Of a stretch of 64,000 nt of DNA, positions 1 through 64,000 are shown piece by piece. Source of the DNA: Stieleria neptunia (GTDB lineage: Bacteria; Planctomycetota; Planctomycetia; Pirellulales; Pirellulaceae); NCBI RefSeq assembly GCF_007754155.1, contig NZ_CP037423.1:8986938-9050937 (forward strand), given 5' to 3'. A model generated the notes under the pieces. It worked only from the letters and a program-made list of their open reading frames with translations, was not told where the DNA came from and searched no databases. The number at the start of each line of letters is the position of its first letter. Position 1 is the first letter of the stretch. The position numbers and the translations under genes were made by a program.

Positions 1-39
1 CCGCTCCGCATCGTGACGCACCGCGTCGCCGACGGCTGA
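1..39 (+). CDS. C-terminal tail of an upstream ORF (partial)
   Basis: One plus-strand frame is open from the window edge and ends in TGA at 37-39, giving a 12-residue tail. Nothing about the protein can be inferred, and the open frame could be chance. Confidence 0.25.
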   Translation, partial: PLRIVTHRVADG

Positions 40-188
40 GATTCCGCAGCGGTCCGGGTCGCGCCGGCGAAGACAGCCATTGACCGGTCGTGTAGACTTC
101 TAGATGACCGGACTCGTCGACACAGCGTTTCGAGAGGGTGCTCGCCCCGCGCTGACGGGCTGATGCTACGTTCTCTCTGACACGCACC

Positions 189-737
189 ATGGCTGAATTG
201 TCGGACTCGACCTCCGAAACGGCGAACTCGAATTCCGAAACGGTTGCGACGAAGGTCGAGCCGTTGGAGGTTTCGCTTTCGCCCCAAGAACGGTTCAGCG
301 AGTACCTGCAGTCGCGCGGGCTGCGGCAAACCAGCCAGCGTAAATTCTTGATCGACCAGGTGTTCAGCCAGCACGAGCATTTCGACGCCGAAGAGTTGAT
401 CGAACGGCTGCCACGGCGGGGGGAAGCGAACTATGTCAGTACCGCGACCGTCTACCGCACCTTGCGTGAATGTGTCGACGCCGGGCTGCTCAACAGTTTT
501 CAACTCGACGGCCGCACCGTCTACGACCACGATTACGGCTACCCCCAGCACGACCACCTGTACTGCACACGGTGCCGAAAATTGCTGGAATTTCAAAGCG
601 ACGAACTGGTCGAAATTCGTGACCAAATGGCCGCCTTGCACGGTTTTCGCGTCGAATCCCACCGGATGATCATCAGCGGCGTGTGCCGTGAGTGCTCGCG
701 GCGGCGACGCAAGAAACGCAAACAGGACCTCGTCTAG
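189..737 (+). CDS. Fur-family metal-responsive transcriptional regulator
   Basis: 182-aa cytoplasmic DNA-binding repressor of the Fur/Zur/PerR family. A low-complexity N-terminal extension of about 30 residues precedes the winged helix (about 35-105), which has the family's STATVYRTL recognition region near residues 84-92. The dimerisation domain shows HDH at 121-123, a CxxC at C126/C129, a second CxxC at C166/C169 and a basic tail (SRRRRKKRKQ). These Cys pairs form the structural zinc site in the family. The metal sensed cannot be decided from sequence: the His cluster fits Fur or Zur. The ATG at 189 is the first start in frame. The gene stands alone, and the only neighbour downstream is a hairpin repeat. 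Confidence 0.93.
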   Translation: MAELSDSTSETANSNSETVATKVEPLEVSLSPQERFSEYLQSRGLRQTSQRKFLIDQVFSQHEHFDAEELIERLPRRGEANYVSTATVYRTLRECVDAGLLNSFQLDGRTVYDHDYGYPQHDHLYCTRCRKLLEFQSDELVEIRDQMAALHGFRVESHRMIISGVCRECSRRRRKKRKQDLV

Positions 738-807
738 CCGAAGACGAGTGCTGCGTTGCAGCTAATTTTTCCGATTGTCCACGGAAAGGGGGGGGCAGGA
801 AGAAGGT

Positions 808-870
808 GGCGTAAGCTTCCAGCTTGCGTTTCACGTGTGAAACCAGACGGCAAGCTGGAAGCTTACCCCA
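808..870. repeat. Intergenic hairpin repeat (family D, CTTCCAGC type)
   Basis: A 17-bp perfect inverted repeat (811-827 against 850-866, GTAAGCTTCCAGCTTGC and its complement) lies between the fur-like gene and the convergent gene at 892. Related copies occur at 18271-18363, 27693-27803 and 49591-49648. It could act as a bidirectional terminator stem but has no U-run. Its recurrence suggests a REP-like dispersed element. Confidence 0.8.
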
Positions 871-891
871 CTATTAATCCTCGACAAAGCA

Positions 892-1326
892 CTAGGGTGC
901 GATCTGTTTTAGGATCGCGGCGAACACGGCCTCGTTCTTGTCAAAATCTCGACTCTCGGCCTGCATCTGAACCATCAACACGTCCTCGCCGGTGGGGTCC
1001 CCGTCGGGCCGCAAGATCACGATCCGGCTGATGATCAAAAGATCCAAGTAGTAGAACCGCAGGTCCGTCACCGGCGTCTCGGCCGGCAGCACGTCCAAGG
1101 CGACATCTTCGCGTTCCAGGTCTTCGTAATCGGCCGCGATCGCCGCGACGATTTGCTCGATCAAACCCGGGACCTCGTCGGCCTTGGTCCGTTCGATCGA
1201 GAAAAACCCTCCCCCCGGGAAATCCAACGTCGCCCCCTGGTCCCCTTCCTCTTCGGCACGGTCCGCGACGGTCCAGTTGTCGGGGTAGAGAAAACGAAGT
1301 CCGAAAGAATCAAATTGAGCAGGCAT
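892..1326 (-). CDS. Conserved hypothetical protein (PsbP/DUF1795-like fold possible)
   Basis: 144-aa soluble protein with no signal peptide. I chose the ATG at 1326 because the protein then begins MPAQFDSFGLRFLYPDNW. That opening, followed by an FFSIERT strand and a RIVIL strand, resembles small PsbP/DUF1795-like alpha-beta proteins that often begin with a Y-P-x-x-W motif. An upstream start at 1365 adds 13 residues without domain character. It is a single gene convergent with the fur-like gene. The family assignment is weak and the function unknown. Confidence 0.7.
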   Translation of the reverse strand: MPAQFDSFGLRFLYPDNWTVADRAEEEGDQGATLDFPGGGFFSIERTKADEVPGLIEQIVAAIAADYEDLEREDVALDVLPAETPVTDLRFYYLDLLIISRIVILRPDGDPTGEDVLMVQMQAESRDFDKNEAVFAAILKQIAP

Positions 1327-1561
1327 CAAATTGGCGGGCAAATCAGGGGGCTGTAAAAGGCGCAATTGCAGTGCAACGCATTTCGCTGGTATTTGTGGTT
1401 CCTGTCAATGCGTCGAAGTCCCAAAAAAACATCCGCCGTCACGGTATCCCCCGACGTCGACCTTTTCCACCCAGCCTTGTCCGGTGACACGCGTGCGTTC
1501 GATCCACCGCCCCAACCCGACCCTCGCGGCGCCGCCGCGCGACACCGGCACCCGCCAGCGT

Positions 1562-2602
1562 GTGCGGGTCGGCCAACGCGGTGACGCATTTTTTGGCGGC
1601 AGGGCGAGAGCCCTCCGGTGTTTTGGCAAAGATGCGGAACCGGAGGGCTCGCGCCCTGCCGCTAACAACTTACGAAACACCGGAAAAAAATGCTTCACAG
1701 CGTTGCCGGTCGCCGTGGTGTTGCTGTCATGGCTGTGTTGCACCGCAGGCTGCCGTGCGATCCATGGGATTGGCGAAAGCCGACAATCGATCGCCGCGCG
1801 AAAGCTGTCACGCCAGGGGCTGCAGAAAATGAGGGTCGGCAAGTGGACCGACGCCGAACAATTGTTCGGCGAAGCCCTGGCCCTGTCGGACAAAGACGAT
1901 CGGGCGCATCGCGGTCTGGCAGAAACCTATTGGAATCGGGGGCAACGGGTTTCGGCGATCGAGCACATGGAAAAGGCGGTCGCGTTGAGTGCGGGCGACC
2001 CGCGTTTGGTCGGCCGACTCGGCGAGATGTACCTGCAGGAAGGGCAGCTCGAAAAAGCGGTGACGCAAAGTGAAATCGCGTTGGCCTCCGAACGCAACTC
2101 CGCCGAAATCTGGACCCTCCGCGGCGATTGTCTGCGTCAGAAAGGGAACGAAGAGGAGGCGTTGGCGGCCTACCATCGCGCACTCGCCTTGCAGCCGGAT
2201 TATATCGACGCCAAGTTGCATGTCGCCGAGCTGTATCTCAACGGCAATCAGTACGATCGCATCCTGGCAACGCTGGACCAGCTCGATCCGGTCGGCGACG
2301 AGTCCGCCGCGCCGACCCGGGTGCACATGCTGCGGGGAATCGCGATGCGGAATCTGAATCGCCCCGAACTGGCCGCCAAGCACTTTGCCAAGGCCGCCGA
2401 AAGCGACCCGCGACGCGCCGAACCACACCTGCAACTCGCGGCGATCGAACTCGAAAAGGGACGTCCCGACCAGGCCAGCCGATCGATCGCCCGTGCGTTC
2501 GAACTCGATCCGCAACTGGTCGAAACGAGCGGCTGGAACGCGTACCTGATGTCACCGGAACAGCTGGCGGCGCAGCAATCCGATGACGAGACGCGGCGCT
2601 GA
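1562..2602 (+). CDS. TPR-repeat lipoprotein (start uncertain)
   Basis: A tetratricopeptide-repeat protein, probably tethered to a membrane. The frame contains a convincing lipoprotein signal (two Lys, then ALPVAVVLLSWLCCTAGC) at about 1684-1746, followed by at least six TPR units ending at residue AQQSDDETRR. The start is a problem. No ATG lies just before the signal in this frame, the nearest in-frame candidates are a TTG at 1703 inside the hydrophobic core and a GTG at 1562, and the 71-bp palindromic repeat 1596-1666 sits between them. An ATG at 1690 lies in another frame at the end of an A7 run. The coding body is secure but the 5' end is not. Confidence 0.8.
   Translation: MRVGQRGDAFFGGRARALRCFGKDAEPEGSRPAANNLRNTGKKCFTALPVAVVLLSWLCCTAGCRAIHGIGESRQSIAARKLSRQGLQKMRVGKWTDAEQLFGEALALSDKDDRAHRGLAETYWNRGQRVSAIEHMEKAVALSAGDPRLVGRLGEMYLQEGQLEKAVTQSEIALASERNSAEIWTLRGDCLRQKGNEEEALAAYHRALALQPDYIDAKLHVAELYLNGNQYDRILATLDQLDPVGDESAAPTRVHMLRGIAMRNLNRPELAAKHFAKAAESDPRRAEPHLQLAAIELEKGRPDQASRSIARAFELDPQLVETSGWNAYLMSPEQLAAQQSDDETRR
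1596..1666. repeat. Dispersed palindromic repeat A (paired arms)
   Basis: Two arms (GGCAGGGCGAGAGCCCTCCGG and its near-complement ending GCCCTGCCGCTAAC) face each other around about 20 bp. Other copies are at 9252-9286, 21111-21143, 32093-32157, 32562-32592, 42531-42612 and a remnant at 45211-45240. Here the repeat lies within the 5' end of an open reading frame. Confidence 0.85.
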
Positions 2603-2880
2603 GACGACCGATTGTGACGGTTGTCCGGTTCGCCGCGCCACAGCGACGCCCGTAATTGGAACCTAACGCGCAGGAACGGGTTTTCCCCTGGATCGGACGG
2701 GACGTTTTTTGGGCTCTTTGGACGCGTCACCCCCGCGAATGAACTACGGTTGAGTGACGAACTGCGCGGGACAGGGTGAATTCGACCACACGGCAACGTC
2801 GCCGATTCCGTCGTTACGGACATTCAACGGAATCCAAAACCCCAATCCGTCCACAGTCCTTTTTTGAACGAGAGCTCTTC

Positions 2881-3204
2881 ATGTCGCTATTCAATGCCGC
2901 CAACGCAACGCCATCGAGTGATTTCGCTACTTCACCCATCGCACCGGGAGTGACGGGGCAGGGCACCGGTCAGGACCGATCACAAGGCAACGAGTCCGGT
3001 GGGTTTGTCGATCGACGTCGCGAAGGTGCGTCACAGGCGGGATCCGAGAGACGACAGTTCGGCAGCTCACACGACGGACTGTCCGACGCCGGACGCGAGT
3101 TGGCACTGGCGATCGACCAGTACAAACTGCAGCATCATCGCCGCTACATCACCTGTGACGAAATGCTGTTGGTGATCACCAGCCTCGGTTACACCAAGTC
3201 CTAG
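2881..3204 (+). CDS. Hypothetical protein
   Basis: 107-aa protein with a Gly/Ser/Thr/Gln-rich, probably disordered first half and a short C-terminal helical segment (LALAIDQYKLQHHRRYITCDEMLLVITSLGY). The ATG at 2881 has a purine-rich GAACGAGAGC upstream. The frame is open further 5' to 2776, but the extra residues look non-coding. There are no membrane or signal features. The C-terminal segment looks like a small conserved planctomycete domain, but I do not recognise a named family. It is convergent with the CNNM genes. Confidence 0.65.
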   Translation: MSLFNAANATPSSDFATSPIAPGVTGQGTGQDRSQGNESGGFVDRRREGASQAGSERRQFGSSHDGLSDAGRELALAIDQYKLQHHRRYITCDEMLLVITSLGYTKS

Positions 3205-3261
3205 CGGGTGAGCAGACAACGGGTGCTTCGACACGGCAAGCACGATGCTTCCCCCACTTTG

Positions 3262-4206
3262 TTACTTGTTCATCGGTTGCAGCAGCTGACGTCGGGTGAC
3301 GACGGAGCGGACCTCATCGTTGTCGTCGCATAACAGCGCGACTTCGCTGGCGACGTCATACAACTTCAGCAACGTCGTCAGGTGACGTTCGGACTGGCTG
3401 ACTCGGATCACCGGTCGGATTTCCACCTGGGCTTTGCCGGTCGCCAACTCGGAGTACCGGAGGTAACCGACGATTTTCTTTTTCTGTTGGACCAACACGA
3501 TCGGATGGTTCTGACGACGGGCCGCCGCGGCGGTGGCGACCTTGTCGATCGGCAACTCGACCGTGGCCAATCGTTCCAGCGGGACGGCGAACGAGACGGC
3601 CAGTTCGTTCCCCACGTCGAACAGTTGGCCGGCCAGTGAACGCTGGCCCGAGTGCAGGATGCCCGCTTCTTCCCCCGCGCGGAACAATTGCGTCAGCTCG
3701 CCGCGTGCCATCGCGACGGAGATTCGAAACGGCGTCTGGCCGGTCAACGCCCCCAGCGCGGCGGCCAGCACGCCCAACAGAATCGACACCGGCAGGAACA
3801 GCACTGTGGCCAACAACAACACCGGTCGCACCAGTGTCAAAAGCCGGTACGGGGCTTGAAAGAACCAATGCTTGGGCAGCAGTTCTCCGAACACAAAAAC
3901 GACCGGCGTCATCAGGATCGGTCCGATCAGTTCGGCCGCAGAGGAGTCGCCGAAGAGTGCGATGACGGCCAGGACGATGGCGAAACTGGTCAGAAAGTTT
4001 GCCAAGTTGTTTCCGACCAGTGCCGTCGCGACGAACAACACGGGTCGATTCAAGACCCAAATCAGCGCCCGGGCGCTGCGTGAACCGTCCAAGCCGTCGA
4101 GCACCAACCGGGTTCGAGAGACGCGATACATTCCGGTTTCGCTGCCGCTGAAAAACGCGCTCAAGACGAGACCGAACAAGAACAGCACGATGGCGAAGAA
4201 GATCAT
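3262..4206 (-). CDS. CNNM/DUF21-domain membrane protein (HlyC/CorC-type, short form)
   Basis: 314-aa integral membrane protein. It has an N-terminal DUF21 (CNNM) transmembrane domain (about residues 1-180) with the FSGSETGMYRVSRTRL motif near residue 20, then a degenerate CBS region to the end. Family members are linked to Mg2+/Co2+ efflux. This one lacks the C-terminal CorC/HlyC associated domain present in its upstream neighbour. Its start overlaps the stop of the 430-aa paralogue by 4 bp, so the two are translationally coupled and may work as a heteromer. Transport function is inferred from family only. Confidence 0.9.
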   Translation of the reverse strand: MIFFAIVLFLFGLVLSAFFSGSETGMYRVSRTRLVLDGLDGSRSARALIWVLNRPVLFVATALVGNNLANFLTSFAIVLAVIALFGDSSAAELIGPILMTPVVFVFGELLPKHWFFQAPYRLLTLVRPVLLLATVLFLPVSILLGVLAAALGALTGQTPFRISVAMARGELTQLFRAGEEAGILHSGQRSLAGQLFDVGNELAVSFAVPLERLATVELPIDKVATAAAARRQNHPIVLVQQKKKIVGYLRYSELATGKAQVEIRPVIRVSQSERHLTTLLKLYDVASEVALLCDDNDEVRSVVTRRQLLQPMNK

Positions 4207-5495
4207 CGGTAATCCCGTTCGTCTTGTGAAGGCGTTGCACCCGATCCCGATTGCCGCCGGACTTCGATTCGCAACGCCCCTTCCTGGTCTTCGACGACCG
4301 TCAACAGATAGTCTTCCAGCATGGCTTGATCACCCAGACGCGGCAAGCGTTCATTGTGCCGTTGGATGAACCCGGCGACCGTGGCCACCGATTCGTCGGG
4401 GATGGTGACGGCCAGTTGCTTGGCCAACTGACGCAGCGAGATGCCGCCGGCGACACGATACAAATCGGGCTCCAACTGCTCGATCGCGGCCGAATCCGTG
4501 TCTTCTTCGAATTGGTCATGCTCGGGCGCGAGCATCCGCCGAAAAATCCGGTCGATCGACAGCGCTCCGATCCCATCGCCGTATTCGTCGACCACGATCG
4601 CGACGCTCAGATCATTCTCATTCAACAGATCCAAGACACGCGCCACACGAGCGGACCAGGGGACATAGATCACCGGTTCCACCAGGTCTTCGAAATGATC
4701 GATCTGGCTCGGCCGCAACATTCGGACTCCCAGGGCACCGATCATCGTCTCGCCGGATTCATCGGTGATGATCGCGTAGCCGCCCGGCGGTGATTGGGCG
4801 AACAAGGTTTCTGCTTTGATCGGGGATTCGACCAAGTGCAAACGGCTGCGGGGACGCATCAACTCACTCGCCCGCGTTTCCGCGATGGCGACCAAATTCT
4901 GCAGCGCCAAACGCTCCCGCGCCAGCAGCGCGGCGTCGTCGGTGCCCAGTTCCACGGCGCGCTCGATGTCCGCCAAGTCGATTTCATTTTCGGGCTGAAA
5001 CGACGGCCAAAGCAATCGACTGGCCAACAGGTTCGAGGTCTTGATGATCGGCAGCAACGGACTGACCAGCCGGACCGCCAAACCCAACGGCGGCGCGATC
5101 AACACCGACGTCTGCATCGGGGCCAACAACGCCAGACTCTTGGGCAACATCTCGCTGAAAAAAATGATCGCCAACAAACTCGCCGACGTGAACAACAGCG
5201 CCACGCTTGCCCCGGCATCCTCGGAGCCATCGAGTCGACTGGCGACGATCGAAGCGATCGCGAAGTAGGTCATGTTGATCAGCAGATTCCAAAACAGAAT
5301 CGCCGACAGCAACTTGTCTGAATCGCTGAGCATCCGATCGGCGATCCGGCCGCCGACGCCACTGCGACGCAGTTGCCGGCGCTGTCGCAAGGTCAACGAG
5401 AACAGGGCCGCTTCGCTGCCGCTGAACAATGCACTCAGCAGAATCAAAACCGCCATCGGCACCAACCAGCCGACGTACTGCAACAGCTCGCTCAA
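4203..5495 (-). CDS. CNNM/DUF21, CBS-pair and CorC_HlyC domain membrane protein
   Basis: 430-aa full-length CNNM protein: DUF21 membrane domain (about 10-185, with FSGSEAALFSLTLRQRRQL), CBS pair (about 200-335, including VDEYGDGIGALSIDRIFRR), and a CorC_HlyC domain (about 345-420). The family is implicated in divalent-cation (Mg2+/Co2+) homeostasis. The assigned start is TTG at 5495, directly after the TGA of the ABC permease gene (TGATTG). An ATG at 5456 is the alternative. It is the middle gene of a permease-CNNM-CNNM operon. Confidence 0.92.
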   Translation of the reverse strand: MSELLQYVGWLVPMAVLILLSALFSGSEAALFSLTLRQRRQLRRSGVGGRIADRMLSDSDKLLSAILFWNLLINMTYFAIASIVASRLDGSEDAGASVALLFTSASLLAIIFFSEMLPKSLALLAPMQTSVLIAPPLGLAVRLVSPLLPIIKTSNLLASRLLWPSFQPENEIDLADIERAVELGTDDAALLARERLALQNLVAIAETRASELMRPRSRLHLVESPIKAETLFAQSPPGGYAIITDESGETMIGALGVRMLRPSQIDHFEDLVEPVIYVPWSARVARVLDLLNENDLSVAIVVDEYGDGIGALSIDRIFRRMLAPEHDQFEEDTDSAAIEQLEPDLYRVAGGISLRQLAKQLAVTIPDESVATVAGFIQRHNERLPRLGDQAMLEDYLLTVVEDQEGALRIEVRRQSGSGATPSQDERDYR

Positions 5496-7262
5496 TCAGC
5501 CATTTCCCTCGGCCCCTCGATCGCGTTCGAGCGACACATCAAATTCGCTGAGAGCGGGGATCATCAACGCCGCAATCGTAAACCCGTAGCCCACCGCCAT
5601 CGAAAAGAACACGAACAGGTGGTCGGTTTGCAACAGGAACTGAGTGATCGAATAAAACGTGATCAAGGGAAGCGTGAACGAGGCCAGGAAGATCGCCGAA
5701 GAGGGATTCCGCCAGCCCAGTGACGCGAACAACGCGGCACCGCCGCCGAGAATCATGACCAAAAACGGCGCCAGTTGCAGCTGAAACGCGCCCCGAAAAC
5801 TGACCATGATCGTCATGCAGATGGCGATCCCGACGCAGAGAAAAAAGACCGTCCCTAAACTCGCCAGCGTCGCCGTCCGACCGGCCACATAGTTGAGCCC
5901 GGCGTGAATCCCCAGCATGCTGACGAACACGTACAAGATCGCCGCACCCAACATCGCGTAGACCATGTTTTCATACGTCATCACTCCGTTGGCGGCCAGA
6001 AACAGCAACAACGCCAGCGGCAACAGAATCATCTCCTTGCCGACATACAGCACCCCCAACAACTTGCCGAACACAAATTCGCGGGGACTTAAATCCGTGA
6101 CCAACAACAGATCCAGCGCCAAACCGTCACGCTCTCCGGTGACCGCGTTGACGGCCAACGCATTGATCAACACCAAACTGACCACGCCGATCGCGGCGAC
6201 GGGCAACGTCGCCGCCGGCAACGCGCGACCGATCCGGGCCGCCGGCTCATACGCGGTCCCGTTTTGCATCTGACCATAAATCACCGCCGCCCCCAGCAGA
6301 AACAGCAATCCGAACGCAAACCGAATCACAACGACTTTGCGACCATAGGCCCACGTGCGGACCTCGCGCCAGAGGATCGGGTTCTTCCAAACCTGCCGCG
6401 GCGCCCGGACTTTCCAGCTGCTCGGCGCCTGCCGGGTTTCCATCTCTTCGCTCGTCTCCGGCTCGGGTGCCTTCAGTCGCACTTCGCGGGACGGGTTCCA
6501 AACACGCACGCGGGCGACTCCGACGGCCAACACAACGACGGCCGCCACGAGCGTGGCGGCCGTGAACAACCAGACCCCCAGCGACGTCTGCGGCGACAGG
6601 CTTCCCAGCGGCGACGCCGCGGCGCCCAACGCACGCACGGGGCTGAGGGCCAACACCAGCACCTCCGGCAGCGTCAAGGACGCGATCGCGATCTCGCCGG
6701 CCCCCAACAACATCAGCAAGATCAACACCGTCAACGCGATCGCCTGGAACGTCTTCTCACGCCAGAGCCCGACCACGGTGCCGACCGAACCGGCAAAGAC
6801 CACGGTCGCCGCGGTCACCAGAAAGACCGAGAACACCTGTCCGGGCGAAACGCCGCCCAACAGCGGCAGCACCAGGAACAGGGGCAACGCGGCAAGCAAC
6901 ATCGCCAGCGGCCCGAGCAACGTCGCGGCCAGCTTGCCGACGACGACCTCAAATCCACTCAGCCGCGTCATCAGCAACAACAACAGCGTCCGACGGTCTT
7001 TTTCCTGAGCCACGCTGGCCGCCGATCCCACCGCCGCCAGACTGGAGAGCACCAACAACTGGAGCGGGGCGAGCAGCAAAAACATCCAGCCGCCGAAACG
7101 TGCCGAATCGGACACCGTCGCCAACGACCGCGATCCGTCCAGCACCAGGTACCCGGTGCAAAGCAGCCCGAACAGCGCGATCAGGTACAAACCGCGGGCC
7201 AGATACGTCTTGGGACGCTTGGGAACCACGGTCGCCTCGCGATTGAATACTGGACCGATCAT
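5496..7262 (-). CDS. ABC-2 type transporter permease, duplicated
   Basis: 588-aa polytopic inner-membrane protein with about 12 predicted helices in two similar halves. Each half has the ABC-2 permease signature: a QEKDRRTLLLLLMTRLSG-type motif in the first half and GERDGLALDLLLVTDLSPRE in the second, followed by helices. The start at 7262 (MIGPVFNREAT) matches the usual beginning of such permeases; the frame is open to 7577 but that part looks like leader sequence. No ATP-binding subunit is in the window, so the partner must be elsewhere. The substrate is unknown. Confidence 0.88.
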   Translation of the reverse strand: MIGPVFNREATVVPKRPKTYLARGLYLIALFGLLCTGYLVLDGSRSLATVSDSARFGGWMFLLLAPLQLLVLSSLAAVGSAASVAQEKDRRTLLLLLMTRLSGFEVVVGKLAATLLGPLAMLLAALPLFLVLPLLGGVSPGQVFSVFLVTAATVVFAGSVGTVVGLWREKTFQAIALTVLILLMLLGAGEIAIASLTLPEVLVLALSPVRALGAAASPLGSLSPQTSLGVWLFTAATLVAAVVVLAVGVARVRVWNPSREVRLKAPEPETSEEMETRQAPSSWKVRAPRQVWKNPILWREVRTWAYGRKVVVIRFAFGLLFLLGAAVIYGQMQNGTAYEPAARIGRALPAATLPVAAIGVVSLVLINALAVNAVTGERDGLALDLLLVTDLSPREFVFGKLLGVLYVGKEMILLPLALLLFLAANGVMTYENMVYAMLGAAILYVFVSMLGIHAGLNYVAGRTATLASLGTVFFLCVGIAICMTIMVSFRGAFQLQLAPFLVMILGGGAALFASLGWRNPSSAIFLASFTLPLITFYSITQFLLQTDHLFVFFSMAVGYGFTIAALMIPALSEFDVSLERDRGAEGNG

Positions 7263-7516
7263 TTGAGCTTGAGTGGGAGGACGGAACTGGCACCAGGGTA
7301 AAACGCGGACAAGCCGATGACAACGTGCGATCCCAAAGCGTCCTCGACGCCGGGGAATCCGAAATGACGCTCCAATCCCTACCGCTTGAACCCAGCCATG
7401 CCGGTCAGGCACTGAAAAACTGTGCGTATTCGAAGTGATTACGCAGATTCCTGGCCTATGTTTCCTTGGCTGTGCCTTTTCCCCGAGAAAACCAACCAAA
7501 AAGATATATCCCCACC

Positions 7517-7711
7517 ATGACCAACCAAGACCCACTCCCCGAGCGCCAGTCGCTGTGGCGGGATGAGGAGGGCACAACGGCAGTTGAATACGCCGTGATG
7601 CTCGCCCTGATCATCGCCGTCTGCGTCGGCTCGGTCGCCACCCTGACCACTGAAACCCAAAAAAGCTTCGACGCCTCTGGAGCCGCGATTTCCGGCGCCA
7701 TGGGCAACTAA
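7517..7711 (+). CDS. Flp/Fap-type class IVb pilin
   Basis: 64-aa pilin of the tight-adherence type. It has a short hydrophilic leader (MTNQDPLPERQSLWRDEEG), a prepilin-peptidase site after that Gly, Glu at +5 of the mature protein (TTAVEYAVML) and one hydrophobic helix (ALIIAVCVGSVATL). The ATG at 7517 was chosen because the upstream extension does not fit a pilin leader. No tad/cpa assembly genes are adjacent, so it is an orphan copy that depends on machinery elsewhere. Confidence 0.9.
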   Translation: MTNQDPLPERQSLWRDEEGTTAVEYAVMLALIIAVCVGSVATLTTETQKSFDASGAAISGAMGN

Positions 7712-7887
7712 GCTCCACGCCCCCTCTCCTCCCAGCCTTCACCACGACCAACCGCCCCCGCCGGCGGCCGGAATGGATCCGCCGCACGCGCTCGAGGCGG
7801 TTGTTTGCTGCGCGGTTGCATGTTGCGATAGCATGTTGCGATCGAGCGATTGATCGCCCGATCCCCCTTCGTCACAGGCACTCTCTC

Positions 7888-8802
7888 ATGCGCATCGCTC
7901 TCACCGGCGCCACCGGATTTCTGGGTCGCTACCTGATCCGCCGGCTTCTCAACGACGGCCACACGATCACGGCGTGGTACCGCACCCCACCGGCAACCGA
8001 ACCTGAACCCCACCCCACCAGCTGGGTCCAAGGGGAACTCGGCGTCCTGAACCACGCCGAACAACTGGTCGAATCGGTCGATGCCGTCGTCCACGCCGGG
8101 CTGTTTCGCGGTGGAGACTCGTTCATGGACAGCGGCGACGACCCGCTCGAGTACTGGCAGCGCAACGCGACCGGATCGCTGCAATTACTCGACGCCGCCG
8201 AGCGGGCCGGCGTCAAACGATTCATTTTCGTGTCCTCGGGCACCGTCCACGACACCGTGCTGCCGGACCGCCCGCTTGATGAAACCCACCCCTTGCTGCC
8301 GTCGACGCTGTACGGGGCCTACAAGGCATCGGTCGAAACCCTGGTACACCACTACGGCGCCAGCGGAAAACTGCTCGCCGCCACCGTCCGCCCGCCATCG
8401 ATTTATGGCCTTGCCGACCCCGCTCAAGACTCACGCTGGTTCGACCTGGTTGCCCAGGTCTGCGCCGGAAACGACGTCCAGGCCAACGGCGGCAGCAAAG
8501 CCGTCCACGCCGACGACATCGCCAAAGCCGTGTCACTGTTGCTCGACCAAGACGACGCGATCGCCGGCCAAACCTACAACTGCTGTGACCGGATGATCAG
8601 CGATTTTGAAGTCGCGACGATCGCCAAACGCCTCACCGGCAGTGCCTCCAACATCAGCGGCCAAGCCAAGACCGCCAAACACGAAATCGTCACCGAGAAA
8701 CTGCAAGCCCTGGGCATGCGATTCGGAGGCACCGAGTTGCTCGAGCAAACGATCGCCGAGTTGGTTGCGGCGATTCGACAGGCCGCAAGCGGTCCGGTTT
8801 GA
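7888..8802 (+). CDS. NAD(P)-dependent epimerase/dehydratase (extended SDR)
   Basis: 304-aa cytoplasmic oxidoreductase. The Rossmann motif GATGFLG is at residues 7-13 and the catalytic YxxxK at Y142/K146 (LYGAYKASVE), with the VSS motif at 115-117. Substrate specificity cannot be told; extended SDRs of this type act on nucleotide sugars or related metabolites. The ATG at 7888 directly precedes MRIALTGATGFLG, and the open frame upstream adds no domain. A repeat cluster follows. Confidence 0.9.
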   Translation: MRIALTGATGFLGRYLIRRLLNDGHTITAWYRTPPATEPEPHPTSWVQGELGVLNHAEQLVESVDAVVHAGLFRGGDSFMDSGDDPLEYWQRNATGSLQLLDAAERAGVKRFIFVSSGTVHDTVLPDRPLDETHPLLPSTLYGAYKASVETLVHHYGASGKLLAATVRPPSIYGLADPAQDSRWFDLVAQVCAGNDVQANGGSKAVHADDIAKAVSLLLDQDDAIAGQTYNCCDRMISDFEVATIAKRLTGSASNISGQAKTAKHEIVTEKLQALGMRFGGTELLEQTIAELVAAIRQAASGPV

Positions 8803-9436
8803 AATCTGCCTAGCCATCGGTGAGCCGCTGGCCGTAAGGCCAATGCCGCCAAATTGAGAAACGAGCATGAACCGCCATGGCTCCCCTCTCCCCCGATTCC
8901 TGGCGAGCCTAAGCGAGTCAGGAATCGGGGGAGAGGGGCTGGGGGTGAGGGGGATTCCAGTCCGAAGTGTCGCATACGAGCAGAGAAGACCCGAAGGCGA
9001 TACTTGATCGACTAAGCGGTGAAACCCGACAACAATCACGCCTCAAAATGATCGGCGGTTTAGCACGTCAATCGATGTGAAGCGTGTCAATGCTGAGCCC
9101 CTCTCCCCCAGCCCCTCTCCCCCGAACAAGCCTCTCCTAGTCGCAAAGTTTTCGCTTTTTAGAATCGCTTGTCGCACACGATCAATCCGAATCAACGAAG
9201 AGGCTTGTTCGTGGGAGAGGGGAGCCATTTTGGGGTAAGTGGCCCCTCGATTTAGCGGCATTGGGCTCGCGCCCTGCCGCTAACAGAAAGCACCCGGACT
9301 GCTCTCCAGTAGGTGAAATCGCCTGTCCGCCACCGGCAGACACGCTGCCGGCCCCCGGGAGCCCCAATCCGATAAATCCAATCGGCTCCCCAGCCCAGCC
9401 AAGATGCAGACGCCCCCGTTTCGCCTGCCCGGCGAT
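8803..9436. other. Gene-free stretch filled by dispersed repeats
   Basis: No credible coding sequence. From left to right it holds a GTGAGCCGCTGGCCGTAAGGC element (8818-8840, also at 32008-32030), the composite hairpin repeat 8879-9226, and a half copy of repeat A (9252-9286). The rest, up to the convergent end of the DUF4465 gene, is unremarkable. Confidence 0.7.
8879..9226. repeat. Composite palindromic element, copy 1
   Basis: A 348-bp element bounded by GGCTCCCCTCTCCCCC and its complement GGGAGAGGGGAGCC. The left hairpin (8881-8935) has arms GATTCCTGGCGAGCC and GACTCAGGAATC-type complement. The right hairpin (9103-9226) has arms around GAACAAGCCTCT/AGAGGCTTGTTC. A core of about 170 bp (8945-9110) lies between. 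The core recurs at 32300-32465 in the same orientation but with the two hairpins exchanged. Confidence 0.85.
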
Positions 9437-10255
9437 TTAACGCCGGCGTCGCAAGGTGCAAACGCCTCCGACGAGCGCCAAGAATCCAAACGCGGTCGGC
9501 TCGGGAATCGCCGTGACGGAGTACTGCAAATTATCGATGAACAGATACGTCGGGGTGTTGATTCCGTACTGTCCCACGTCACTCGACTGGAACGTCAGAT
9601 CGATCGAACGCGCGTTTCCGAGCGCCGTCAGGTCTTCGTTGACCTGCCACGTGTTGACGATGTAATCCTGGCTGTCGTCGGCGAACGTGTAATCGGCCAA
9701 ATCCAAGGTCACCGTTCCCGTTGCGGCGCCGGTCGCGTTCAAGTCGCTGTAGCCGGTCAGGGTCACACGAAAGAAGTCGGACTCGGATCCACTGCCACCG
9801 CCGAACTCCTTCGCGTACGCGTCTCCGTCACGCATCGAGAGATAGGGGTACGTCCCGTTGGTCCAATCGACGCTTTCGATCAAGGCGCCCGTCGGCAGAT
9901 TGATCGTCGCACCGGAACCGAACGCCAGCGCGTACGTCTGACCGCCCACGGATCCGCCGGCGCCGTCGCTGCCGCCACCGGTGATCGCGGAATGCTCGTT
10001 GGTGAACCCCGGCGTCGCCGTGTCGGTGGTGTTGCTGTACGCCCAACCGCCCCAAGACCCAACCCAGGTGGTTTGATTGCTGAACTCAACCCCGTCAACG
10101 GTCCACGGATCATGGTTGATCTGTGACGTGTCGCCTTTGTAATACGATTCGGACGTGGTCAACAGGTTCTCAAACGTCACGATTTCGGCGCCGGCGATCG
10201 AACAGAGCGAGCCGGCGGCGAACAGGGCAAACAGAAATGGGCGAGAGACATTCAT
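9437..10255 (-). CDS. DUF4465-type exported protein with PEP-CTERM sorting signal
   Basis: 272-aa exported protein. A signal peptide (MNVSRPFLFALFAAGSLCSIAGA) is followed by a domain I recognise as DUF4465: GGWAYSNTTDTATPGF, then SAITGGGSDG, SMRDGDAYAKEFGG, DYIVNTWQ and a C-terminal INTPTYLFIDN. It ends in a PEP-CTERM motif (AIPEPTAF), a hydrophobic helix and RRRR, so it is probably processed by an exosortase and surface-located. It lies 94 bp downstream of the DUF1559 gene on the same strand, behind a cobalamin riboswitch. As I recall, but cannot check here, DUF4465-type surface proteins occur in Bacteroides cobalamin uptake loci, which would fit a B12-capture role. Confidence 0.9.
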   Translation of the reverse strand: MNVSRPFLFALFAAGSLCSIAGAEIVTFENLLTTSESYYKGDTSQINHDPWTVDGVEFSNQTTWVGSWGGWAYSNTTDTATPGFTNEHSAITGGGSDGAGGSVGGQTYALAFGSGATINLPTGALIESVDWTNGTYPYLSMRDGDAYAKEFGGGSGSESDFFRVTLTGYSDLNATGAATGTVTLDLADYTFADDSQDYIVNTWQVNEDLTALGNARSIDLTFQSSDVGQYGINTPTYLFIDNLQYSVTAIPEPTAFGFLALVGGVCTLRRRR

Positions 10256-10349
10256 GGTGAAACGATTTCGTTGTTGTGAATCTTGAAGTTCGAATTTTGG
10301 AATTCAGATTGAGTTGCACGTCGACGCCACGCATCGACACCACGCATCG

Positions 10350-11174
10350 CTACCAGGCGTCGGCCGGGATCACTTCGTGGCCGGCCCGGGTGATCATTTG
10401 GCCGAGCACGATCTTGTCGAGCGATTCGTTCAGCAGATGCACACTGCCGTCGAGAAACAGCACCATGGCGCCGGCGGGATGCAACGAACGGATTTCGTTG
10501 TCGCCGACCCAAGCACGATCGTCGTTGATCGGGTGGGATTGCACGAACACGTTTCCGCCGTTGATCCATTCGCTGTCCGGCCCCACCATGTCTTCGCCGG
10601 TGGCCATCGTGTTGGACAAACCGTCCAAGCAATCGCGATAGCGAATCCGCTGTTCGTAAAGGAACACCCCGTCGTCCGGTTTTCGGTCGACGATGCGTTC
10701 CCCGAACAGGCCCCCGTAACTGATCTCGCCACGCCCGTTGCCTTGAGGAATTTCGGTGGGGCACAGATACGATTCGACCACGACCGCCGCCGCATCGGCG
10801 TTGCGCGGATGATCAAACGCGTAGTTGAAATCAACGGCCTCATACAACGCCTGTTCCCCCATCTGCGGCAACAGAAACGCCGACCAAGCCAGGTTCTTTC
10901 GTGTGCTCGGCTGGCCCCAAAACCGCCACTCCAAACATCCGATCGGCAACGACCGGTGCAGGTTGTGATAGGCATGCAGCGCCACACCGATCTGGTGCTG
11001 GTGGTTGCGGCAATTGGCCTGGCGAGCCGCCTCGCGGGCGAACTGGACCGCCGGCAACAACAGCGAAACCATGATCCCGATGATGGCGATCACGACCAGC
11101 AATTCGACCAGGGTAAACCCGATGCGGGTCGGCCCGCTGGCGGTGCCACGGATTGGACGGTTACGGTAACGCAT
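10350..11174 (-). CDS. DUF1559 pseudopilin-like protein
   Basis: 274-aa protein of the large planctomycete DUF1559 family. The N-terminal prepilin-type methylation motif (GFTLVELLVVIAIIGIMVSL) starts near residue 18, followed by LLPAVQFAREAARQANCRNH, which marks the DUF1559 domain. The C-terminus carries the typical VLFLDGSVHLLNES stretch. It is anchored by the N-terminal helix and faces the cell exterior after prepilin peptidase cleavage. The ATG at 11174 puts the methylation motif at the usual distance. It is the first gene downstream of the cobalamin riboswitch and likely shares a transcript with the DUF4465 gene. Confidence 0.93.
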   Translation of the reverse strand: MRYRNRPIRGTASGPTRIGFTLVELLVVIAIIGIMVSLLLPAVQFAREAARQANCRNHQHQIGVALHAYHNLHRSLPIGCLEWRFWGQPSTRKNLAWSAFLLPQMGEQALYEAVDFNYAFDHPRNADAAAVVVESYLCPTEIPQGNGRGEISYGGLFGERIVDRKPDDGVFLYEQRIRYRDCLDGLSNTMATGEDMVGPDSEWINGGNVFVQSHPINDDRAWVGDNEIRSLHPAGAMVLFLDGSVHLLNESLDKIVLGQMITRAGHEVIPADAW

Positions 11175-11322
11175 GACCAGACTCGGATGTCCCGGCGGCA
11201 GCGAACGCTTTAGTGTACAGACCGATGCGCGCATTCCGGCATCCCACACTCTGGTGATGCAATCGTGCTTGCGCAAGCCAATCTGTTGACGCCGACCTCA
11301 CCCTGGAAGGTCCCTGAAGCGT

Positions 11323-11572
11323 CCGTCGGGTGGTAGGTCTTCTGACTTCCCGATGACGTCGTCGCGCTTCGCCTTCTCGTCATTCGGTCATCTTGCGTCA
11401 AGCAGGACGATCCGCGGACAATGGCTAAAAGAGTGAAGCGTGGACGGCTGATTCCCACGTCGCCTTTGTTCAAACGACGTGAAAACCAACAGCATCGGTT
11501 ACAGCGGCCGGGCCGTCTTGGAGTTTCACCAAAGTTCCCTGTTTCCGCGGACGATTCAATACCGCCCGACGG
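11323..11572 (-). promoter_or_regulatory. Cobalamin (B12) riboswitch aptamer
   Basis: On the minus strand the conserved core appears in order: GGGAAC (complement of 11534-11539), GGTGAAACTCC, then CGGCCCGGCCGCTGTAACCG, a variable arm, and CGGGAAG followed by a B12-box-like AGTCAGAAGACCTACC (complement of 11332-11347). The ends pair as P1: CCGTCGGG (complement of 11565-11572) with CCCGACGG (complement of 11323-11330), extended by GGTA/TACC. The aptamer lies 148 bp upstream of the DUF1559 start. No obvious U-tailed terminator follows, so the expression platform is undetermined. Confidence 0.9.
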
Positions 11573-11594
11573 CACCACCAAACGTTGTGTGCGA

Positions 11595-11623
11595 AAGGTA
11601 GACCCGCCCGTACCGACTGTCAA
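11595..11623 (-). promoter_or_regulatory. Sigma70-type promoter for the riboswitch transcript
   Basis: On the minus strand, TTGACA (complement of 11618-11623) is separated by exactly 17 bp from TACCTT (complement of 11595-11600). Transcription would begin near 11588, just before the riboswitch P1 stem. It is divergent from kdsB, which starts at 11648. Confidence 0.65.
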
Positions 11624-11647
11624 CCGTTTTTCCCGACGCGATCCAAG

Positions 11648-12538
11648 ATGCCCGACACCCAAATCGTGCTGCCCGCACGCCTCGCCTCGACCCGATTGCC
11701 GGAGAAATTGCTTCAACAGGTGGCCGGCAAGAGCGTGTTGCAACACACCTACGAATCGGCCTCCCGCGCCGCCTCGGCGTCGGCGGGCGTGATCGTCGCG
11801 GTCGACGACCCGCGGATCGCCGACGAAGTGGAATCGTTCGGGGGCCGCTGGATCATGACCCCGACCGATTGCCCCAGCGGCACCGACCGCATCGCCCTGG
11901 TCGCCGACCGGTTTCCCACCACTGAGATTTTTATCAACGTGCAAAGCGACGAACCGGAGATCGACCCGGCGGCGATCGACGCCGTCGCCGAGACGCTCGC
12001 CGGCGATCCACAGGCCGACATGGCGACCGCTGGGACGCCGATCCGGTCGGCCGAGGCACTCCGCGACCCGGCGATCGTGAAGATCGTGATGGCCGGTTTT
12101 TCCCCGACAGCCGCCAGTTCAGGGCAGGGCAGCATCGGTGCGGGGCAGGGCAGTATCAGTGCAGGGCAGGGCAGTATCAGTTCAGGGCAGGGCAGGGCGG
12201 TCTACTTCAGTCGCGCCTGCGTCCCCCACCGCCGCGGCAGCGACCCGGCCGAATTGCTCCAGGCCAACCCGCCGATTTACTGGCACCACCTGGGGCTTTA
12301 CGCCTATCGCCGCGACTTCTTGTCCTGGTTCGCCGGCTCGCCCCCCAGCGTGCTGGAAGAAACCGAGAAACTCGAACAGCTGCGGGCCATCGAAGCGGGA
12401 AAAAAAATCGTCGTCGCCGCAGTCGGCCCAGCCATGCCCGGAATCGACACGCCGGAAGATCTTGCCGCGTTTCGACAGCGCATCGAGGATCCCGCCACTT
12501 CCGGTTTTTCGTCAGCGCGGTATCATCCGCGTCCATGA
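11648..12538 (+). CDS. kdsB: 3-deoxy-manno-octulosonate cytidylyltransferase
   Basis: 296-aa cytoplasmic enzyme that activates KDO with CTP for lipopolysaccharide synthesis. The nucleotide-binding start ([15 protein letters not shown], residues 7-21), [18 protein letters not shown] and VQSDEPEI motifs are all present. It is about 48 residues longer than the usual 248 because a 21-bp tandem repeat at about 12116-12200 inserts roughly 30 residues (SGQGSIG-type units) between IVKIVM and AVYFSR. The ATG at 11648 starts directly before the conserved N-terminus. The stop overlaps the pyrG start by 4 bp, so they are translationally coupled. Confidence 0.93.
12116..12200 (+). repeat. 21-bp minisatellite inside kdsB
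   Basis: Three to four in-frame units of the form CAGGGCAGGGCAGTATCAGTG, encoding (S/A)GQGSI(S/G), in the surface loop just before the conserved YFSR segment. The 7-codon period means unit gain or loss keeps the frame. Confidence 0.9.
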
Positions 12539-14175
12539 CCAAACACATCTTTGTAACCGGCGGGGTTGTTTCCTCGCTCGGAAAAGGCCTGACGAGCGCC
12601 TCCCTGGGCATGCTGCTTGAATCTCGCGGATTGCGAGTGCGAATGCAGAAGCTGGATCCCTACATCAACGTCGATCCCGGCACGATGAGCCCCTATCAGC
12701 ACGGCGAAGTCTACGTGCTCGATGACGGCAGCGAGACCGACTTGGACCTCGGGCACTACGAGCGGTTCACCAGCGGCGCGCTGACCCGTGATTGCAACTA
12801 CACGACCGGCCAGATCTATCTGTCGGTGATCGAAAAGGAACGCAAGGGGCGTTTTCTGGGGAAAACCGTCCAGGTCATCCCCCACATCACCAACGAGATC
12901 AAATCCGTCATCTCGCGAATGGGTGGTGACGACGTCGATGTCGTGATCACCGAAATCGGCGGCACGGTCGGCGACATCGAAAGCCTGCCGTTCCTCGAAG
13001 CGATTCGCCAATACTCCCAGGACGTCGGCCGCGAAAACGTGCTGTACATGCACCTGACCCTGGTGCCGTACCTGAAAGCCGCCGACGAGCTGAAAACCAA
13101 ACCGACCCAACACTCCGTCGGCCAATTGCGTGAAATCGGCATCCAACCCGACGTGCTGGTCTGCCGCTGTGAACACTCGATCAGCCGCGAAGAACGCGAC
13201 AAGATCGCACTGTTTTGCAACGTCCCGACCGAGGCGGTGATCGAAGAAAAAGACAAGGATTTTTCGATCTACGAAGTCCCGATCTCGCTGGTCGACAACA
13301 AACTCGACGAATTGGTCGTCAAGAAACTGGGGCTGTCCAGCAAGGCCCTCGACATCACCCCCTGGACCGATCTGCTGCACCGACTGCGCAACCCGCGGCA
13401 CGAAGTCAGCATCGCCGTCGTCGGCAAATACGCCGAACACAAAGACGCTTACAAATCGATCTACGAATCGATCGACCATGCCGGGATGCACCACCAGGCG
13501 CAAATCCGCATCGGCCGGATCCAGAGCAGCGATATCGAACGCGAAGGATGCGAACGCCTGCTCGGCGGCTTTGACGGCATCCTGATCCCCGGCGGCTTCG
13601 GTGAACGCGGCGTCGAAGGCAAGGTCCAAGCCATCCGTTTCGCCAGGGAACGCGGCATCCCGTTTTTCGGAATCTGCCTGGGCATGCAGTGCGCCGTGAT
13701 CGAATATGCACGCAACGTCTGCGGCCTGGAAAAAGCCCACTCCAGCGAATTCGACAAAGACACCCCGGACTCGGTGATCTGCCTGCTGGACGAACAGCAA
13801 AACGTGACCCAAATGGGCGGCACCATGCGACTGGGCAGCCAACCGACACTCCTGGCCGACGACAGCCGGGCGCAGCGGAGCTACGGGGCCGAGGAGATCC
13901 ACGAACGCCACCGACACCGCTACGAATTCAACAACGCCTATCGTGATCAATTCCGCGAACACGGCATGAAGTTTTCGGGAACCAGCCCCGACGGAAGCCT
14001 TGTCGAAATCGTCGAATTGCCCGACCATCCCTGGTTCCTGGCCGTACAATATCACCCCGAGTTCAAAAGCAAGCCGCTGAAAGCGCATCCGCTGTTTGCC
14101 GGATTCGTCGAAGCCGCGATTGAACGAGGAACACGTAAACACGAACGTGAACAACCCGCCATCAGCCAACGCTAA
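12535..14175 (+). CDS. pyrG: CTP synthase
   Basis: 546-aa enzyme that aminates UTP to CTP with glutamine. The synthase domain begins at residue 1 ([24 protein letters not shown]) and contains [20 protein letters not shown] and GGTVGDIES. The class I glutamine amidotransferase domain (about 295-540) has the nucleophile C381 in FFGICLGMQ and H507/E509 in QYHPEF. Length is normal. Its ATG overlaps the kdsB stop, which makes sense because CTP is the KdsB substrate. Confidence 0.97.
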
Positions 14176-14195
14176 TCCACACGCCTGAAATCCCC

Positions 14196-14579
14196 ATGTC
14201 AGAAAACAAAGAAGAACCGGAATTGGTCGTCGACAACGATTGGAAATCGCAGGTCGAAAAAGAAAAGACGCTCGCCGACGAACCCCAGCAAGCCGCCGCC
14301 GATGAACCCGCCGATGACCTCACCGGCGATCTGCCCCCGGCGTCACTGGCGATGCTGATCAGCACCTTTTACAGCCAAGCCATGGTCGCACTGGGCGTCA
14401 TGGAAAACCCCGCAACGGGCGAAAAAGGGACCGACCTGCGGATCGCCAAACACTTCATCGACACCCTTGAAATGCTCGAAGAAAAAACCAAGGGCAACAC
14501 CGACGAAGAAGAGGACAAGATGTTCGACGAAGTCCTGCATCTGCTCCGCATGGCCTACGTCGGTGCCAAGAAGGCGTAG
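14196..14579 (+). CDS. DUF1844 domain protein
   Basis: 127-aa cytoplasmic protein. An acidic, disordered N-terminus is followed by a DUF1844 region: LPPASLAMLISTFYSQAMVALG, then ADLRIAKHFIDTLEMLEEK-like helices and a C-terminal LHLLRMAYV helix. It starts 20 bp after pyrG, likely in the same operon. The family has no assigned biochemical function. Confidence 0.85.
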   Translation: MSENKEEPELVVDNDWKSQVEKEKTLADEPQQAAADEPADDLTGDLPPASLAMLISTFYSQAMVALGVMENPATGEKGTDLRIAKHFIDTLEMLEEKTKGNTDEEEDKMFDEVLHLLRMAYVGAKKA

Positions 14580-14942
14580 GGCATGCCGGGTATCACTGCA
14601 ACGGAGAACACTCACCGACGGCAAGGCGTACCCAAGGATCCCAGGCTGCTTTTCATCCGTGGGTACGCCCTGCCATCCGTGGGGTCATTCAAATCGGGCA
14701 TTGGAGGCTTTCGATTCCGGCCGCGATCGAATCAGGCGGATGAACGGTGCCTGACGAATATCGATAGACGGATCACTACCGCGGCTGTCACGCACAGCGT
14801 GACCTACCGAAGAACGGAGGCGGAGCCTCCCCCGCATTGCGTTCCCAGGCGGAGCCTTGGAACGAGAGGAATTCATCACGCGCCACTGGCTCACGCCACG
14901 TGCTGGCATGCCCCCAGCGGGACGCGCCACCGAACTGACGCG
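14580..14942. other. Gene-free stretch with small palindromes
   Basis: No credible gene. It includes a GTCACGCACAGCGTGACCTACC palindrome (14787-14808; relative at 22899-22920), a CGTTCCCAGGCGGAGCCTTGGAACG hairpin (14842-14866; relative at 22843-22868), and an imperfect repeat around GGGTACGCC (14627-14670). It separates the convergent DUF1844 and DUF420 genes and may serve as a termination region. Confidence 0.6.
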
Positions 14943-15410
14943 CTACGCCGCCGGATACAACTGATACAGCATCAGGTAAACCAGCACGCCGGTCACCGAC
15001 ACGTACATCCAAACGGGGAAGGCGAATCGCACCAATTTCTTGTGCGCAACGATCCGGCCCTTCATCGCCAAGTACACCGCACGCAGCGCCAAGAACGGCA
15101 CGGCGATCGCCAACAACAAGTGCGTGCCCAGGATCCCGTAGTACGTGTAGCGGGCCGCCAGCGGTGCGACCTCCGTATCGGTCGGAAAACGCGTGTTCGG
15201 CTCCCCGGTCGTCAGATACAACGCGACCTTGTGCAACAGATACAGCAACAAGAACAACGCGCTGATCCCCAGCGCCGTCAACATCATCTTCTTGTGCCCG
15301 CGCGGATTGCCTTGACGAATCCGGATCAACCCGAGCGCCAACACGACCGTCGCCGCGGCGTTCAACAACGCCGTGCAGTGCGGCAGATAATCGGCTAAAA
15401 ACTGCCACAT
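14943..15410 (-). CDS. DUF420 membrane protein (cytochrome oxidase assembly-associated)
   Basis: 155-aa protein with four predicted helices: HCTALLNAAATVVLALGLI, MLTALGISALFLLLYLLHK, LLAIAVPFLALRAVYL and VWMYVSVTGVLVYLMLY. Conserved His residues (H11, H24, H45-type positions and HKKLVRF near residue 127) fit DUF420, which is commonly linked to heme-copper oxidase assembly. It is the last gene of the minus-strand cluster that includes SCO, ctaB and ctaA. Confidence 0.9.
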   Translation of the reverse strand: MWQFLADYLPHCTALLNAAATVVLALGLIRIRQGNPRGHKKMMLTALGISALFLLLYLLHKVALYLTTGEPNTRFPTDTEVAPLAARYTYYGILGTHLLLAIAVPFLALRAVYLAMKGRIVAHKKLVRFAFPVWMYVSVTGVLVYLMLYQLYPAA

Positions 15411-15488
15411 CGTTAATTAAGTCCCAAGTTCCAAGTTGATCGCCGGCATCTTTCTGCCCCCGATTTTTCTGCCATCTCGCTGCTGCCG

Positions 15489-16157
15489 CTACAGCATTTC
15501 GCTGATCGCCGCCTGCAGCTTTTCAAACTGCCTCGGCTCCGGCCAGCTGTAAAAGCCCTCGATCTTTCCTTTCGCATCGACCAGCACAAACTTTTCGGTG
15601 TGAAACCCCTTGTCGATCGGCTGCTGGAAAATCTCGCCCCCGATGCGGCGGATGTAGGTCAAATCGCCGGTCAAGAACAACCACTGGTCCTTGTCGGCAC
15701 CGAAGCGGGCCGCATATTCCCGCATCACTTCCGGCGTGTCATTTTCGGGGTCGACGGAGATGGCCAGGAACTTGACGCCTTCGTCTCGAAAACGCTCCTG
15801 CAACTCTTTCAGTTTCTGGTTCTGTTGCGGGCAGACGCTCGGGCAGGTCGTGAAAAAGAAACTGACCACATAGGGCTCGCCCAACAGGTCTTCGCTCTTG
15901 ACCAACTCGCCGCTGCGTTCGGTCAGTTCGAACCGGCTCAACCAGGCTTCGTCCTCAGGAGGATGAATCACTTCGTCGTTGGCGATTTCGGTACTGTCGG
16001 CAACCAGCGGCTCTTCGCCGGGCGCCACCTCGGCCGTGTAGACCACATCCTGGGGACCGGGCCCGGTGGGCGCCGAACGTTGGCGAAGCGTCCGCCCCAC
16101 CAATCCGAAAATGACTCCCACAAACAAGATCGCGGCTAGGTTTGACGCAGTTCTCAT
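15489..16157 (-). CDS. SCO1/SenC family copper chaperone
   Basis: 222-aa membrane-anchored thioredoxin-fold protein that delivers copper to the CuA site of cytochrome c oxidase. An N-terminal anchor (ASNLAAILFVGVIFGLVG) is followed by the copper-binding CxxxC at C105/C109 (TTCPSVCPQQN) and the third ligand H186 (DKGFHTEKF). Also present are AISVDPENDTPEVM and a WPEPRQF tail. It starts 3 bp after ctaB ends, so the two are tightly coupled. Confidence 0.95.
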   Translation of the reverse strand: MRTASNLAAILFVGVIFGLVGRTLRQRSAPTGPGPQDVVYTAEVAPGEEPLVADSTEIANDEVIHPPEDEAWLSRFELTERSGELVKSEDLLGEPYVVSFFFTTCPSVCPQQNQKLKELQERFRDEGVKFLAISVDPENDTPEVMREYAARFGADKDQWLFLTGDLTYIRRIGGEIFQQPIDKGFHTEKFVLVDAKGKIEGFYSWPEPRQFEKLQAAISEML

Positions 16158-16160
16158 AGA

Positions 16161-17216
16161 TCACCAAAAGACACGGATCGTAACAACCGCCAAGACGGCG
16201 GGCAGCACCAGCAGCGAGGACCGCAGCAATCGGCGTGCCGTCACATCCGTTCGGCTTCGCGCGAACCGGATCGACGCCTTCAACATCGGGACCGTGGCCG
16301 CCAGCACCGCGACGCTGCACACGGCAGCGGGAACGATGCCCGGCGAGAGACAGCACAACACGACGCCGCACACGATCACCGCCAGCGACCCGGCGATGCT
16401 TTGAATCGCCGCGGAAATCCCCGTCGGCTCGACCGTCGTCGACATGCAAAATCCGGCCTGTTCATACTGGCGTCGATACAGCCAAGCGATGGCCATGAAG
16501 TGCGGATACTGCCAAGCGCCCAAGACGCCGAACAACAACCATCCGGTCCCATCGGCCAACGAACCGCCGAGTGCCGTGTAGCCGATCAACATCGGCAACG
16601 CACCGGCAATCGCCCCGACCGTCGTGTTCCAAGACGTCCGGGTTTTCATCGGCGTGTACAAAAACACGTACAGCAACCACGTCGCCAACCCGACACCCGC
16701 CGGCGTCAACGAGAACCCCATCCACAAGATCGCCAACCCCAGCGTGCCCATCGAGGCGGTAAAGGCCGTCGCCATGCCGGTCGACATCCGCGCCGAGGGT
16801 AGGGGACGAACCGCGGTGCGAGGCATGTTGCGGTCGATCACGCGCTCCCAAATCTGGTTCGCCCCGCCGGCGCTGCCGGCAACCATGCCGGTGCCCAACA
16901 ACAACAAAGCGAGCGTGCCGAGCGAAACCGTCCCGCCGGCAGCGATCATCGCCGTGGCGACCGTCGTCACCAAGATCATCACGACGATCCGCGGCTTGGT
17001 CAGCTGAATCAGGTCAGAAACGAACACGCGAAACGAAACCACCGTCTTATCCACCGTCTTGTCCATCCCCTGACTCGAAGCCGGTGTTGCCTGGGCCGTC
17101 ACTTCCATGCGTGGTGTCGCTTCCCTGCGTTGAGCCGGCGGTTCGAGTACGGCCACTCCCGGACCTTGGAGGTCGGATTCATAGCGGGAATCAGTGGCAA
17201 GGACGTTGCTGGACAT
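16161..17216 (-). CDS. ctaB: Protoheme IX farnesyltransferase (heme O synthase)
   Basis: 351-aa UbiA-family membrane enzyme that adds a farnesyl group to heme B. The first Asp-rich motif appears as NQIWERVIDRNMPRTAVRPLP, with about nine helices in total. A hydrophilic N-terminal extension of roughly 55 residues precedes the first helix, making it longer than the usual 300 residues. A start inside this extension is possible. It lies 6 bp downstream of ctaA, whose product acts next in heme A synthesis. Confidence 0.95.
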   Translation of the reverse strand: MSSNVLATDSRYESDLQGPGVAVLEPPAQRREATPRMEVTAQATPASSQGMDKTVDKTVVSFRVFVSDLIQLTKPRIVVMILVTTVATAMIAAGGTVSLGTLALLLLGTGMVAGSAGGANQIWERVIDRNMPRTAVRPLPSARMSTGMATAFTASMGTLGLAILWMGFSLTPAGVGLATWLLYVFLYTPMKTRTSWNTTVGAIAGALPMLIGYTALGGSLADGTGWLLFGVLGAWQYPHFMAIAWLYRRQYEQAGFCMSTTVEPTGISAAIQSIAGSLAVIVCGVVLCCLSPGIVPAAVCSVAVLAATVPMLKASIRFARSRTDVTARRLLRSSLLVLPAVLAVVTIRVFW

Positions 17217-17222
17217 AAATGA

Positions 17223-18245
17223 TTAAACGGGGGTGGCAAGCGTTCGCTGACGTAAAACTTGAACCAGGATCACCGCCGCCGTCGCCAGAATCAGCGACCC
17301 GACCGCAACATGGGCGGTCACGATGATCGAATCCACAAATCCCTTTGAGCGAACCAAAAAGCCTTCGCCAAACGGAAGAAACTCCAAAACGCTCGGCCAA
17401 CCGTAAGTGACGATCCATGTCCCGGTCCCGAGCAAGATTTGACAGCCCACAAACCATATCAGCCAACCCGCCGGCCTGGACAGCGTCAAATCGCCGCAGC
17501 GACGCACCAAAACGAACAAAACCGGCGTCAACAACCACAAACCGAAGGCAGTGACGATGTGGACCGCCACAATCAGCGTGAACGTTCCCGGCGTGGTCAA
17601 CGGCTGGACGTGCCGGAGCTGTGCCCCCAGGACCAATTGCAAATAGCTCAACAGCACGGGCACCGCCGCCAGACCGACCACCCACCTGCTGAGTGGCTTG
17701 GCCGCTTCGGCCCCCTGTGCCGCCCGTTTTGCCGTCAGCTTGCGGTCCCACCAACGGCGACTGGTCACCGACGCGGCGATGCAGCACAGCGCAAACACCA
17801 CGGGGCCGAAACAGCCGTGGATCATCGCCGTGGTCCGATCGCTCAACAAGACACGCACACCGCCCAACGCGCCTTGCGAAATCACGGCGACCAAGATCCC
17901 GACGGTCAACCAGACGACCGCGCGACGATCTTCACGCCGAATCGCGGCGACCACCATCGCGATCGCCACCAAACCGACGACGGCCCCCAACAGCCGGTGG
18001 CCGTGCTCGATGAACAGATCAAACGGTCCGTACAACCAAGTCGACAGCGGGTACAGAAACAGGTTGTACCCGTACGTCCCGGGCCAATCCGGTACCGCCA
18101 TCCCCGCGTCATACGTGGTCACCAGGCCGCCGACCCAAATCAACGGCCAGACCAGACACACCGACAGCACCGCCAGACGATGCAACCACGGCGACCGCTC
18201 ACCGGCCGGGCTTGGATTCGTTTCGATGGATTCGTTTTCGCTCAT
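17223..18245 (-). CDS. ctaA: Heme A synthase (COX15/CtaA)
   Basis: 340-aa polytopic membrane protein oxidising heme O to heme A. Eight helices are predicted. Paired His motifs are visible as EHGHRLLGAVVG and IHGCFGPVVFALC in the first half, and RHVQPLTTPGTF with TAHVAVGSLI in the second. Start at 18245 (MSENESIETNPSP); the longer frame to 18329 runs into a CTTCCAGC repeat and is unlikely. It is followed at 6 bp by ctaB. Confidence 0.94.
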   Translation of the reverse strand: MSENESIETNPSPAGERSPWLHRLAVLSVCLVWPLIWVGGLVTTYDAGMAVPDWPGTYGYNLFLYPLSTWLYGPFDLFIEHGHRLLGAVVGLVAIAMVVAAIRREDRRAVVWLTVGILVAVISQGALGGVRVLLSDRTTAMIHGCFGPVVFALCCIAASVTSRRWWDRKLTAKRAAQGAEAAKPLSRWVVGLAAVPVLLSYLQLVLGAQLRHVQPLTTPGTFTLIVAVHIVTAFGLWLLTPVLFVLVRRCGDLTLSRPAGWLIWFVGCQILLGTGTWIVTYGWPSVLEFLPFGEGFLVRSKGFVDSIIVTAHVAVGSLILATAAVILVQVLRQRTLATPV

Positions 18246-18270
18246 TAATTTCCCAAATTGCCTCACAACA

Positions 18271-18363
18271 GTGGGATAGGCTTCCAGCCTGTCGTCTCCC
18301 GCCCGTGGGATAGGCTTCCAGCCTGCCATCTCCCTCGCTCGACAGGCTGGAAGCCTATCCCAC
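18271..18363. repeat. Intergenic repeat D, three arms
   Basis: Two direct copies of GTGGGATAGGCTTCCAGCCTG (18271 and 18305) are followed by one inverted copy (18341-18363). It sits between the 58-aa gene and ctaA inside an otherwise compact operon. Confidence 0.85.
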
Positions 18364-18377
18364 GGCAGCCCCTCCGG

Positions 18378-18554
18378 TCACTTTCCCTGCCGCATCGCGT
18401 GGATCTTCTCACCGAGAATACCGCCGGCCATCGCCCCTCCGGCACCAAAAATCGCACCCGGCAACACGCCGCCTTGCCCGGCCATCAGCATCAACCCAAT
18501 GCCCAAACCCAAACCCACGATGGCTCCGACGCTGCGGTAACTGTCACGACTCAT
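18378..18554 (-). CDS. Small glycine-rich membrane protein (58 aa)
   Basis: A 58-aa ORF running from ATG at 18554 to TGA at 18378. It begins MSRDSYRSVGAIVGLGLGIG and continues with LMLMAGQGGVLPGAIFGAGGAMAGGILG before a basic tail (EKIHAMRQGK). The Gly-rich hydrophobic stretch could form one or two helices. Its ATG overlaps the stop of the upstream dihaem cytochrome c gene (ATGA), which strongly supports translation. I do not recognise a family. The position suggests a part in oxidase assembly or stability. Confidence 0.8.
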   Translation of the reverse strand: MSRDSYRSVGAIVGLGLGIGLMLMAGQGGVLPGAIFGAGGAMAGGILGEKIHAMRQGK

Positions 18555-19828
18555 GGCTTCGCCTCATCAAGCGACCGAACATAGTGGACGATGTCCCACA
18601 CCTGATCGCTGGTCAATTCTTTGTCCGACGGCTGATCCGCCACGCTTCGTCCGGCCATCGGTGTGCCGGCGATCCCGGCAACAATCCGGCGGTACAGCGT
18701 TTGGGGATCCCCGCCGCCGCGATAGACACCGTCGGTCAACGTTCGGGGGTAGATCTGCCGCGGTCGCAGCGCCCCCGCCGTGCGGAACGGCCGCACCGCC
18801 TCTCGATCGGTCGGCGTGACCGCGATGCCTTCGGTAAATTCTTTCGTCCAATCGTCAAAGTCAAAGGTGACGATGTCTCCGCCGCCTTGTTTTCCATGGC
18901 AACCGACACAATTGGCGATCGGGCCATGAAACCATTCATCGCCGCGCGCAATCGATGCCGCATCGTCCGGCGTTTCCTCGGGCACGGCGATCAACGATTG
19001 CGGGGCGTCGACCCACTGGCCGGTGATCCGGTCTAGCACGTCCCGGGCCACCTCCATGGCAAACGCGTCTTGGTCAAAGGTCGCCAGCGTCAACAGGCTG
19101 GCGTCGTCATCGGGCCGCGACTCTTCATAGCCCAACTCGACCACCGCTTCGGTCAGCAACCGCCGTTCAAATTCGCCTCGAACCGACAGATAGATGACGT
19201 AGTCGACCAAGGCCTGCAGATCATCCTCGGAAAGCCGCTGGAACGACGGCATGCCTGTCCCGGGTGCACCGTGACGCAGAATCGTCATCAAATCCTCGCG
19301 GGTCGGCTTGGCCCCCCGCTCGGTCGATTTCCACTTGTAGACGCCGGGGCGAAAGTCACGCGGATAAGGGTTTTGCAGCAACGACGCCGGGCCATTCCCG
19401 CCGCCGGATACCCCGTGACAGGTCACACAGTGCTCATTGAACAGCCCGAAGTGACGGTTGTCTTGATCGCTGTAGACTGGCCCGGCGGCGCGCTGCAAAT
19501 TCTCCAGACGGACCAGGGATTTCGCGTCGTCGCGCGACATCTGTTCGGCCGGCCAGCGCGGTTCGATCGGCGTGCCAAACCATGCCTCCAGGGCCGCGGT
19601 GGTGTCTTCCGCGGCAAGCTCGGTCGGGGCATCCAGCTTGGCCGAGACGACCAGCGAATGAACCTGGTTCGGCGGATAGTGCTCCACCGGTGCATCACAG
19701 CCGCACAGCAGCATCGCGACGCACAACACCGGGGCAAGCCGAATTGTGGCAAGCCGAACCGGCGCGAACCCGGGTGCCGGGTCAGACGGCACCGAAAAAA
19801 TCGACATTCTGCAGAGGGTTGGTCTCAT
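18551..19828 (-). CDS. Dihaem cytochrome c lipoprotein
   Basis: About 425 aa. A lipobox-like signal (APVLCVAMLLCGC, lipid Cys near residue 45) is followed by two class I cytochrome c domains with CVTCH at 135-139 and CVGCH at 307-311. Met ligand candidates are in GMPSF (near 194) and TPMAG (near 390). It likely sits in the periplasmic space on a membrane anchor and carries electrons to a terminal oxidase. ATG at 19828 or 19807 are both possible; the frame to 19906 is less likely. It precedes the 58-aa gene and ctaA-ctaB-SCO in the same direction. Confidence 0.9.
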   Translation of the reverse strand: MRPTLCRMSIFSVPSDPAPGFAPVRLATIRLAPVLCVAMLLCGCDAPVEHYPPNQVHSLVVSAKLDAPTELAAEDTTAALEAWFGTPIEPRWPAEQMSRDDAKSLVRLENLQRAAGPVYSDQDNRHFGLFNEHCVTCHGVSGGGNGPASLLQNPYPRDFRPGVYKWKSTERGAKPTREDLMTILRHGAPGTGMPSFQRLSEDDLQALVDYVIYLSVRGEFERRLLTEAVVELGYEESRPDDDASLLTLATFDQDAFAMEVARDVLDRITGQWVDAPQSLIAVPEETPDDAASIARGDEWFHGPIANCVGCHGKQGGGDIVTFDFDDWTKEFTEGIAVTPTDREAVRPFRTAGALRPRQIYPRTLTDGVYRGGGDPQTLYRRIVAGIAGTPMAGRSVADQPSDKELTSDQVWDIVHYVRSLDEAKP

Positions 19829-19941
19829 AGGAGCAGCGTAACCGAACGCGATCGAATGAACCAACCGAATCAATTGTCGCAGTTCCCCAGCAGCGGCGAG
19901 ATTCAAACGCCGCCGCTTTCCATGAAAGAACGCAGCGTCAC

Positions 19942-20736
19942 TTAGAACGCGTCGACGGGAACCTCGATCGTGCCCATGTCGTTCATGCCGGATTTGATGT
20001 CGACTTCAAACTTGCTGCTGCGCCATTCGGTTTCTTCACCGTCGACGATCACCTCTTTCAACGACCCATTTTCGTGGTTGGCACGGAAAACGACTTCGCC
20101 GACCGGCAATCCCTTGATCTCCAGCACGCCGTCTTCATTGCTGACCGCGGCAAAGGGGTGATCGAGCACGACGACTTGAGCCTTCATCCAGTTGTGGATG
20201 TTGCAGGCGACCGGAATCGGCGCCGGCTCGTCTTCTTTCAGCTCGATGTCGACCGAACCACCCGAGGGAACGGTCAGGTTCTGCTGGGTGTTGTTGAAGA
20301 ATTGGAAATTGGCGTTGTGACCGACCTTGTCCGGGTTGGTGACTTTGATCGTGTCGCCTTTCTTGGCGATCAACACGTGGGGCTCGAACCGGCAGTCTTT
20401 GTTGGCCAGCTCATGCGTTTTGGGCTCCAATTTCATCGGCGGCAACTGGGTACCGCGACGCCCGGTGTAGACGTACACAATGACATTTTTGATGCCGTTG
20501 TTCTTGGCGTTCACCACCAAGGTCTCGTCCGGAATCTTTTTCAAACCGCAGAACGCTTGGTCCACGTTGGGCGCGATCGGCGGAAAGGTCTTCGCAGCTC
20601 CCTTCAACTTGAACGTCATCCGCAACGTTCCGGTTTCCTGAGCCTGGGCGGGAGAAACCGCGGCCAGCAACGTGCTAACGGCGATCGCCGCGGCTGTCGG
20701 AACGAACAAACGGGTCAAAGATACAAAGTGGTTCAC
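19942..20736 (-). CDS. Exported cupredoxin-like protein
   Basis: 264-aa secreted protein. The start is GTG at 20736, chosen because AGGAG lies about 9 bp upstream and a signal peptide (FVPTAAAIAVSTLLAAVSPAQA) then begins near residue 11. A plastocyanin-like domain (about 110-200) has ligand candidates H140 (VGHNANF), C178, H181 and M184 (ACNIHNWMKAQ), a type 1 copper arrangement. The C-terminal part (about 195-264) resembles a carboxypeptidase-regulatory-like beta domain. Similar proteins are labelled methylamine-utilisation-like. It heads the oxidase assembly cluster and may be an electron carrier or copper donor. Confidence 0.85.
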   Translation of the reverse strand: MNHFVSLTRLFVPTAAAIAVSTLLAAVSPAQAQETGTLRMTFKLKGAAKTFPPIAPNVDQAFCGLKKIPDETLVVNAKNNGIKNVIVYVYTGRRGTQLPPMKLEPKTHELANKDCRFEPHVLIAKKGDTIKVTNPDKVGHNANFQFFNNTQQNLTVPSGGSVDIELKEDEPAPIPVACNIHNWMKAQVVVLDHPFAAVSNEDGVLEIKGLPVGEVVFRANHENGSLKEVIVDGEETEWRSSKFEVDIKSGMNDMGTIEVPVDAF

Positions 20737-21542
20737 ACTGAAACTCCTAGAGTGGTGGATGCCTGGAACGCAACGAGTGTAATTGGTCCGCGGGCGCAAA
20801 TTAAGACCGCGTCCAGCAGTGACGTCGAAAGCTCTCACAAAGCCTCGTTCAAGACGAGTGATGAAAAAGGCGGCGGCCGAACCGGAGCGGGGGACTCAGT
20901 CGGCCGCCACCTTCTCAAAAACTAGTCGTCGGGAGTCGCGCCGCCATTGGGGTGGGGTGGGGTGCATAGGCGACAGAAACACGAATCCCGGGGGGTCACG
21001 TGGGATTATACGCCCGAAGGAATAAATGTCTACCGCTAACGAACGATAAAGCCCCCCGAAGTTCCGTCGGCGCGGGCGGCATCGAGCCCCCATGGCCGGA
21101 GTCGCCTTTTTTGTTAGCGGCAGGGCGCAAGCCCTCCGGTCTTTCCGCTCGCGCGGGAGTTGACGCCACACATCCGAAAAGAGGTCGTGCAGTTTTTAAG
21201 TCGTTGATAGAAAACGGTTTTCGTCACTCTCCCCCTGGGAGAGTCGAGCGCAGCGAGGAGAGGGTTTGCGTTGTTGCTTGGGGTCGCCCATCAAGAGTGA
21301 AGTGAACGTGGCGATCCACCGTTCGACCTCCCCTCGCTGCGCTCGACCCTCCTGCCAGGAGGGTGACTTTAAAACCGCACGACCTCCGCACGGGAGGGTT
21401 ACCTCCGAACAATAGGAACACACGACCAAAAGCACGCCGCACGCGATCCCACCCAGGCGCCATCTGCCATCAACTGCCTCAAACAATTACATTGCCCGAT
21501 TCAGTGGTCTTCTTCGGATAAATCCTTCCTGCGGTGAATGTG
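20737..21542. other. Long intergenic region with repeats, upstream of purD
   Basis: No credible gene. It holds a copy of repeat A (21111-21143) and inverted CTCTCCCCCTGGGAGAGTCGAGCG-type hairpins (21227-21264, 21331-21364 in opposite sense). Promoters for purD and for the divergent cupredoxin gene should lie here, but I could not single out convincing boxes. Confidence 0.6.
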
Positions 21543-22832
21543 ATGAAAGTTTTGGTGGTCGGCAGCGGCGGGCGAGAACATGCCCTGGCCTGGAAACTGG
21601 GACAGAGTCCCAAGGTGACGGAAGTGTTTGTCGCGCCGGGCAACGCAGGCACCGCACTCGAAGCGACCAACGTTGACATCGCGGCGACGGATGTCGACCA
21701 GCTGGTCGAATTTGCCAAGACCAACGCGATCGATTTGACCGTCGTGGGCCCCGAAGCGCCACTGGTGCTGGGACTGGTCGACGCGCTCGAAACAGCCGGG
21801 CTGCGCGTCTTCGGCCCCTCGGCCGCCGCGGCGGAACTGGAAGGCAGCAAGGTGTTTTGCAAGAACCTGCTGCACACCGCCGACATCCCGACGGCCGACT
21901 ACCGCACCTTTCGAAACGCCGACGACGCCTCGCGGTACATCAAAGACAAATACAGTGAGCCGACCGACCAGGTTCCGGTCGTCGTCAAAGCCGACGGGCT
22001 GGCCGCCGGCAAAGGCGTGATCGTGTGCCAAACGCGGAGTGACGCCCTGCAGGCGATCGATCGCATCGCCGGACAAAAGGAGTTCGGCGAGGCGGGCAAC
22101 GAATTGATCATCGAAGAAAAACTGATCGGCCAGGAAGCCAGCGTGCTGGCGATCACCGACGGCGAAACCATCATTTCGCTGCCGGCCGCCCAAGATCACA
22201 AACCCGCGCACGACGGCGACACCGGTCCCAATACCGGCGGCATGGGCGCCTATTGCCCCACCCCCATCGTCGACGAAGCGATGTTCGAAAAGATCGAATC
22301 CGACGTGCTGGTCCCCGTCGTCCACGCGATGAAGCGGGCGCGAAAACCGTTCAAGGGCGTGCTGTACGCCGGATTGATGCTGACCGCGGCCGGCCCCAAG
22401 GTGCTGGAATTCAATGTCCGCTTCGGTGACCCGGAATGCCAACCGCTGTTGATGCGGCTGAAATCGGATCTGTTTGACATCCTGGTCGCCGCCGCCGACG
22501 GAAACCTCTCCGAACTCGAACCGCTCCAATGGGACGAGCGTCCCAGTCTGTGTGTCGTGATGGCCAGCGAAGGTTACCCGGGCAGCTACGAAAAGGGCCG
22601 CGTGATCACTGGATTGGACGAGGCGGCGAAGGTCGACGATGTGAAAGTCTTTCACGCCGGAACGACGACCGCCGATGGCAACGTCGTCAATGACGGCGGG
22701 CGTGTCTTGGGCGTCACCGCGATCGGCAACACCATCAGCGCCGCCAAACTCAAGGCCTACACCGCAGTGCAAAAAATCCGCTGGCCCGGCGCCTGGTGCC
22801 GCAAAGACATCAGCGACAAAGCGCTGCAGTAA
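21543..22832 (+). CDS. purD: Phosphoribosylamine-glycine ligase (GAR synthetase)
   Basis: 429-aa ATP-grasp enzyme of purine synthesis that joins phosphoribosylamine and glycine. N-terminal KVLVVGSGGREHALAWKL, then VGPEAPLVLGLVD, the ATP-grasp region (VVKADGLAAGKGVIV) and HDGDTGPNTGGMGAYCPTP, all canonical. ATG at 21543 is preferred; GTG at 21534 would add three residues. It stands alone, followed by repeat-like hairpins and the convergent ExbD-like gene. Confidence 0.97.
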   Translation: MKVLVVGSGGREHALAWKLGQSPKVTEVFVAPGNAGTALEATNVDIAATDVDQLVEFAKTNAIDLTVVGPEAPLVLGLVDALETAGLRVFGPSAAAAELEGSKVFCKNLLHTADIPTADYRTFRNADDASRYIKDKYSEPTDQVPVVVKADGLAAGKGVIVCQTRSDALQAIDRIAGQKEFGEAGNELIIEEKLIGQEASVLAITDGETIISLPAAQDHKPAHDGDTGPNTGGMGAYCPTPIVDEAMFEKIESDVLVPVVHAMKRARKPFKGVLYAGLMLTAAGPKVLEFNVRFGDPECQPLLMRLKSDLFDILVAAADGNLSELEPLQWDERPSLCVVMASEGYPGSYEKGRVITGLDEAAKVDDVKVFHAGTTTADGNVVNDGGRVLGVTAIGNTISAAKLKAYTAVQKIRWPGAWCRKDISDKALQ

Positions 22833-22931
22833 GCCAACCCCTTGTCCCCAGGCTCCGCCTGGGAACAAGGAGGTAGGGCATGCTGTGCATGCCGGATGTC
22901 ACGCACAGCGTGACCTACGGCTACATTTCGA

Positions 22932-23975
22932 CTACTGCGCCACCGAGCGGGTGCCGCCGCCGGCGAAGTTGACGTAGATCGGGCTGCCTTCTTTGATCGG
23001 TCGCGCCGCCGACGCGTAGCCCTTGGCATAGATCTTCTCACGCAACTTGCGGAACGAGCCGTAGCTATCCGGATAGACCGCGACGGTCACCGTCGTCGTG
23101 CCCGGTGGGTATTGCGACAGTTCGACATCCAACCAATCATCGTTGGCCAACACCTCCTCGATCGGCGTTCCGTGGGGTTCGCGGAGCGGCTCGAACGACG
23201 CAACGACGACACGCGCGCGACTCATCCGGGCGATCGCATTGCCGTTGCTGACCAATTCGTTGCTGCGGTTCAGCACGTACCGCGCGACGTAGCCGCGCAC
23301 CGGACCGACCGCCGCATCACTGACGCCTTCGCGAAGACTCGACGACGTGCGGCGAAAATTGCGACCGATCTCATCGGCCAACAACTCAAACGGAATCACG
23401 GACAATCGATCGTCCTTCAAACGAAAATAGACCTCTTCGCCGAACACGGTCTTGGCCATCGGAGTCGGCAGGTGGGAGATCGCGACGATCGGCGGCTGCT
23501 TGCTTTCCAATTGCGTTCGTGCACCGGCCAACTCCGCCAATTCGTTCTTCAGCTTCGATGCTTCGGCATTACGGATCGCGGCTTGGCGATTGGCGTCGTC
23601 CAGCTTGGTTTGTTCGTCTTCCCAGGCCGCTTCGGCTTCAGTCAACAAGGTCAACAGAATCGTCCGACGTTCGGCTTGCTGTGCGATCTTGGAATCCAAG
23701 ACTTTGATCGTTCGCTCCAGTCGCATCGAATCGGCCTGTGCCGACGCCGCGCGGGCTGCCACCGTTGCCAGCGTTTCCATCTCCGCTTCGGCCGCAATTC
23801 GTGATTTCGGATCCAGCGGTTCTTTCACCTGCGGTTTCGCATCACGCATGACCGCCTCCGATTGGGCGCCCAACACCACAACCAAAATGATCAGGATTCC
23901 GACCAGGTTGGCGACGATGTCCAAAAAGGCATCGTGCCCCACCGAAACGCCTTCTCTGCGATGTCGCCCGCTCAT
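22932..23975 (-). CDS. ExbD/MotB-like single-pass protein with long C-terminal domain
   Basis: 347-aa protein with one N-terminal helix (DIVANLVGILIILVVVLGAQ) preceded by a basic cytoplasmic stretch including DAFLDIVANL, as in biopolymer-transport ExbD proteins where an Asp lies in the helix. It continues with a coiled coil (about 50-130) and a C-terminal domain of unknown fold. Its start overlaps the stop of the 715-aa gene by 4 bp. Probably the third component of a proton-channel-driven envelope complex; the target is unknown. Confidence 0.78.
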   Translation of the reverse strand: MSGRHRREGVSVGHDAFLDIVANLVGILIILVVVLGAQSEAVMRDAKPQVKEPLDPKSRIAAEAEMETLATVAARAASAQADSMRLERTIKVLDSKIAQQAERRTILLTLLTEAEAAWEDEQTKLDDANRQAAIRNAEASKLKNELAELAGARTQLESKQPPIVAISHLPTPMAKTVFGEEVYFRLKDDRLSVIPFELLADEIGRNFRRTSSSLREGVSDAAVGPVRGYVARYVLNRSNELVSNGNAIARMSRARVVVASFEPLREPHGTPIEEVLANDDWLDVELSQYPPGTTTVTVAVYPDSYGSFRKLREKIYAKGYASAARPIKEGSPIYVNFAGGGTRSVAQ

Positions 23976-26119
23976 TTCAATTCACCCCGCGGGTTGCTTT
24001 CTGCCTGAGTGTAACCGGCGTCTTGGTTGGAATCGGCCCGTTGGATCGGTAGCCCGCTGCCGGTCATCAATCGTTTCCATTGTTCGTATTGCAGTTCGGC
24101 GCCGGGCACGACTTCGACCTTCAACTGTGGCGACCAACGGGCACCCGGCGCAGCGGCCCCCCAACGTTCGATCCGGTCACGCACCGACGTGGCCAGTTGC
24201 AGCGTCACCAGATTGACTCCGTCGGGTTCGATCAAAAACGTTTCGCTCCGCCGCATCCCGGCGTCGGGCAACAAGATGAAACGATCGGCGTGGATTTGCA
24301 GCCGAACCGATCGAACGATCTCGTTGCCACGCGCCAACACGACACTGCTGGGCAGCGCCCAATCGGCGCCGTTGCGTTGCACCAACGAACGGGACTTTCG
24401 CGACGTCGTCTGTTCGGCGGACGTGGGATTTTGATTGGCCGCATTCTGGGCTTGGCCGTCGGTCGGTTGCCCGGCTTTCCTGCGCTGCGAGACCTGGGGT
24501 TGATCCAAGCGATTCATTCCCATCGGCGCACCGGCCATGGGACCGATCCCAGCGGGGTTGTCGCCGGCTTGCTCGCTGGCCTTGCCGATGACACGCTGCC
24601 GACCGCCGGAGTCGGCGTTGCCTTGGGCCAACATCGCTGACGCGGAATCGGCATCACCGCTGGACGGATAATGCAATCCGGGCGTGTTTGCATCGGGCGT
24701 GTTCGATGGGGGGCGGGATTGATCGGGTGATCCCGAGTCTGTTCCCGCGGCGATCTGGTCGACCGCCGTCATGGCGGCCTGGTCCAGATCCCGGTCGGAT
24801 TCCACCTCGGCGAACGAGGAAGCGGAATCTTGCAACTGTCGTTCCAGCCGCCGCTTGGCCGCTTCGGATGTGATCGGCGACGGGTTGCCACCGCCCGCGC
24901 GACTGCCCGTGCGACCGTAGGTTGGGGTCGGAAACATGCGATGGTCGCGGAAACCACTTTGACGCCCCTGACGATCCATCTGCGAAACCGACAGACGCGG
25001 CACCGGTTTCACAGGCTCACGTGGTGGATCCGCATACGAGCCGACGGAGCCGTCTCCGCCGAACGGGCTTTCCGCCACCGCGGATTTCCCCGTCACTGGG
25101 CCGGACGGTGCCGGCGATTGCCCGGCGCCGCCGGCGGCCGTTTGACGGTCATAGATGCCGCCCGTTCCGCCGGGTCCGGCCGGAGAGCGACTGCCTGACC
25201 CACGAATCGATCGCGCGATCGATTGTCGGGTCATCCGATCCAGCGCCTGATTGATCGCGTACTGCATCCGCTGCCGCATGGTCGGATCGGGGTTGGGGTA
25301 CGCCAGGTTGACCTCCGCCGGAACCAGTTCGTACCCGAACTGGTCGTCCCAATCCAACATGGCCGACCGGGCGGCATAGTAGCTGTCGACGCCCTCGGGG
25401 CGAACCAACAGCATCGGGTAGGGCGGGATGGCATCGCCGTATTGCTGCATCGCGTGATAACGTGCGGCGCGGAGCGCGTCATCGAGCGGGTTCGCATCCC
25501 GCGACGATTGTTCCAATTGTGTCCGCGTGATGGCGACGCCTTCGGGCCAGATCGTCACGCCCTTGGCGGTGCATTCCAAATAGATCGGACGACGCTCGGT
25601 GCCGTTGGGGCCTTGGTGGGGAACGATGACGAAACGCGGCTTGGCGGTTTTGATTTCCTCGCGCAACTTCTTCACGACCAGCTGTTCTTTGACCAGCTGT
25701 TCGTTCAGCGATTCTAATTCTTCGGCGGTCGCGGCCGGCGGCGGATCATCCGACATCGCCTGCTCCATCGCCTCGCTGATCTGTTTCAATCGCTGACGGA
25801 TCCGCCGCATGTGGTCTTCGACGTGAGCCAATTGGTTGCGTCGGTCTTCCAGGTCACCGGTCTGTGCTTCGCGAAACGAAATCAATTCGCCCAGGCGAAA
25901 CGCTTCCTCTTCGACCAGCAGCTCGACGTCACCCACGGTCAACTGCCCCGGGGCGCGGGTGCGTTCTTGAGCCGCCGTTTCGGCGATCTGCTGCGCCGCG
26001 TCGGAGGTGTTTTGTGCCACCAATGCCAACAACAGAATCAGGGTTCCCAGCGTGCAAACCAAAACGGCCAGGAACGGAAACAGCGTCGGCGAAAGTGTCT
26101 TTCGTCGCCGCCCGCTCAT
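23972..26119 (-). CDS. Large single-pass envelope protein, partner of MotA/TolQ-type channel
   Basis: 715-aa protein. A basic N-terminus and one helix (TLFPFLAVLVCTLGTLILLL) resemble ExbD/TolR, followed by a coiled coil (about 75-150), a central domain containing FVIVPHQGPNGTERRPIYLE, a long Pro/Gly/Ser-rich disordered stretch (about 320-560) and a small C-terminal domain. It sits between the channel protein gene upstream and a second ExbD-like gene downstream, with 4-bp overlaps at both ends, so the three products are probably made in fixed ratio as one complex. No closer function can be given. Confidence 0.78.
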   Translation of the reverse strand: MSGRRRKTLSPTLFPFLAVLVCTLGTLILLLALVAQNTSDAAQQIAETAAQERTRAPGQLTVGDVELLVEEEAFRLGELISFREAQTGDLEDRRNQLAHVEDHMRRIRQRLKQISEAMEQAMSDDPPPAATAEELESLNEQLVKEQLVVKKLREEIKTAKPRFVIVPHQGPNGTERRPIYLECTAKGVTIWPEGVAITRTQLEQSSRDANPLDDALRAARYHAMQQYGDAIPPYPMLLVRPEGVDSYYAARSAMLDWDDQFGYELVPAEVNLAYPNPDPTMRQRMQYAINQALDRMTRQSIARSIRGSGSRSPAGPGGTGGIYDRQTAAGGAGQSPAPSGPVTGKSAVAESPFGGDGSVGSYADPPREPVKPVPRLSVSQMDRQGRQSGFRDHRMFPTPTYGRTGSRAGGGNPSPITSEAAKRRLERQLQDSASSFAEVESDRDLDQAAMTAVDQIAAGTDSGSPDQSRPPSNTPDANTPGLHYPSSGDADSASAMLAQGNADSGGRQRVIGKASEQAGDNPAGIGPMAGAPMGMNRLDQPQVSQRRKAGQPTDGQAQNAANQNPTSAEQTTSRKSRSLVQRNGADWALPSSVVLARGNEIVRSVRLQIHADRFILLPDAGMRRSETFLIEPDGVNLVTLQLATSVRDRIERWGAAAPGARWSPQLKVEVVPGAELQYEQWKRLMTGSGLPIQRADSNQDAGYTQAESNPRGELK

Positions 26120-27546
26120 GCAGCCCGCCTCGATTCATGTGACACGTTGGATTTGCCCACGGTCATTTCACGGGCCAACACATCGACCGCCCGGGCCAAC
26201 ACGATCATGGCATCGGCCATGCCCTGGCCGGCCGCTGCGCCGATGTTTTCATCGATGCGGCGGTTCGTTTCGTCCAACAGGTTCAAATTGGCCGCCAACG
26301 TTTGCTGCAGGTTCAACACCGAACCGGCCTGCTCGCGAACCAACGCGGCCTGATCGACCTGGTCCAACATCATCGCCTGCTGTTTCGTCATCGCGTCGGC
26401 ACCGGCAATGATCGTTTGCTGCCAGGCGGCGAGTTGCGATTGCCACTTGTCGAATTGGATCCCGAGCTGTTCACGGTTCCGCTGTGTCGAATGTTCCATC
26501 TGCCCGGCATGGTCGCGCAGTGCGGGCACGAGCGTTTGCTCGACCGCATCGATGAAGCTCTGTGATTGGACGTTGTGGGCTTGCTGCCAGTAGCCCTGCG
26601 CTTCGTCGATCGTTTGACGCCACAACGACGTCTGGTTGCTCAACGATTCCGCGACCGCCGCGCGGACGCCCTCGCACAGCTGGGCCAGCAATTCGAATTG
26701 ATTGTCGGCGGCTTCGTCACCGGGCAAGTGCAGCCCGGTTAAATAGCCGACGCGTTCGTCGATGGCGGCCAACAACTGTTGCTCGCTGCGTTCGACCGGA
26801 AACTGTAAAAAGATCGCGACGATCGACAGCACCAACCCCAGCGCCGTGGTGTCAAACGCGACGTACAAGCCACTCTTTAAGTTGTCGACCGCGGCGTTGC
26901 CGTTGGAAAAATCCAACCCGCCGAGTGTTTGCGTGATCCCGATCACGGTGCCCAAAAACCCCAGCATCGGGATCGCCCAGACAATGATACGGATCAGTGC
27001 GAAGGAGTCGTGGGCCGAATCGGCGTCCCGCGACGAAAGCTCGCGCAAGTCGTCGGCCAAATGCTTGGTCGTCCCGCGGCCGGATTGCCGCATCAAGACT
27101 TCACGCAGACGAACGACCAGTTGAGAACGACCGATGTCGCGCGGCAGCTTGGCCAGATTGCTCGACCATGCTTGGGCCACGAACCCCGCGTCGTGCCGAT
27201 CGCGAAACTCCTGGGTCGGTGAATCGATTTCTCGTCGCGGCGTCAACGTCGCATCATCGGCGCGGCGCAACAACGACCACTGCTGACGCGTCGCCCATGA
27301 CTTGAGCGACAGGATAGAAACGGCGACGCAGAACAAGATGGTCGCCGCGATGGCGACGGGGTGGCCGAGGAAGTAGCGTTCTAGCGGGGCCCACTGCGTG
27401 ACGTAAATCACCGCGTAAAAGACGCCCGCCATCACGCCCCCGCCCGTGACCGCGACGATGCCGCTGAGCCGGTCGCGGTGATCCGCAACACGACTGTCTT
27501 GGTTGCTATCAAACTTGCCTGCGTTTTGCGATTCAGTCTTGCTCAC
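26116..27546 (-). CDS. MotA/TolQ/ExbB-type proton channel family protein
   Basis: 476-aa membrane protein. Two N-terminal helices (IVAVTGGGVMAGVFYAVIYV and AIAATILFCVAVSIL) are followed by the MotA/TolQ/ExbB core: WAIPMLGFLGTVIGITQTLG, then GLYVAFDTTALGLVLSIVAI. These two helices form the proton path in the family. The C-terminal part is a long amphipathic coiled coil. Start GTG at 27546 (VSKTESQN) is likely; the open frame reaches 27612. First gene of a three-gene operon with two ExbD-like partners. Confidence 0.85.
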   Translation of the reverse strand: MSKTESQNAGKFDSNQDSRVADHRDRLSGIVAVTGGGVMAGVFYAVIYVTQWAPLERYFLGHPVAIAATILFCVAVSILSLKSWATRQQWSLLRRADDATLTPRREIDSPTQEFRDRHDAGFVAQAWSSNLAKLPRDIGRSQLVVRLREVLMRQSGRGTTKHLADDLRELSSRDADSAHDSFALIRIIVWAIPMLGFLGTVIGITQTLGGLDFSNGNAAVDNLKSGLYVAFDTTALGLVLSIVAIFLQFPVERSEQQLLAAIDERVGYLTGLHLPGDEAADNQFELLAQLCEGVRAAVAESLSNQTSLWRQTIDEAQGYWQQAHNVQSQSFIDAVEQTLVPALRDHAGQMEHSTQRNREQLGIQFDKWQSQLAAWQQTIIAGADAMTKQQAMMLDQVDQAALVREQAGSVLNLQQTLAANLNLLDETNRRIDENIGAAAGQGMADAMIVLARAVDVLAREMTVGKSNVSHESRRAA

Positions 27547-27692
27547 GCCAGCGTCCTTGCCGGTTCGAGGGGTCAAAATGTTGCACCGGTATCCAAGCAC
27601 AATCCTTACCACCCCATCGTCTTTCCCCTCAGGTCAACTTCACCCAATCCACAGAATTCAACACCGCCCCCTGTGCGTGGCGCAAGCAATCC

Positions 27693-27803
27693 GTGGCGTA
27701 AGCTTCCAGCTTGCGATCCGTGGCGTCAGCCACGAGCGCGCAAAAGTGCCATAAGCTTCCAGCCTGCGAGCAGCCTGCCTGGCAAGCTAGAAGCTTACCC
27801 CAC
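27693..27803. repeat. Intergenic repeat D, multiple arms
   Basis: Copies of the GCGTAAGCTTCCAGCTTGCG motif (27695-27714), a related CATAAGCTTCCAGCCTGCGAG (27750-27770) and an inverted GGCAAGCTAGAAGCTTACCCCA (27781-27802). It separates the ExbB-like gene from the IS66-disrupted gene. Confidence 0.8.
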
Positions 27804-28159
27804 TACTGAACCAACTCTCCCTCGACATAGACAGACGTCTTCTGGCCGGTCGTCAGGCCGTTGAGTCCCAAGGGGTCGATGGTCGTCACCTTGCCTTCTG
27901 ACGCCTTTGCTTCGACTTCGTAAACCATCAGCACCGTCGCCGCGGACTTGATCGCGACGTGTTCCTCGTGGTGCCACTGCTGGGCCGGAACACAAACCAT
28001 CACGGGCTTTCCCGGCGTGGGCTCGGGCAGCGCCACCGAATCCACGTTGGCGATTCGGAACGCGATGAAATGGTCCAGCGATTCGGGGACGTCGGCCGGC
28101 GGTCCGTCCTGGATCGTCTGAGCCGGAATCAAATAGAACGCCGGTTGGCCCAGCATGAC
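27803..28159 (-). pseudogene. 3' part of exported protein gene split by IS66
   Basis: The C-terminal 114 codons plus stop of a gene whose 5' part lies at 31521-31862. Joining the two across the IS and removing one 12-bp duplication (28148-28159 or 31521-31532) restores one continuous frame of about 228 codons. The sequence here ends ...TTGQKTSVYVEGELVQ. It is a soluble, beta-rich domain of no recognised family. An ATG within the duplication (28156) could start a truncated product. Confidence 0.85.
28148..28159. repeat. 12-bp target-site duplication, left copy
   Basis: GCCCAGCATGAC directly abuts the IS66 left end and is repeated at 31521-31532 directly after the right end. Confidence 0.85.
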
Positions 28160-28231
28160 GTAAGCGTTCTATCTTCCCATGTTGACGGGAGCGGTAGCGT
28201 GGTGGGTTTCTTTCCACTTTTGGAGAAACCC

Positions 28232-28579
28232 ATGGCACGATTGCCCGACCCACAGCTCGCCCGGCAATGGCGAGAGCGACTCGATCGATTTGAGCACTCT
28301 GAATTGACTGTCGCAAAATTCTGCGAAGTCGAAGGATACTCGGCGGCCTCCTTCTATCAGTGGCGGCGAAAGCTCCGCGACGAAAAGTCTCCCGGTGACC
28401 CGGCATTCATCCCCGTACAGTTCGATGCCAGCGAGCTTTCATGCGCAGCCCGGCGAGGCTTCGAAATCGACTTGCCCGGTGGGGCGACCGTCAAAGTGCC
28501 GCCGGATGCGACCACCGTCGAGAGACGCGAGCTGATCGCCGATATCGTCCAAGCGACTGCGGTCGAGGTAACGCTGTGA
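28232..28579 (+). CDS. tnpA: IS66 accessory protein TnpA
   Basis: 115-aa small protein of the IS66 operon with an N-terminal helix-turn-helix-like segment (WRERLDRFEHSELTVAKFCE then SAASFYQWRRKLRD). ATG at 28232 follows GGAG at a good distance. Its stop overlaps the GTG start of tnpB (GTGA at 28576-28579). Confidence 0.92.
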   Translation: MARLPDPQLARQWRERLDRFEHSELTVAKFCEVEGYSAASFYQWRRKLRDEKSPGDPAFIPVQFDASELSCAARRGFEIDLPGGATVKVPPDATTVERRELIADIVQATAVEVTL

Positions 28580-28938
28580 TCGCAATCTCACCAACGACAC
28601 GCATTTTCGTCTGCACCGACGCGACCGACATGCGAAAAGGATTCTGCGGTTTGTCGGGCCTCGTCAAAGCACACTTCCAGATCGACCTGTTCTCTGGTCA
28701 CTTGTTTGTTTTCTTCAATCGCAGGCGTGACTACGTCAAGGTCTTGGCCTGGGACAAAGACGGTCTTTCTATCTGGTCGAAGCGACTCGAGCGTGGAACC
28801 TTTGAGAAGCTGACGCGAAGTTCCGACGGTGACTTGGAGATCGATTCGGCGGAACTAATCATGATGCTTCGCGGTGTGCAGATCGAAGGAACGCAGCGAA
28901 GGAAACGCTACTCGATTGACACAGCCAAAGTGGCGTAG
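28576..28938 (+). CDS. tnpB: IS66 accessory protein TnpB
   Basis: 120-aa IS66 Orf2 protein. The family signature is clear: DMRKGFCGLSGLV, then LFVFFNRRRDYVKVLAWDKDG and a C-terminal MMLRGVQIEG. GTG start overlapping the tnpA stop. It is required together with TnpA for transposition in studied IS66 elements. An intrinsic terminator follows. Confidence 0.94.
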   Translation: MIAISPTTRIFVCTDATDMRKGFCGLSGLVKAHFQIDLFSGHLFVFFNRRRDYVKVLAWDKDGLSIWSKRLERGTFEKLTRSSDGDLEIDSAELIMMLRGVQIEGTQRRKRYSIDTAKVA

Positions 28939-28969
28939 CGGCAAGCGAAAAGAACTCCAAGAAATTGCA

Positions 28970-29001
28970 AACGCAAGGTGGTCATCTGCCTTGCGTTTTT
29001 T
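28970..29001 (+). terminator. Intrinsic terminator between tnpB and tnpC
   Basis: Stem AACGCAAGG (28970-28978) and CCTTGCGTT (28989-28997) with a run of six T at 28996-29001. It would reduce transcription of the main transposase gene relative to tnpAB. Confidence 0.75.
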
Positions 29002-29024
29002 GTTGATCGCGCTAAAACAACCGT

Positions 29025-30653
29025 ATGACTGAGCCGGAGAATCAAGACGACTTGCAGAGCCTCCGGCGGTTCAATGATGAGTTGGTCGAAACGGTTCAGT
29101 CACAACAGAAGACGATCGCACAACTTCGCGAAGAACTGAACCTGTACCGTCGCAAACTGTTTGGTCAATCCTCCGAGCGGCATGCCGAAGACGATTCGCA
29201 GTTGCATCTGTTCGATCTCGGCGAGTCGGTCAATGAAGGCGATGATGACGAGCAGGATCCGCCGAAGTCTCGCAAGAAGCGACGCCGTAAGAAGAAGTCC
29301 GAAAAACTACCGGCTCACTTGAGACGCAAGATCATCGAGGCGGACGTCTCGTCCAAAGAGCGAATGTGTTCTTGCTGTGGCGAAGAGATGCCCATCATTG
29401 GCACGGACATCAGCGAGCGGCTCGATCTGATTCCGGCGGAACTCTTCGTTTGGGAAATCCGTCGTCATAAGCGTGCCTGTGGCAAGTGCAGAGAGTCGAT
29501 CGCGCAGGTTCCCGCCGGCAGCGAGCCCGGTGGACCGACCACGCCGGTTGCCGGCAGTGATTATGGCTTTGGCGTTTACACGCAAATCATCACCAACAAG
29601 TTTGCCGACCATTTGCCACTGTATCGAGGTGAAGATATCTTCGCCCGCGCAGGCGTGATGATCCCGAGAAACACGCAGTTTGGGATGCTTGTGAACATCG
29701 CGGCACTCGTCGCACCGCTGATCGCCTTGATGAAATCGCGAATCGTTTCGGGCCGCGTACTGGGCGTCGATGACACGTCGGTGCGGCTGCAAGATCCTGC
29801 CTTGCCCGGCAAGATGCGAACGGCTCGCTTCTGGCTGTATCGTGGCCGCGAAGACCATCCGTACAACGTGTTCGACTTTACCGAGAGTCGTGGGCGCGAC
29901 GGTCCGGCGGGATTCTTGAAGGATTTTCACGGCCACGCGGTGGTCGACGCCTATGGAGTTCACGAGGGAGTCTACCTGGGGAAACACGATCAGATCTTTG
30001 CCGCGTGTTGTAACTGTCACGCTCGGAGGAAGTTCGTCGAAGCAAAGCCGAACGATCCGGTGGCCGCTGCGCGTGCGCTTGCGATGTACCGAGGACTTTA
30101 TGACGTCGAGGATCGCGCAAAGCAGTGTAGTGCCGACGAGCGTCTTGAGCTTCGCCAGCTTGAATCGGCCCCGTTGATGAACCAACTCCATGACTGGTTG
30201 ATCGAGAAGAGCAGCGATCCGCGAGTGTTGCCCAAGAGTTCGCTTGGCAAGGCCGTCAGGTACTCGCTGAATCAGTGGGACGAGTTAACGGTGTTTCTAG
30301 GCGATGGAGCGATTCCGTTTGACAACAACCAAACAGAGAACGAGCTTCGGAGCCTGACGATCGGTCGTCAGAACTGGTTGTTCGTCGGCTCCAATCGCGG
30401 TGGCGAAGTAGCCGCTGCGATGTACAGCTTGGTATCATCGGCGGCGCGGCATCATCTCGATGCTTGGGCTTACGTGGACGATTGCCTTCGCAAGCTTGCC
30501 GGTGGCTCGACGGACTACGAAGCGTTGCTTCCGGATGTTTGGCGAGGCCGCCATCCCGAGAGCATTCGAGTGTATCGTGATGCCGAGCAGGCGTCGCGAC
30601 GATTGACAACTCAGCAACGCCGCGTGCGTCGGCGCGAAGCCAAGGTGGCGTGA
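29025..30653 (+). CDS. tnpC: IS66 transposase TnpC
   Basis: 542-aa DDE transposase. It has an N-terminal leucine-zipper-like helix (SQQKTIAQLREELNLYRRKLFG), a zinc-binding domain with CSCCGEEM and CGKCRES, and the catalytic DDE core. The core has Asp in GVDDTSVRL, Asp in AVVDAYGVHE and Glu in NNQTENELRSL. Length is normal and no frameshift is seen, so the element may be active. Confidence 0.95.
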   Translation: MTEPENQDDLQSLRRFNDELVETVQSQQKTIAQLREELNLYRRKLFGQSSERHAEDDSQLHLFDLGESVNEGDDDEQDPPKSRKKRRRKKKSEKLPAHLRRKIIEADVSSKERMCSCCGEEMPIIGTDISERLDLIPAELFVWEIRRHKRACGKCRESIAQVPAGSEPGGPTTPVAGSDYGFGVYTQIITNKFADHLPLYRGEDIFARAGVMIPRNTQFGMLVNIAALVAPLIALMKSRIVSGRVLGVDDTSVRLQDPALPGKMRTARFWLYRGREDHPYNVFDFTESRGRDGPAGFLKDFHGHAVVDAYGVHEGVYLGKHDQIFAACCNCHARRKFVEAKPNDPVAAARALAMYRGLYDVEDRAKQCSADERLELRQLESAPLMNQLHDWLIEKSSDPRVLPKSSLGKAVRYSLNQWDELTVFLGDGAIPFDNNQTENELRSLTIGRQNWLFVGSNRGGEVAAAMYSLVSSAARHHLDAWAYVDDCLRKLAGGSTDYEALLPDVWRGRHPESIRVYRDAEQASRRLTTQQRRVRRREAKVA

Positions 30654-30943
30654 TGTCGGACTTGACCGAGCGAATCCAATTGACGCGTGAACATCGCGAC
30701 TTGATCCTGAAGTACGGCTACGTGTCAGGCCGTTTGGAGGCGTCGCTTCGTCGTTGGCCGAAGGATCAACTGCTTCGCCGAGTTGGGATGACTCGGGTGG
30801 AACTGCACCTGCTGATCGGCGACCTGAGCCACTCGTGCGTCAAGGGCAAAGCGGGTTCCGATGTTGAAGCGGTCGCTGACCTGTGCGACCACCTGGAGTA
30901 CGCCCAACGCACCGGGGATGGCGATCTCGACATTCTATGGTGA
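30653..30943 (+). CDS. Small IS66-associated protein of unknown function
   Basis: 96-aa acidic helical protein starting at the ATG that overlaps the tnpC stop (GTGATG at 30650-30655). No known domain was recognised. The overlap indicates it is translated with the transposase. Not part of the standard three-gene IS66 set. Confidence 0.65.
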   Translation: MSDLTERIQLTREHRDLILKYGYVSGRLEASLRRWPKDQLLRRVGMTRVELHLLIGDLSHSCVKGKAGSDVEAVADLCDHLEYAQRTGDGDLDILW

Positions 30944-31520
30944 CATCAGATCGGCTCCCTGCCATTTGAACCGCCCAAGTGGAAGATGCGTCGGCGTGCA
31001 AAGCTATCGCCAGCTTCGTGAATCGACTGGCCGTAGTTGATCAGCGATGGCAAAGCGGCAGCGTCTTGATCTCCCGTGGCACATGGCAGATCGAAGAACG
31101 CCTGGCCGACATGACTTGCGAGGTGTGATCAAGCGGCTCTTTTTCTTTCAGCAAAAGATCGAATCCGTTGACCGCACTTCGCGCGATTGCTTGGGAGTCG
31201 AGCGGAAACAGAACTCAGAGACATCCCAACGAGATCAAAACGCAGTATCCGCGGCAGCGCCGATGACCTGCGTGCTGGAGACGTTTGAAGCTGCCGCGGT
31301 AGCATCGGTTAGGCCACAAACACAAAGCGTGATTTTGGACTGCAGTGGCGATCAAGGTCTCCGGCGTTTTTGCGTTGGTCACGAATCCCGAAATGTTGAT
31401 ACGCCGACACCGCCACCGCGGTCAATTCGCCACAATGGCCCGATGGATCTTCGGATTGGTGAAAAGCAGTCGCCGGCCGCCCGAGCCACGAAGCGACACC
31501 TGGGCAGATAGAACGCTTAC

Positions 31521-31862
31521 GCCCAGCATGACCGCAAACGACTCCGATCCGCTGTAGGCGTCGCGGACTTCAAGCCGCTTGACCGCTTCGGGTTCCGGTT
31601 TGCGGATCTCGTACCAATTCAAATAGCTCGGTGTTTCGTCTTGGACCGCTTCCTGGGGCGCGGAATAGAATTTGGGTCCGCGAAAATTCACCCACCGTCG
31701 CTCGGCATCCAGCGAGGTTTTGACTTCCAAACCGTGCAGAACAGGGTTGGACGCCGTGACCGCGACGACGTCATGCGGCGAAGTGGCGTCCCCGCGCGTC
31801 ATCATCGCGACACAGACCAAGACGACGGCGGGGACAATGGTGCAGCGGAGTCGGGGTTTCAT
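31521..31862 (-). pseudogene. 5' part of exported protein gene split by IS66
   Basis: 114 codons from ATG at 31862 to the IS boundary. A signal peptide (RCTIVPAVVLVCVAMMTRGDA) is followed by a domain containing RRWVNFRGPKFYSAPQEA. In its present state the frame runs into the IS and stops at 31422. The rest of the gene is at 27803-28159. Function unknown. Confidence 0.85.
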
Positions 31863-32675
31863 GGCAGGGCATTGGATTGCGGAGGAGGCGGATCGCTTTG
31901 ACGAATGCTCTATTCTCCCACGTTGTCCAGTCCGTTGCCTAAATCAGATTCGGCACTGCAGGAGTTAGCGCCAGCGGCGCGAGCGGGACGTCGATTTAGT
32001 CGGGATCTGGTGAGCCGCTGGCCGTAAGGCCTCGGGCCACGTCGCAGTGCCCGGCCGCTTACGCGGCGCGCGGCTCACAAAACCAACAGCCCGCGAGCCC
32101 TCCGGTTGCGTTTCAAAAACACCGTGAAAAACCGGAGGGCTCGCGCCCTGCCGCTAGATCGAGAAGCGACTTATCCCCAATTGGCTCCCCTCTCCCCCAA
32201 ACAAGCCTCTTTGATGATTCTGAATGATCAAGGGCGCCAACGGATTTTTGAATGCCAATACGTTGTGATGACGAGAGGCTTGTTTGGGGGAGAGGGGCTG
32301 GGGGTGAGGGGGAATCCAAGCCATCGTAACACGTACGAGCAGAGAAGCCCCAAAGGCGATACTTGATCGCCCAATCGGTGAGACCCGACAACAACCACCC
32401 CTCAAAATGAGAGGCGTTTTTAGCACGTCAATCGATGTGAAGCGTCTCCATGCTGAGCCCCTCACCCCCAACCCCTCTCCCCCAATTCCTGACTCGCTTA
32501 GGCTCGCCAGGAATCGGGGGAGAGGGGAGCCAGGGTGATTCAAACTCCCTTTTCGATTTAGCGGTACTGAGCTCGCGCCCTGCCGCTAACAAAAACACCC
32601 CGCTTGGCGTCAGAGTCGATGGCATTGATTTGAGCGGACGTCGCCGGAGGGCGTTACTCACGTGGCCGGAACGCT
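31863..32675. other. Gene-free stretch filled by dispersed repeats
   Basis: No credible gene. It contains the GTGAGCCGCTGGCCGTAAGGC element (32008-32030), a paired repeat A (32093-32157), composite hairpin element copy 2 (32183-32531) and a further half repeat A (32562-32592). Confidence 0.7.
32183..32531. repeat. Composite palindromic element, copy 2 (hairpins swapped)
   Basis: 349 bp with the same outer ends as copy 1 (GGCTCCCCTCTCCCCC ... GGGGGAGAGGGGAGCC). The left hairpin here is the AACAAGCCTCT/AGAGGCTTGTT one (32190-32300), and the right hairpin is the AATTCCTGACTCGC/GCCAGGAATC one (32480-32525). The core (GATACTTGATCG...GTCAATCGATGTGAAGCG) keeps the orientation seen in copy 1. Confidence 0.85.
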
Positions 32676-35429
32676 TCACTCCTTGGCCGCGGTGTCTTCG
32701 TAGATCGGCAGGTGCCGGTAGTAGACTTCCAGGTTCAACAGGTTCATGGTCGTCACGTAGACCCGGCCGGCGTGGGCACTCCAGCGGTCGGGGATCGGCA
32801 ATTCAGGGTCCCAGGAACCGGATTCGGGGCCGACCTTGATCTGCGTTTCCAGCAACAGCGGGTTGAGATACCGGTTCCAGCGATCCCAGTAATCGCCGCC
32901 CATGTGAAACATGAACTGCGTGGCGTAGTACCAATAGTATCCGTCGCGCAAGGGACGGCGTCGCTCGCCGAGCTGGGGCGGATACTTCAGCAAATACTCG
33001 GCGGCCGACTGCATCGCCGGCTGCTCTCGGCTCCAACCATTGTACATCCGCATCAGCATGCCGACGGCGGTCATCGTCGGCGTCGGCAAGCGTCCGTGGC
33101 GTTGCTGGGGCGTGTCGGGGGCGAAGGGGTTGTATCGGTATCGATCCAAACGGTCCGACCCCTCTTCGCGTGCCAACGACAGCCACAGATCGATCCCGTC
33201 ATAGGCATCCTGGGACACTTCCAGCCCCGACAGGTCACCACTTTTGAGCGCCATCATCATCCACCCGGTCACGCTGGTGTCGCTGCTGACTTGGGGCGTG
33301 TAGCGCCAGCCGCCGCGGCTGCGATGCTGGGTGGCCATGATGTAGTCCAAGGCCTCCTGGGCGCCCTGGCGGAGTTCACGATCCTGTGTCATCCCATACG
33401 CTTCACAGAGCGAAAGGGCGGCGATCCCGTGACTGTAAAACATCACGTTGCGGTCGCTCATTTCGTTTTCGCTGCGATACAGGTTTCCGCTGGTGCGTTG
33501 GTTGTCCAGCAAAAATTTCAGCCCCTTGCTGACGGTGCTGGCGTACTGGTGTTGCGTGTGGGTGTAGCCGGCACCTTGGAATGCCAACAAACACAAACCG
33601 GTCGCGGCGGTATCACTGCGCAACAAGACGCGATCGCCATGCCCCTGCAACGACCAGCTGCCGTCTTCGTTTTGGATACTGGCCAGATAGGCCAACCCGC
33701 GTTCGATCGCTTCTTCGGTCGCGGGACCGCCCATGCCGGGGGCGCTCGACGCCGCACCGCCACTGGTCCGCATCACGCGTCGGGAAAAGGATTCCACCGC
33801 GGCGATCTTGGTGCCCGCCGGCGTGGCCGGCCCGCCGACCTGGCGTCGGGGTCTGGATTCCCGGGGCAGTTCCATGGCCGTGATCTCCGGCTGCACGTCG
33901 CTGGGAAGCAAACCGGCCAGCGGTGCCGGGTCGTTGCTGATCCCGACGGGGCCGAGTTCGGCCAACAGATCCAGCGCCATGCCGGGCGCCCCGGCCGGTG
34001 CCAACTCGGTCGCCGCCGCGCCGCCGATTTCGGTTTCGCGCCGGACCGCCGAATCCGCGTCTCCCAGCCGATCGTCCAATTGATCCGACATCGCCGAACC
34101 GGCGATCCCCGCGGCGCTGGCCGGCACCGATTCGGCAGGGTTGATCGATCCCATCGGTGACGTCCCGCGAGTCACGTTCATGCGGCGTGCACGTCCGGGG
34201 GCTCGCGTGGCCGGCCCGGCATTGACGTTGGGCGCCCCGACGGCGGCCGACAGGGTGCTCCGCGCGACCGTCGCACCGCCGGTGGGACTGATTTCGGTGG
34301 TTTCGGCCATGAAGCTCGGCGCGGGACCGACGGTGATCTGGGCCCCCGTCGTCTCGCCACGGCGATCGGTGGGAATGTCGGTCGGGGCCAGCATCATCGA
34401 TGCGTCATCGCTGGTCCGCGCGATCGACACGACGACCGGTGCCGGCGCGGCACCGGCGACCGCCGAGGGTTTGGCGATGGTTCGCGAGCGCCGGGCGCGT
34501 TCCAGTCCCGCGTCGCCGATCGTCGGCATCGATTCGAGCGCACTGGAGGATGCGGCCGAAGGCGTCGACTGGGTCGCCCGGATCGATTCACTCGGCTGCG
34601 GCGCGACGGCCGGCATGTCCAAGCGTGCCGGCGCCTGACGCGATGCCCTGGGTGACGCGTTGTCGGCCAGTTGTCGCTCGGCCGGAGCGGCCTGCACGGG
34701 GCTCGTCATCTGCTGGGATTCCGACGGCACGTCGATCGGCTCGGATCGAGGACTGGGCGCCGACTGGTTGTTCGGTCGCCGCGCCAATTTGCCCGGCGTG
34801 TCGGCCGGCATCGGCTCGGCCGCGCTGGCCTGTTTGCGTTCCATCAGATACTTCTGCATCGGCTGGTTTTCCGGTTGCCGAGGCTTGGGGACTTCCAACC
34901 GCGGCTGAGAACGCTCCACCGGCGGCAGTTGTCGCTGTTCTTTGGGGATCTCACGCGACTTGGTTTCCGCATCGACCGGCTTGGACCAATCGGGCGTTTC
35001 TTTCGATTCCTTGGGGGCCTGGAAGATGTGCTCGGGAACGGTTTTTCGAATCGGCGTCCGCTCGCGTTTCTCCCCCTTGGACGCCAGGGGTTGGTAGGCC
35101 GCGAACACGACGTAGTGGATCGCAAAGATCAACAGCAACAGGTGGACCGAGATGCTGAACAGCAGACCCAGCAGGATCGCTTTGCGCAAGAAACGCGACG
35201 TGATCGCGCGCAAGACCAACGACAAAATCACCGCGACGCAAACGATGGCGACCAGATACGTCGTCGCGTTGTAGAGCAATCGGGGATCGTCAAACCGGAA
35301 CGGCGTGGCGATCAGAAACAGGACCAATCCGGCCAACGTGACCACCGACAAATCCAGCGGCCACATCCGCGCCGAATCGGCCGGTGTGCTGTCGACAAGT
35401 GGACGGTCATAGTCGGAATCAAAATGCAA
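32676..35429 (-). CDS. Membrane protein with C-terminal prenyltransferase/squalene-cyclase-like domain
   Basis: 917-aa protein. The N-terminus holds three to four helices (VVTLAGLVLFLIATPF, TTYLVAIVCVAVILSLVL, LLGLLFSISVHLLLLIFA). A Pro/Ala/Ser-rich linker of about 450 residues follows, then an all-alpha toroid-like domain (about 590-900) with the QW-type motif SIQNEDGSWSLQGHGD, repeats such as GGWRYTP, and WYYATQFMFHMGGDYW. The domain resembles squalene-hopene cyclase repeats but is probably non-catalytic here. It is last in a TPR-ExbB-ExbD operon, separated from exbD by the heptamer array. Confidence 0.85.
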   Translation of the reverse strand: MHFDSDYDRPLVDSTPADSARMWPLDLSVVTLAGLVLFLIATPFRFDDPRLLYNATTYLVAIVCVAVILSLVLRAITSRFLRKAILLGLLFSISVHLLLLIFAIHYVVFAAYQPLASKGEKRERTPIRKTVPEHIFQAPKESKETPDWSKPVDAETKSREIPKEQRQLPPVERSQPRLEVPKPRQPENQPMQKYLMERKQASAAEPMPADTPGKLARRPNNQSAPSPRSEPIDVPSESQQMTSPVQAAPAERQLADNASPRASRQAPARLDMPAVAPQPSESIRATQSTPSAASSSALESMPTIGDAGLERARRSRTIAKPSAVAGAAPAPVVVSIARTSDDASMMLAPTDIPTDRRGETTGAQITVGPAPSFMAETTEISPTGGATVARSTLSAAVGAPNVNAGPATRAPGRARRMNVTRGTSPMGSINPAESVPASAAGIAGSAMSDQLDDRLGDADSAVRRETEIGGAAATELAPAGAPGMALDLLAELGPVGISNDPAPLAGLLPSDVQPEITAMELPRESRPRRQVGGPATPAGTKIAAVESFSRRVMRTSGGAASSAPGMGGPATEEAIERGLAYLASIQNEDGSWSLQGHGDRVLLRSDTAATGLCLLAFQGAGYTHTQHQYASTVSKGLKFLLDNQRTSGNLYRSENEMSDRNVMFYSHGIAALSLCEAYGMTQDRELRQGAQEALDYIMATQHRSRGGWRYTPQVSSDTSVTGWMMMALKSGDLSGLEVSQDAYDGIDLWLSLAREEGSDRLDRYRYNPFAPDTPQQRHGRLPTPTMTAVGMLMRMYNGWSREQPAMQSAAEYLLKYPPQLGERRRPLRDGYYWYYATQFMFHMGGDYWDRWNRYLNPLLLETQIKVGPESGSWDPELPIPDRWSAHAGRVYVTTMNLLNLEVYYRHLPIYEDTAAKE

Positions 35430-35460
35430 ATCAAATGCCCTGTGGCAAGGTTTTCGTTGG

Positions 35461-35628
35461 CAGGTTTCAGGTTTCAGGTTTCAGGTTTCAGGTTTCAGGT
35501 TTCAGATTTCAGATTTCAGATTTCAGATTTGAGATTTGAGATTTGACTACTGACTACTGACTACTGACGACTGACGACTGACGACTGACGACTGACGACT
35601 GACGACTGACGACTGACGACTGACGACT
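35461..35628. repeat. 24-unit heptanucleotide array with four drifting motifs
   Basis: Unbroken period of 7 bp: six CAGGTTT, four CAGATTT, two GAGATTT, three GACTACT, nine GACGACT (168 bp). It ends 1 bp before the exbD stop codon region and lies about 30 bp upstream of the start of the 917-aa gene in the minus-strand operon. Confidence 0.95.
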
Positions 35629-35629
35629 C

Positions 35630-36055
35630 CTACCCCCCCTCGGGTCCTTCTTGTGTCGTCACCGAATAATCGCTGATGCCGCTTCGGTTGCAGACATCCA
35701 TCACGCTGACGACGGGTTGGAACGAGGTTCCTCGGTCGGCCCGGATCACGGCGGATTGGTTGGTCGGGTTGGACGCGACGCTCGCTTTGAGCAGTTTCTC
35801 CAGGTCGGCCAAGGACGTCGCTTGTCCGCGCAAATAGATTTCGCCGGCCTGGTCGATATCGATCACGATCTCACGGGGCTTGCCGATCATCGGGACCGCA
35901 CTGGTCGCCGTCGGCAAGACGATATCCAAACGCCGTTCTTCCTCTTCGAATTCGCTGGTGACCAGAAAGAAAATCAGCAGCAGAAACACCACGTCGATCA
36001 GCGGGGTCAGACTGAGCGTGCCGGCGACGCTGGAGCGTTTGATTTGAACGGCCAT
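35630..36055 (-). CDS. ExbD/TolR biopolymer transport protein
   Basis: 141-aa single-pass protein. The helix SLTPLIDVVFLLLIFFLVTS (about 14-33) contains the conserved Asp that works with ExbB in proton use. A periplasmic ExbD domain follows, with VIRADRGTSFQPVVSVMD. Start ATG at 36055 lies 3 bp after the exbB stop. The heptamer array starts immediately after its stop. Confidence 0.95.
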   Translation of the reverse strand: MAVQIKRSSVAGTLSLTPLIDVVFLLLIFFLVTSEFEEEERRLDIVLPTATSAVPMIGKPREIVIDIDQAGEIYLRGQATSLADLEKLLKASVASNPTNQSAVIRADRGTSFQPVVSVMDVCNRSGISDYSVTTQEGPEGG

Positions 36056-36058
36056 CGG

Positions 36059-37075
36059 TCAACTCGCCTTGGCTTGGTTGCCGGACTCCGCCACTCCCGA
36101 TGCCGATGCATGTGGGGGCGGGGGAGGGGAGGGCGGGGGAGGCGTGACCGCGGTGTCCGGTGAATCGACGTATTGGATCGGGAGCAGCGTGCCATCGGAA
36201 TCCAGCCGCCGCCGGCCATCAAAGCGGGCCAATCCGGGTGCCAAATCAAACACCAATTGTTCGATGTTGTGGAACAGTTTGGCGATCCGGTTTTCCAGAT
36301 ACTGGGCAAAGATCGCCGCGGGGATCGCAACCGCCAATCCCGCCAGGGTCGTCACCAACGCGGTGTAAATCCCTTCGGACAGCTGTTCGCTGCGTGAGCG
36401 ATCGGCCGACAGCGAGGTGGATTCGTGGAACGCGACGATCATGCCCCAGACCGTTCCCAGCAATCCCATCAGCGGGGTCGCGGCGGCGGCAAGCGTCAAC
36501 CAGCGGACCGGCGACGCGTAGCGATCGGCTTCACGTCCGATCGTCTCGGTGGCGGTGCGTTCGATCTCTCCCAGCGGTTGACCGGTTCGCATCAACATCG
36601 CGCCGACGATGCTGGCGGTCGGCGACGGATGCTGCAAACAGGCTTGATAGGCCGACGGCGGATCGAACGATTCGACCGGATCGGCCAATCGACGCAGTTC
36701 GCGGACGAGACGGCGCGGCATGACTTTGCCGCGTCGAAGACTGAGCAGTCGTTCGACCGCCAGTGTCACCACCAACAGACTCATCAATCCGATCGGGATC
36801 ATGAATCGTCCGCCGCGGAGGATCAGCGACAGCATGTCGATGCCCGTCGGTTCGGCGACCGGCGGAGGCTCTTCGGCGGCGATTTCCGCGTTCATGACCG
36901 CTTGGATGTCGGCGGCATTGATCGGCGGTTCGGCATCTGCCTGAGCCCACGCCTGGGGCGAGTCGGTCAACCCGCACAGCCAGCCCGCGCACAGGACCAC
37001 TCCCAGACAGATCAACGCGATGCGTTTCTGCTTCGCGCGTTCCAGTCGATTCGGGTTTATCGGATAGGAAGTCAC
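36059..37075 (-). CDS. ExbB/TolQ/MotA-type proton channel protein
   Basis: 338-aa membrane protein. A signal-like first helix (RIALICLGVVLCAGWLCGL) and an Ala/Glu-rich loop precede the TolQ core: FMIPIGLMSLLVVTLAVERL, then AAAATPLMGLLGTVWGMIVAF and YTALVTTLAGLAVAIPAAIF. The C-terminus ends in a Pro-rich tail. Start GTG at 37075, 2 bp after the TAG of the TPR gene. A longer frame to 37231 overlaps the TPR gene and is unlikely. Confidence 0.92.
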   Translation of the reverse strand: MTSYPINPNRLERAKQKRIALICLGVVLCAGWLCGLTDSPQAWAQADAEPPINAADIQAVMNAEIAAEEPPPVAEPTGIDMLSLILRGGRFMIPIGLMSLLVVTLAVERLLSLRRGKVMPRRLVRELRRLADPVESFDPPSAYQACLQHPSPTASIVGAMLMRTGQPLGEIERTATETIGREADRYASPVRWLTLAAAATPLMGLLGTVWGMIVAFHESTSLSADRSRSEQLSEGIYTALVTTLAGLAVAIPAAIFAQYLENRIAKLFHNIEQLVFDLAPGLARFDGRRRLDSDGTLLPIQYVDSPDTAVTPPPPSPPPPPHASASGVAESGNQAKAS

Positions 37076-37077
37076 GA

Positions 37078-40000
37078 CTACTGCAACGCCTCCAGACGCT
37101 CGGCGGATTTCTTCGCAAGTTCGTGTCCGGCATGCTTCTGGACGACGTACTGATAAAACTGTGTGGCGAACTGACGCGATCGTTTTTTCGCATCCGGGGT
37201 TCTGGCGGTCTGCATCAGCAACTCGCTGCAACGTCCCGCTTCGAATCCACTTTTGGCTTGCCAGTTCTTGATCTCCGCGGGCGCGTTCTCGCCGCCGAAA
37301 CCGAACATCACACTTTGGAACTCGGGGATCGCTTTGTCGAAACGCTTTTCACCAAAATGGATCTCGCCCATCATGAAACGGGCCCGCGCACCGACCTCGC
37401 GGCGGCGATACTGTTCGGCGACCTGCCCAAAGTATTTGAGCGCCTTGTCGAACTCGTTTTTTTGCTGGTAGGCGAATCCGGTTTCATAAAACACTTGCGG
37501 CAAATAGGCGGTGCCAGGAAAACGCTGCTTCAGTTCGTCGTACCAGCCGATCGCTTCCTCCCAACGCTTCAGTTGCGCCGCGGATTGGCCCCCGTGCAAC
37601 AGAATCAACTCGCGGACCTGTCGCTCGGCCGCATCGCGTAACGAATCGGCGTTCTCGTTCGCGTCGCGAATTTGTTGCCGCCCCTTGGCGTAAGACTCCA
37701 ACGCCTCGGCGAACGCTTCGGCTTTAAAGTAACTTTCACCGACCATCATTCGGGCGTCGATCGCCAACCTTCCGGAGGCATGCTTCTCGACCTGTTCGGT
37801 GAACGCCTGCCGGGCTTCGTCCAGCTTGGATTGTTTGAACAGCGACCAACCGAGACGATACAGCGATTTTTCGCTCATCGCTTCATCGCTCGTCTTCTCC
37901 GCGGCCAATTGAAAATACGTTGCCGCGGTTGCCCAATCGCTGGCCGAATAACGTTGCTGTCCGACAAAGTAAGCCGCCTCGGCCGCCAATGGCGTGTCGG
38001 GGTACTCGCTCAACAGGCGACGGAATTGCTCGACGGCTTGCTCGTCCTGGCCGGACTCACGCAACGACCAGCCGAGTTCATAGAGCACTTTATCCATCGC
38101 AGGATAGGCGGGGACTTCGTCGACCAGACGCTGCAACTTTTTTGCCGCGTCGGCTGGGCGGCCCTGCTTTTGGTCGACCAGTGCCAACTCGTAGAGTGCG
38201 TGGCCCAAATTGACTCCGGTCGGACCGAGTTCCAAGTAGTTTTGCAGATCCGATTGGGCGGATGAAAAATCGCCCAGGGTTCGATGCGAGATGCCCCGCG
38301 CGATCAACGCATCGTCGCTGAGCGCATGATCGGGCGACTGATTCAGAATCCTGTCGAGTGACTCGATGGCTTCGGCGTGCTTCCCTTGCTGCATCTGCGA
38401 CCAACCACGACCGTACAGTGCGTAGGGGATTAATCCCGCGTCACGATCGGCGTCGATGATCTGGCTGTACAACTTCACCGCCCGGTCATCGTCGCCGGTC
38501 TTGCTGGCCAGTTGGGCCAGCTTGTAACGCGCCTGATCGGCCATCGCGGATGACTCGTCCCGGCCGATCAATGTTTCCCAAGTGGCTTTGGCTTGGTCGC
38601 CTTGATCCGATGACAGCAGCGCGGTCCCTTGCAACAGCATGGCCTCGCCGGCACGCGCCCAATCCGCCGCCACCTCGGTCACGCGGCCGAACGATTTCGC
38701 CGCATCGGCCGACCGACCGGACATCAAATGCGCTTGGCCGACCAGGAACTGCGCTTCAGCCTTTTGCGATGCTTGCGGAAGACGCTCATACTCTTTCTTC
38801 AGCAGCGCGATGCTCTCGTCAAACGCCTTCATCGCGTTCATCGCGACGGCGGTCCGCAACACCCAGACGGGGCGTTGGGCGTGGTCGGCCGAGGCGGCGC
38901 GCAGCAGTTGCCGATAGCTGTCGAGTGCCGCTTCGGTCTGTCCCAGAAAAAGCTGGCTTTCGGCGACAATAAAACGAACATCACTGGCGAGCTGATCGGA
39001 AGCGAACTGTTGTAAAAACTCACCGGCCAGTTTGCCGGCCCGTTCATACTGGTTGATTTGCAATGCTGAGAACGCGGCGTTGTACAGGGCGCGCGGTGCC
39101 AAGGCATCGGCGGGCGCGTCACGGTAAGCCGCTTCGGCCACGTCGATCGACTCTTGGACCGTTGCCGGGTTCATCGACAACGCTTCGGCCAAATCGACCC
39201 GCAAGTCCATTGCAAAGTCACCCTCCAGGCCGGCGTCGATCTGTCGCTTGGCGATTGCGACGGCGGCGGCCGGATCACCCTTGGTCAGTTTGATCCGCGC
39301 CAGCCAATGCGCCGCCTCGGTCGCCGCGACCGGGTTGTTTTGTGACAGCACCTTTTCGAACCGCGTCGCCGCTTGATCGATGTCACCGCCGCGGTACAGA
39401 CTTTGCCCGGACGCCAGCGTTGCGTTGGCGGCGTAGGGTGAATCGGGAAACTCGCGCTGCAATCGGTCGTAGCCGACGGCGGCTTCCTTCGGCTTGCCGC
39501 TTTGCACCAACGCGTACGCTTGACGAAAAATCGCGTAGCTCGTGTCGGCATCCTCCTTCGACGCATCAATCGCGTTGTCGAACGCTGTGACCGCGGCGTC
39601 GAAGTCGCGCTGCATGATTCTTAGATCGCCCAGCCGCAGATGCACATCGACGGCCAGGGGACTGTCGGCACAACCGGACAACAATTGCTGAAACGACGCC
39701 ACCGCCTTGTCGGCTTGCTCCAGCTCTTCATGGGCGATCCCCAGGGCGTACAACGCGTCACAGCGCAGCGGCGAATCCTTGGCCGCCGGCAACGACAAAA
39801 ACTTGTTGTAGAAATCGATCGCACGGGGCCGATCGCCCAATCCGTATGCCGCTTCGCCACTGTAAAAGTACGCGCGGTCGATGTAGGCGCTTTGGGAGTT
39901 CTCTTTGCGAAGCGTCTCGAAGGTGGCGATCGTCTGTTTCAATCGCGCCGCGTCGCGTTGGGGTCCATCACCGGCCGACGCGTAAAAGCACCAACCGCGA

Positions 40001-40377
40001 TTCGCCAAACTCTCCTCTCGCAGCTCATACGTTTTGTCTTGCAACGCCACGCCAAAGGCCTCCGCCGCGGCAATGTAATCCGGGTTTTCTTTCTGCATGT
40101 AACAGACGCCCAGATAATGTGCCGCCTTGGATGCCAGATCATCATCGGGATAGGTCTCCAGAAACTTCTTCCAGTTCTGGATCGCCAATTCGATCGCACC
40201 GCCGGTTTGAAAATTGGCCGCATCGGCGTAGAGCGCGATCGACTGCTCGGTCGACTCTGCCGCGGCCGCACGCGCGCCCGGCGAGAGCCCCGTCGCGGGG
40301 ACGATCCACGCCAGGGTGACCATCAAGCGAACAGCAATCGCACCGACAAAAGACTGCAGGAAAGAATCAGAACGCAC
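37078..40377 (-). CDS. Large TPR-repeat exported protein
   Basis: 1099 aa. A signal peptide (AIAVRLMVTLAWIVPATGLSPGARA) is followed by some 20 or more tetratricopeptide repeats over the whole length, for example AAHYLGVCYMQKENPDYIAAA and PDTPLAAEAAYFVGQQRYS. The repeats resemble the YbgF/BamD type found next to Tol-Pal and ExbBD systems. It likely acts as a periplasmic scaffold for the ExbB-ExbD motor encoded immediately downstream. Confidence 0.93.
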   Translation of the reverse strand: MRSDSFLQSFVGAIAVRLMVTLAWIVPATGLSPGARAAAAESTEQSIALYADAANFQTGGAIELAIQNWKKFLETYPDDDLASKAAHYLGVCYMQKENPDYIAAAEAFGVALQDKTYELREESLANRGWCFYASAGDGPQRDAARLKQTIATFETLRKENSQSAYIDRAYFYSGEAAYGLGDRPRAIDFYNKFLSLPAAKDSPLRCDALYALGIAHEELEQADKAVASFQQLLSGCADSPLAVDVHLRLGDLRIMQRDFDAAVTAFDNAIDASKEDADTSYAIFRQAYALVQSGKPKEAAVGYDRLQREFPDSPYAANATLASGQSLYRGGDIDQAATRFEKVLSQNNPVAATEAAHWLARIKLTKGDPAAAVAIAKRQIDAGLEGDFAMDLRVDLAEALSMNPATVQESIDVAEAAYRDAPADALAPRALYNAAFSALQINQYERAGKLAGEFLQQFASDQLASDVRFIVAESQLFLGQTEAALDSYRQLLRAASADHAQRPVWVLRTAVAMNAMKAFDESIALLKKEYERLPQASQKAEAQFLVGQAHLMSGRSADAAKSFGRVTEVAADWARAGEAMLLQGTALLSSDQGDQAKATWETLIGRDESSAMADQARYKLAQLASKTGDDDRAVKLYSQIIDADRDAGLIPYALYGRGWSQMQQGKHAEAIESLDRILNQSPDHALSDDALIARGISHRTLGDFSSAQSDLQNYLELGPTGVNLGHALYELALVDQKQGRPADAAKKLQRLVDEVPAYPAMDKVLYELGWSLRESGQDEQAVEQFRRLLSEYPDTPLAAEAAYFVGQQRYSASDWATAATYFQLAAEKTSDEAMSEKSLYRLGWSLFKQSKLDEARQAFTEQVEKHASGRLAIDARMMVGESYFKAEAFAEALESYAKGRQQIRDANENADSLRDAAERQVRELILLHGGQSAAQLKRWEEAIGWYDELKQRFPGTAYLPQVFYETGFAYQQKNEFDKALKYFGQVAEQYRRREVGARARFMMGEIHFGEKRFDKAIPEFQSVMFGFGGENAPAEIKNWQAKSGFEAGRCSELLMQTARTPDAKKRSRQFATQFYQYVVQKHAGHELAKKSAERLEALQ

Positions 40378-40655
40378 GGCGACGTGGGGGCCAGAGGAGT
40401 CCGAAAGACAGCGACGACATCGTCCACAGTTTAACGGTGTGTCGATTCAGTCGATAGTTCGCCATCGGGATTGCCCAGTCCGAAAAGTCGGTCCTAAGGT
40501 GCCGTGATTCGGCACACGCGTGCCAAATCGTCTCATTTCCCGCCGTTTTTCCGTCTGGACACTTCCGCAGCGAACCGTTCGCGTCCCTGGTGACGTATCA
40601 GTAAGCTTCGCAGTGGTCGTGAAGGACACCTATACAATTTCACAGTGATTTTGAC

Positions 40656-41651
40656 GTGACGCAACTCAGCTCCCCTGGCAGCACCCACCTGATCACCGGC
40701 GGTGCCGGATTCATCGGCTCGCACCTCGCACAGCGACTCCTCGCGCGGGGGGACAAGGTCTTGATCGTGGACGACCTGTCGACCGGGCAACACAAAAACC
40801 TGGCGCCGATCATCGATCACGAAAACTTGGAATACATCGAGGGGACGGTCGAAGACGATCGGTTGGTGGCGGAAGTCGTCGGCCGCGCCGACAGCGTCTA
40901 CCACCTGGCCGCCGCCGTGGGCGTCGCCCTGATCGCCAAGCAGCCGATCCAAACGATCGAACGCAACGTCTACCCCACCCAGTTGATCCTGGATCGACTC
41001 GGTGAACGAGCCCGGCGGGGTGCGCGGATCCCATGCTTCATCGCCAGCACCAGCGAAGTCTATGGCAAGAACCCCAAACCGGTCTGGTCCGAAGAAGACG
41101 ACTTGGTGTTCGGCGCGACGACGAAGCCGCGGTGGAGCTACGGTGTGTCCAAAGCCATCGATGAGTTCTTGGCGCTGGCGTTCTACAAAGAGCAACAGTT
41201 GCCCGTCGTCGTGGGACGGTTCTTCAACGTCGTCGGTCCACGCCAGACCGGCGCCTACGGCATGGTGCTGCCCCGATTTGTCGAAGCGGCGTTGAAAGGC
41301 GAAAAGCTGGTGGTCCATGACGACGGTGCCCAAATCCGATGCTTCGCTCACGTCGACGATGTCGTCGGTGCGGTCGTCAAATTGGTCGACACGCCGCAGG
41401 CCCACGGGCGGGTGTACAACATCGGCAGCGACACCCCGGTGTCAATCTTGGAACTGGCCAAACGCGTGATCGAACGAGTCAACCCGAAGGCGGAGATCGA
41501 TTTCCGGTCCTACTCCGACGCCTATGACGAAAGCTTCGAAGACATTCGACGCCGAGTCCCCGATCTGACCCGGATCGCGGCAACCATCGGCTATGCCCCG
41601 ACCCAAGACCTGGACGCGATCATCGACTCGGTCGCCGACTCGATGCGCTGA
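40656..41651 (+). CDS. NAD-dependent nucleotide-sugar epimerase/dehydratase
   Basis: 331-aa extended SDR. It has GGAGFIGSHLAQRLL near the N-terminus, VDDLSTGQHKNL, a serine in STSEVYGKNPKPVW and the catalytic YGVSK. It resembles UDP-glucuronate decarboxylase or UDP-glucose 4-epimerase. GTG at 40656 is the only start just before the Rossmann motif. Divergent from the TPR operon; the 278-bp gap between them has no other gene. Confidence 0.92.
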   Translation: MTQLSSPGSTHLITGGAGFIGSHLAQRLLARGDKVLIVDDLSTGQHKNLAPIIDHENLEYIEGTVEDDRLVAEVVGRADSVYHLAAAVGVALIAKQPIQTIERNVYPTQLILDRLGERARRGARIPCFIASTSEVYGKNPKPVWSEEDDLVFGATTKPRWSYGVSKAIDEFLALAFYKEQQLPVVVGRFFNVVGPRQTGAYGMVLPRFVEAALKGEKLVVHDDGAQIRCFAHVDDVVGAVVKLVDTPQAHGRVYNIGSDTPVSILELAKRVIERVNPKAEIDFRSYSDAYDESFEDIRRRVPDLTRIAATIGYAPTQDLDAIIDSVADSMR

Positions 41652-41884
41652 GCACGATGAAGCTTCATTGCTGATTTGACCCAACAAAGCCTGGGGCCAG
41701 GGATCGATCATAGCGGACCGACGGTGCCCCGAAAAATCTTTCCGAAAGCACTTGTCACCTCTCCACAATGGGTCACGAAAAAGAGACCTGGGTGAATCAG
41801 TCTCGCTGCGAGTCGTTCCCCGCTGACTGATGTTTGTCAGCACGCCGTCGAGCCGGTCACCTCACCTGTTTGTGGAGATTCAAG

Positions 41885-42385
41885 ATGCGTAAGTTTGCTG
41901 CAGTTGCGTTGGCAGTCGTGTTGGCCGGTTCGTTCAGTGCTCAAGCGTTCGCCGGATGCGGAACCTGCGACAAGACGGTCGTGGAGAACGCTGTGGCGGC
42001 CAAGTCGTTCAATACCTTGGTGGCCGCCGTCAAGGCTGCCGGCTTGGTGGAAACGCTTTCCGGTGAAGGCCCCTTCACGGTGTTCGCCCCGACCGATGAA
42101 GCGTTCGCCAAGCTTCCCGAAGGCACGGTGGAAAGCTTGCTGAAGCCGGAAAACAAGGACAAGCTGGTCAGCATCCTGACCTACCACGTGGTGCCCGCAA
42201 AGGTCATGGCCAAGAAGGTCGTCGGACTCAATGAGGCCAAGACCGTGCAAGGTTCGACCGTCAAGATCGAAGTCAAAGACGGAAGCGTGATCCTCAACGG
42301 CAAGGCCAAGGTCGTCAAGACCGACATCAATTCGTCTAACGGAGTGATCCATGTCATCGACACCGTGATTCTGCCCAAGAGCTGA
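41885..42385 (+). CDS. Secreted fasciclin-domain protein
   Basis: 166-aa exported protein. The signal peptide [19 protein letters not shown] is followed by a Cys pair (GCGTCDKT) and one fasciclin (FAS1) domain with [43 protein letters not shown] and a C-terminal [16 protein letters not shown]1 domains mediate adhesion in other systems. Start ATG at 41885 has GGAG nearby. A strong terminator follows, so it is monocistronic. Confidence 0.95.
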
Positions 42386-42418
42386 ATCCGTTCGGCTGAA
42401 TAGCCAACCGTTCGAAAG

Positions 42419-42456
42419 CAAACTCCGTCGGCATTGATCTGCCGTCGGAGTTTTCG
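42419..42456 (+). terminator. Intrinsic terminator after the fasciclin gene
   Basis: Stem AACTCCGTCGGC and GCCGTCGGAGTT (one mismatch) around ATTGATCT, followed by TTTT. Confidence 0.8.
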
Positions 42457-42530
42457 TTCGTTCGAGTCCCCCCCAGCGGGACGCGTCAGCGACCGGCACG
42501 TCCCCAATGCCACGTACATCGGCTCTGACT

Positions 42531-42612
42531 GGTGTTAGCGAAACGGCGCGAGCCGTCCGGTCGCGCTTCAATAACACCGTGAAAGACCGGAGGGCTCGCG
42601 CCCTGCCGCTAA
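42531..42612. repeat. Dispersed palindromic repeat A, paired arms
   Basis: GTTAGCGAAACGGCGCGAGC on the left and GGAGGGCTCGCGCCCTGCCG on the right, about 25 bp apart. It is the main content of the 435-bp gap between the fasciclin gene and rpmE. Confidence 0.8.
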
Positions 42613-42820
42613 CAAAAAACAACCCGCCTGGCGTCAAAGTAAGTGGCACTGGCCGCGTGCCCCCTAAGATCCCCCACGAGCCACTGGACCACGCCACGTG
42701 CTGGCAAGCTGCCGCGAGAGCCCTTGCCGAATCGGGGGCTGATTGCCTATTCTGTGGGGCTTCGCGGTTCTGTACGCCAGCCAGGCCCGCTTGCACCCCA
42801 AAAACAACGAGAGAAATGCC

Positions 42821-43060
42821 ATGAAAGAAGGCATCCACCCCAAGTACCAAGCCACCACGATCAGCTGCGGTTGCGGCAATTCCTTTGAAACCCGCACCGT
42901 CCGCGGCGGCGAGTTGAAGGTCGATATTTGCAACGCCTGCCACCCGTTTTACACCGGCAAGCTGAAATTCGTGGACACCGCCGGCCGGATCGATAAATTC
43001 CAGAAGAAATTCGCCGCCGGCTCGTACGGCAGTTTGCAGAAAAAAGGCAAAAAGAAATAG
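42821..43060 (+). CDS. rpmE: 50S ribosomal protein L31, zinc-binding type
   Basis: 79-aa ribosomal protein. It begins [20 protein letters not shown] and has the zinc ligands of the C+ form: CxC (SCGCG) and CNAC ([11 protein letters not shown]). The basic tail LQKKGKKK is typical. ATG at 42821 follows GAGAAATGCC. Its terminator is at 43133-43176. Confidence 0.97.
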
Positions 43061-43132
43061 CCGGTTCATTTCCGCCGCCAGACCGCTCCGCCCCCCTCGG
43101 GTGACGGGAGTGTGCTGACGACAGGCTACGCC

Positions 43133-43176
43133 AACCGCATGCTCCTCGCCCCTGGCAGGACCATGCGGTTTTTTTC
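43133..43176 (+). terminator. Intrinsic terminator after rpmE
   Basis: Stem AACCGCATG (43133-43141) and CATGCGGTT (43162-43170) followed by seven T. It lies 58 bp before prfA. Confidence 0.75.
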
Positions 43177-43233
43177 TTCCCTATTTTCTTCAAATCCTGC
43201 CCCCCCGAAGTCCCAAACGGACTGTTTGCGACC

Positions 43234-44313
43234 ATGAGCACCATCCGCGACCTGCTGGAAGAAAAACTCAACCGGTTCGAGCAACTTGAACGCGACATGT
43301 CCGACCCCGAGGTCCTCGGTGACGGGGCCCGGATGGGTGCCACGGCCCGAGAACACGGCGGCCTGGCACGCCTGGCCGGCAAATACCGCGAATTCAAGCG
43401 GATGAGCAACGAGATCGCCGACTGCAAGGAAATGGCCGAGGCGGCCGAAGACAGCGAAGAACGCGAAATGGCCGAAACCGAAATGGCCGACCTGCGGCAT
43501 CAACGCGAATCGCTCTGGGAAGACCTGTTGTCGATGACCATCGGCGGCGAAGACAGCCACCGGACCCGCTGCGTGATGGAAATCCGCGCCGGCACCGGGG
43601 GCGAAGAAGCCGCACTGTTCGCCCGCGATCTGTTCGAAATGTATCGCCGTTATGCCGAAGTAAAAAAATGGAAAGTCGAATTGATGGACAGCAGCCCCTC
43701 GGACATGGGCGGGTTCAAAGACATCACGTTGACGCTCGAAGGTGACAGCGTGTACCGCGACCTGGCCTACGAATCGGGCGGGCACCGCGTCCAACGCGTC
43801 CCCGAAACCGAAACCCAAGGCCGCGTCCACACCAGTGCCGCCACCGTCGCCGTCATGCCGGAACCGGAAGACGTCGAAATCGACTTGAAAGCCGACGACT
43901 ATCGCGTCGACAAATTCGGCGCGTCCGGCCCCGGCGGCCAGCACGTCAACAAAACCGAATCCGCGATCCGGTTGACCCACCACGAAACCGGCATCGTCGT
44001 GCAGTGCCAAGACGAAAAGAGCCAACACAAGAACCTGGCCAAAGCCCTCCGGGTGCTCAAGGCGCGGATCTATGAAAAGAAACGTGAAGAGGAAGCGGCC
44101 AAGCAAGCCGAACAGCGAAAGGGATTGATCGGATCGGGCGACCGCAGCCAACGCATCCGGACCTACAATTTCCCCCAAAACCGGCTGACCGATCACCGGA
44201 TCAATCTGACGCTCTACAAATTGGATCAAATCCTGGCCGGTGATTTGTCGCCGGTCACCGAGGCGCTGATTGAATACGACCGAGATCAACTCCGTGGAGA
44301 CATGGTCGATTAA
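43234..44313 (+). CDS. prfA: Peptide chain release factor 1
   Basis: 359-aa class I release factor for UAA/UAG. GGQ is at residues 234-236 ([19 protein letters not shown]). The codon-recognition PxT motif reads PET at 190-192 ([18 protein letters not shown]), which separates it from RF2 (SPF). Length is normal. Its stop TAA shares one base with the prmC start (TAATG). Confidence 0.97.
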
Positions 44314-45212
44314 TGTCTGAATCCCAAACGTCCGAACAACCCTGGACCGTGTTGCGATTGCTGCAATGGACGACCGAGTTCTTTCAAAAACGTGGCAGCG
44401 GATCGGCGCGACTCGATGCGGAAATCCTGCTCGCCCACGCGAGACAGTGCAGCCGCATCGAACTGTACACCGCGTTCGAAGAAGAACCCGATGAAGCCCA
44501 ACGCACCGCGTTCCGCGAACTGGTGCGGCGGCGTGGCGAAGGCACCCCCGTCGCCCAATTGGTCGGTTACAAAGAATTCTATTCGTTGCGATTCCGCGTC
44601 AACGAACACACGCTGATCCCACGCCCCGAAACCGAGCACCTGGTGATCGAAGCACTCGACTGTGCCAAAGCGATGTCGATCAGCGATCGACCGCTACGCA
44701 TCGCCGATGTGGGAACCGGTTCGGGCGCGATCGCCGTCGCCCTGGCACTGCACCTGCCCGGCGCCCAAGTCACCGCAACCGACATCAGCGCCCCGGCCCT
44801 CGAAGTCGCCAGGTGGAATGCCGATCAACACGAGGTTGCCGATCGCGTCGACTTTAACTGCTGCGATCTGCTGGCCGATGTCGAGCAGCCGGAAACGTTC
44901 GATCTGATTTGCAGCAACCCGCCTTATGTCAGCGAAAGCGAATACGCCCAACTGGATCGTTCGGTGCGTGAACACGAACCGAAATCGGCCCTGGTCGCGG
45001 GGGAGGACGGGACGGAGACCATCAAGCGGCTGATGGCCGAAGCGTACCCGCGACTCGAGCCCGGCGGGCGGCTGATCATCGAACTGAGCCCGATGATCGC
45101 CGACGCCTGCGAAGATCTGGCCGAACAGATCAGCGAACTCGGCGATTTGCGTTTCATCAAAGACCTCGCCGGCCACCGCAGAATCCTCTCCCTCGGCCGA
45201 CTTTCTGATTAG
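44313..45212 (+). CDS. prmC: Release factor glutamine methyltransferase
   Basis: 299-aa SAM-dependent enzyme that methylates the GGQ glutamine of release factors. SAM motif VGTGSGAIAVALAL starts near residue 133, and the catalytic NPPY is at 202-205 (CSNPPYVSESEY). The IPRPETEHLV motif near 102 is typical. Translationally coupled to its substrate's gene prfA. Confidence 0.96.
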   Translation: MSESQTSEQPWTVLRLLQWTTEFFQKRGSGSARLDAEILLAHARQCSRIELYTAFEEEPDEAQRTAFRELVRRRGEGTPVAQLVGYKEFYSLRFRVNEHTLIPRPETEHLVIEALDCAKAMSISDRPLRIADVGTGSGAIAVALALHLPGAQVTATDISAPALEVARWNADQHEVADRVDFNCCDLLADVEQPETFDLICSNPPYVSESEYAQLDRSVREHEPKSALVAGEDGTETIKRLMAEAYPRLEPGGRLIIELSPMIADACEDLAEQISELGDLRFIKDLAGHRRILSLGRLSD

Positions 45213-45661
45213 CGACAGCCCGCGAGCCCACTGCCGCTAAATCGAGAAGGGAACATGAATCGCCCTGGCTCCCCTCTCCCCCAATTCCTGGCGAGCCTAA
45301 GCGAGCCAGGAATTGGGGGAGAGGGGCTGGGGGTGAGGGGGAACGATTCTGTGCGCCGTTGCTGGACTGCGGCAACGAGACGCTCTCGAACCCCGGTTGG
45401 ATCTGGCGACACAGCAGAAATCACGGCGTAACACCCCTTCGGATACTCACGTCGAAACTTTGCTCCAGTGCAACCACGATTGCGCAGGACCACGCAACAG
45501 CGCCACCCCGCACCAAATCCGGCGGAACCGGGGCCCGCTTCCTCCCGGCGTGCCCGTTCCCATCGACGATCCATCGTTGGCGGCTATGATGTACCGCACG
45601 ATGTGCCCTGTGAACGAATCCGGGGCCACTTCTGAATCTCCAAGCGGCCGAAAAAAACCGA
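45213..45661. other. Gene-free stretch with a solo hairpin repeat
   Basis: A remnant of repeat A (45211-45240) is followed by a hairpin identical in type to one arm of the composite element (45268-45340; AATTCCTGGCGAGCC arms, then GGGGCTGGGGGTGAGGGG). The rest (45345-45661) shows no gene; it should hold the promoter of the ATP-grasp gene. Confidence 0.65.
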
Positions 45662-48217
45662 TTGAACACGACGCTCCAATCCAATTCTCTGTGGAACGAC
45701 TCCGCTCTTGACGCCCACGATTTTTACGAGCGTTGCGATGCGGCGGGAGCGGTGCGCCCCCACTGGGCGACGGTCACCGATGAGATCGATCGGCTGGGCC
45801 TTCCGGCGCTCCGCGATCGCTCGGCGGCGATCGAACGGTTCTGCCGCGAGAACGGCGTCACCTTTCACGCCAGCGAAACCCCCGATGAAACCAATCGCCC
45901 CTGGAAACTGTCCGTCGTTCCCTTCGTGATCGGCGCCGCGGAATGGGAGACGTTGTCGACCGCACTGGCCGGACGGACACGACTGCTGGAAACCGTCTTG
46001 GCGGATTTGTTGGGTCCCCAGCGTTTGATCCGCGAAGGCATCGTGCCGGGCGAATTGCTGTGGGCCAATCCCTCCTTCAATCGCACCTACCACAATCTGG
46101 AAACGTCGCAGCAGCACCTGCACATCACCGCGACCGACCTGGCCCGTGACGCCGACGGTGTTTGGCATGTCACCGGCGATCGCACCCGCGCCCCCAGCGG
46201 CCTCGGCTATCTGCTGGAAAATCGAATCATCACCAGCCGTGTTCTGCCGACGTTGATTCGACGCAGCAACACGCTGCGTTTGGCTTCGTTTTTTGAATCA
46301 CTGAAAGACCACCTGTATTCGCTGGCGACCACCCACCGCGACGATCCGCGGGTCGTGTTGCTGACGCCACCGAGCGGCAGCTACCGTGAATTCGAAGACA
46401 ACTACTTGGCGCGCTATCTCGGTTTGACGTTGGTCCAGGGCAGCGACTTGGCCGTCCGCACCGGCGAACTGAATTTAAAAACACTCGGCGGGTTGCAGCC
46501 GATCCAGGTCTTGTGGCGACACGTTTCGGATCGACGCTGCGATCCGTTGGAACTCGACCCGGCGTCGGGGGAAGGTGTCACCGGTCTGCTCCGCTGTGTC
46601 CGCCGCCGCAGCGTCGCGGTGGTCAACACGATCGGCAGCGTGCTCGTCCAAACACCGGCACTGCTGCCGTACCTGGACAAGGCACACCAATTCTTCTTCG
46701 GCGGCGAGTTGACATTGACCGCGGCGCCGACGTACTGGTGCGGCGACCCGAATCACCGCAGCTATGTGATGGAGCATCTCGATTCGCTCAAGTTTCGAAA
46801 TGCCTTCGCCGTCTCCGGTGGCTCGGCCATCGTGTTGTCCGAGTTGTCCCAGCCCGATCGCGAATCCTTCCTGCAACGTCTCAGCGCCAATCCGTCAAAC
46901 TATGTGGCCCAGGAACGTTTGCAATTCAGCAAGACTCCGGTCTGGACGGGCAATCAGATCGAGCCGCAGAAAGCGACCTTGCGCTCGTTCCAACTGCTGA
47001 CCGGCGATGGGGTCACCGTGCTGCCGGGCGCACTGGCCCGAGTCGGACATGACCAATGGGAATTGTCGCGTTCGCCCGTCAGCGGACAGATGACCCAGGA
47101 TTGTTGGGTCACCAGCGACGTCCCGGTCGACGAACACAAGACGCTGCTTCCCGATTCCGAAACGGTGGTCAAACTGCGCCGCGGCGGCGATGAATTGCCC
47201 AGTCGCGTCGCCGAGCACCTGTACTGGCTCGGCCGTTACGCCGAACGCGCCGAAGCGATCTCGCGTGTGATGCGGACGACGTTGGCACGGATCGCCGGCG
47301 AAGAACACTGGGACACGCTGGCCGAAGTCCGACGTCTGGTTCGCACGCTGGCTTCGATGGGACAAATCGAACCCAGCTTTGCCGTCGAACCGTTCGTCGC
47401 CAATCTGCCGCACGTCGAGCAGAACTTGCCGCTCTCGGTGTTGGACCGCGAGCAGCCGCGCGGACTCGTCCGCACCCTCGAATCGGTGATGCACAACACG
47501 ATCGCCGTCCGCGGACGGTTGTCGTCGGAAGCCTATCGCATCGTGCATCGCGCCACGGCGGAATTGACCCAATCCACCGGCTCGACCACCCCGTCGGGAG
47601 CCAACGCGATCGGCATCGGCGACGCGATCGAACGCGTCGACCGGTTGATCGTCGACCTGCTGGCGCTGGCGGGATTGACCAGCGAAAGCTTGGTCCGCAC
47701 CCACGCCTGGCAATTCCTCGAACTGGGCCGCCGGCTGGAGCGCGCCGAACACCTCTGCGAACTGCTGATCGCGACCCTGTGCCCGCCGACCGACAACGGC
47801 AAACCGGTCTGCGAAGCGGTCTTGGAAGTCACCGACAGCATCGTGACCTACCGTTCGCGATACAAGAACCTGGTCCGCCTGGCACCGGTGATCGATCTGC
47901 TGGTGACCGACGAAACGAATCCGCGTTCGCTGCGTTTTCAACTCGATCACATCGCCACACTGTTTCAAAAATTACCCTCGACCGAAGGCCCCGTCGGAAT
48001 CGACGCAATCCAACGCGTCGTGCTGGATTTGCAATACCGCATCACCACGGCCGATCCGATCGAATTGTCACAAACCAGCCAGGACGGCACCCTCGAACAA
48101 CTCCAATCGGTCCTCGAACAAGTCGCCGCCGACCTGCCCCGACTCGCCGAAGGCATCAACGCCCGCTATCTGATCCATACCGAATCGCGACAATTCCTCA
48201 CCGGGACGGGACGATGA
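45662..48217 (+). CDS. Circularly permuted ATP-grasp and alpha-E domain fusion
   Basis: 851-aa cytoplasmic protein. The first part (about 1-480) is a circularly permuted type 2 ATP-grasp domain, with RPHWATVTDEID near residue 32, NRTYHNLETSQQHLHIT and FFGGELTLTAAPTYWCGDP. The second part (about 500-830) is an alpha-E domain starting LPSRVAEHLYWLGRYAERAE. The TTG at 45662 was chosen because the domain begins shortly after it. Such fusions occur with transglutaminase genes, as here, and are thought to ligate a peptide or amino acid, but the product is unknown. Confidence 0.93.
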   Translation: MNTTLQSNSLWNDSALDAHDFYERCDAAGAVRPHWATVTDEIDRLGLPALRDRSAAIERFCRENGVTFHASETPDETNRPWKLSVVPFVIGAAEWETLSTALAGRTRLLETVLADLLGPQRLIREGIVPGELLWANPSFNRTYHNLETSQQHLHITATDLARDADGVWHVTGDRTRAPSGLGYLLENRIITSRVLPTLIRRSNTLRLASFFESLKDHLYSLATTHRDDPRVVLLTPPSGSYREFEDNYLARYLGLTLVQGSDLAVRTGELNLKTLGGLQPIQVLWRHVSDRRCDPLELDPASGEGVTGLLRCVRRRSVAVVNTIGSVLVQTPALLPYLDKAHQFFFGGELTLTAAPTYWCGDPNHRSYVMEHLDSLKFRNAFAVSGGSAIVLSELSQPDRESFLQRLSANPSNYVAQERLQFSKTPVWTGNQIEPQKATLRSFQLLTGDGVTVLPGALARVGHDQWELSRSPVSGQMTQDCWVTSDVPVDEHKTLLPDSETVVKLRRGGDELPSRVAEHLYWLGRYAERAEAISRVMRTTLARIAGEEHWDTLAEVRRLVRTLASMGQIEPSFAVEPFVANLPHVEQNLPLSVLDREQPRGLVRTLESVMHNTIAVRGRLSSEAYRIVHRATAELTQSTGSTTPSGANAIGIGDAIERVDRLIVDLLALAGLTSESLVRTHAWQFLELGRRLERAEHLCELLIATLCPPTDNGKPVCEAVLEVTDSIVTYRSRYKNLVRLAPVIDLLVTDETNPRSLRFQLDHIATLFQKLPSTEGPVGIDAIQRVVLDLQYRITTADPIELSQTSQDGTLEQLQSVLEQVAADLPRLAEGINARYLIHTESRQFLTGTGR

Positions 48218-49116
48218 GCGAGCCAGACGACGCACCGATTCGCTACCGCGTTCGGCATTTGACCGAATACCGATACAGCAACAATGTCGCGGTCTGCCAA
48301 AACCAGGTTCGCATGCAACCGGTGACCGGAGGCAACGTGACGTGCGAGCAGACGGAATTGTCGATCGCACCGGAACCGACCAGCCGAGACGAACACATCG
48401 ACTATTTCGGCAACCGGGTGATCACGTTTTCGATCGAGGCGATTCACAAATCGTTGACCGTCGACGTCGAAAGCATCGTCGCCGTGTCGGCAAACATCAC
48501 GACCGACAGCCAGCCGTCACCGCAGTGGGAAACGCTGCTGGCGACCAGCCCGAACGAGCGGCACCGCCCCAAGATCGACGAACATCGCTTCGGCTCGCCG
48601 CGGATCACACCGGCCGACCCCTATGCCAAGTACGCGGCAAGTTCGTTCTCGCCGCAGCGGAGCATCATTGACGCGGCACTCGATTTGACACGCCGCATCA
48701 ACGCCGATTTTAAATACGACACCACGGCGACCACCGTCGCAACGACGACCCAAGAAGCATTCTCCCTGCGCGCCGGGGTCTGCCAAGACTTCGCCCACGT
48801 GGAAATCGCTTGCCTGCGTTCGATGGGATTGGCCGCGCGGTACGTCAGCGGTTACCTGCGAACCCTGCCCCCGCCGGGGAAAGAACGATTGATCGGCGCC
48901 GATGAATCGCACGCCTGGGTCGAAGTCTACGCCGGCGACACGATCGGCTGGCTGGGACTGGACCCGACCAACGCCTGCCTGGTCGCAGCCGACCACATCC
49001 CCGTCTGCATCGGCCGTGACTACGACGACGTCAGCCCGATGCGGGGCGTCGTCCTGGGCGGCGGCACCAACACGCTGAAAGTCAGCGTCGACGTCGAACC
49101 GATCGCTGACGCCTAA
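48214..49116 (+). CDS. Transglutaminase-like cysteine protease family protein
   Basis: 300-aa protein. An N-terminal bacterial transglutaminase-associated domain (YRVRHLTEYRYSNNVAVCQN) is followed by the papain-like core with C190 (RAGVCQDFAHV), H233 (ESHAWVEVY) and D250 (LGLDPTN). No signal peptide. ATG overlaps the stop of the ATP-grasp/alpha-E gene (ATGA). The pair forms a conserved two-gene module, probably in peptide ligation and hydrolysis; the substrate is unknown. Confidence 0.93.
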   Translation: MSEPDDAPIRYRVRHLTEYRYSNNVAVCQNQVRMQPVTGGNVTCEQTELSIAPEPTSRDEHIDYFGNRVITFSIEAIHKSLTVDVESIVAVSANITTDSQPSPQWETLLATSPNERHRPKIDEHRFGSPRITPADPYAKYAASSFSPQRSIIDAALDLTRRINADFKYDTTATTVATTTQEAFSLRAGVCQDFAHVEIACLRSMGLAARYVSGYLRTLPPPGKERLIGADESHAWVEVYAGDTIGWLGLDPTNACLVAADHIPVCIGRDYDDVSPMRGVVLGGGTNTLKVSVDVEPIADA

Positions 49117-49200
49117 CGGCAACTCCTGCCAACCGATCTAGTCTCACTCCCCCTGGGGGTTCTTCGCGGATTTTAGTGGCTGCTCTCGGATACTCGGGGA

Positions 49201-49434
49201 AGGTTTTTTGAGGGATGACTGCGATGTCCGATGGTTCTGTTCGGTCTGATGGCGAAGCCAGCTGTAGCGGAGACGGGCTCTGCGGAGGAGCAACCCGCCA
49301 AGGAATCACCTGGTCTGCGATGCGGCGAAGGTGCTTCGTGCCCTCCACCGGCCCGCGTCAACGGAGGGGCGTTTGAACCGAGCGGTTGTCGTCCAACACC
49401 CATTCGGACATCGCAGCAATGCCTCAAAAAACCT
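49201..49434. mobile_element. MITE-like element with 33-bp terminal inverted repeats
   Basis: The left end AGGTTTTTTGAGGGATGACT continues with GCGATGTCCGATGG. The right end is the complement of AGGTTTTTTGAGGCATTGCT followed by GCGATGTCCGAATGG. About 165 bp without a gene lies between. No target duplication is evident to me. Confidence 0.7.
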
Positions 49435-49590
49435 GGGTCCTGAGTGATTAGCCATTAAAATCCACGAAGCCCCCCCCCCTGGGAGAGACGGCGTTTGCGA
49501 AGCAAGCAAACGCCAGAGAGAGTCCACGCCGCGAAAGCCTTGGCGCCTTCCGCAACGACCAACTCCGCCACCTAGCAACGCACGAAAAAA

Positions 49591-49648
49591 GTGGGATAGG
49601 CTTCCAGCCTGTCAACGCTGAACTGACGAACCTGGAAGCCTACCCGAC
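49591..49648. repeat. Intergenic repeat D, paired arms
   Basis: GTGGGATAGGCTTCCAGCCTG faces CCTGGAAGCCTACCC about 20 bp away. Confidence 0.8.
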
Positions 49649-49764
49649 TCGCTAGATCCAACGCCTATTTTCCGTTCGGTTCTTTTACAATCGACGTCCC
49701 CTTGGGACGCCAGAACGTTGCCGCCGCAACACCAACCACCCCGGGTTGAATGCTCCCCAGCGAC

Positions 49765-51126
49765 TCACACCAACCCCAGCCGATCCGACGGACTGGTCAC
49801 AGCCAAGCCCGGCCGGTTCATCACGTGGGTATAGATCATCGTCGTTTTGACATCCTTGTGCCCGAGCAATTCCTGCACCGTGCGAATGTCCGCCCCGTCG
49901 TCCAGCATGTGGGTTGCGAAACTATGGCGAAGCGTATGCGGAACGGCTTTCTTGAGGATATCCGTTCGCTTGCGTGCCCGCTTGAACTGTTCTGCAAAAG
50001 TCCCTTCGTGAAGGTGATGTCGTCGGTATCTGCCACTGCGAGGATCGCGACAGACCTTCGACGACGGGAACAAGTATTGCCAACCGAGATCGCGTTGCGC
50101 ATAGGGATACTTTTTCGCTAATGCGTAAGGCAGATACACTTCACCGTATCCGTCAGCAAGATCCTGGTTGTGGGTCGCCTTGACTGTGGCAAACTGCTGT
50201 CGAAGCAATTCAATCGCGTTGTCCGGTAAAACAGTGACGCGGTCCTTCATCCCCTTGCCGTTTCGGACAACAATCTCGCGCGACTCAATACAGAAGTCCT
50301 TCAACCTCAGCGTTCTGCACTCCCGATGTCGCAGTCCGCCGCCGTACATCAACAGGAACATCAGACGGTAAACCCCAGAAATGTACTGAAAAAGCTCCGT
50401 CACTTCGGATTTGGTCAGTACGACCGGGCGATATTGACTAGCCTTAGCGCGGACCGAATTGATGAACTGAAGATCGCGACCGATGACCTTTTGACAGAAA
50501 AAGAGGATCGCGGAGAGAGCCTGGTTTTGCGAGGATGCGGCGAGCTCACTTTCGATCGCCAAATCTGTCAGGAAGTCACCGATTTCCGGTTCGCCAAAGT
50601 TTTCCAGCCGATCGTCATCCAGATGTCGAATGAACTTTTTTAGTTGACCGACATAGGCGTCTTCCGTGCTCTTGGGATGGTGAAGCCTGCGGAGCGTCGC
50701 ACGCATTCGTCGAATGCATTCCGGATCGACCTCATCGATCACACCTTCATTCCCTTCCCCGGCGACCAGTGTCGCATCGTATTCTTTGTCATCGCCGACC
50801 GCACCTTGGTAACGACGAGAAATCTCAGTCAATTTGTCACGAATCGGGCGGAAATCAACGACCGCCGTCCTCAACACCGTACCCTGATAGGCTTCGATCG
50901 CCCGGGTCGCTTGCAGACGTCGCCAGGCCGGAATCTTTGACGCTAGCAAACTGCGAAGGAATTCGAGCACGAGATCTCGCTCCACTGCAATTGCATCCGC
51001 CGAAGTCGAACGTGCACGGACGCTTGGGAAACTCGCGTAGCTTCCCAGCCACTTGGGAAACCACTCACGATCCCTTTCCGGAAGATTCATTACCCCAAGA
51101 CACTGTCGGAACCGATCGACTGACAT
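49765..51126 (-). CDS. intI: Integron integrase (IntI-type tyrosine recombinase)
   Basis: 453-aa site-specific recombinase. The catalytic residues of the tyrosine recombinases are present: R266 (GGGLRHREC), K291 region (NGKGMKDR), H397 and R400 (VPHTLRHSF), H423 (LLGHKDV) and Y432 (TTMIYTHV). The IntI-specific extra patch lies between about 330 and 375 ([28 protein letters not shown]). It is about 115 residues longer than IntI1 because of an N-terminal extension (about 1-135). It is divergent from a downstream cassette array, the standard integron layout. Confidence 0.95.
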
Positions 51127-51289
51127 TTTGATCCCCCTTGTCGGCGCAAGACCGGTATCCGAGTTCGGCAGTGGATCACGGACTCGCCCTAACTCATTTG
51201 TGGTAAAATAGGCAGTCTGCTGTCCTATCGTATGAGACCACCCGATGGTGCGAAGTGCGCCGCCACAAGGTTAGCGGCCAGAAGAAGGA

Positions 51290-51318
51290 TTGACTACCCC
51301 GATCGAGTGCCGTACTAT
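51290..51318 (+). promoter_or_regulatory. Candidate cassette promoter Pc
   Basis: TTGACT (51290-51295), 17 bp, TACTAT (51313-51318), pointing into the cassette array. It lies 164 bp upstream of the intI start on the opposite strand, where a Pc-type promoter is expected. Confidence 0.55.
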
Positions 51319-51340
51319 CGGGTGGCAGGAGATATTCCAC

Positions 51341-51381
51341 GGTCCGACCGGGGACTTTGTGCTATTCACCCCGGTCGGACC
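51341..51381. repeat. Perfect 13-bp hairpin upstream of the array
   Basis: GGTCCGACCGGGG (51341-51353) and CCCCGGTCGGACC (51369-51381) around a 15-nt loop. No U-run follows. It could be an IS91-type terminus, part of attI, or an attenuating hairpin. Confidence 0.75.
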
Positions 51382-51412
51382 AGCAATAATTAATGGTTGA
51401 ACTGGCCTTCGG

Positions 51413-51419
51413 GTTGAGC
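51413..51419 (+). other. Candidate attI core site
   Basis: GTTGAGC matches the integron core GTTRRRY and lies between Pc and the first cassette gene. A second candidate, GTTAGCG at 51270-51276, lies upstream of Pc. Neither is proven. Confidence 0.35.
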
Positions 51420-51444
51420 TGCAAACATTGATTGCGAGGTGCCG

Positions 51445-52641
51445 ATGGCCATCACGCTTCAACAGATTTTCGGACGCTATTTCGACTCCTTCGCCTCGCG
51501 TTTTCACGTCTCGCGGGAGATGCTTCGCGCCGCATGGTGCATCCAACACTGTCGCACTCGGACGCTCGGTGGGCACGTCAACAGTTGCCCCGAAGGTCAC
51601 TACCACAGCATCGCCTACAACTCCTGTCGGCATCGGTGCTGCCCCCAGTGCGCCTGGGTGGCCCGAGAGCAGTGGCTGGCCAAATGTAAGCAACGCTTGC
51701 TGCCCTGCCCGCATCATCACATCGTCTTCACACTCCCGAGCGAACTGAATCGAATCTGGCGGTTCAACAAGGCTGCCTATGCAGAGACCCTCTTCAACGC
51801 CGCGAAGGAAACACTCCAGCAACTGCTCAAGGACCCCAAGTACCTCGGTGCGAAGCCTGGGATCCTGGCGGCGCTGCACACCTGGAACCAGACCCTGTTG
51901 CCGCACGTGCACTTGCATTGCATCGTCACCGCCGGCGGGCTGGCTGGTGATGGGACGTGGCGCCGTCCCCAAAAAGATTGTTTGCTGCCCCGCAAAGTGT
52001 TGATGCTCAAGTTCCGCGGCAAATTCAAGGCGATGCTTCAGCAGAAGGTTCAATCAGGCAAGATCCAATTGCCCGACTCGATGAGCGCGTCCGACTTTCA
52101 GAAGCTGTTGGCCAAGCTCAGCGACAAACCGTGGAACGTCAAAATATTTGACGCCTATCGTGATGGCTCCGGTGTGGCGACCTATTTGGCTCGGTACATC
52201 AAGGGCGGCCCGATCGGCAAGTCACGGTTACTGGACGTTCAAGATGACAAGGTCGTGTTTCGCTATCGGATTGGAACGCAGGACGGTGGGGACGGGAAAC
52301 GTCAGGGGGTGACCGCGTTGCCGATCGATCAGTTTCTCGGCCGCTGGCTGGAGCACGTGCCGCCGCGGCGATTTCAGACGGTCCGCGGCTACGGTCTGTA
52401 CAGCGGCAACCAATACTCCCAGCTCGATGAGGCCCGTGCCGCGCTCGGCGTGGAGCCGCCAGAGTCCGACTCGCTTGAACAGTTGACTTGGCAACAATGG
52501 TGCGAGTCGGCCGGGCTGCTTGATGCTTGCACGTGTCCGGTGTGTGGTAAACGGTTGGTCTCGCATCACGAATTTTCCGCCGGGCGGGATCCTCCCTCTG
52601 ATGCGTATTCTTGGCGTGAGAAACAAGGGCAAGCCGCATGA
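51445..52641 (+). CDS. IS91-family transposase
   Basis: 398-aa HUH/Y-type rolling-circle transposase. The N-terminal zinc-binding domain has HCRTRTLGGHVNSCPEGH and CRHRCCPQCAW. The HUH motif is PHVHLHCIVTAGG, and the downstream Tyr motif is TYLARYIKGGPI. The C-terminus has an additional CPVCGKR. ATG at 51445 follows GAGGTGCCG. It lies between the integron promoter and the first attC, either as an inserted IS or as a first cassette. Confidence 0.92.
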   Translation: MAITLQQIFGRYFDSFASRFHVSREMLRAAWCIQHCRTRTLGGHVNSCPEGHYHSIAYNSCRHRCCPQCAWVAREQWLAKCKQRLLPCPHHHIVFTLPSELNRIWRFNKAAYAETLFNAAKETLQQLLKDPKYLGAKPGILAALHTWNQTLLPHVHLHCIVTAGGLAGDGTWRRPQKDCLLPRKVLMLKFRGKFKAMLQQKVQSGKIQLPDSMSASDFQKLLAKLSDKPWNVKIFDAYRDGSGVATYLARYIKGGPIGKSRLLDVQDDKVVFRYRIGTQDGGDGKRQGVTALPIDQFLGRWLEHVPPRRFQTVRGYGLYSGNQYSQLDEARAALGVEPPESDSLEQLTWQQWCESAGLLDACTCPVCGKRLVSHHEFSAGRDPPSDAYSWREKQGQAA

Positions 52642-52825
52642 TGCCGCTGGAGAATTTCACAAGGGACAGCCATTGCCACCGACGGTACCGAAGGTGCGCG
52701 CCCGATGAGGTCCATTCGTTGGGGACAGCTGCGAGAATCCCCCACGACGGGTCGTTCGATCGGGTAAACTCCTAAACATCGGTCGAGCCGGTCCCACGAC
52801 ATCGGGGCCGAACGAAGGCCTCGTT

Positions 52826-52912
52826 CAACCAAAAAATGCACCCGAGTCGCGAAGTCGGGCGTTTTGACATTGGAGAATCTCTCGTCGCGACCGGGTGATT
52901 TTAAACGTTCAC
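52826..52912 (+). repeat. attC site 1
   Basis: Left arm AAAATGCACCCGAGTCGCGA pairs with the complement of TCGCGACCGGGTGATTTT perfectly except for two unpaired bases (G in TGCAC, A before GTCG) on the left arm. R'' is CAACC, R' is ACGTTCAC with the crossover G at 52907. Same architecture as all later sites. Confidence 0.88.
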
Positions 52913-53386
52913 GCTCCCAGATCGTACTCGTACTCAGGCGTCAGCCGGTACTCGTACTCCTACTCGACCGGATGGCAAACAAACCGATGCCGGTCGCCCA
53001 CGCTGCAGAACGTTGTGGCTGAACTCGGCCCACCTGAATTCATCGGACCTCAATTTCCTGGGTTTCGCATTTGATGTCACGGTTCGATAGTTGCGCGGTC
53101 GACTCGGCCGGCGAAGGCAAACCGACGCCTGTCGATCGAGTACGAGCACGAGTACCGCAATGCTGAGTACGAGTACGATCCAAGACAAGCCGACGCCTGA
53201 AGTGCCGACCGCAGATTGGGACACTCGATTTCCCACGGCGATTCCGATCGAGTACATTGACAAAGAGCGGCGATGGCACGGGCTGTCGTCGTGGCCGAAC
53301 GCGTGAACCACGTGGTGCACCGCAGTCGGCGAGTTGAGTTTGTCTTTGAGTTTAGGTCCATCGCGCCGACGCGGTGACCACCGCCG
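52908..53386 (+). repeat. Cassette 2, repeated cassette family (CTCCC-type 5' end)
   Basis: 479 bp between crossover points. Contains TACTCG arrays near 52926-52966 and a GAGTAC array near 53137-53172, which face each other as a long inverted repeat. Plus-strand ORF 53091-53306 (71 aa, STSTST core) and minus-strand ORF 52934-53320 (128 aa) overlap fully. The minus-strand frame predicts one helix (GLSWIVLVLSIAVLVLVL). Coding status undecided. Confidence 0.8.
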
Positions 53387-53391
53387 TTCAC
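53303..53391 (+). repeat. attC site 2
   Basis: R'' GAACCA at 53305. The arms GTGGTGCACCGCAGTCGGCG and complement of CGCCGACGCGGTGACCAC pair with the same unpaired G and A. R' crossover G at 53386. Confidence 0.88.
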
Positions 53392-53855
53392 GCTGCTAAC
53401 CAACGCCTGACCACAGCTCCCAATTCTCTTTTTTGTGCCTTCTCGTGGTTTTTGTGGCAGTTGATTCTCCGCCGTTTGATCTTGACCCGAACGGCGCCCA
53501 TCGGATGTCATCAGGCCTCCGTTGCCTGGTATTCGCATTTGATGTCATCGTTTGATAGGTGCGCGGTCGACTCGGCCGATGAACACAAACCGGCGCCTGT
53601 CGATTCGAGTAGGAGTACGAGTACCGCGGTGCTGAGTACGAGTACGATCCAAGACATACCGACGTCTGACGTACCGACCGCTGATTGGGATGCCGAATTT
53701 CCCTTCGCGATTCCGATCGAGTACATTGGCCGCGAGCGACGATGGCTCAAGCCGTCGTCGTGGCCGAACGCGTGAACCAAGTGGTGCACCGCAGTCGGCG
53801 AGTAGAGTTTGTTTTTGAGTTTAAGTCCATCGCGCCGACGCGGTGACCACCGCCG
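53387..53855 (+). repeat. Cassette 3, repeated family (CTGCTAACC-type 5' end)
   Basis: 469 bp. This copy has a plus-strand frame open across nearly the whole cassette (53374-53775, 133 aa, ending SSWPNA and a stop at the attC). It includes a hydrophobic FCAFSWFLWQLILRRLI segment. The opposing minus-strand ORF (53511-53789) keeps the SWIVLVLSTAVLVLLL helix but has a different C-terminus. Best single copy for testing plus-strand coding. Confidence 0.8.
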
Positions 53856-53860
53856 TTCAC
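53772..53860 (+). repeat. attC site 3
   Basis: Same arms as site 2 (GTGGTGCACCGCAGTCGGCG and partner), R'' GAACCA at 53774, crossover G at 53855. Confidence 0.88.
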
Positions 53861-54323
53861 GCTGCTAACCGACGCCTGACGACAGCGTCCACTTCTTCTT
53901 TTGCGTCTTCTCGCGTTCTTTTGTGGCAATTGATTCGCCGTCGTTGGACCGTGACCCGGAGGACGCCCACCGGATGTCATCGAACCTCCGTTTCCTGAGA
54001 TTCGCATTTGATGTCACGGTTCGATAGGTGTGCGGTCGACTCGGCCGGCGAAGGCAAACCGACGCCTGTCGATCGAGTACGAGCACGAGTACCGCAATGC
54101 TGAGTACGAGTACGATCCAAGACAAACCGACGCCTGAAATGCCGACCGCTGATTGGGGTGCTGGATTTCCCGCGGCGATTCCGATCGAGTACATTGACAA
54201 AGAGCGGCGATGGCTCGGGCTGTCGTCGTGGCCGGACGCGTGAACCAAGTGGTGCACCGCAGTCGGCGAGTTGAGTTTGTTTTTGAGTTCAGGTCCATCG
54301 CGCCGACGCGGTGACCACCGCCG
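53856..54323 (+). repeat. Cassette 4, repeated family (CTGCTAACC-type 5' end)
   Basis: 468 bp. Plus ORF 54028-54243 (71 aa); minus ORF 53865-54257 (130 aa) with the GLSWIVLVLSIAVLVLVL helix and a Lys-rich tail (KEREKTQKKKW). The tail derives from the TTTTGCGTCTTCTCGCGTTC stretch of the 5' module. Confidence 0.8.
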
Positions 54324-54328
54324 TTCGC
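54240..54328 (+). repeat. attC site 4
   Basis: Arms as in sites 2 and 3; R'' GAACCA at 54242, crossover G at 54323. Confidence 0.88.
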
Positions 54329-54797
54329 GCTCCCAAATCGTACTCGTACTCAGGCGTCAGCCGGTACTCCTACTCGTACTCGACTGGAAGGCAAACAAAC
54401 CGATGCCGGTCGCCCACGCTGCTGAACGTTGTGACTGAACTCGGCCCACCTGATGTCATCGGACCTCCGTTTCCTAAGATTCGCATTTGATGTCACGGTT
54501 CGATAGATGCGCGGTCGACCAAGACAAACCGACGCCTGTCGATTCGAGTAGGAGTACGAGTACCGCGGTGCTGAGTACGAGTACGATCCAAGACAAACCG
54601 ACGCCTGAAGTGCCGACTGCTGATTGGGACACCGAATTTCCCGCGGCGATTCCGATCGAGTACATTGGCCGCGAGCGGCGATGGCTCGTGCTGTCGTCGT
54701 GGCCGAACGCGCGAACCATCCGTTGCACACGCAGGCACGGAGTCGACGTCAACCGAAAACCCAATGTCGTTCGCCGTGCCGCGGTGAACGGTGGACG
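54324..54797 (+). repeat. Cassette 5, repeated family (CTCCC-type 5' end)
   Basis: 474 bp. 5' module with TACTCG arrays and inverted GAGTAC array as in cassette 2. Plus-strand ORF from 54490 (MSRFDRCAVDQDKPTPVDSS start) stays open through the array and past the attC to 54810. Minus-strand ORF 54350-54730 keeps the helix. Its 3' attC differs from those of the other copies. Confidence 0.8.
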
Positions 54798-54802
54798 TTA
54801 TT
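54710..54802 (+). repeat. attC site 5
   Basis: Arms CCGTTGCACACGCAGGCACGG and complement of CCGTGCCGCGGTGAACGG. Unpaired G and A on the left arm plus one extra base. R' GACGTTATTC, crossover G at 54797. Confidence 0.85.
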
Positions 54803-54836
54803 CCGATTAAACCGTCATCCTCCACGTGCGACGCCG

Positions 54837-56117
54837 ATGAGAACTCTCCTCGTATTACTATTATTTGTCTTACGACTCCCGGCGTGCTTCGGCCAAGACG
54901 CAAAGCCAGATGCATCTCAAGAAACTTCTAGCATCGACCCCAAGTCGCGTTTCGAGGAGTTGGCGACTCGTTATAACACCCTTCAAGAACAGTTCTACGC
55001 TCATGAGCCGCAGGAGGACGAAGATGGCCTCAAGCGATTTCTTGAAAACCACCCGATGAATACGATGGTCGCCGACTTCTTGACGCTCGAACAGCAATCA
55101 CGCGGGACCCGGATCGGTTTCAGTTGTCTGTATCATTTGGTATTGGAAGCCGGAAGTGTTAGCGATGCCGATTTCCCCGTGACCAAGGGAAAAATTGCCG
55201 CGATGAGAATTCTTGCTCAACACTATCATGATTACCCTGACGTCGACACGACGTGTCGATCTGCGGTTTCCGGTGCGAGAGTTCCTGCATCGAAGACTTT
55301 CCTACGCGATCTGATTGATTCCTCAGGGCACGTGTATGTTCGGGCGACTGCTATGTACGAACTTGCAAACTACCTTGCGAAAGAGGCTAATCAACCTGCC
55401 ATATTTGAATCAAAGCTTGCTGTCATGGACCGAGACGATCCAGAGAATGAAGCTCGCATCAACCAATTGGAGCGTTTTTCCGCGAGCCTTAAGGACGTAG
55501 ACGTCGAGCGTAACCGCGCAGAGGCGTTGTCGCTCACCGGACAGATCCAGGATGATTACCGAGACGAACTTCGACCACCGCGGGCAGACGTCAGAACTCC
55601 CGTGGTTGTTGAAGTCATGAGAAGCGAGTACGACGACATTTTGGAAGCGAAGAGAGAGCGTATTGTCGATCGTCTGCCGGCGGTTCATTTTGAACTTAAT
55701 CACTCAATTGGCCAACTAGCCCCGCCGATTGACGTCGATGATGCAATAGGAAAGCCTATGAGCCTTGCTGACTTCCACGGAAACGTGGTTGTCGTGATGT
55801 TCTCGTTCAAGGGGTGTGGACCCTGTGAAGCGATGTACCCTGATAATCGCCAATTGATCGAGGAGTTGTCGGGACAACCATTCGTCTTTGTCGGAATTCA
55901 AGCAGATGAAACGATTGAAACCGTCCATGAGTCTCTGGACTCTAAAACAATCACTTGGCGAGTTTGGTGGGATAGAAAGGACAGCAATCGGATTTCAGCT
56001 CAATGGAATGTTCGTGAATGGCCTACGACCTTTGTGCTGGACCAACGTGGTGTCATTCGGTTTCGCTACCTCCGTGGACAAGAACTAGCAAACGCGGTCC
56101 GTAGCTTGCTGAAGTAA
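54837..56117 (+). CDS. Exported TlpA-like thioredoxin protein (cassette 6)
   Basis: 426-aa exported redox protein filling cassette 6 (54798-56208). Signal peptide MRTLLVLLLFVLRLPACFG, then a helical domain with unknown role (about 30-280) and a C-terminal thioredoxin-fold domain (about 290-426). The active site is FKGCGPCEAMYPD and the cis-Pro loop VREWPTTFVLDQRG. It could be a thiol-disulfide reductase with an N-terminal partner domain. Codon use is more AT-rich than the neighbouring chromosome, in keeping with acquisition. ATG at 54837 follows GCGACGCCG without a clear Shine-Dalgarno. Confidence 0.9.
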   Translation: MRTLLVLLLFVLRLPACFGQDAKPDASQETSSIDPKSRFEELATRYNTLQEQFYAHEPQEDEDGLKRFLENHPMNTMVADFLTLEQQSRGTRIGFSCLYHLVLEAGSVSDADFPVTKGKIAAMRILAQHYHDYPDVDTTCRSAVSGARVPASKTFLRDLIDSSGHVYVRATAMYELANYLAKEANQPAIFESKLAVMDRDDPENEARINQLERFSASLKDVDVERNRAEALSLTGQIQDDYRDELRPPRADVRTPVVVEVMRSEYDDILEAKRERIVDRLPAVHFELNHSIGQLAPPIDVDDAIGKPMSLADFHGNVVVVMFSFKGCGPCEAMYPDNRQLIEELSGQPFVFVGIQADETIETVHESLDSKTITWRVWWDRKDSNRISAQWNVREWPTTFVLDQRGVIRFRYLRGQELANAVRSLLK

Positions 56118-56123
56118 AACACG

Positions 56124-56213
56124 GAATAACTATCGGATGCACGACGAGTCGCCGAGTCGTGGTCTTTGAAGTGGAGGATCGCTCGCGGCGACCGCGTGAT
56201 CCGTAGCGTTCTG
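56124..56213 (+). repeat. attC site 6
   Basis: Arms CGGATGCACGACGAGTCGCC and complement of GGCGACCGCGTGATCCG; unpaired G and A on the left arm plus one. R'' ATAAC, R' TAGCGTTC with crossover G at 56208. Confidence 0.88.
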
Positions 56214-56227
56214 CTAATTGGTTACTT

Positions 56228-56908
56228 ATGATTCCTCCCAACATTCAAAGACGCGTTGCACATCTTGACGTGCTCGCTGGGATGGTATTTCCGTCATCTA
56301 TTTCGTACTGGCGGTTCAACGGTGAATCCGAAAAACGATGGGGCGAACGATCATCTCAGACTGAACCGGTGCTCATTGGCTCCGGCGATGCGCTGGCACT
56401 AAACGCCGATAGTGACGCCTTGATTTCCGCCCCGGATGGTGGCATTGTCCACATCAACGGTGATCTTAACTCCGGGCTTGAGATTGGCGGGCACCACGAA
56501 GTGATACTATGTGGCGACGTCGCGAAGGGAGCGACAATCAATGCGTCGGGCTTTCATCACATTTTCATCGGCGGGTCCGTCTACGGAAAAATCGCGGTGA
56601 GTGGATCATCGAAGATATGGATCGACGGTGACTTCTCCGGCGCGTTGATTACCGGCACGCCTTCCACCCATGTTCACGTCTTGGGCAACTTTGCGGCCGA
56701 CGTATCACCAATGGAGCGACCTGCACTACTCTGGCTCGCCGTTGGTGGTTTCGCAGAAAATGACTTAATGGTATCGGTCGCGTCGGTAGGCTACACTCAG
56801 TTTAACGCAACCGTTGGCCGGAGCGATGTCCCCGCAGGACTTTACCCAGACGGTCCAACCCGTCGAAAGACAGAACGCGGCAATAGCTTCTCACGGTGGT
56901 GCATCCTA
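56228..56908 (+). pseudogene. Beta-solenoid-like cassette gene, 5' part, split by IS630 (cassette 7)
   Basis: 227 codons from ATG at 56228 to the IS630 junction. Repeating short strands (GGIVHINGDLNSG, GHHEVILCGDVAKG, FHHIFIGGSVYGK, SSKIWIDGDFSGA) suggest a bactofilin-like or right-handed beta-helix fold. Joining to 58103 past the IS and one TA restores a 242-codon frame that stops inside attC 7. In its present state it runs on to 57013. No signal peptide; function unknown. Confidence 0.8.
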
Positions 56909-58100
56909 AGCACGTCAGCACGAGTTATTCGGCATAACTTTCAAGTGATGGCATGTAGGTTACCTCACCGATTTCGCATAGCTTCGTCGTCAGCGTTTGT
57001 AACAAGGTTTTGAATCGTTCCCAGGCCGTGGCGGGCATTTGTTGATACTTTAGTTGCCTCCATAGTCGCTCGATCGAATTCAGTTCGGGACTATACGGCG
57101 GAAGATGATAAACCAGCAGCCCACGCTCTGCCCAGCGTTCGATCGATGCTTCAAAAGCTCCGCTGGTGTGGCAAGATGCATTGTCGAGGATGACCACCGT
57201 TGTTTGGTCAATCGTCTCACAAAAATCATCCATGATTTCAATGACCGTTTGCGTGTTGACGTACCCTTTGTGAAGATAGGTATGGGTGGTTCCATCTTGA
57301 TGCTCAAAGCCAAGTGCCTGAACCGTCGCCCCATGGGCGCCGGTGACTGGCACATCGGTCCGTTCGCCGATGGGAAGCCATCCGTATGGCACCACGCCCT
57401 TAAGCGAAAATCCCGCTTCGTCAAAGTATACGACATCCAGTTCAGGTTCATTGAGCAACTCGGCGAGTTCCTCTTGAGCCAACCGGAAAGCCTTTTCGTC
57501 TCGTTTTTTCCGCAGGCTGCGCCGAAACCGCTTCCAGCTCAAATTGAATCGTCGGGCGTAACGACGCAGCGAATGTCGGCTGATCGATTTGCCGGTCCGT
57601 GTTCGCAAACGCGACAGGACTGTGGCAGGCCGGGAGGGAAATTGCCGCAACAAATCTTTGAGGATTTGCTCTTCCTGTTCATTGAGCTTCCTCGGTCCGC
57701 CTGGTCGCTTTTCGTCCAGCAGGGCGTCTGGTCCGTCTTGTTCAAAGTGTTTGATCCAAGCTCGCACGCTGTCTCTACTGACACTAAGAATATCGACGAT
57801 CTGCTCAATTTCGTATTGAGCATCGCTCAGAAGAATCGCGTGTGCCCGTATTCGTGTGTAATGGTTTGGATGCTGTTTCCAAAGCTCAATCAGACGGTCA
57901 CGTTGCTGCTGGTTCGTGATTTTCGCGAAAACGGTTGCAGGTCTTGCCATGGTAAGTCTCCCGTGATTGTCGGGAGGCACCGACCTTGCCAGGCCCGTCC
58001 GACGACCGGACAATTAGCTAGCAAAAGAACGAACCGCGCCCATCGTGACAAACCTGCAAAAGCCTTGCCAATTTCCATGAACTACACATGCTCACGTGCT
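56909..58100 (-). mobile_element. IS630-family insertion sequence
   Basis: 1192 bp flanked by TA on both sides (56907-56908 and 58101-58102), the usual IS630/Tc1 target. The ends are related inverted repeats: AGCACGTCAGCACGAGT on the left and AGCACGTGAGCATGTGT (complement) on the right. It interrupts the cassette 7 gene. Confidence 0.88.
56925..57950 (-). CDS. IS630-family transposase
   Basis: 341-aa DDE transposase. It has an N-terminal helix-turn-helix region (YEIEQIVDILSVSRDSVRAW), a winged second HTH, then the catalytic core with Asp in VVYFDEAGFSLKG, Asp in VVILDNASCHTS and Glu in YSPELNSIERLW. ATG at 57950 (MARPATVFAK) fits the family; the frame is open to 58013. Intact. Confidence 0.94.
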   Translation of the reverse strand: MARPATVFAKITNQQQRDRLIELWKQHPNHYTRIRAHAILLSDAQYEIEQIVDILSVSRDSVRAWIKHFEQDGPDALLDEKRPGGPRKLNEQEEQILKDLLRQFPSRPATVLSRLRTRTGKSISRHSLRRYARRFNLSWKRFRRSLRKKRDEKAFRLAQEELAELLNEPELDVVYFDEAGFSLKGVVPYGWLPIGERTDVPVTGAHGATVQALGFEHQDGTTHTYLHKGYVNTQTVIEIMDDFCETIDQTTVVILDNASCHTSGAFEASIERWAERGLLVYHLPPYSPELNSIERLWRQLKYQQMPATAWERFKTLLQTLTTKLCEIGEVTYMPSLESYAE

Positions 58101-58102
58101 TA

Positions 58103-58150
58103 ACCCAGGGCGAAGCAGAACCATCGGTTGCAACGGAGCGGGCGTGGTGA
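58103..58150 (+). pseudogene. 3' end of the cassette 7 gene
   Basis: Sixteen codons including TGA at 58148-58150 that complete the frame of 56228-56908 after removal of the IS630 and one TA. The stop lies within the attC left arm, as in neighbouring cassettes. Confidence 0.7.
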
Positions 58151-58204
58151 CCGCTTTTGCAGTTGAGAATCGCTCGCGCCCGCCCGCTGAACCGTAACGT
58201 TCGC
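58116..58204 (+). repeat. attC site 7
   Basis: R'' GAACCA at 58118. Arms CGGTTGCAACGGAGCGGGCG and complement of CGCCCGCTGAACCG, with more mismatches than other sites. R' TAACGTTCGC, crossover G at 58199. Confidence 0.78.
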
Positions 58205-58675
58205 GCTCCCAAATCGTATTCGTACTCGTACTCAGGCGTCAGCCGGTACTCCTACTCGTACTCGACTGGTAGGCAAACAGACCAATGCCGGTCGCCCACG
58301 CTGCAGAACGTTGTGGCTGAACTCGGCCCACCGGATGTCATCGGACCTCCGTTTCCTAAGATTCGCATTTGATGTCACGGTTCGATAGATGCGCGGTCGA
58401 CCAAGGCAAACCGACGCCTGTCGATCGAGTACGAGCACGAGTACCGCAATGCTGAGTACGAGTACGATCCAAGACAAGCCGACGCCTGAAGTGCCGACCG
58501 CAGATTGGGACACTGGATTTCCCACGGCGATTCCGATCGAGTACATTGACAAAGAGCGGCGATGGCTCGGGCTGTCGTCGTGGCCGGACGCGTGAACTAT
58601 GTGGTGCACCGCAGTCGGCGAGTTGAGTTTGTTTTTGAGTTTAGGTCCATCGCGCCGACGCGGTGACCACCGCCG
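58200..58675 (+). repeat. Cassette 8, repeated family (CTCCC-type 5' end)
   Basis: 476 bp; nearly identical to cassette 2 in its 3' half. Plus ORF 58389-58595; the minus frame with the GLSWIVLVLSIAVLVLVL helix starts inside the attC. The 5' TACTCG arrays and 3' GAGTAC array form an internal inverted repeat. Confidence 0.8.
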
Positions 58676-58680
58676 TTCGC
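58592..58680 (+). repeat. attC site 8
   Basis: Arms as in site 2; R'' GAACTA at 58594, crossover G at 58675. Confidence 0.88.
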
Positions 58681-58698
58681 CAACTGAAATGCTCTGGC

Positions 58699-59187
58699 AT
58701 GCACACTCGAATTGACGAGGGGGACACGAACGAGATGATCGTTGTAACGGACGTCGGCCCATTCTCGAGCTCGGAGCGTGCTGAACTGCAGAGACGTATC
58801 GAGGCAATCTGCTCTGACACGAAACTTGTAAATAGTTTGCGAACGGAATATGAAACCGAGTCTGGAGGGCTTCGGACAATCATTTTTGGCACGAGCACGC
58901 CGGATCGACTTTATGCTGAACTGCGAGCACGCCTGCTCGACACTCCAGAGTTTGGCCCACGTATGTGGGATTCAACCTGGGCACGATGGACGGGGGACGA
59001 CGTTTTTCTTGATTCGATTTGGGTTCATCGACCACCAGTTCACGGCCCAGATCAATTGGATGGCCTTGAGAATCGTCATAAGTGCGTTTCTTGCGGGCGA
59101 TACTTTTGGCGAGGGCATGTAGAGGACGATGGTCGTTGTCCATATTGCGAACACTTTGACTCGTCTCTGATGAAACGCAATCGGTAG
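58699..59187 (+). CDS. Small zinc-ribbon protein (cassette 9)
   Basis: 162 aa from ATG at 58699; ATG at 58735 (MIVVTDVGPFSSSERAEL) is an alternative. An alpha-beta N-terminal part is followed by a C-terminal zinc ribbon with CVSCGRYFW and CPYCEHF. No signal or membrane segment. Sole gene of cassette 9 (58676-59274), ending 3 bp before the attC. Family not recognised. Confidence 0.75.
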   Translation: MHTRIDEGDTNEMIVVTDVGPFSSSERAELQRRIEAICSDTKLVNSLRTEYETESGGLRTIIFGTSTPDRLYAELRARLLDTPEFGPRMWDSTWARWTGDDVFLDSIWVHRPPVHGPDQLDGLENRHKCVSCGRYFWRGHVEDDGRCPYCEHFDSSLMKRNR

Positions 59188-59189
59188 GT

Positions 59190-59279
59190 GGCGAACCAAC
59201 GGATGCACGACGAGCGGCGAAGTTAAGTTGGTCGGAGTGGAAGATCGCTTGTCGCCGCCGCGTGATCCTTTACGTTCAC
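59190..59279 (+). repeat. attC site 9
   Basis: Arms GGATGCACGACGAGCGGCGA and complement of TCGCCGCCGCGTGATCC; unpaired G and A plus one, as in site 6. R'' GAACCA at 59193, crossover G at 59274. Confidence 0.88.
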
Positions 59280-59779
59280 GCTGGTAACCCACGCCTGACG
59301 ACAGCGCCCACTTCTTCTTTTGGGTCTTTTCGCGTTTTTTGTGGCAATTGATTCGCCGTCGTTTGATCGTGACCCGAACGGCGCCCACCGGATTTCGTCA
59401 GACCTCTGTTTCCTAGTATTCGCATATGATGTCATCGTTTGATTGGCTCGCAGTCGACTCGACTGACGAAGACAAACCGACGCCTGTCGATTGATTACGA
59501 GCACGAGCACCGAGGTGCTGAGCACGAGCACGATCGAAGGCAATCCGACACCTGAAGTGCTGGCTGCAATTTGGGACGCTGAAATTTCCCTCGGCGATCC
59601 CGATCGAGTACATTGGCAGTCCGCGACGATGATTCTAGCTGGCGTTCCGGCCGAAAGCGCGAACCAAACGATGCACCCCAGTTCGCTCATTGTTGCGATA
59701 GACAAACTTTTAACCGTTTCAACGGTCACACTGCCGCAAACTCCAGTCCGTTGGCCCGCGAACGGGGTGATCGTCGACG
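59275..59779 (+). repeat. Cassette 10, diverged member of the repeated family
   Basis: 505 bp. The GAGTAC array has changed to GAGCAC units near 59500-59535, and an indel shifts the plus-strand frame after WDAEIS. The minus-strand frame still predicts the helix (GLPSIVLVLSTSVLVLVI). It has the longest attC of the array. Confidence 0.75.
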
Positions 59780-59784
59780 TTCAC
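59659..59784 (+). repeat. attC site 10, long form
   Basis: Arms ACGATGCACCCCAGTTCGC and complement of GCGAACGGGGTGATCGT, unpaired G and A. About 126 bp because of a longer central region; others are about 88-93 bp. Crossover G at 59779. Confidence 0.85.
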
Positions 59785-60206
59785 GCTGCTAACCGACGCC
59801 TGACGACAGCGCCCGCTTCTTTTGCGTCTTCTCGCGTTCTTTTGTGGCAATTGATTTGCTGTCGTTTGGCCCTGACCCGAAGGGCGCCCACCGGAATTCG
59901 TCGAACCTCCGTTTCCTGGATTTCGCATTTGATGTCACGGTTCGATAGGTGCGCGGTCGACTCGGCCGAGGAAGACAAACCGACGCCTGTCGATGCCAAC
60001 GCTGACAACCGACGCCAGTCGTGCCGGCCGGTTGATTCGGACTCGCGATTTCCCACGGTGATTCCGATCGAGTACATTGGCAAACAGCGGCGATGGCTCG
60101 GGCTGTCGTCATGGCCGACCGCGTGAACCAAGTGGTGCACCGCAGTCGGCGAGTTGAGTTCGTTTTGGAGTTTTGGTCGATCGCGCCGACGCGGTGACCA
60201 CCGCCG
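59780..60206 (+). repeat. Cassette 11, repeated family lacking the hexamer array
   Basis: 427 bp. The CTGCTAACC-type 5' module and the common 3' half are present, but the GAGTAC array is replaced by a short unrelated stretch (about 59995-60040). The plus-strand frame is open from cassette 10 through the attC to 60126. The minus frame loses the helix. Confidence 0.75.
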
Positions 60207-60211
60207 TTCTG
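60123..60211 (+). repeat. attC site 11
   Basis: Arms as in site 2; R'' GAACCA at 60125, crossover G at 60206. Confidence 0.88.
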
Positions 60212-60214
60212 TCG

Positions 60215-60721
60215 ATGAAGAAACTCAATCCGTACGAGCCGACGAATGTCGCGACGGAAGACCGAACGCTTCTTGAGCGTCTACGGAGAATGGTCTTCGC
60301 GCCGACGCCCTCGCGTATTGCCCCAGAACAACCAATGCGGTGGGTTGTGGACGCAGTGATTGCGTTTGTGTTGATTATCGCCGGAATCGCATTCGCCGAA
60401 TTGCTGCGCGACGCTTTTGCTTACTTGGGGCCGCTCGCATATCCAACGGCGTTGCTCGTTTCCTGGTTTCCGACGGGGTTGTGGATTCACTATTGCAACG
60501 TTGGCCGCGACAGTATTCACTCAAACGCAACGCTGATTCTTGTGCTTCTTGTCGTCTTCGCTGCATCCACAGGATGGGCTGGGCTAATGTTGCTTCCCGT
60601 CAGCATCCTCACACTACTGCCCATTTTGTTGATCGAATGGATTACTGGTAAGATAGTGCTGTCGGCGTTACCAGGTGGACACGAACGACCTGGGGTCACG
60701 CGAAGAACGACAGAACCATGA
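60215..60721 (+). CDS. Small polytopic membrane protein (cassette 12)
   Basis: 168-aa protein with four predicted helices: WVVDAVIAFVLIIAGIAFAE, LAYPTALLVSWFPTGLWI, TLILVLLVVFAASTGWAGLM and SILTLLPILLIEWITG. ATG at 60215 (MKKLNPYEPTNVATED) is just 8 bp inside cassette 12 (60207-60796). Family not recognised. The stop lies at the attC R''. Confidence 0.8.
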   Translation: MKKLNPYEPTNVATEDRTLLERLRRMVFAPTPSRIAPEQPMRWVVDAVIAFVLIIAGIAFAELLRDAFAYLGPLAYPTALLVSWFPTGLWIHYCNVGRDSIHSNATLILVLLVVFAASTGWAGLMLLPVSILTLLPILLIEWITGKIVLSALPGGHERPGVTRRTTEP

Positions 60722-60801
60722 AATGCACGGGAGAACGGGTGGTCCGTTTTCTCGTCTGCTTGCAAGTCTCTCGCCCGTTCCCCGTGATTTCTACCGTTCA
60801 C
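60710..60801 (+). repeat. attC site 12
   Basis: Arms GAAATGCACGGGAGAACGGG and complement of CCCGTTCCCCGTGATTTC, with unpaired G and A. R'' GAACCA at 60713, crossover G at 60796. Confidence 0.88.
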
Positions 60802-61264
60802 GCTGGTAACCCACGCCTGACGACAGCGGCCACTTCTTCTTTTGCGTCTTCTCGCGTTCTTTTGTGGCAATTGATTTGCTGTCGTTTGATCGTGACTCGA
60901 AGGTCGCCCACCGGATGTCATCGAACCTCCGTTTCCTGGGTTTCGCATTTGATGTCACGGTTCGATAGGTGCGCGGTCGACTCGGCCGGCGAAGGCAAAC
61001 CGACGCCTGTCGATTGAGTACGAGCACGAGTACCGCAATGCTGAGTACGAGTACGATCCAAGACAAGCCGACGCCTGAAGTGCCGACCGCAGATTGGGAC
61101 ACTGGATTTCCCACGGCGATTCCGATCGAGTACATTGACAAAGAGCGGCGATGGCTCGGGCTGTCGTCGTGGCCGGACGCGTGAACTAAGTGGTGCACCG
61201 CAGTCGGCGAGTTGAGTTTATTTTTGAGATCAGGTCGATCGCGCCGACGCGGTGACCACCGCCG
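60797..61264 (+). repeat. Cassette 13, repeated family (CTGGTAACC-type 5' end)
   Basis: 468 bp. Plus-strand frame 60718-61017 stops at the start of the array, then a second frame (60969-61184) covers the rest. Minus-strand ORF within 60791-61200 keeps the helix and the Lys-rich tail as in cassette 4. Confidence 0.8.
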
Positions 61265-61269
61265 TTCTG
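61181..61269 (+). repeat. attC site 13
   Basis: Arms as in site 2; R'' GAACTA at 61183, crossover G at 61264. Confidence 0.88.
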
Positions 61270-61292
61270 CTTGAGAGGTATGACGAATCCGA

Positions 61293-61730
61293 ATGCGAAC
61301 AACAATCGGAACGCTGTTGCTTTTCACCGGATGGTCCGCGGTTGCATTCGCGACTCTTGTTGAACCCAGCGTGGTCATCGCCGATTTGATTGATGCGTTG
61401 CGGATTCTCTCCGTCGCGACGTCGTTCACGGTTGCATTCCACACCACAGGACGTATCCAGAGCTACTGTTTCACTTTTGGTGTGTTCGCACTGCTACTTC
61501 CCATGTTTTCTGCTTGCCCTGAATGGCTTTCTACGTACGTTGCCGACAATATCTCGTTTCCGGACCTGGACGCGGGCAATGGAGGATACTGGCTTGTTCA
61601 AGGGCTTATCGATACGCATTTTGGTGTACTCTCTGCACTATTCGCTGCCTCGTTGACTGGCTCCCTCAGAGCGCACCAAGAGACTCGGAGAAAAGCAGAA
61701 CCATGCGATGAACCGAAGACGCGGAATTGA
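61293..61730 (+). CDS. Small membrane protein (cassette 14)
   Basis: 145-aa protein with about four helices: TLLLFTGWSAVAFATLV, ALRILSVATSFTVAFH, CFTFGVFALLLPMFSA and GVLSALFAASLTGSL. ATG at 61293 begins MRTTIGTLLL. It is the sole gene of cassette 14 (61265-61778). No recognised family. The stop overlaps the attC left half. Confidence 0.75.
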   Translation: MRTTIGTLLLFTGWSAVAFATLVEPSVVIADLIDALRILSVATSFTVAFHTTGRIQSYCFTFGVFALLLPMFSACPEWLSTYVADNISFPDLDAGNGGYWLVQGLIDTHFGVLSALFAASLTGSLRAHQETRRKAEPCDEPKTRN

Positions 61731-61784
61731 GGTTTTCGAAGTGGAAAGTCGTTTGCCGCGTCTCGGTTATCGCCGCCGTTGAAC
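61696..61784 (+). repeat. attC site 14, last of the array
   Basis: Arms GCGATGAACCGAAGACGCGG and complement of CCGCGTCTCGGTTATCGC, with the same unpaired G and A. R'' GAACCA at 61698, R' CCGTTGAAC with crossover G at 61778. Confidence 0.86.
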
Positions 61785-62059
61785 TTAATCGGCAGCGACT
61801 TCATTGGCGTGACCGTTTTCTCTTGTCAGTGCGGTGAGTGTGTGAGGGTCACAACGTGTCTGTCTTTCGGCGCGCCTGTAGGCGCTTTTGCGGTTAGCCA
61901 GTTGTGCGCGCTAGGCGTTCTTTCTGTCTCTTTCTTTAAGCCTTGCCTGGCGTTTTAACTTGCGCTTTTTGCTCGTTGACGCACCCTTGTTGTGTTCCCC
62001 GCACGCTGCGGCGCGAACTTCTTTTGAACTCTGTTTCACAACAAGGACAAGCAACCGTG
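61779..62059. other. Junction between array end and IS91-type element
   Basis: No gene seen. It contains a short GCGCC/GGCGC hairpin followed by TTTT (61872-61889) that could terminate cassette transcription. The left end of the following mobile element must lie here, but I could not fix it. Confidence 0.4.
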
Positions 62060-62980
62060 ATGTCACACAAAAAACGAACCTGCAAACTCACCAAGCGGCT
62101 CGCCGAAGACATGATGATCCGCAACATGGCCGAAGCCACCATCGACGCCTACACCTATCACGTGCGAAAGTTTGCCGACTTTATCCAAAAACCGCTCGAC
62201 CAGGCAACCGTCGAAGACGTTAGAACCTTCCAGCTCCATCTGATCCGAGAACGAAAGCTTGCATACGGATCGTTCAACCAGGCCGTTTGTGCTTTACGGT
62301 TTTACTATCGCTACACCCAGCCCATGCCCTGGCCGGTCACGATGGTTCCCTTCGGCAAACGGCCCAAGAAGCTGCCTACCGTGCTCGGCCGACAAGAAGT
62401 CGACCAGCTGATTCAATGCACGGCCAATCTGAAACACCGAACCTTTCTGATGACGCTCTACTCCGGAGGGCTGCGGTTCGCCGAAGCGGCCAACTTGAGG
62501 ATCCACGACATCGACTCCAAACGGATGATGATTCGAGTCGCCAATGGGAAGGGCAAAAAGGAACGCTTGATCCCTCTCTCACCGAGGCTCTTGAAAGAGC
62601 TCAGGATCTACTGGCTCAAGTACAAGCCGACCGACTTGTTGTTCCCGGGAAAGATTCCGGGAAAACCCTACGCCGACACCACGATTCGCAAAGCGATGAA
62701 GGATGCAGGGGAGAAGGCGGGGATCAAACGCAGGATTTATCCTCATGTCCTGAGACACTCCTACGCGACGGGACTGCTGGAAGCTGGCGTGGACCTGTTG
62801 ACGATCAGCAAGCTCCTTGGTCACGCGAGCTTCATCACGACGATGGTCTATCTGCATTGCCGCCGGGAGCACCTGCACAGTGCCCCGAGTCCACTGGACT
62901 GGTTGCCGGTCAAGCAACTTCCGACTTACACGCCGCCGACGGAGAACGGCGAACAGGACGATTCAGGCAAGAAAAGCTAA
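62060..62980 (+). CDS. Tyrosine recombinase of the IS91-associated type
   Basis: 306-aa phage-type integrase. It has a SAM-like N-terminal domain (about 10-95) and a catalytic domain with Arg in YSGGLRFAEAANL, HVLRHSYATG and LLGHASFITTMVYLH carrying the Tyr. Start ATG at 62060 (MSHKKRTCKL); an open frame upstream to 61943 seems unused. Recombinases of this kind often precede an IS91-type transposase gene, as here. Distinct from IntI: it lacks the extra patch. Confidence 0.92.
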   Translation: MSHKKRTCKLTKRLAEDMMIRNMAEATIDAYTYHVRKFADFIQKPLDQATVEDVRTFQLHLIRERKLAYGSFNQAVCALRFYYRYTQPMPWPVTMVPFGKRPKKLPTVLGRQEVDQLIQCTANLKHRTFLMTLYSGGLRFAEAANLRIHDIDSKRMMIRVANGKGKKERLIPLSPRLLKELRIYWLKYKPTDLLFPGKIPGKPYADTTIRKAMKDAGEKAGIKRRIYPHVLRHSYATGLLEAGVDLLTISKLLGHASFITTMVYLHCRREHLHSAPSPLDWLPVKQLPTYTPPTENGEQDDSGKKS

Positions 62981-62982
62981 CC

Positions 62983-64000
62983 GTCCATCAACTCATTCGT
63001 CGCGGTGCTGAACGTTACGTCAACGAGCACCGCGACGGGGGAGCCAGCATGACGGTCCAAAGCGTGTTGGCCAAGACCAGCCTCTGCCGTACTTCGGCAC
63101 TCGGTGGTCGTTGGTATCAGTGTGATGATTGTGATCGCCTGACGAAACGACACAACTCCTGTGGCGATCGGCACTGTCCGCAATGTAGTGGCGGAAAACG
63201 CCAGAACTTCTCCGATAGAGCTTCGAAACTGATCCTCGACGGTGTGAACTACTACCAAGTCGTCTTCACGTTGCCGGAGGTGGTCTCGACGATGGCACTG
63301 GCGAATCGTCAAGAGATCGCGGAGTTGCTGTTCCACTCTGCTTGGAAGTCTCTCAAAAAGACGGTTGAAACAGAACAGCAATATGAGCTCGCTGCGCTGA
63401 TGGTGCTTCACACCTGGAACCAGAAGCTGGATGCTCATTGGCATGTTCACGCATTGGTTCCGGGGGCGGGGCCCAGTTTAAGCGATGGAGGTTGGATTAA
63501 AGCCAGGGCGCCGCAAGTCGACGGCTATGAAGATGACCGCCAGTACCTCGTCGATGCGATCAATCTTCGAAGATCGTTTCGGAAGATCGCGGTGGCTCAC
63601 CTACAGCGTCTTCGTAAGAACGACAAATTGAAACTCGACGGCTCGCTGGCGTATCTGCAAGGTGACGAAGCCTGGGAGGAGATGATCGATCAGCTCGAAT
63701 CAAAGGAATGGGTCAGCTACATCGAACCCCCTCCGACCGAAAGCAGTCGCGGCGAGCACGTGGTTCGTTACTTAACGCGTTATCTGACCGGTGGGCCGAT
63801 CAGTGACTACCGCATCATCGCCGCGGACGACCACGAGGTCACATTTTGGGCCCGCGAAGGCCGCACCACCGGTGGTGAATCGCTTCAAGTTCCGTTCACT
63901 CTCTCGACATCGGAGTTCATCCGTCGCTGGTGCCTGCACATTCTGCCAAAAGAGTTGACCAAAACACGTCAGTTTGGAGGCTGGTCGAATACAAAAGCTG
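62983..64000 (+). CDS. IS91-family transposase, 5' part (runs off the window)
   Basis: The frame is open from upstream of 62983 to the window end. Zinc-binding domain with YQCDDCDRLTKRHNSCGDRHCPQC, the HUH motif as DAHWHVHALVPGAGP, and the Tyr motif in VRYLTRYLTGGPIS. The start is uncertain: ATG at 63049 would cut into a plausible N-terminal helix (TVHQLIRRGAERYVNEHRDG), yet no standard start codon lies just upstream of it. The frame overlaps or closely follows the recombinase gene. Confidence 0.85.

Follow-up and report, generated by a model that had tools for sequence, protein, structure and literature searches.

A cobalamin riboswitch ahead of a DUF1559 prepilin gene and a DUF4465 gene: a candidate B12-acquisition cassette in planctomycetes

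The import of vitamin B12 by Gram-negative bacteria is usually regarded as a TonB/BtuB process. In the Btu loci of Bacteroides thetaiotaomicron, BtuB is accompanied by the DUF4465 proteins BtuJ1 and BtuJ2 and by BtuG, BtuH and BtuCDF. The available text of PMC12751083 presents BtuJ1/BtuJ2 as B12 binders, which bears out the statement, in a first-pass annotation of the DNA analysed here, that DUF4465 proteins occur in Bacteroides B12 loci. B12 binding by the DUF4465 family has been shown experimentally, with a member from the planctomycete Mucisphaera calidilacus among those tested, and the family is linked to ABC and TonB transporters; the main text of that paper makes no mention of pilin, DUF1559, PEP-CTERM or planctomycet- (PMC13398666). 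Planctomycetes also carry DUF1559 (SBP_bac_10) prepilins, which in P. limnophila number 68 paralogues, its largest paralogue group, called of unknown function in the available text of PMC10632474.

The locus described here lies in a 64 kb stretch of planctomycete DNA, hereafter the window (Table 1). It shares with the B. thetaiotaomicron Btu loci riboswitch regulation, an exported DUF4465 B12 binder and surface capture, the last two being presumed for the window. Whereas the BtuJ proteins are lipoproteins beside a TonB-dependent BtuB, the window pairs a weak PEP-CTERM protein with a prepilin, in a cassette without BtuB. Family, fold and loop tyrosines of its DUF4465 protein are those of the known binders D5EK51, 'Pan' of Mucisphaera calidilacus and others (PMC13398666). 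Its prepilin has the prepilin N-terminus, DUF1559 domain and H-X9-DG motif of planctomycete DUF1559 prepilins at large, but belongs to a subfamily that is tied to B12 riboswitches and in which many members carry Y[GA]GxxGER. A looser parallel is offered by planctomycete pili-like fibres and crateriform structures that bind dextran: in both cases fibres are proposed to catch a large molecule on the outside of the cell, and the accessible part of that report identifies no fibre protein and draws no link to B12 or DUF1559 (PMC5394234).

Table 1 Features of the locus, in window coordinates.
Feature	Position	Strand	Evidence
Sigma-70-like promoter, TTGACA 11623-11618 / 17-base spacer / TACCTT 11600-11595	11595..11623	-	Consensus match only
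Cobalamin riboswitch aptamer, RF00174	11315..11581	-	58.0 bits, E 8.6e-12, model 1-189
Leader, aptamer to prepilin start	11175..11314	-	129/140 positions identical in window, TBK1r, SM50
DUF1559 (PF07596) prepilin, 274 aa	10350..11174	-	Pfam, NCBIfam, tree, AF2
DUF4465 (BtuJ-type) protein, 272 aa, weak PEP-CTERM	9437..10255	-	PF14717 136.5 bits

RF00174 (Cobalamin) was the sole Rfam match over threshold when the 64 kb window was scanned with cmscan. The match covers the full model, with a long insertion in the variable arm, and exceeds the gathering threshold of 31.5 bits. The complete B12 aptamer read by the first-pass annotation, which had called for a covariance-model search, is thereby upheld, and its motifs were located (GGTGAAACTCC at 11530-11520, GCCGCTGTAACCG at 11508-11496 and AGTCAGAAGACCTACC at 11347-11332), as were the P1 arms at 11572-11565 and 11330-11323. 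Across the window, TBK1r and SM50, 250/267 aptamer positions are identical. The promoter hexamers and their spacer likewise sit where they had been placed, and both hexamers are identical in two relatives. The aptamer points to cobalamin control of the downstream genes, presumably by B12 repression. A hairpin in the leader sequestering the ribosome-binding site was considered and rejected as the switch; the predicted fold of the stretch 11150-11330 is no more stable than that of shuffled sequence (z 0.15), and for this reason no switching mechanism is named. A second cobalamin riboswitch is present in the genome, outside the window.

The DUF4465 gene begins 94 bp after the DUF1559 gene, as annotated, and its product scores above the PF14717 cut-off of 25 bits. 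Its Y136 and Y237 align with Y146 and Y245 of BtuJ1, so that the conserved B12-contact tyrosines (HI loop NTPxY; DE helix Y), the roles of which come from PMC13398666, are both kept. An AF2 model (pLDDT 89.9) has a jellyroll fold that Foldseek matched to 9qpm, 9fct and 9hmu, with BtuJ1 bound to cyanocobalamin as the top match (E 3.1e-18). These sequence and model comparisons mark it as a predicted cobalamin binder; as DUF4465 B12 binders are already published, this half of the locus is not new. The PEP-CTERM assigned to the protein stands only as a weak one: TIGR02595 falls exactly on its 16-bit cut-off and PF07589 below it (12.7 vs 20.7), although the PEP motif recurs in 9/10 aligned relatives (L018 has PKP) and the exosortase family PF09721 is matched five times in the genome. 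The signal peptide was assigned by visual inspection only.

Profiles also confirm the annotated pseudopilin-like DUF1559 gene behind the riboswitch. The reading frame 10350-11276(-) matches PF07596 at 158.5 bits, N_methyl at 24.1 bits (cut-off 21.2) and the H-X9-DG model TIGR04294 at 26.9, with the cleavage/methylation site GFTLVELLVV and with H-X9-DG close to the C-terminus. Translation probably starts at ATG 11174, 140 nt past the aptamer, since L137 and L138 conserve both this ATG and the initial MRYRNR, and the SM50 record has 274 aa, as in the window (the TBK1r record has 294 aa). The AF2 model (pLDDT 90.1) comprises a helix, residues 22-73, and a globular part. Pilin matches cover the helix only, by sequence profile and by Foldseek (best 1ay2, 61 columns, E 0.25). 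A cobalamin-specific fold in the head was tried and dropped, as Foldseek against the PDB matched no solved fold beyond the pilin helix.

In a survey of 392 planctomycete genomes with 12 DUF4465 copies, a riboswitch and an adjoining prepilin were found at 11/12, and the twelfth copy (L022) is cut by a contig end; a survey of such pairs had been suggested by the earlier annotation. RF00174 was present in 46/50 related DUF4465 loci scanned. Gene content was compared at 80 related DUF4465 loci, 46 planctomycete or uncultured and 34 others. In the first group 38/46 have the prepilin, or 34/42 without four 'uncultured bacterium' loci (L172, L178, L189, L216) that were grouped with planctomycetes after their genes had been seen, and BtuB occurs in 0/46. 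The other group has BtuB in 24/34 and a matching prepilin in 0/34; ten of the 34 have neither, and at two of the 34 (L190 and L213) the flanking sequence contains prepilin-type genes of another kind. Prepilin and BtuB never occur together (0/80). Eight of the 46 lack the prepilin; at L142, L148, L153, L154 and L180, where sequence on both sides was retrieved, riboswitch and DUF4465 stand without it.

Starting from riboswitches instead, the first gene at 76 loci was a prepilin at 19, BtuB at 25 and both at none; these are 75 places, since L090 and L091 coincide, L105 is identical with the L023 locus, the L095 and L104 prepilins are near-identical and from one genome, and L031-L090 (60 loci) were hand-picked among the places with the highest scores, in most cases one from each genus. 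The BtuB profile was iterated from one protein, and at all ten BtuB-first loci checked (L031, L033, L036, L039, L040, L046, L049, L056, L067, L086) the sequence immediately after the riboswitch matches PF07715. One family, SECR (FAVFENG proteins), was left unnamed: the best 60 of 109 matches (E up to 1) were to its C-terminal, dockerin-like region, and NCBIfam gave only LIC_13355 lipoprotein, far under its cut-off.

Planctomycete genomes are rich in DUF1559 genes, with 61 matches in the window's own genome and up to 108 in the ten genomes counted, so a chance neighbourhood has to be weighed. If 4% of genes are assumed to be prepilins, 19/76 has p ~1e-10 and 11/11 adjacency ~1e-9, relatedness being ignored. 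In a tree, a 20-row and a 7-row group consist only of B12-linked prepilins; the 27 paralogues included were those nearest the window protein, which makes the tree a less strict test of the 20-row group. The L058 prepilin, missed by the pattern, was left out of the tree, and that of L024 falls outside both groups. Y[GA]GxxGER is present in 7/7 of the tree group, 13/20 later orthologues and 0/27 paralogues. When 20 orthologues were picked by prepilin sequence as a prediction test, RF00174 was found at 16/20 and DUF4465 at 17/20. Chance adjacency was rejected on the p values, the tree groups and the 16/20 of the prediction test, and its probability is negligible. Recurrent linkage, B12-only clades and the prediction test together support the conclusion that the DUF1559 gene belongs to the B12 system.

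We consider it likely that the locus is a cassette for B12 acquisition in which the prepilin has a function of its own. Under scarce cobalamin, the riboswitch would permit expression of the transcript. The DUF4465 protein would be exported and probably tethered to the cell surface by an exosortase, and its loop tyrosines would bind cobalamin. The DUF1559 protein, of a subfamily tied to B12 loci, would be processed as a type IV prepilin; its gene stands where many other bacteria have that of the TonB-dependent receptor BtuB. The prepilin may then form or join a structure of the pseudopilus type, on which the binder is displayed or by which B12 is moved inward, a step that, taken alone, we would put somewhat below an even chance. 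Riboswitch, families, conserved tyrosines, linkage and subfamily are computed results and B12 binding by DUF4465 is published; repression by B12, a position at the surface, the building of fibres, a part in outer-membrane passage and transport are inferred. A planctomycete B12-capture system with DUF4465 as binder, as first proposed, is well supported by the B12 binding of the family (PMC13398666), the two tyrosines and the frequency of RF00174; the surface location and the fibre or anchor role of DUF1559 in that proposal are conjectural. The new part is the partner, a dedicated prepilin in BtuB's slot.

The prepilin could instead act as a pseudopilin of the type II secretion kind and bring the DUF4465 binder to the cell surface, with B12 taken up by another system. 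Its adjacency to DUF4465 in 11/12 copies would suit such a role, and its N-terminus scores with the GspG and GspH models, though far below their cut-offs. However, all 19 prepilin-headed riboswitch loci lack DUF4465 in the fetched stretch, L037 among them, where the prepilin stands ahead of genes read as BluB, CobQ, CobO, CobT and CobS, and the five riboswitch-DUF4465 loci named above, known on both sides, have no prepilin. We regard this explanation as quite improbable.

The TonB Plug domain is absent from 15/27 tested genomes, 13 of the 15 coming from one family (f4), so that descent confounds the absence; in the 14 of these 15 also tested for the TonB barrel, none scored over the cut-off. 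The window's own genome has five Plug matches (four over the cut-off), all outside the window, and six TonB-barrel matches, so B12 may enter through a receptor encoded elsewhere. This would suit a prepilin acting as an inner-membrane-anchored periplasmic corrinoid carrier that never polymerises, with the outer membrane passed by a porin or TonB receptor. PF07596 bears the Pfam name SBP_bac_10 and is termed a family of solute-binding proteins in the available text of PMC2754498, and OprB-type porins come first behind three planctomycete riboswitches. The Plug-less genomes, and the prepilin replacing rather than accompanying BtuB in the loci examined, speak against such a carrier, which we judge unlikely. 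For the cassette reading, a riboswitch-controlled prepilin in BtuB's place at many planctomycete loci, some in genomes where a TonB Plug domain was not detected, hints that B12 is taken up by another route. It gives DUF1559 members a specific, testable ligand and condition and could tie genetics to the planctomycete fibres that bind macromolecules. A broader and more doubtful possibility is that planctomycetes without TonB-dependent receptors move B12 through the outer membrane by a dedicated, B12-regulated pseudopilus, the DUF1559-type subunit of which stands in functionally for BtuB whether or not a DUF4465 binder is present; by extension, the dozens of DUF1559 paralogues in a genome would be fibre subunits that each serve a particular nutrient.

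A further reading, which we hold to be rather unlikely, is that the cassette does not import B12 but sequesters it at the surface or on vesicles, as a store or to compete. BtuJ proteins are placed on vesicles in the available text of PMC12751083, where they deliver cobalamin in B. thetaiotaomicron. Against sequestration, the L015 gene row runs on into genes read as BtuF, BtuD and BtuC, and CbiC is missing in 18/18 tested genomes, so that B12 import or salvage would be needed. The report, in the available text of PMC3035269, that P. limnophila does not need vitamin supplements counts against the cassette reading, as do the eight of 46 loci without a prepilin, the place of L024 in the tree, the 13/20 for Y[GA]GxxGER and the missing fold match of the prepilin head. 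A riboswitch-prepilin locus (L054) is present in a genome without a Plug match, presumed to be that of Planctopirus limnophila, a laboratory strain with genetic tools.

An Rfam scan of the 64-kb window returned a full cobalamin aptamer (RF00174) and no other match above threshold, in agreement with the first-pass annotation, whose aptamer motifs, promoter and P1 arms were all found where it had placed them. The gene order it described, a DUF1559 prepilin gene and then a DUF4465 gene, is likewise borne out by Pfam. Of the export signals it assigned to the DUF4465 protein, a signal peptide-like start is visible by eye, and the PEP-CTERM is weak. By DUF4465 identity, the nearest named relatives among the best 80 of at least 511 are TBK1r (Stieleria magnilauensis, 86%) and Rhodopirellula sp. 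SM50 (84%). The aptamer is identical at 250 of 267 positions across the window and these two loci (L137 and L138), which both keep the promoter hexamers as well as the ATG (11174). Elsewhere in the window, a tandem repeat lies within a divergent kdsB-like frame, the protein showing GQGSISA repeats, and a small frame includes a Flp-pilin-like stretch.

Coordinates of features in the window and in fetched loci
Feature	Locus	Position	Strand	Details
Cobalamin aptamer, RF00174	window	11581-11315	-	58.0 bits, E 8.6e-12
DUF1559 prepilin	window	10350-11174	-	after aptamer; probable start at 11174; PF07596 158.5 bits, N_methyl, H-X9-DG
DUF4465 protein	window	9437-10255	-	94 bp past prepilin gene; PF14717 136.5 bits
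Tandem repeat	window	12115-12195		21 bases, 3.9 copies
Small frame	window	7466-7711	+	EEGTTAVEYAVMLALIIAVC, by eye
SECR member	L015	8200-9327	-	
SECR member	L016	8067-8972	+	
SECR member	L021	7993-9030	+	
SECR member	L026	9444-10364	+	
Second riboswitch and its gene	L026	9051-10364		78.5 bits
OprB-type porin	L061	5931-7481	-	partial match above cut-off
OprB-type porin	L065	963-2528	+	partial match above cut-off
OprB-type porin	L079	1165-2859	+	partial match above cut-off

The DUF4465 protein had been proposed as the binder, partly because such proteins occur in Bacteroides B12 loci. This is the case for BtuJ1 and BtuJ2, which passages of PMC12751083 assign to uptake operons under riboswitch control in B. 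thetaiotaomicron; the affinity of BtuJ1 is given there as about 1e-10 M. Among solved DUF4465 chains, the window protein best matches 9FCT (BtuJ1, E 7e-19), and the top Foldseek match of its AF2 model (pLDDT 89.9) is 9qpm, BtuJ1 with cyanocobalamin (E 3.1e-18, TM 0.78 by target); all nine matches under E 0.001 are DUF4465 structures. Passages of PMC13398666 report that eight divergent family members, one from Mucisphaera calidilacus, bind B12, and that Y146 and Y245 of BtuJ1 are the two conserved tyrosines of DUF4465. In sequence alignment to solved chains, Y136 (TNGTY) and Y237 (NTPTY) of the window protein align with these, respectively. Judged by family, fold and tyrosines alongside the published binding, the window protein is a predicted B12 binder of an already known kind. 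Single frames in L250, L251, L254, L202, L209, L211 and L215 score 488-747 bits for DUF4465, other single frames in those sets giving 116-322 bits, which suggests tandem DUF4465 domains in some planctomycetes.

DUF4465 is rare, with 12 copies in 11 of 392 planctomycete genomes. The first-pass annotation had suggested surveying planctomycetes for the gene pair behind B12 riboswitches; up to about 20 kb was fetched around each of the 11 copies outside the window and, with the window counted, RF00174 adjoins 11 of the 12 copies, as does a prepilin at those same 11. At the twelfth (L022), the contig end cuts into the gene itself. Gene order varies: riboswitch-prepilin-DUF4465 (window, L019); riboswitch-prepilin-SECR-DUF4465 (L016), where SECR is our handle for an exported family; riboswitch-DUF4465-prepilin (L023); riboswitch-DUF4465-SECR-prepilin and then apparent BtuF, BtuD and BtuC genes (L015); and divergent arrangements (L017, whose prepilin has its own riboswitch, L020 and L024).

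A scan of genome contigs gave at least 511 confirmed DUF4465 relatives, of which the best 80 were taken as named loci and scored, using HMMs built in this analysis, for the prepilin and for BtuB, the TonB-dependent B12 receptor. On the planctomycete side (42 loci titled planctomycete and 4 titled uncultured bacterium), the prepilin is found in 38 of 46 loci (34 of 42 without the four uncultured) and BtuB in none; among the other 34, BtuB is found in 24, a prepilin matching our models in none, and neither in ten. The two genes occur together in none of these best 80 of at least 511, and in two of the 34 (L190, L213) the flank contains prepilin-type genes of another sort. Where L161, L179, L191 and L198 read SECR-DUF4465-BtuB, the planctomycete loci L150 and L156 read SECR-DUF4465-prepilin. 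RF00174 was found in 46 of the 50 loci scanned from the 80 (43 of 46 planctomycete or uncultured); three misses lie at contig ends and one is a cyanobacterium. No prepilin was found in eight planctomycete loci, five with both flanks fetched (L142, L148, L153, L154, L180) and three with one side cut (L144, L166, L173).

DUF1559 genes number 61 in the Stieleria genome and up to 108 per genome in ten planctomycetes counted. Excerpts describe the family as the largest P. limnophila paralogue group, of unknown function (PMC10632474), and formerly as solute-binding (PMC2754498). Even so, the window prepilin looks like a member of a dedicated, B12-linked subfamily. Among four other genomes, its best match is the cassette prepilin of genome G167 (50% identity, 239 bits), the next of any kind reaching 121 bits. 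A maximum-likelihood tree was built from 55 prepilins: 11 DUF4465-linked, 17 riboswitch-first and the 27 paralogues closest to the window protein. Two groups in it contain B12-linked prepilins only, one of 20 rows (100/100) and one of 7 rows that includes the window prepilin (95/83); the L024 prepilin falls outside both. The motif Y[GA]GxxGER is present in 7/7 of the smaller group versus 0/27 paralogues. As a prediction test, 199 family genomes were searched with the prepilin alone; 88 matched at E 1e-55 or better, and 20 prepilin genes were picked, one from each of 20 of 24 genera. RF00174 lies at 16 of the 20 and a DUF4465 gene at 17, three loci (L243, L245 and L252) probably not being independent, as their contigs match those of the already examined L139, L151 and L202 in length; the motif is in only 13. 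Among the four loci without RF00174, the stretches of L241 and L244 open with SECR ahead of the prepilin, the upstream side being cut, and L242 has DUF4465 ahead of the prepilin and stops where its contig ends. The fourth, L255, lacks riboswitch and DUF4465 alike; L248 carries a riboswitch and no DUF4465. The AF2 model of the window prepilin (pLDDT 90.1) is a 52-residue helix plus a globular part; in sequence-profile and Foldseek comparison it matched solved structures only along pilin helices.

At E 0.001, 337 of 392 planctomycete genomes carry RF00174 (330 above cut-off). The gene next to the riboswitch was read at 76 loci, 60 chosen among the best-scoring places listed and another 16 in ten near relatives. 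Within 700 bases, BtuB is the first gene recognised at 25 of them, a prepilin at 19, and SECR and DUF4465 at one each; the other 30 start with a different gene (ribonucleotide reductase, MetE, OprB porins, propellers and more, as judged by reading or Pfam). BtuB and prepilin share none of the 76 fetched stretches. The L037 prepilin leads a row of genes read as putative BluB, CobQ, CobO, CobT and CobS, and the third gene of L043 is a PF01902 ATPase, a family that, in an excerpt of PMC3541065, includes a subgroup predicted for B12 salvage. OprB-type porins stand first after cobalamin riboswitches in three planctomycete genomes, a possible third outer-membrane route.

Bearing on BtuB replacement, the TonB-receptor Plug domain (PF07715) is absent from 13 of 17 tested prepilin-first genomes (of 18), including G321 with its riboswitch-prepilin locus L054, and from 3 of 11 DUF4465-cassette genomes; jointly, with G137 common to both sets, it is absent from 15 of 27, all 15 at least 94% complete. 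The TonB barrel PF00593 was above cut-off in 0 of 14 tested Plug-less genomes, G365 having one match below it, and Plug occurs in 16/16 tested BtuB-first genomes, true by construction. Descent alone could explain these absences, because 13 of the 15 Plug-less genomes belong to one family (f4). The Stieleria genome itself, with five Plug matches (four above cut-off) and six barrel matches, counts against replacement. CbiC was found in 0 of 18 tested genomes (control 7/14), so by gene content they are probably unable to build the corrin ring through the usual routes and would depend on importing or salvaging B12. That P. limnophila is described in part of PMC3035269 as needing no vitamin supplements speaks against a strict dependence.

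Most likely, low cobalamin would open cassette expression; DUF4465, displayed on the surface, would catch cobalamin, and the prepilin may build or join a pseudopilus that would retain the cobalamin or pass it on. Planctomycete pili-like fibres from crateriform structures are reported to bind dextran (excerpt of PMC5394234). In open-licence full texts we found neither a cobalamin riboswitch paired with a prepilin nor planctomycete, cobalamin, riboswitch and pilin together; among those texts, a pseudopilin and vitamin B12 uptake come together in one Haemophilus annotation paper.

SECR, an unnamed second exported family, carries FAVFENG ... GTPFDL motifs. Planctomycetes, proteobacteria and Bacteroidetes all have it in DUF4465 loci, some members bearing dockerin tails and the one in L025 being fused to DUF4465; it is a candidate further B12-acquisition protein. 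The Stieleria genome has a second cobalamin riboswitch outside the window (L026), with no prepilin pattern in the surrounding 19 kb; it leads a SECR-family exported protein with PEP-CTERM (TIGR02595, 27 bits). Both cobalamin riboswitches of this genome are thus followed by genes for PEP-CTERM-like proteins.
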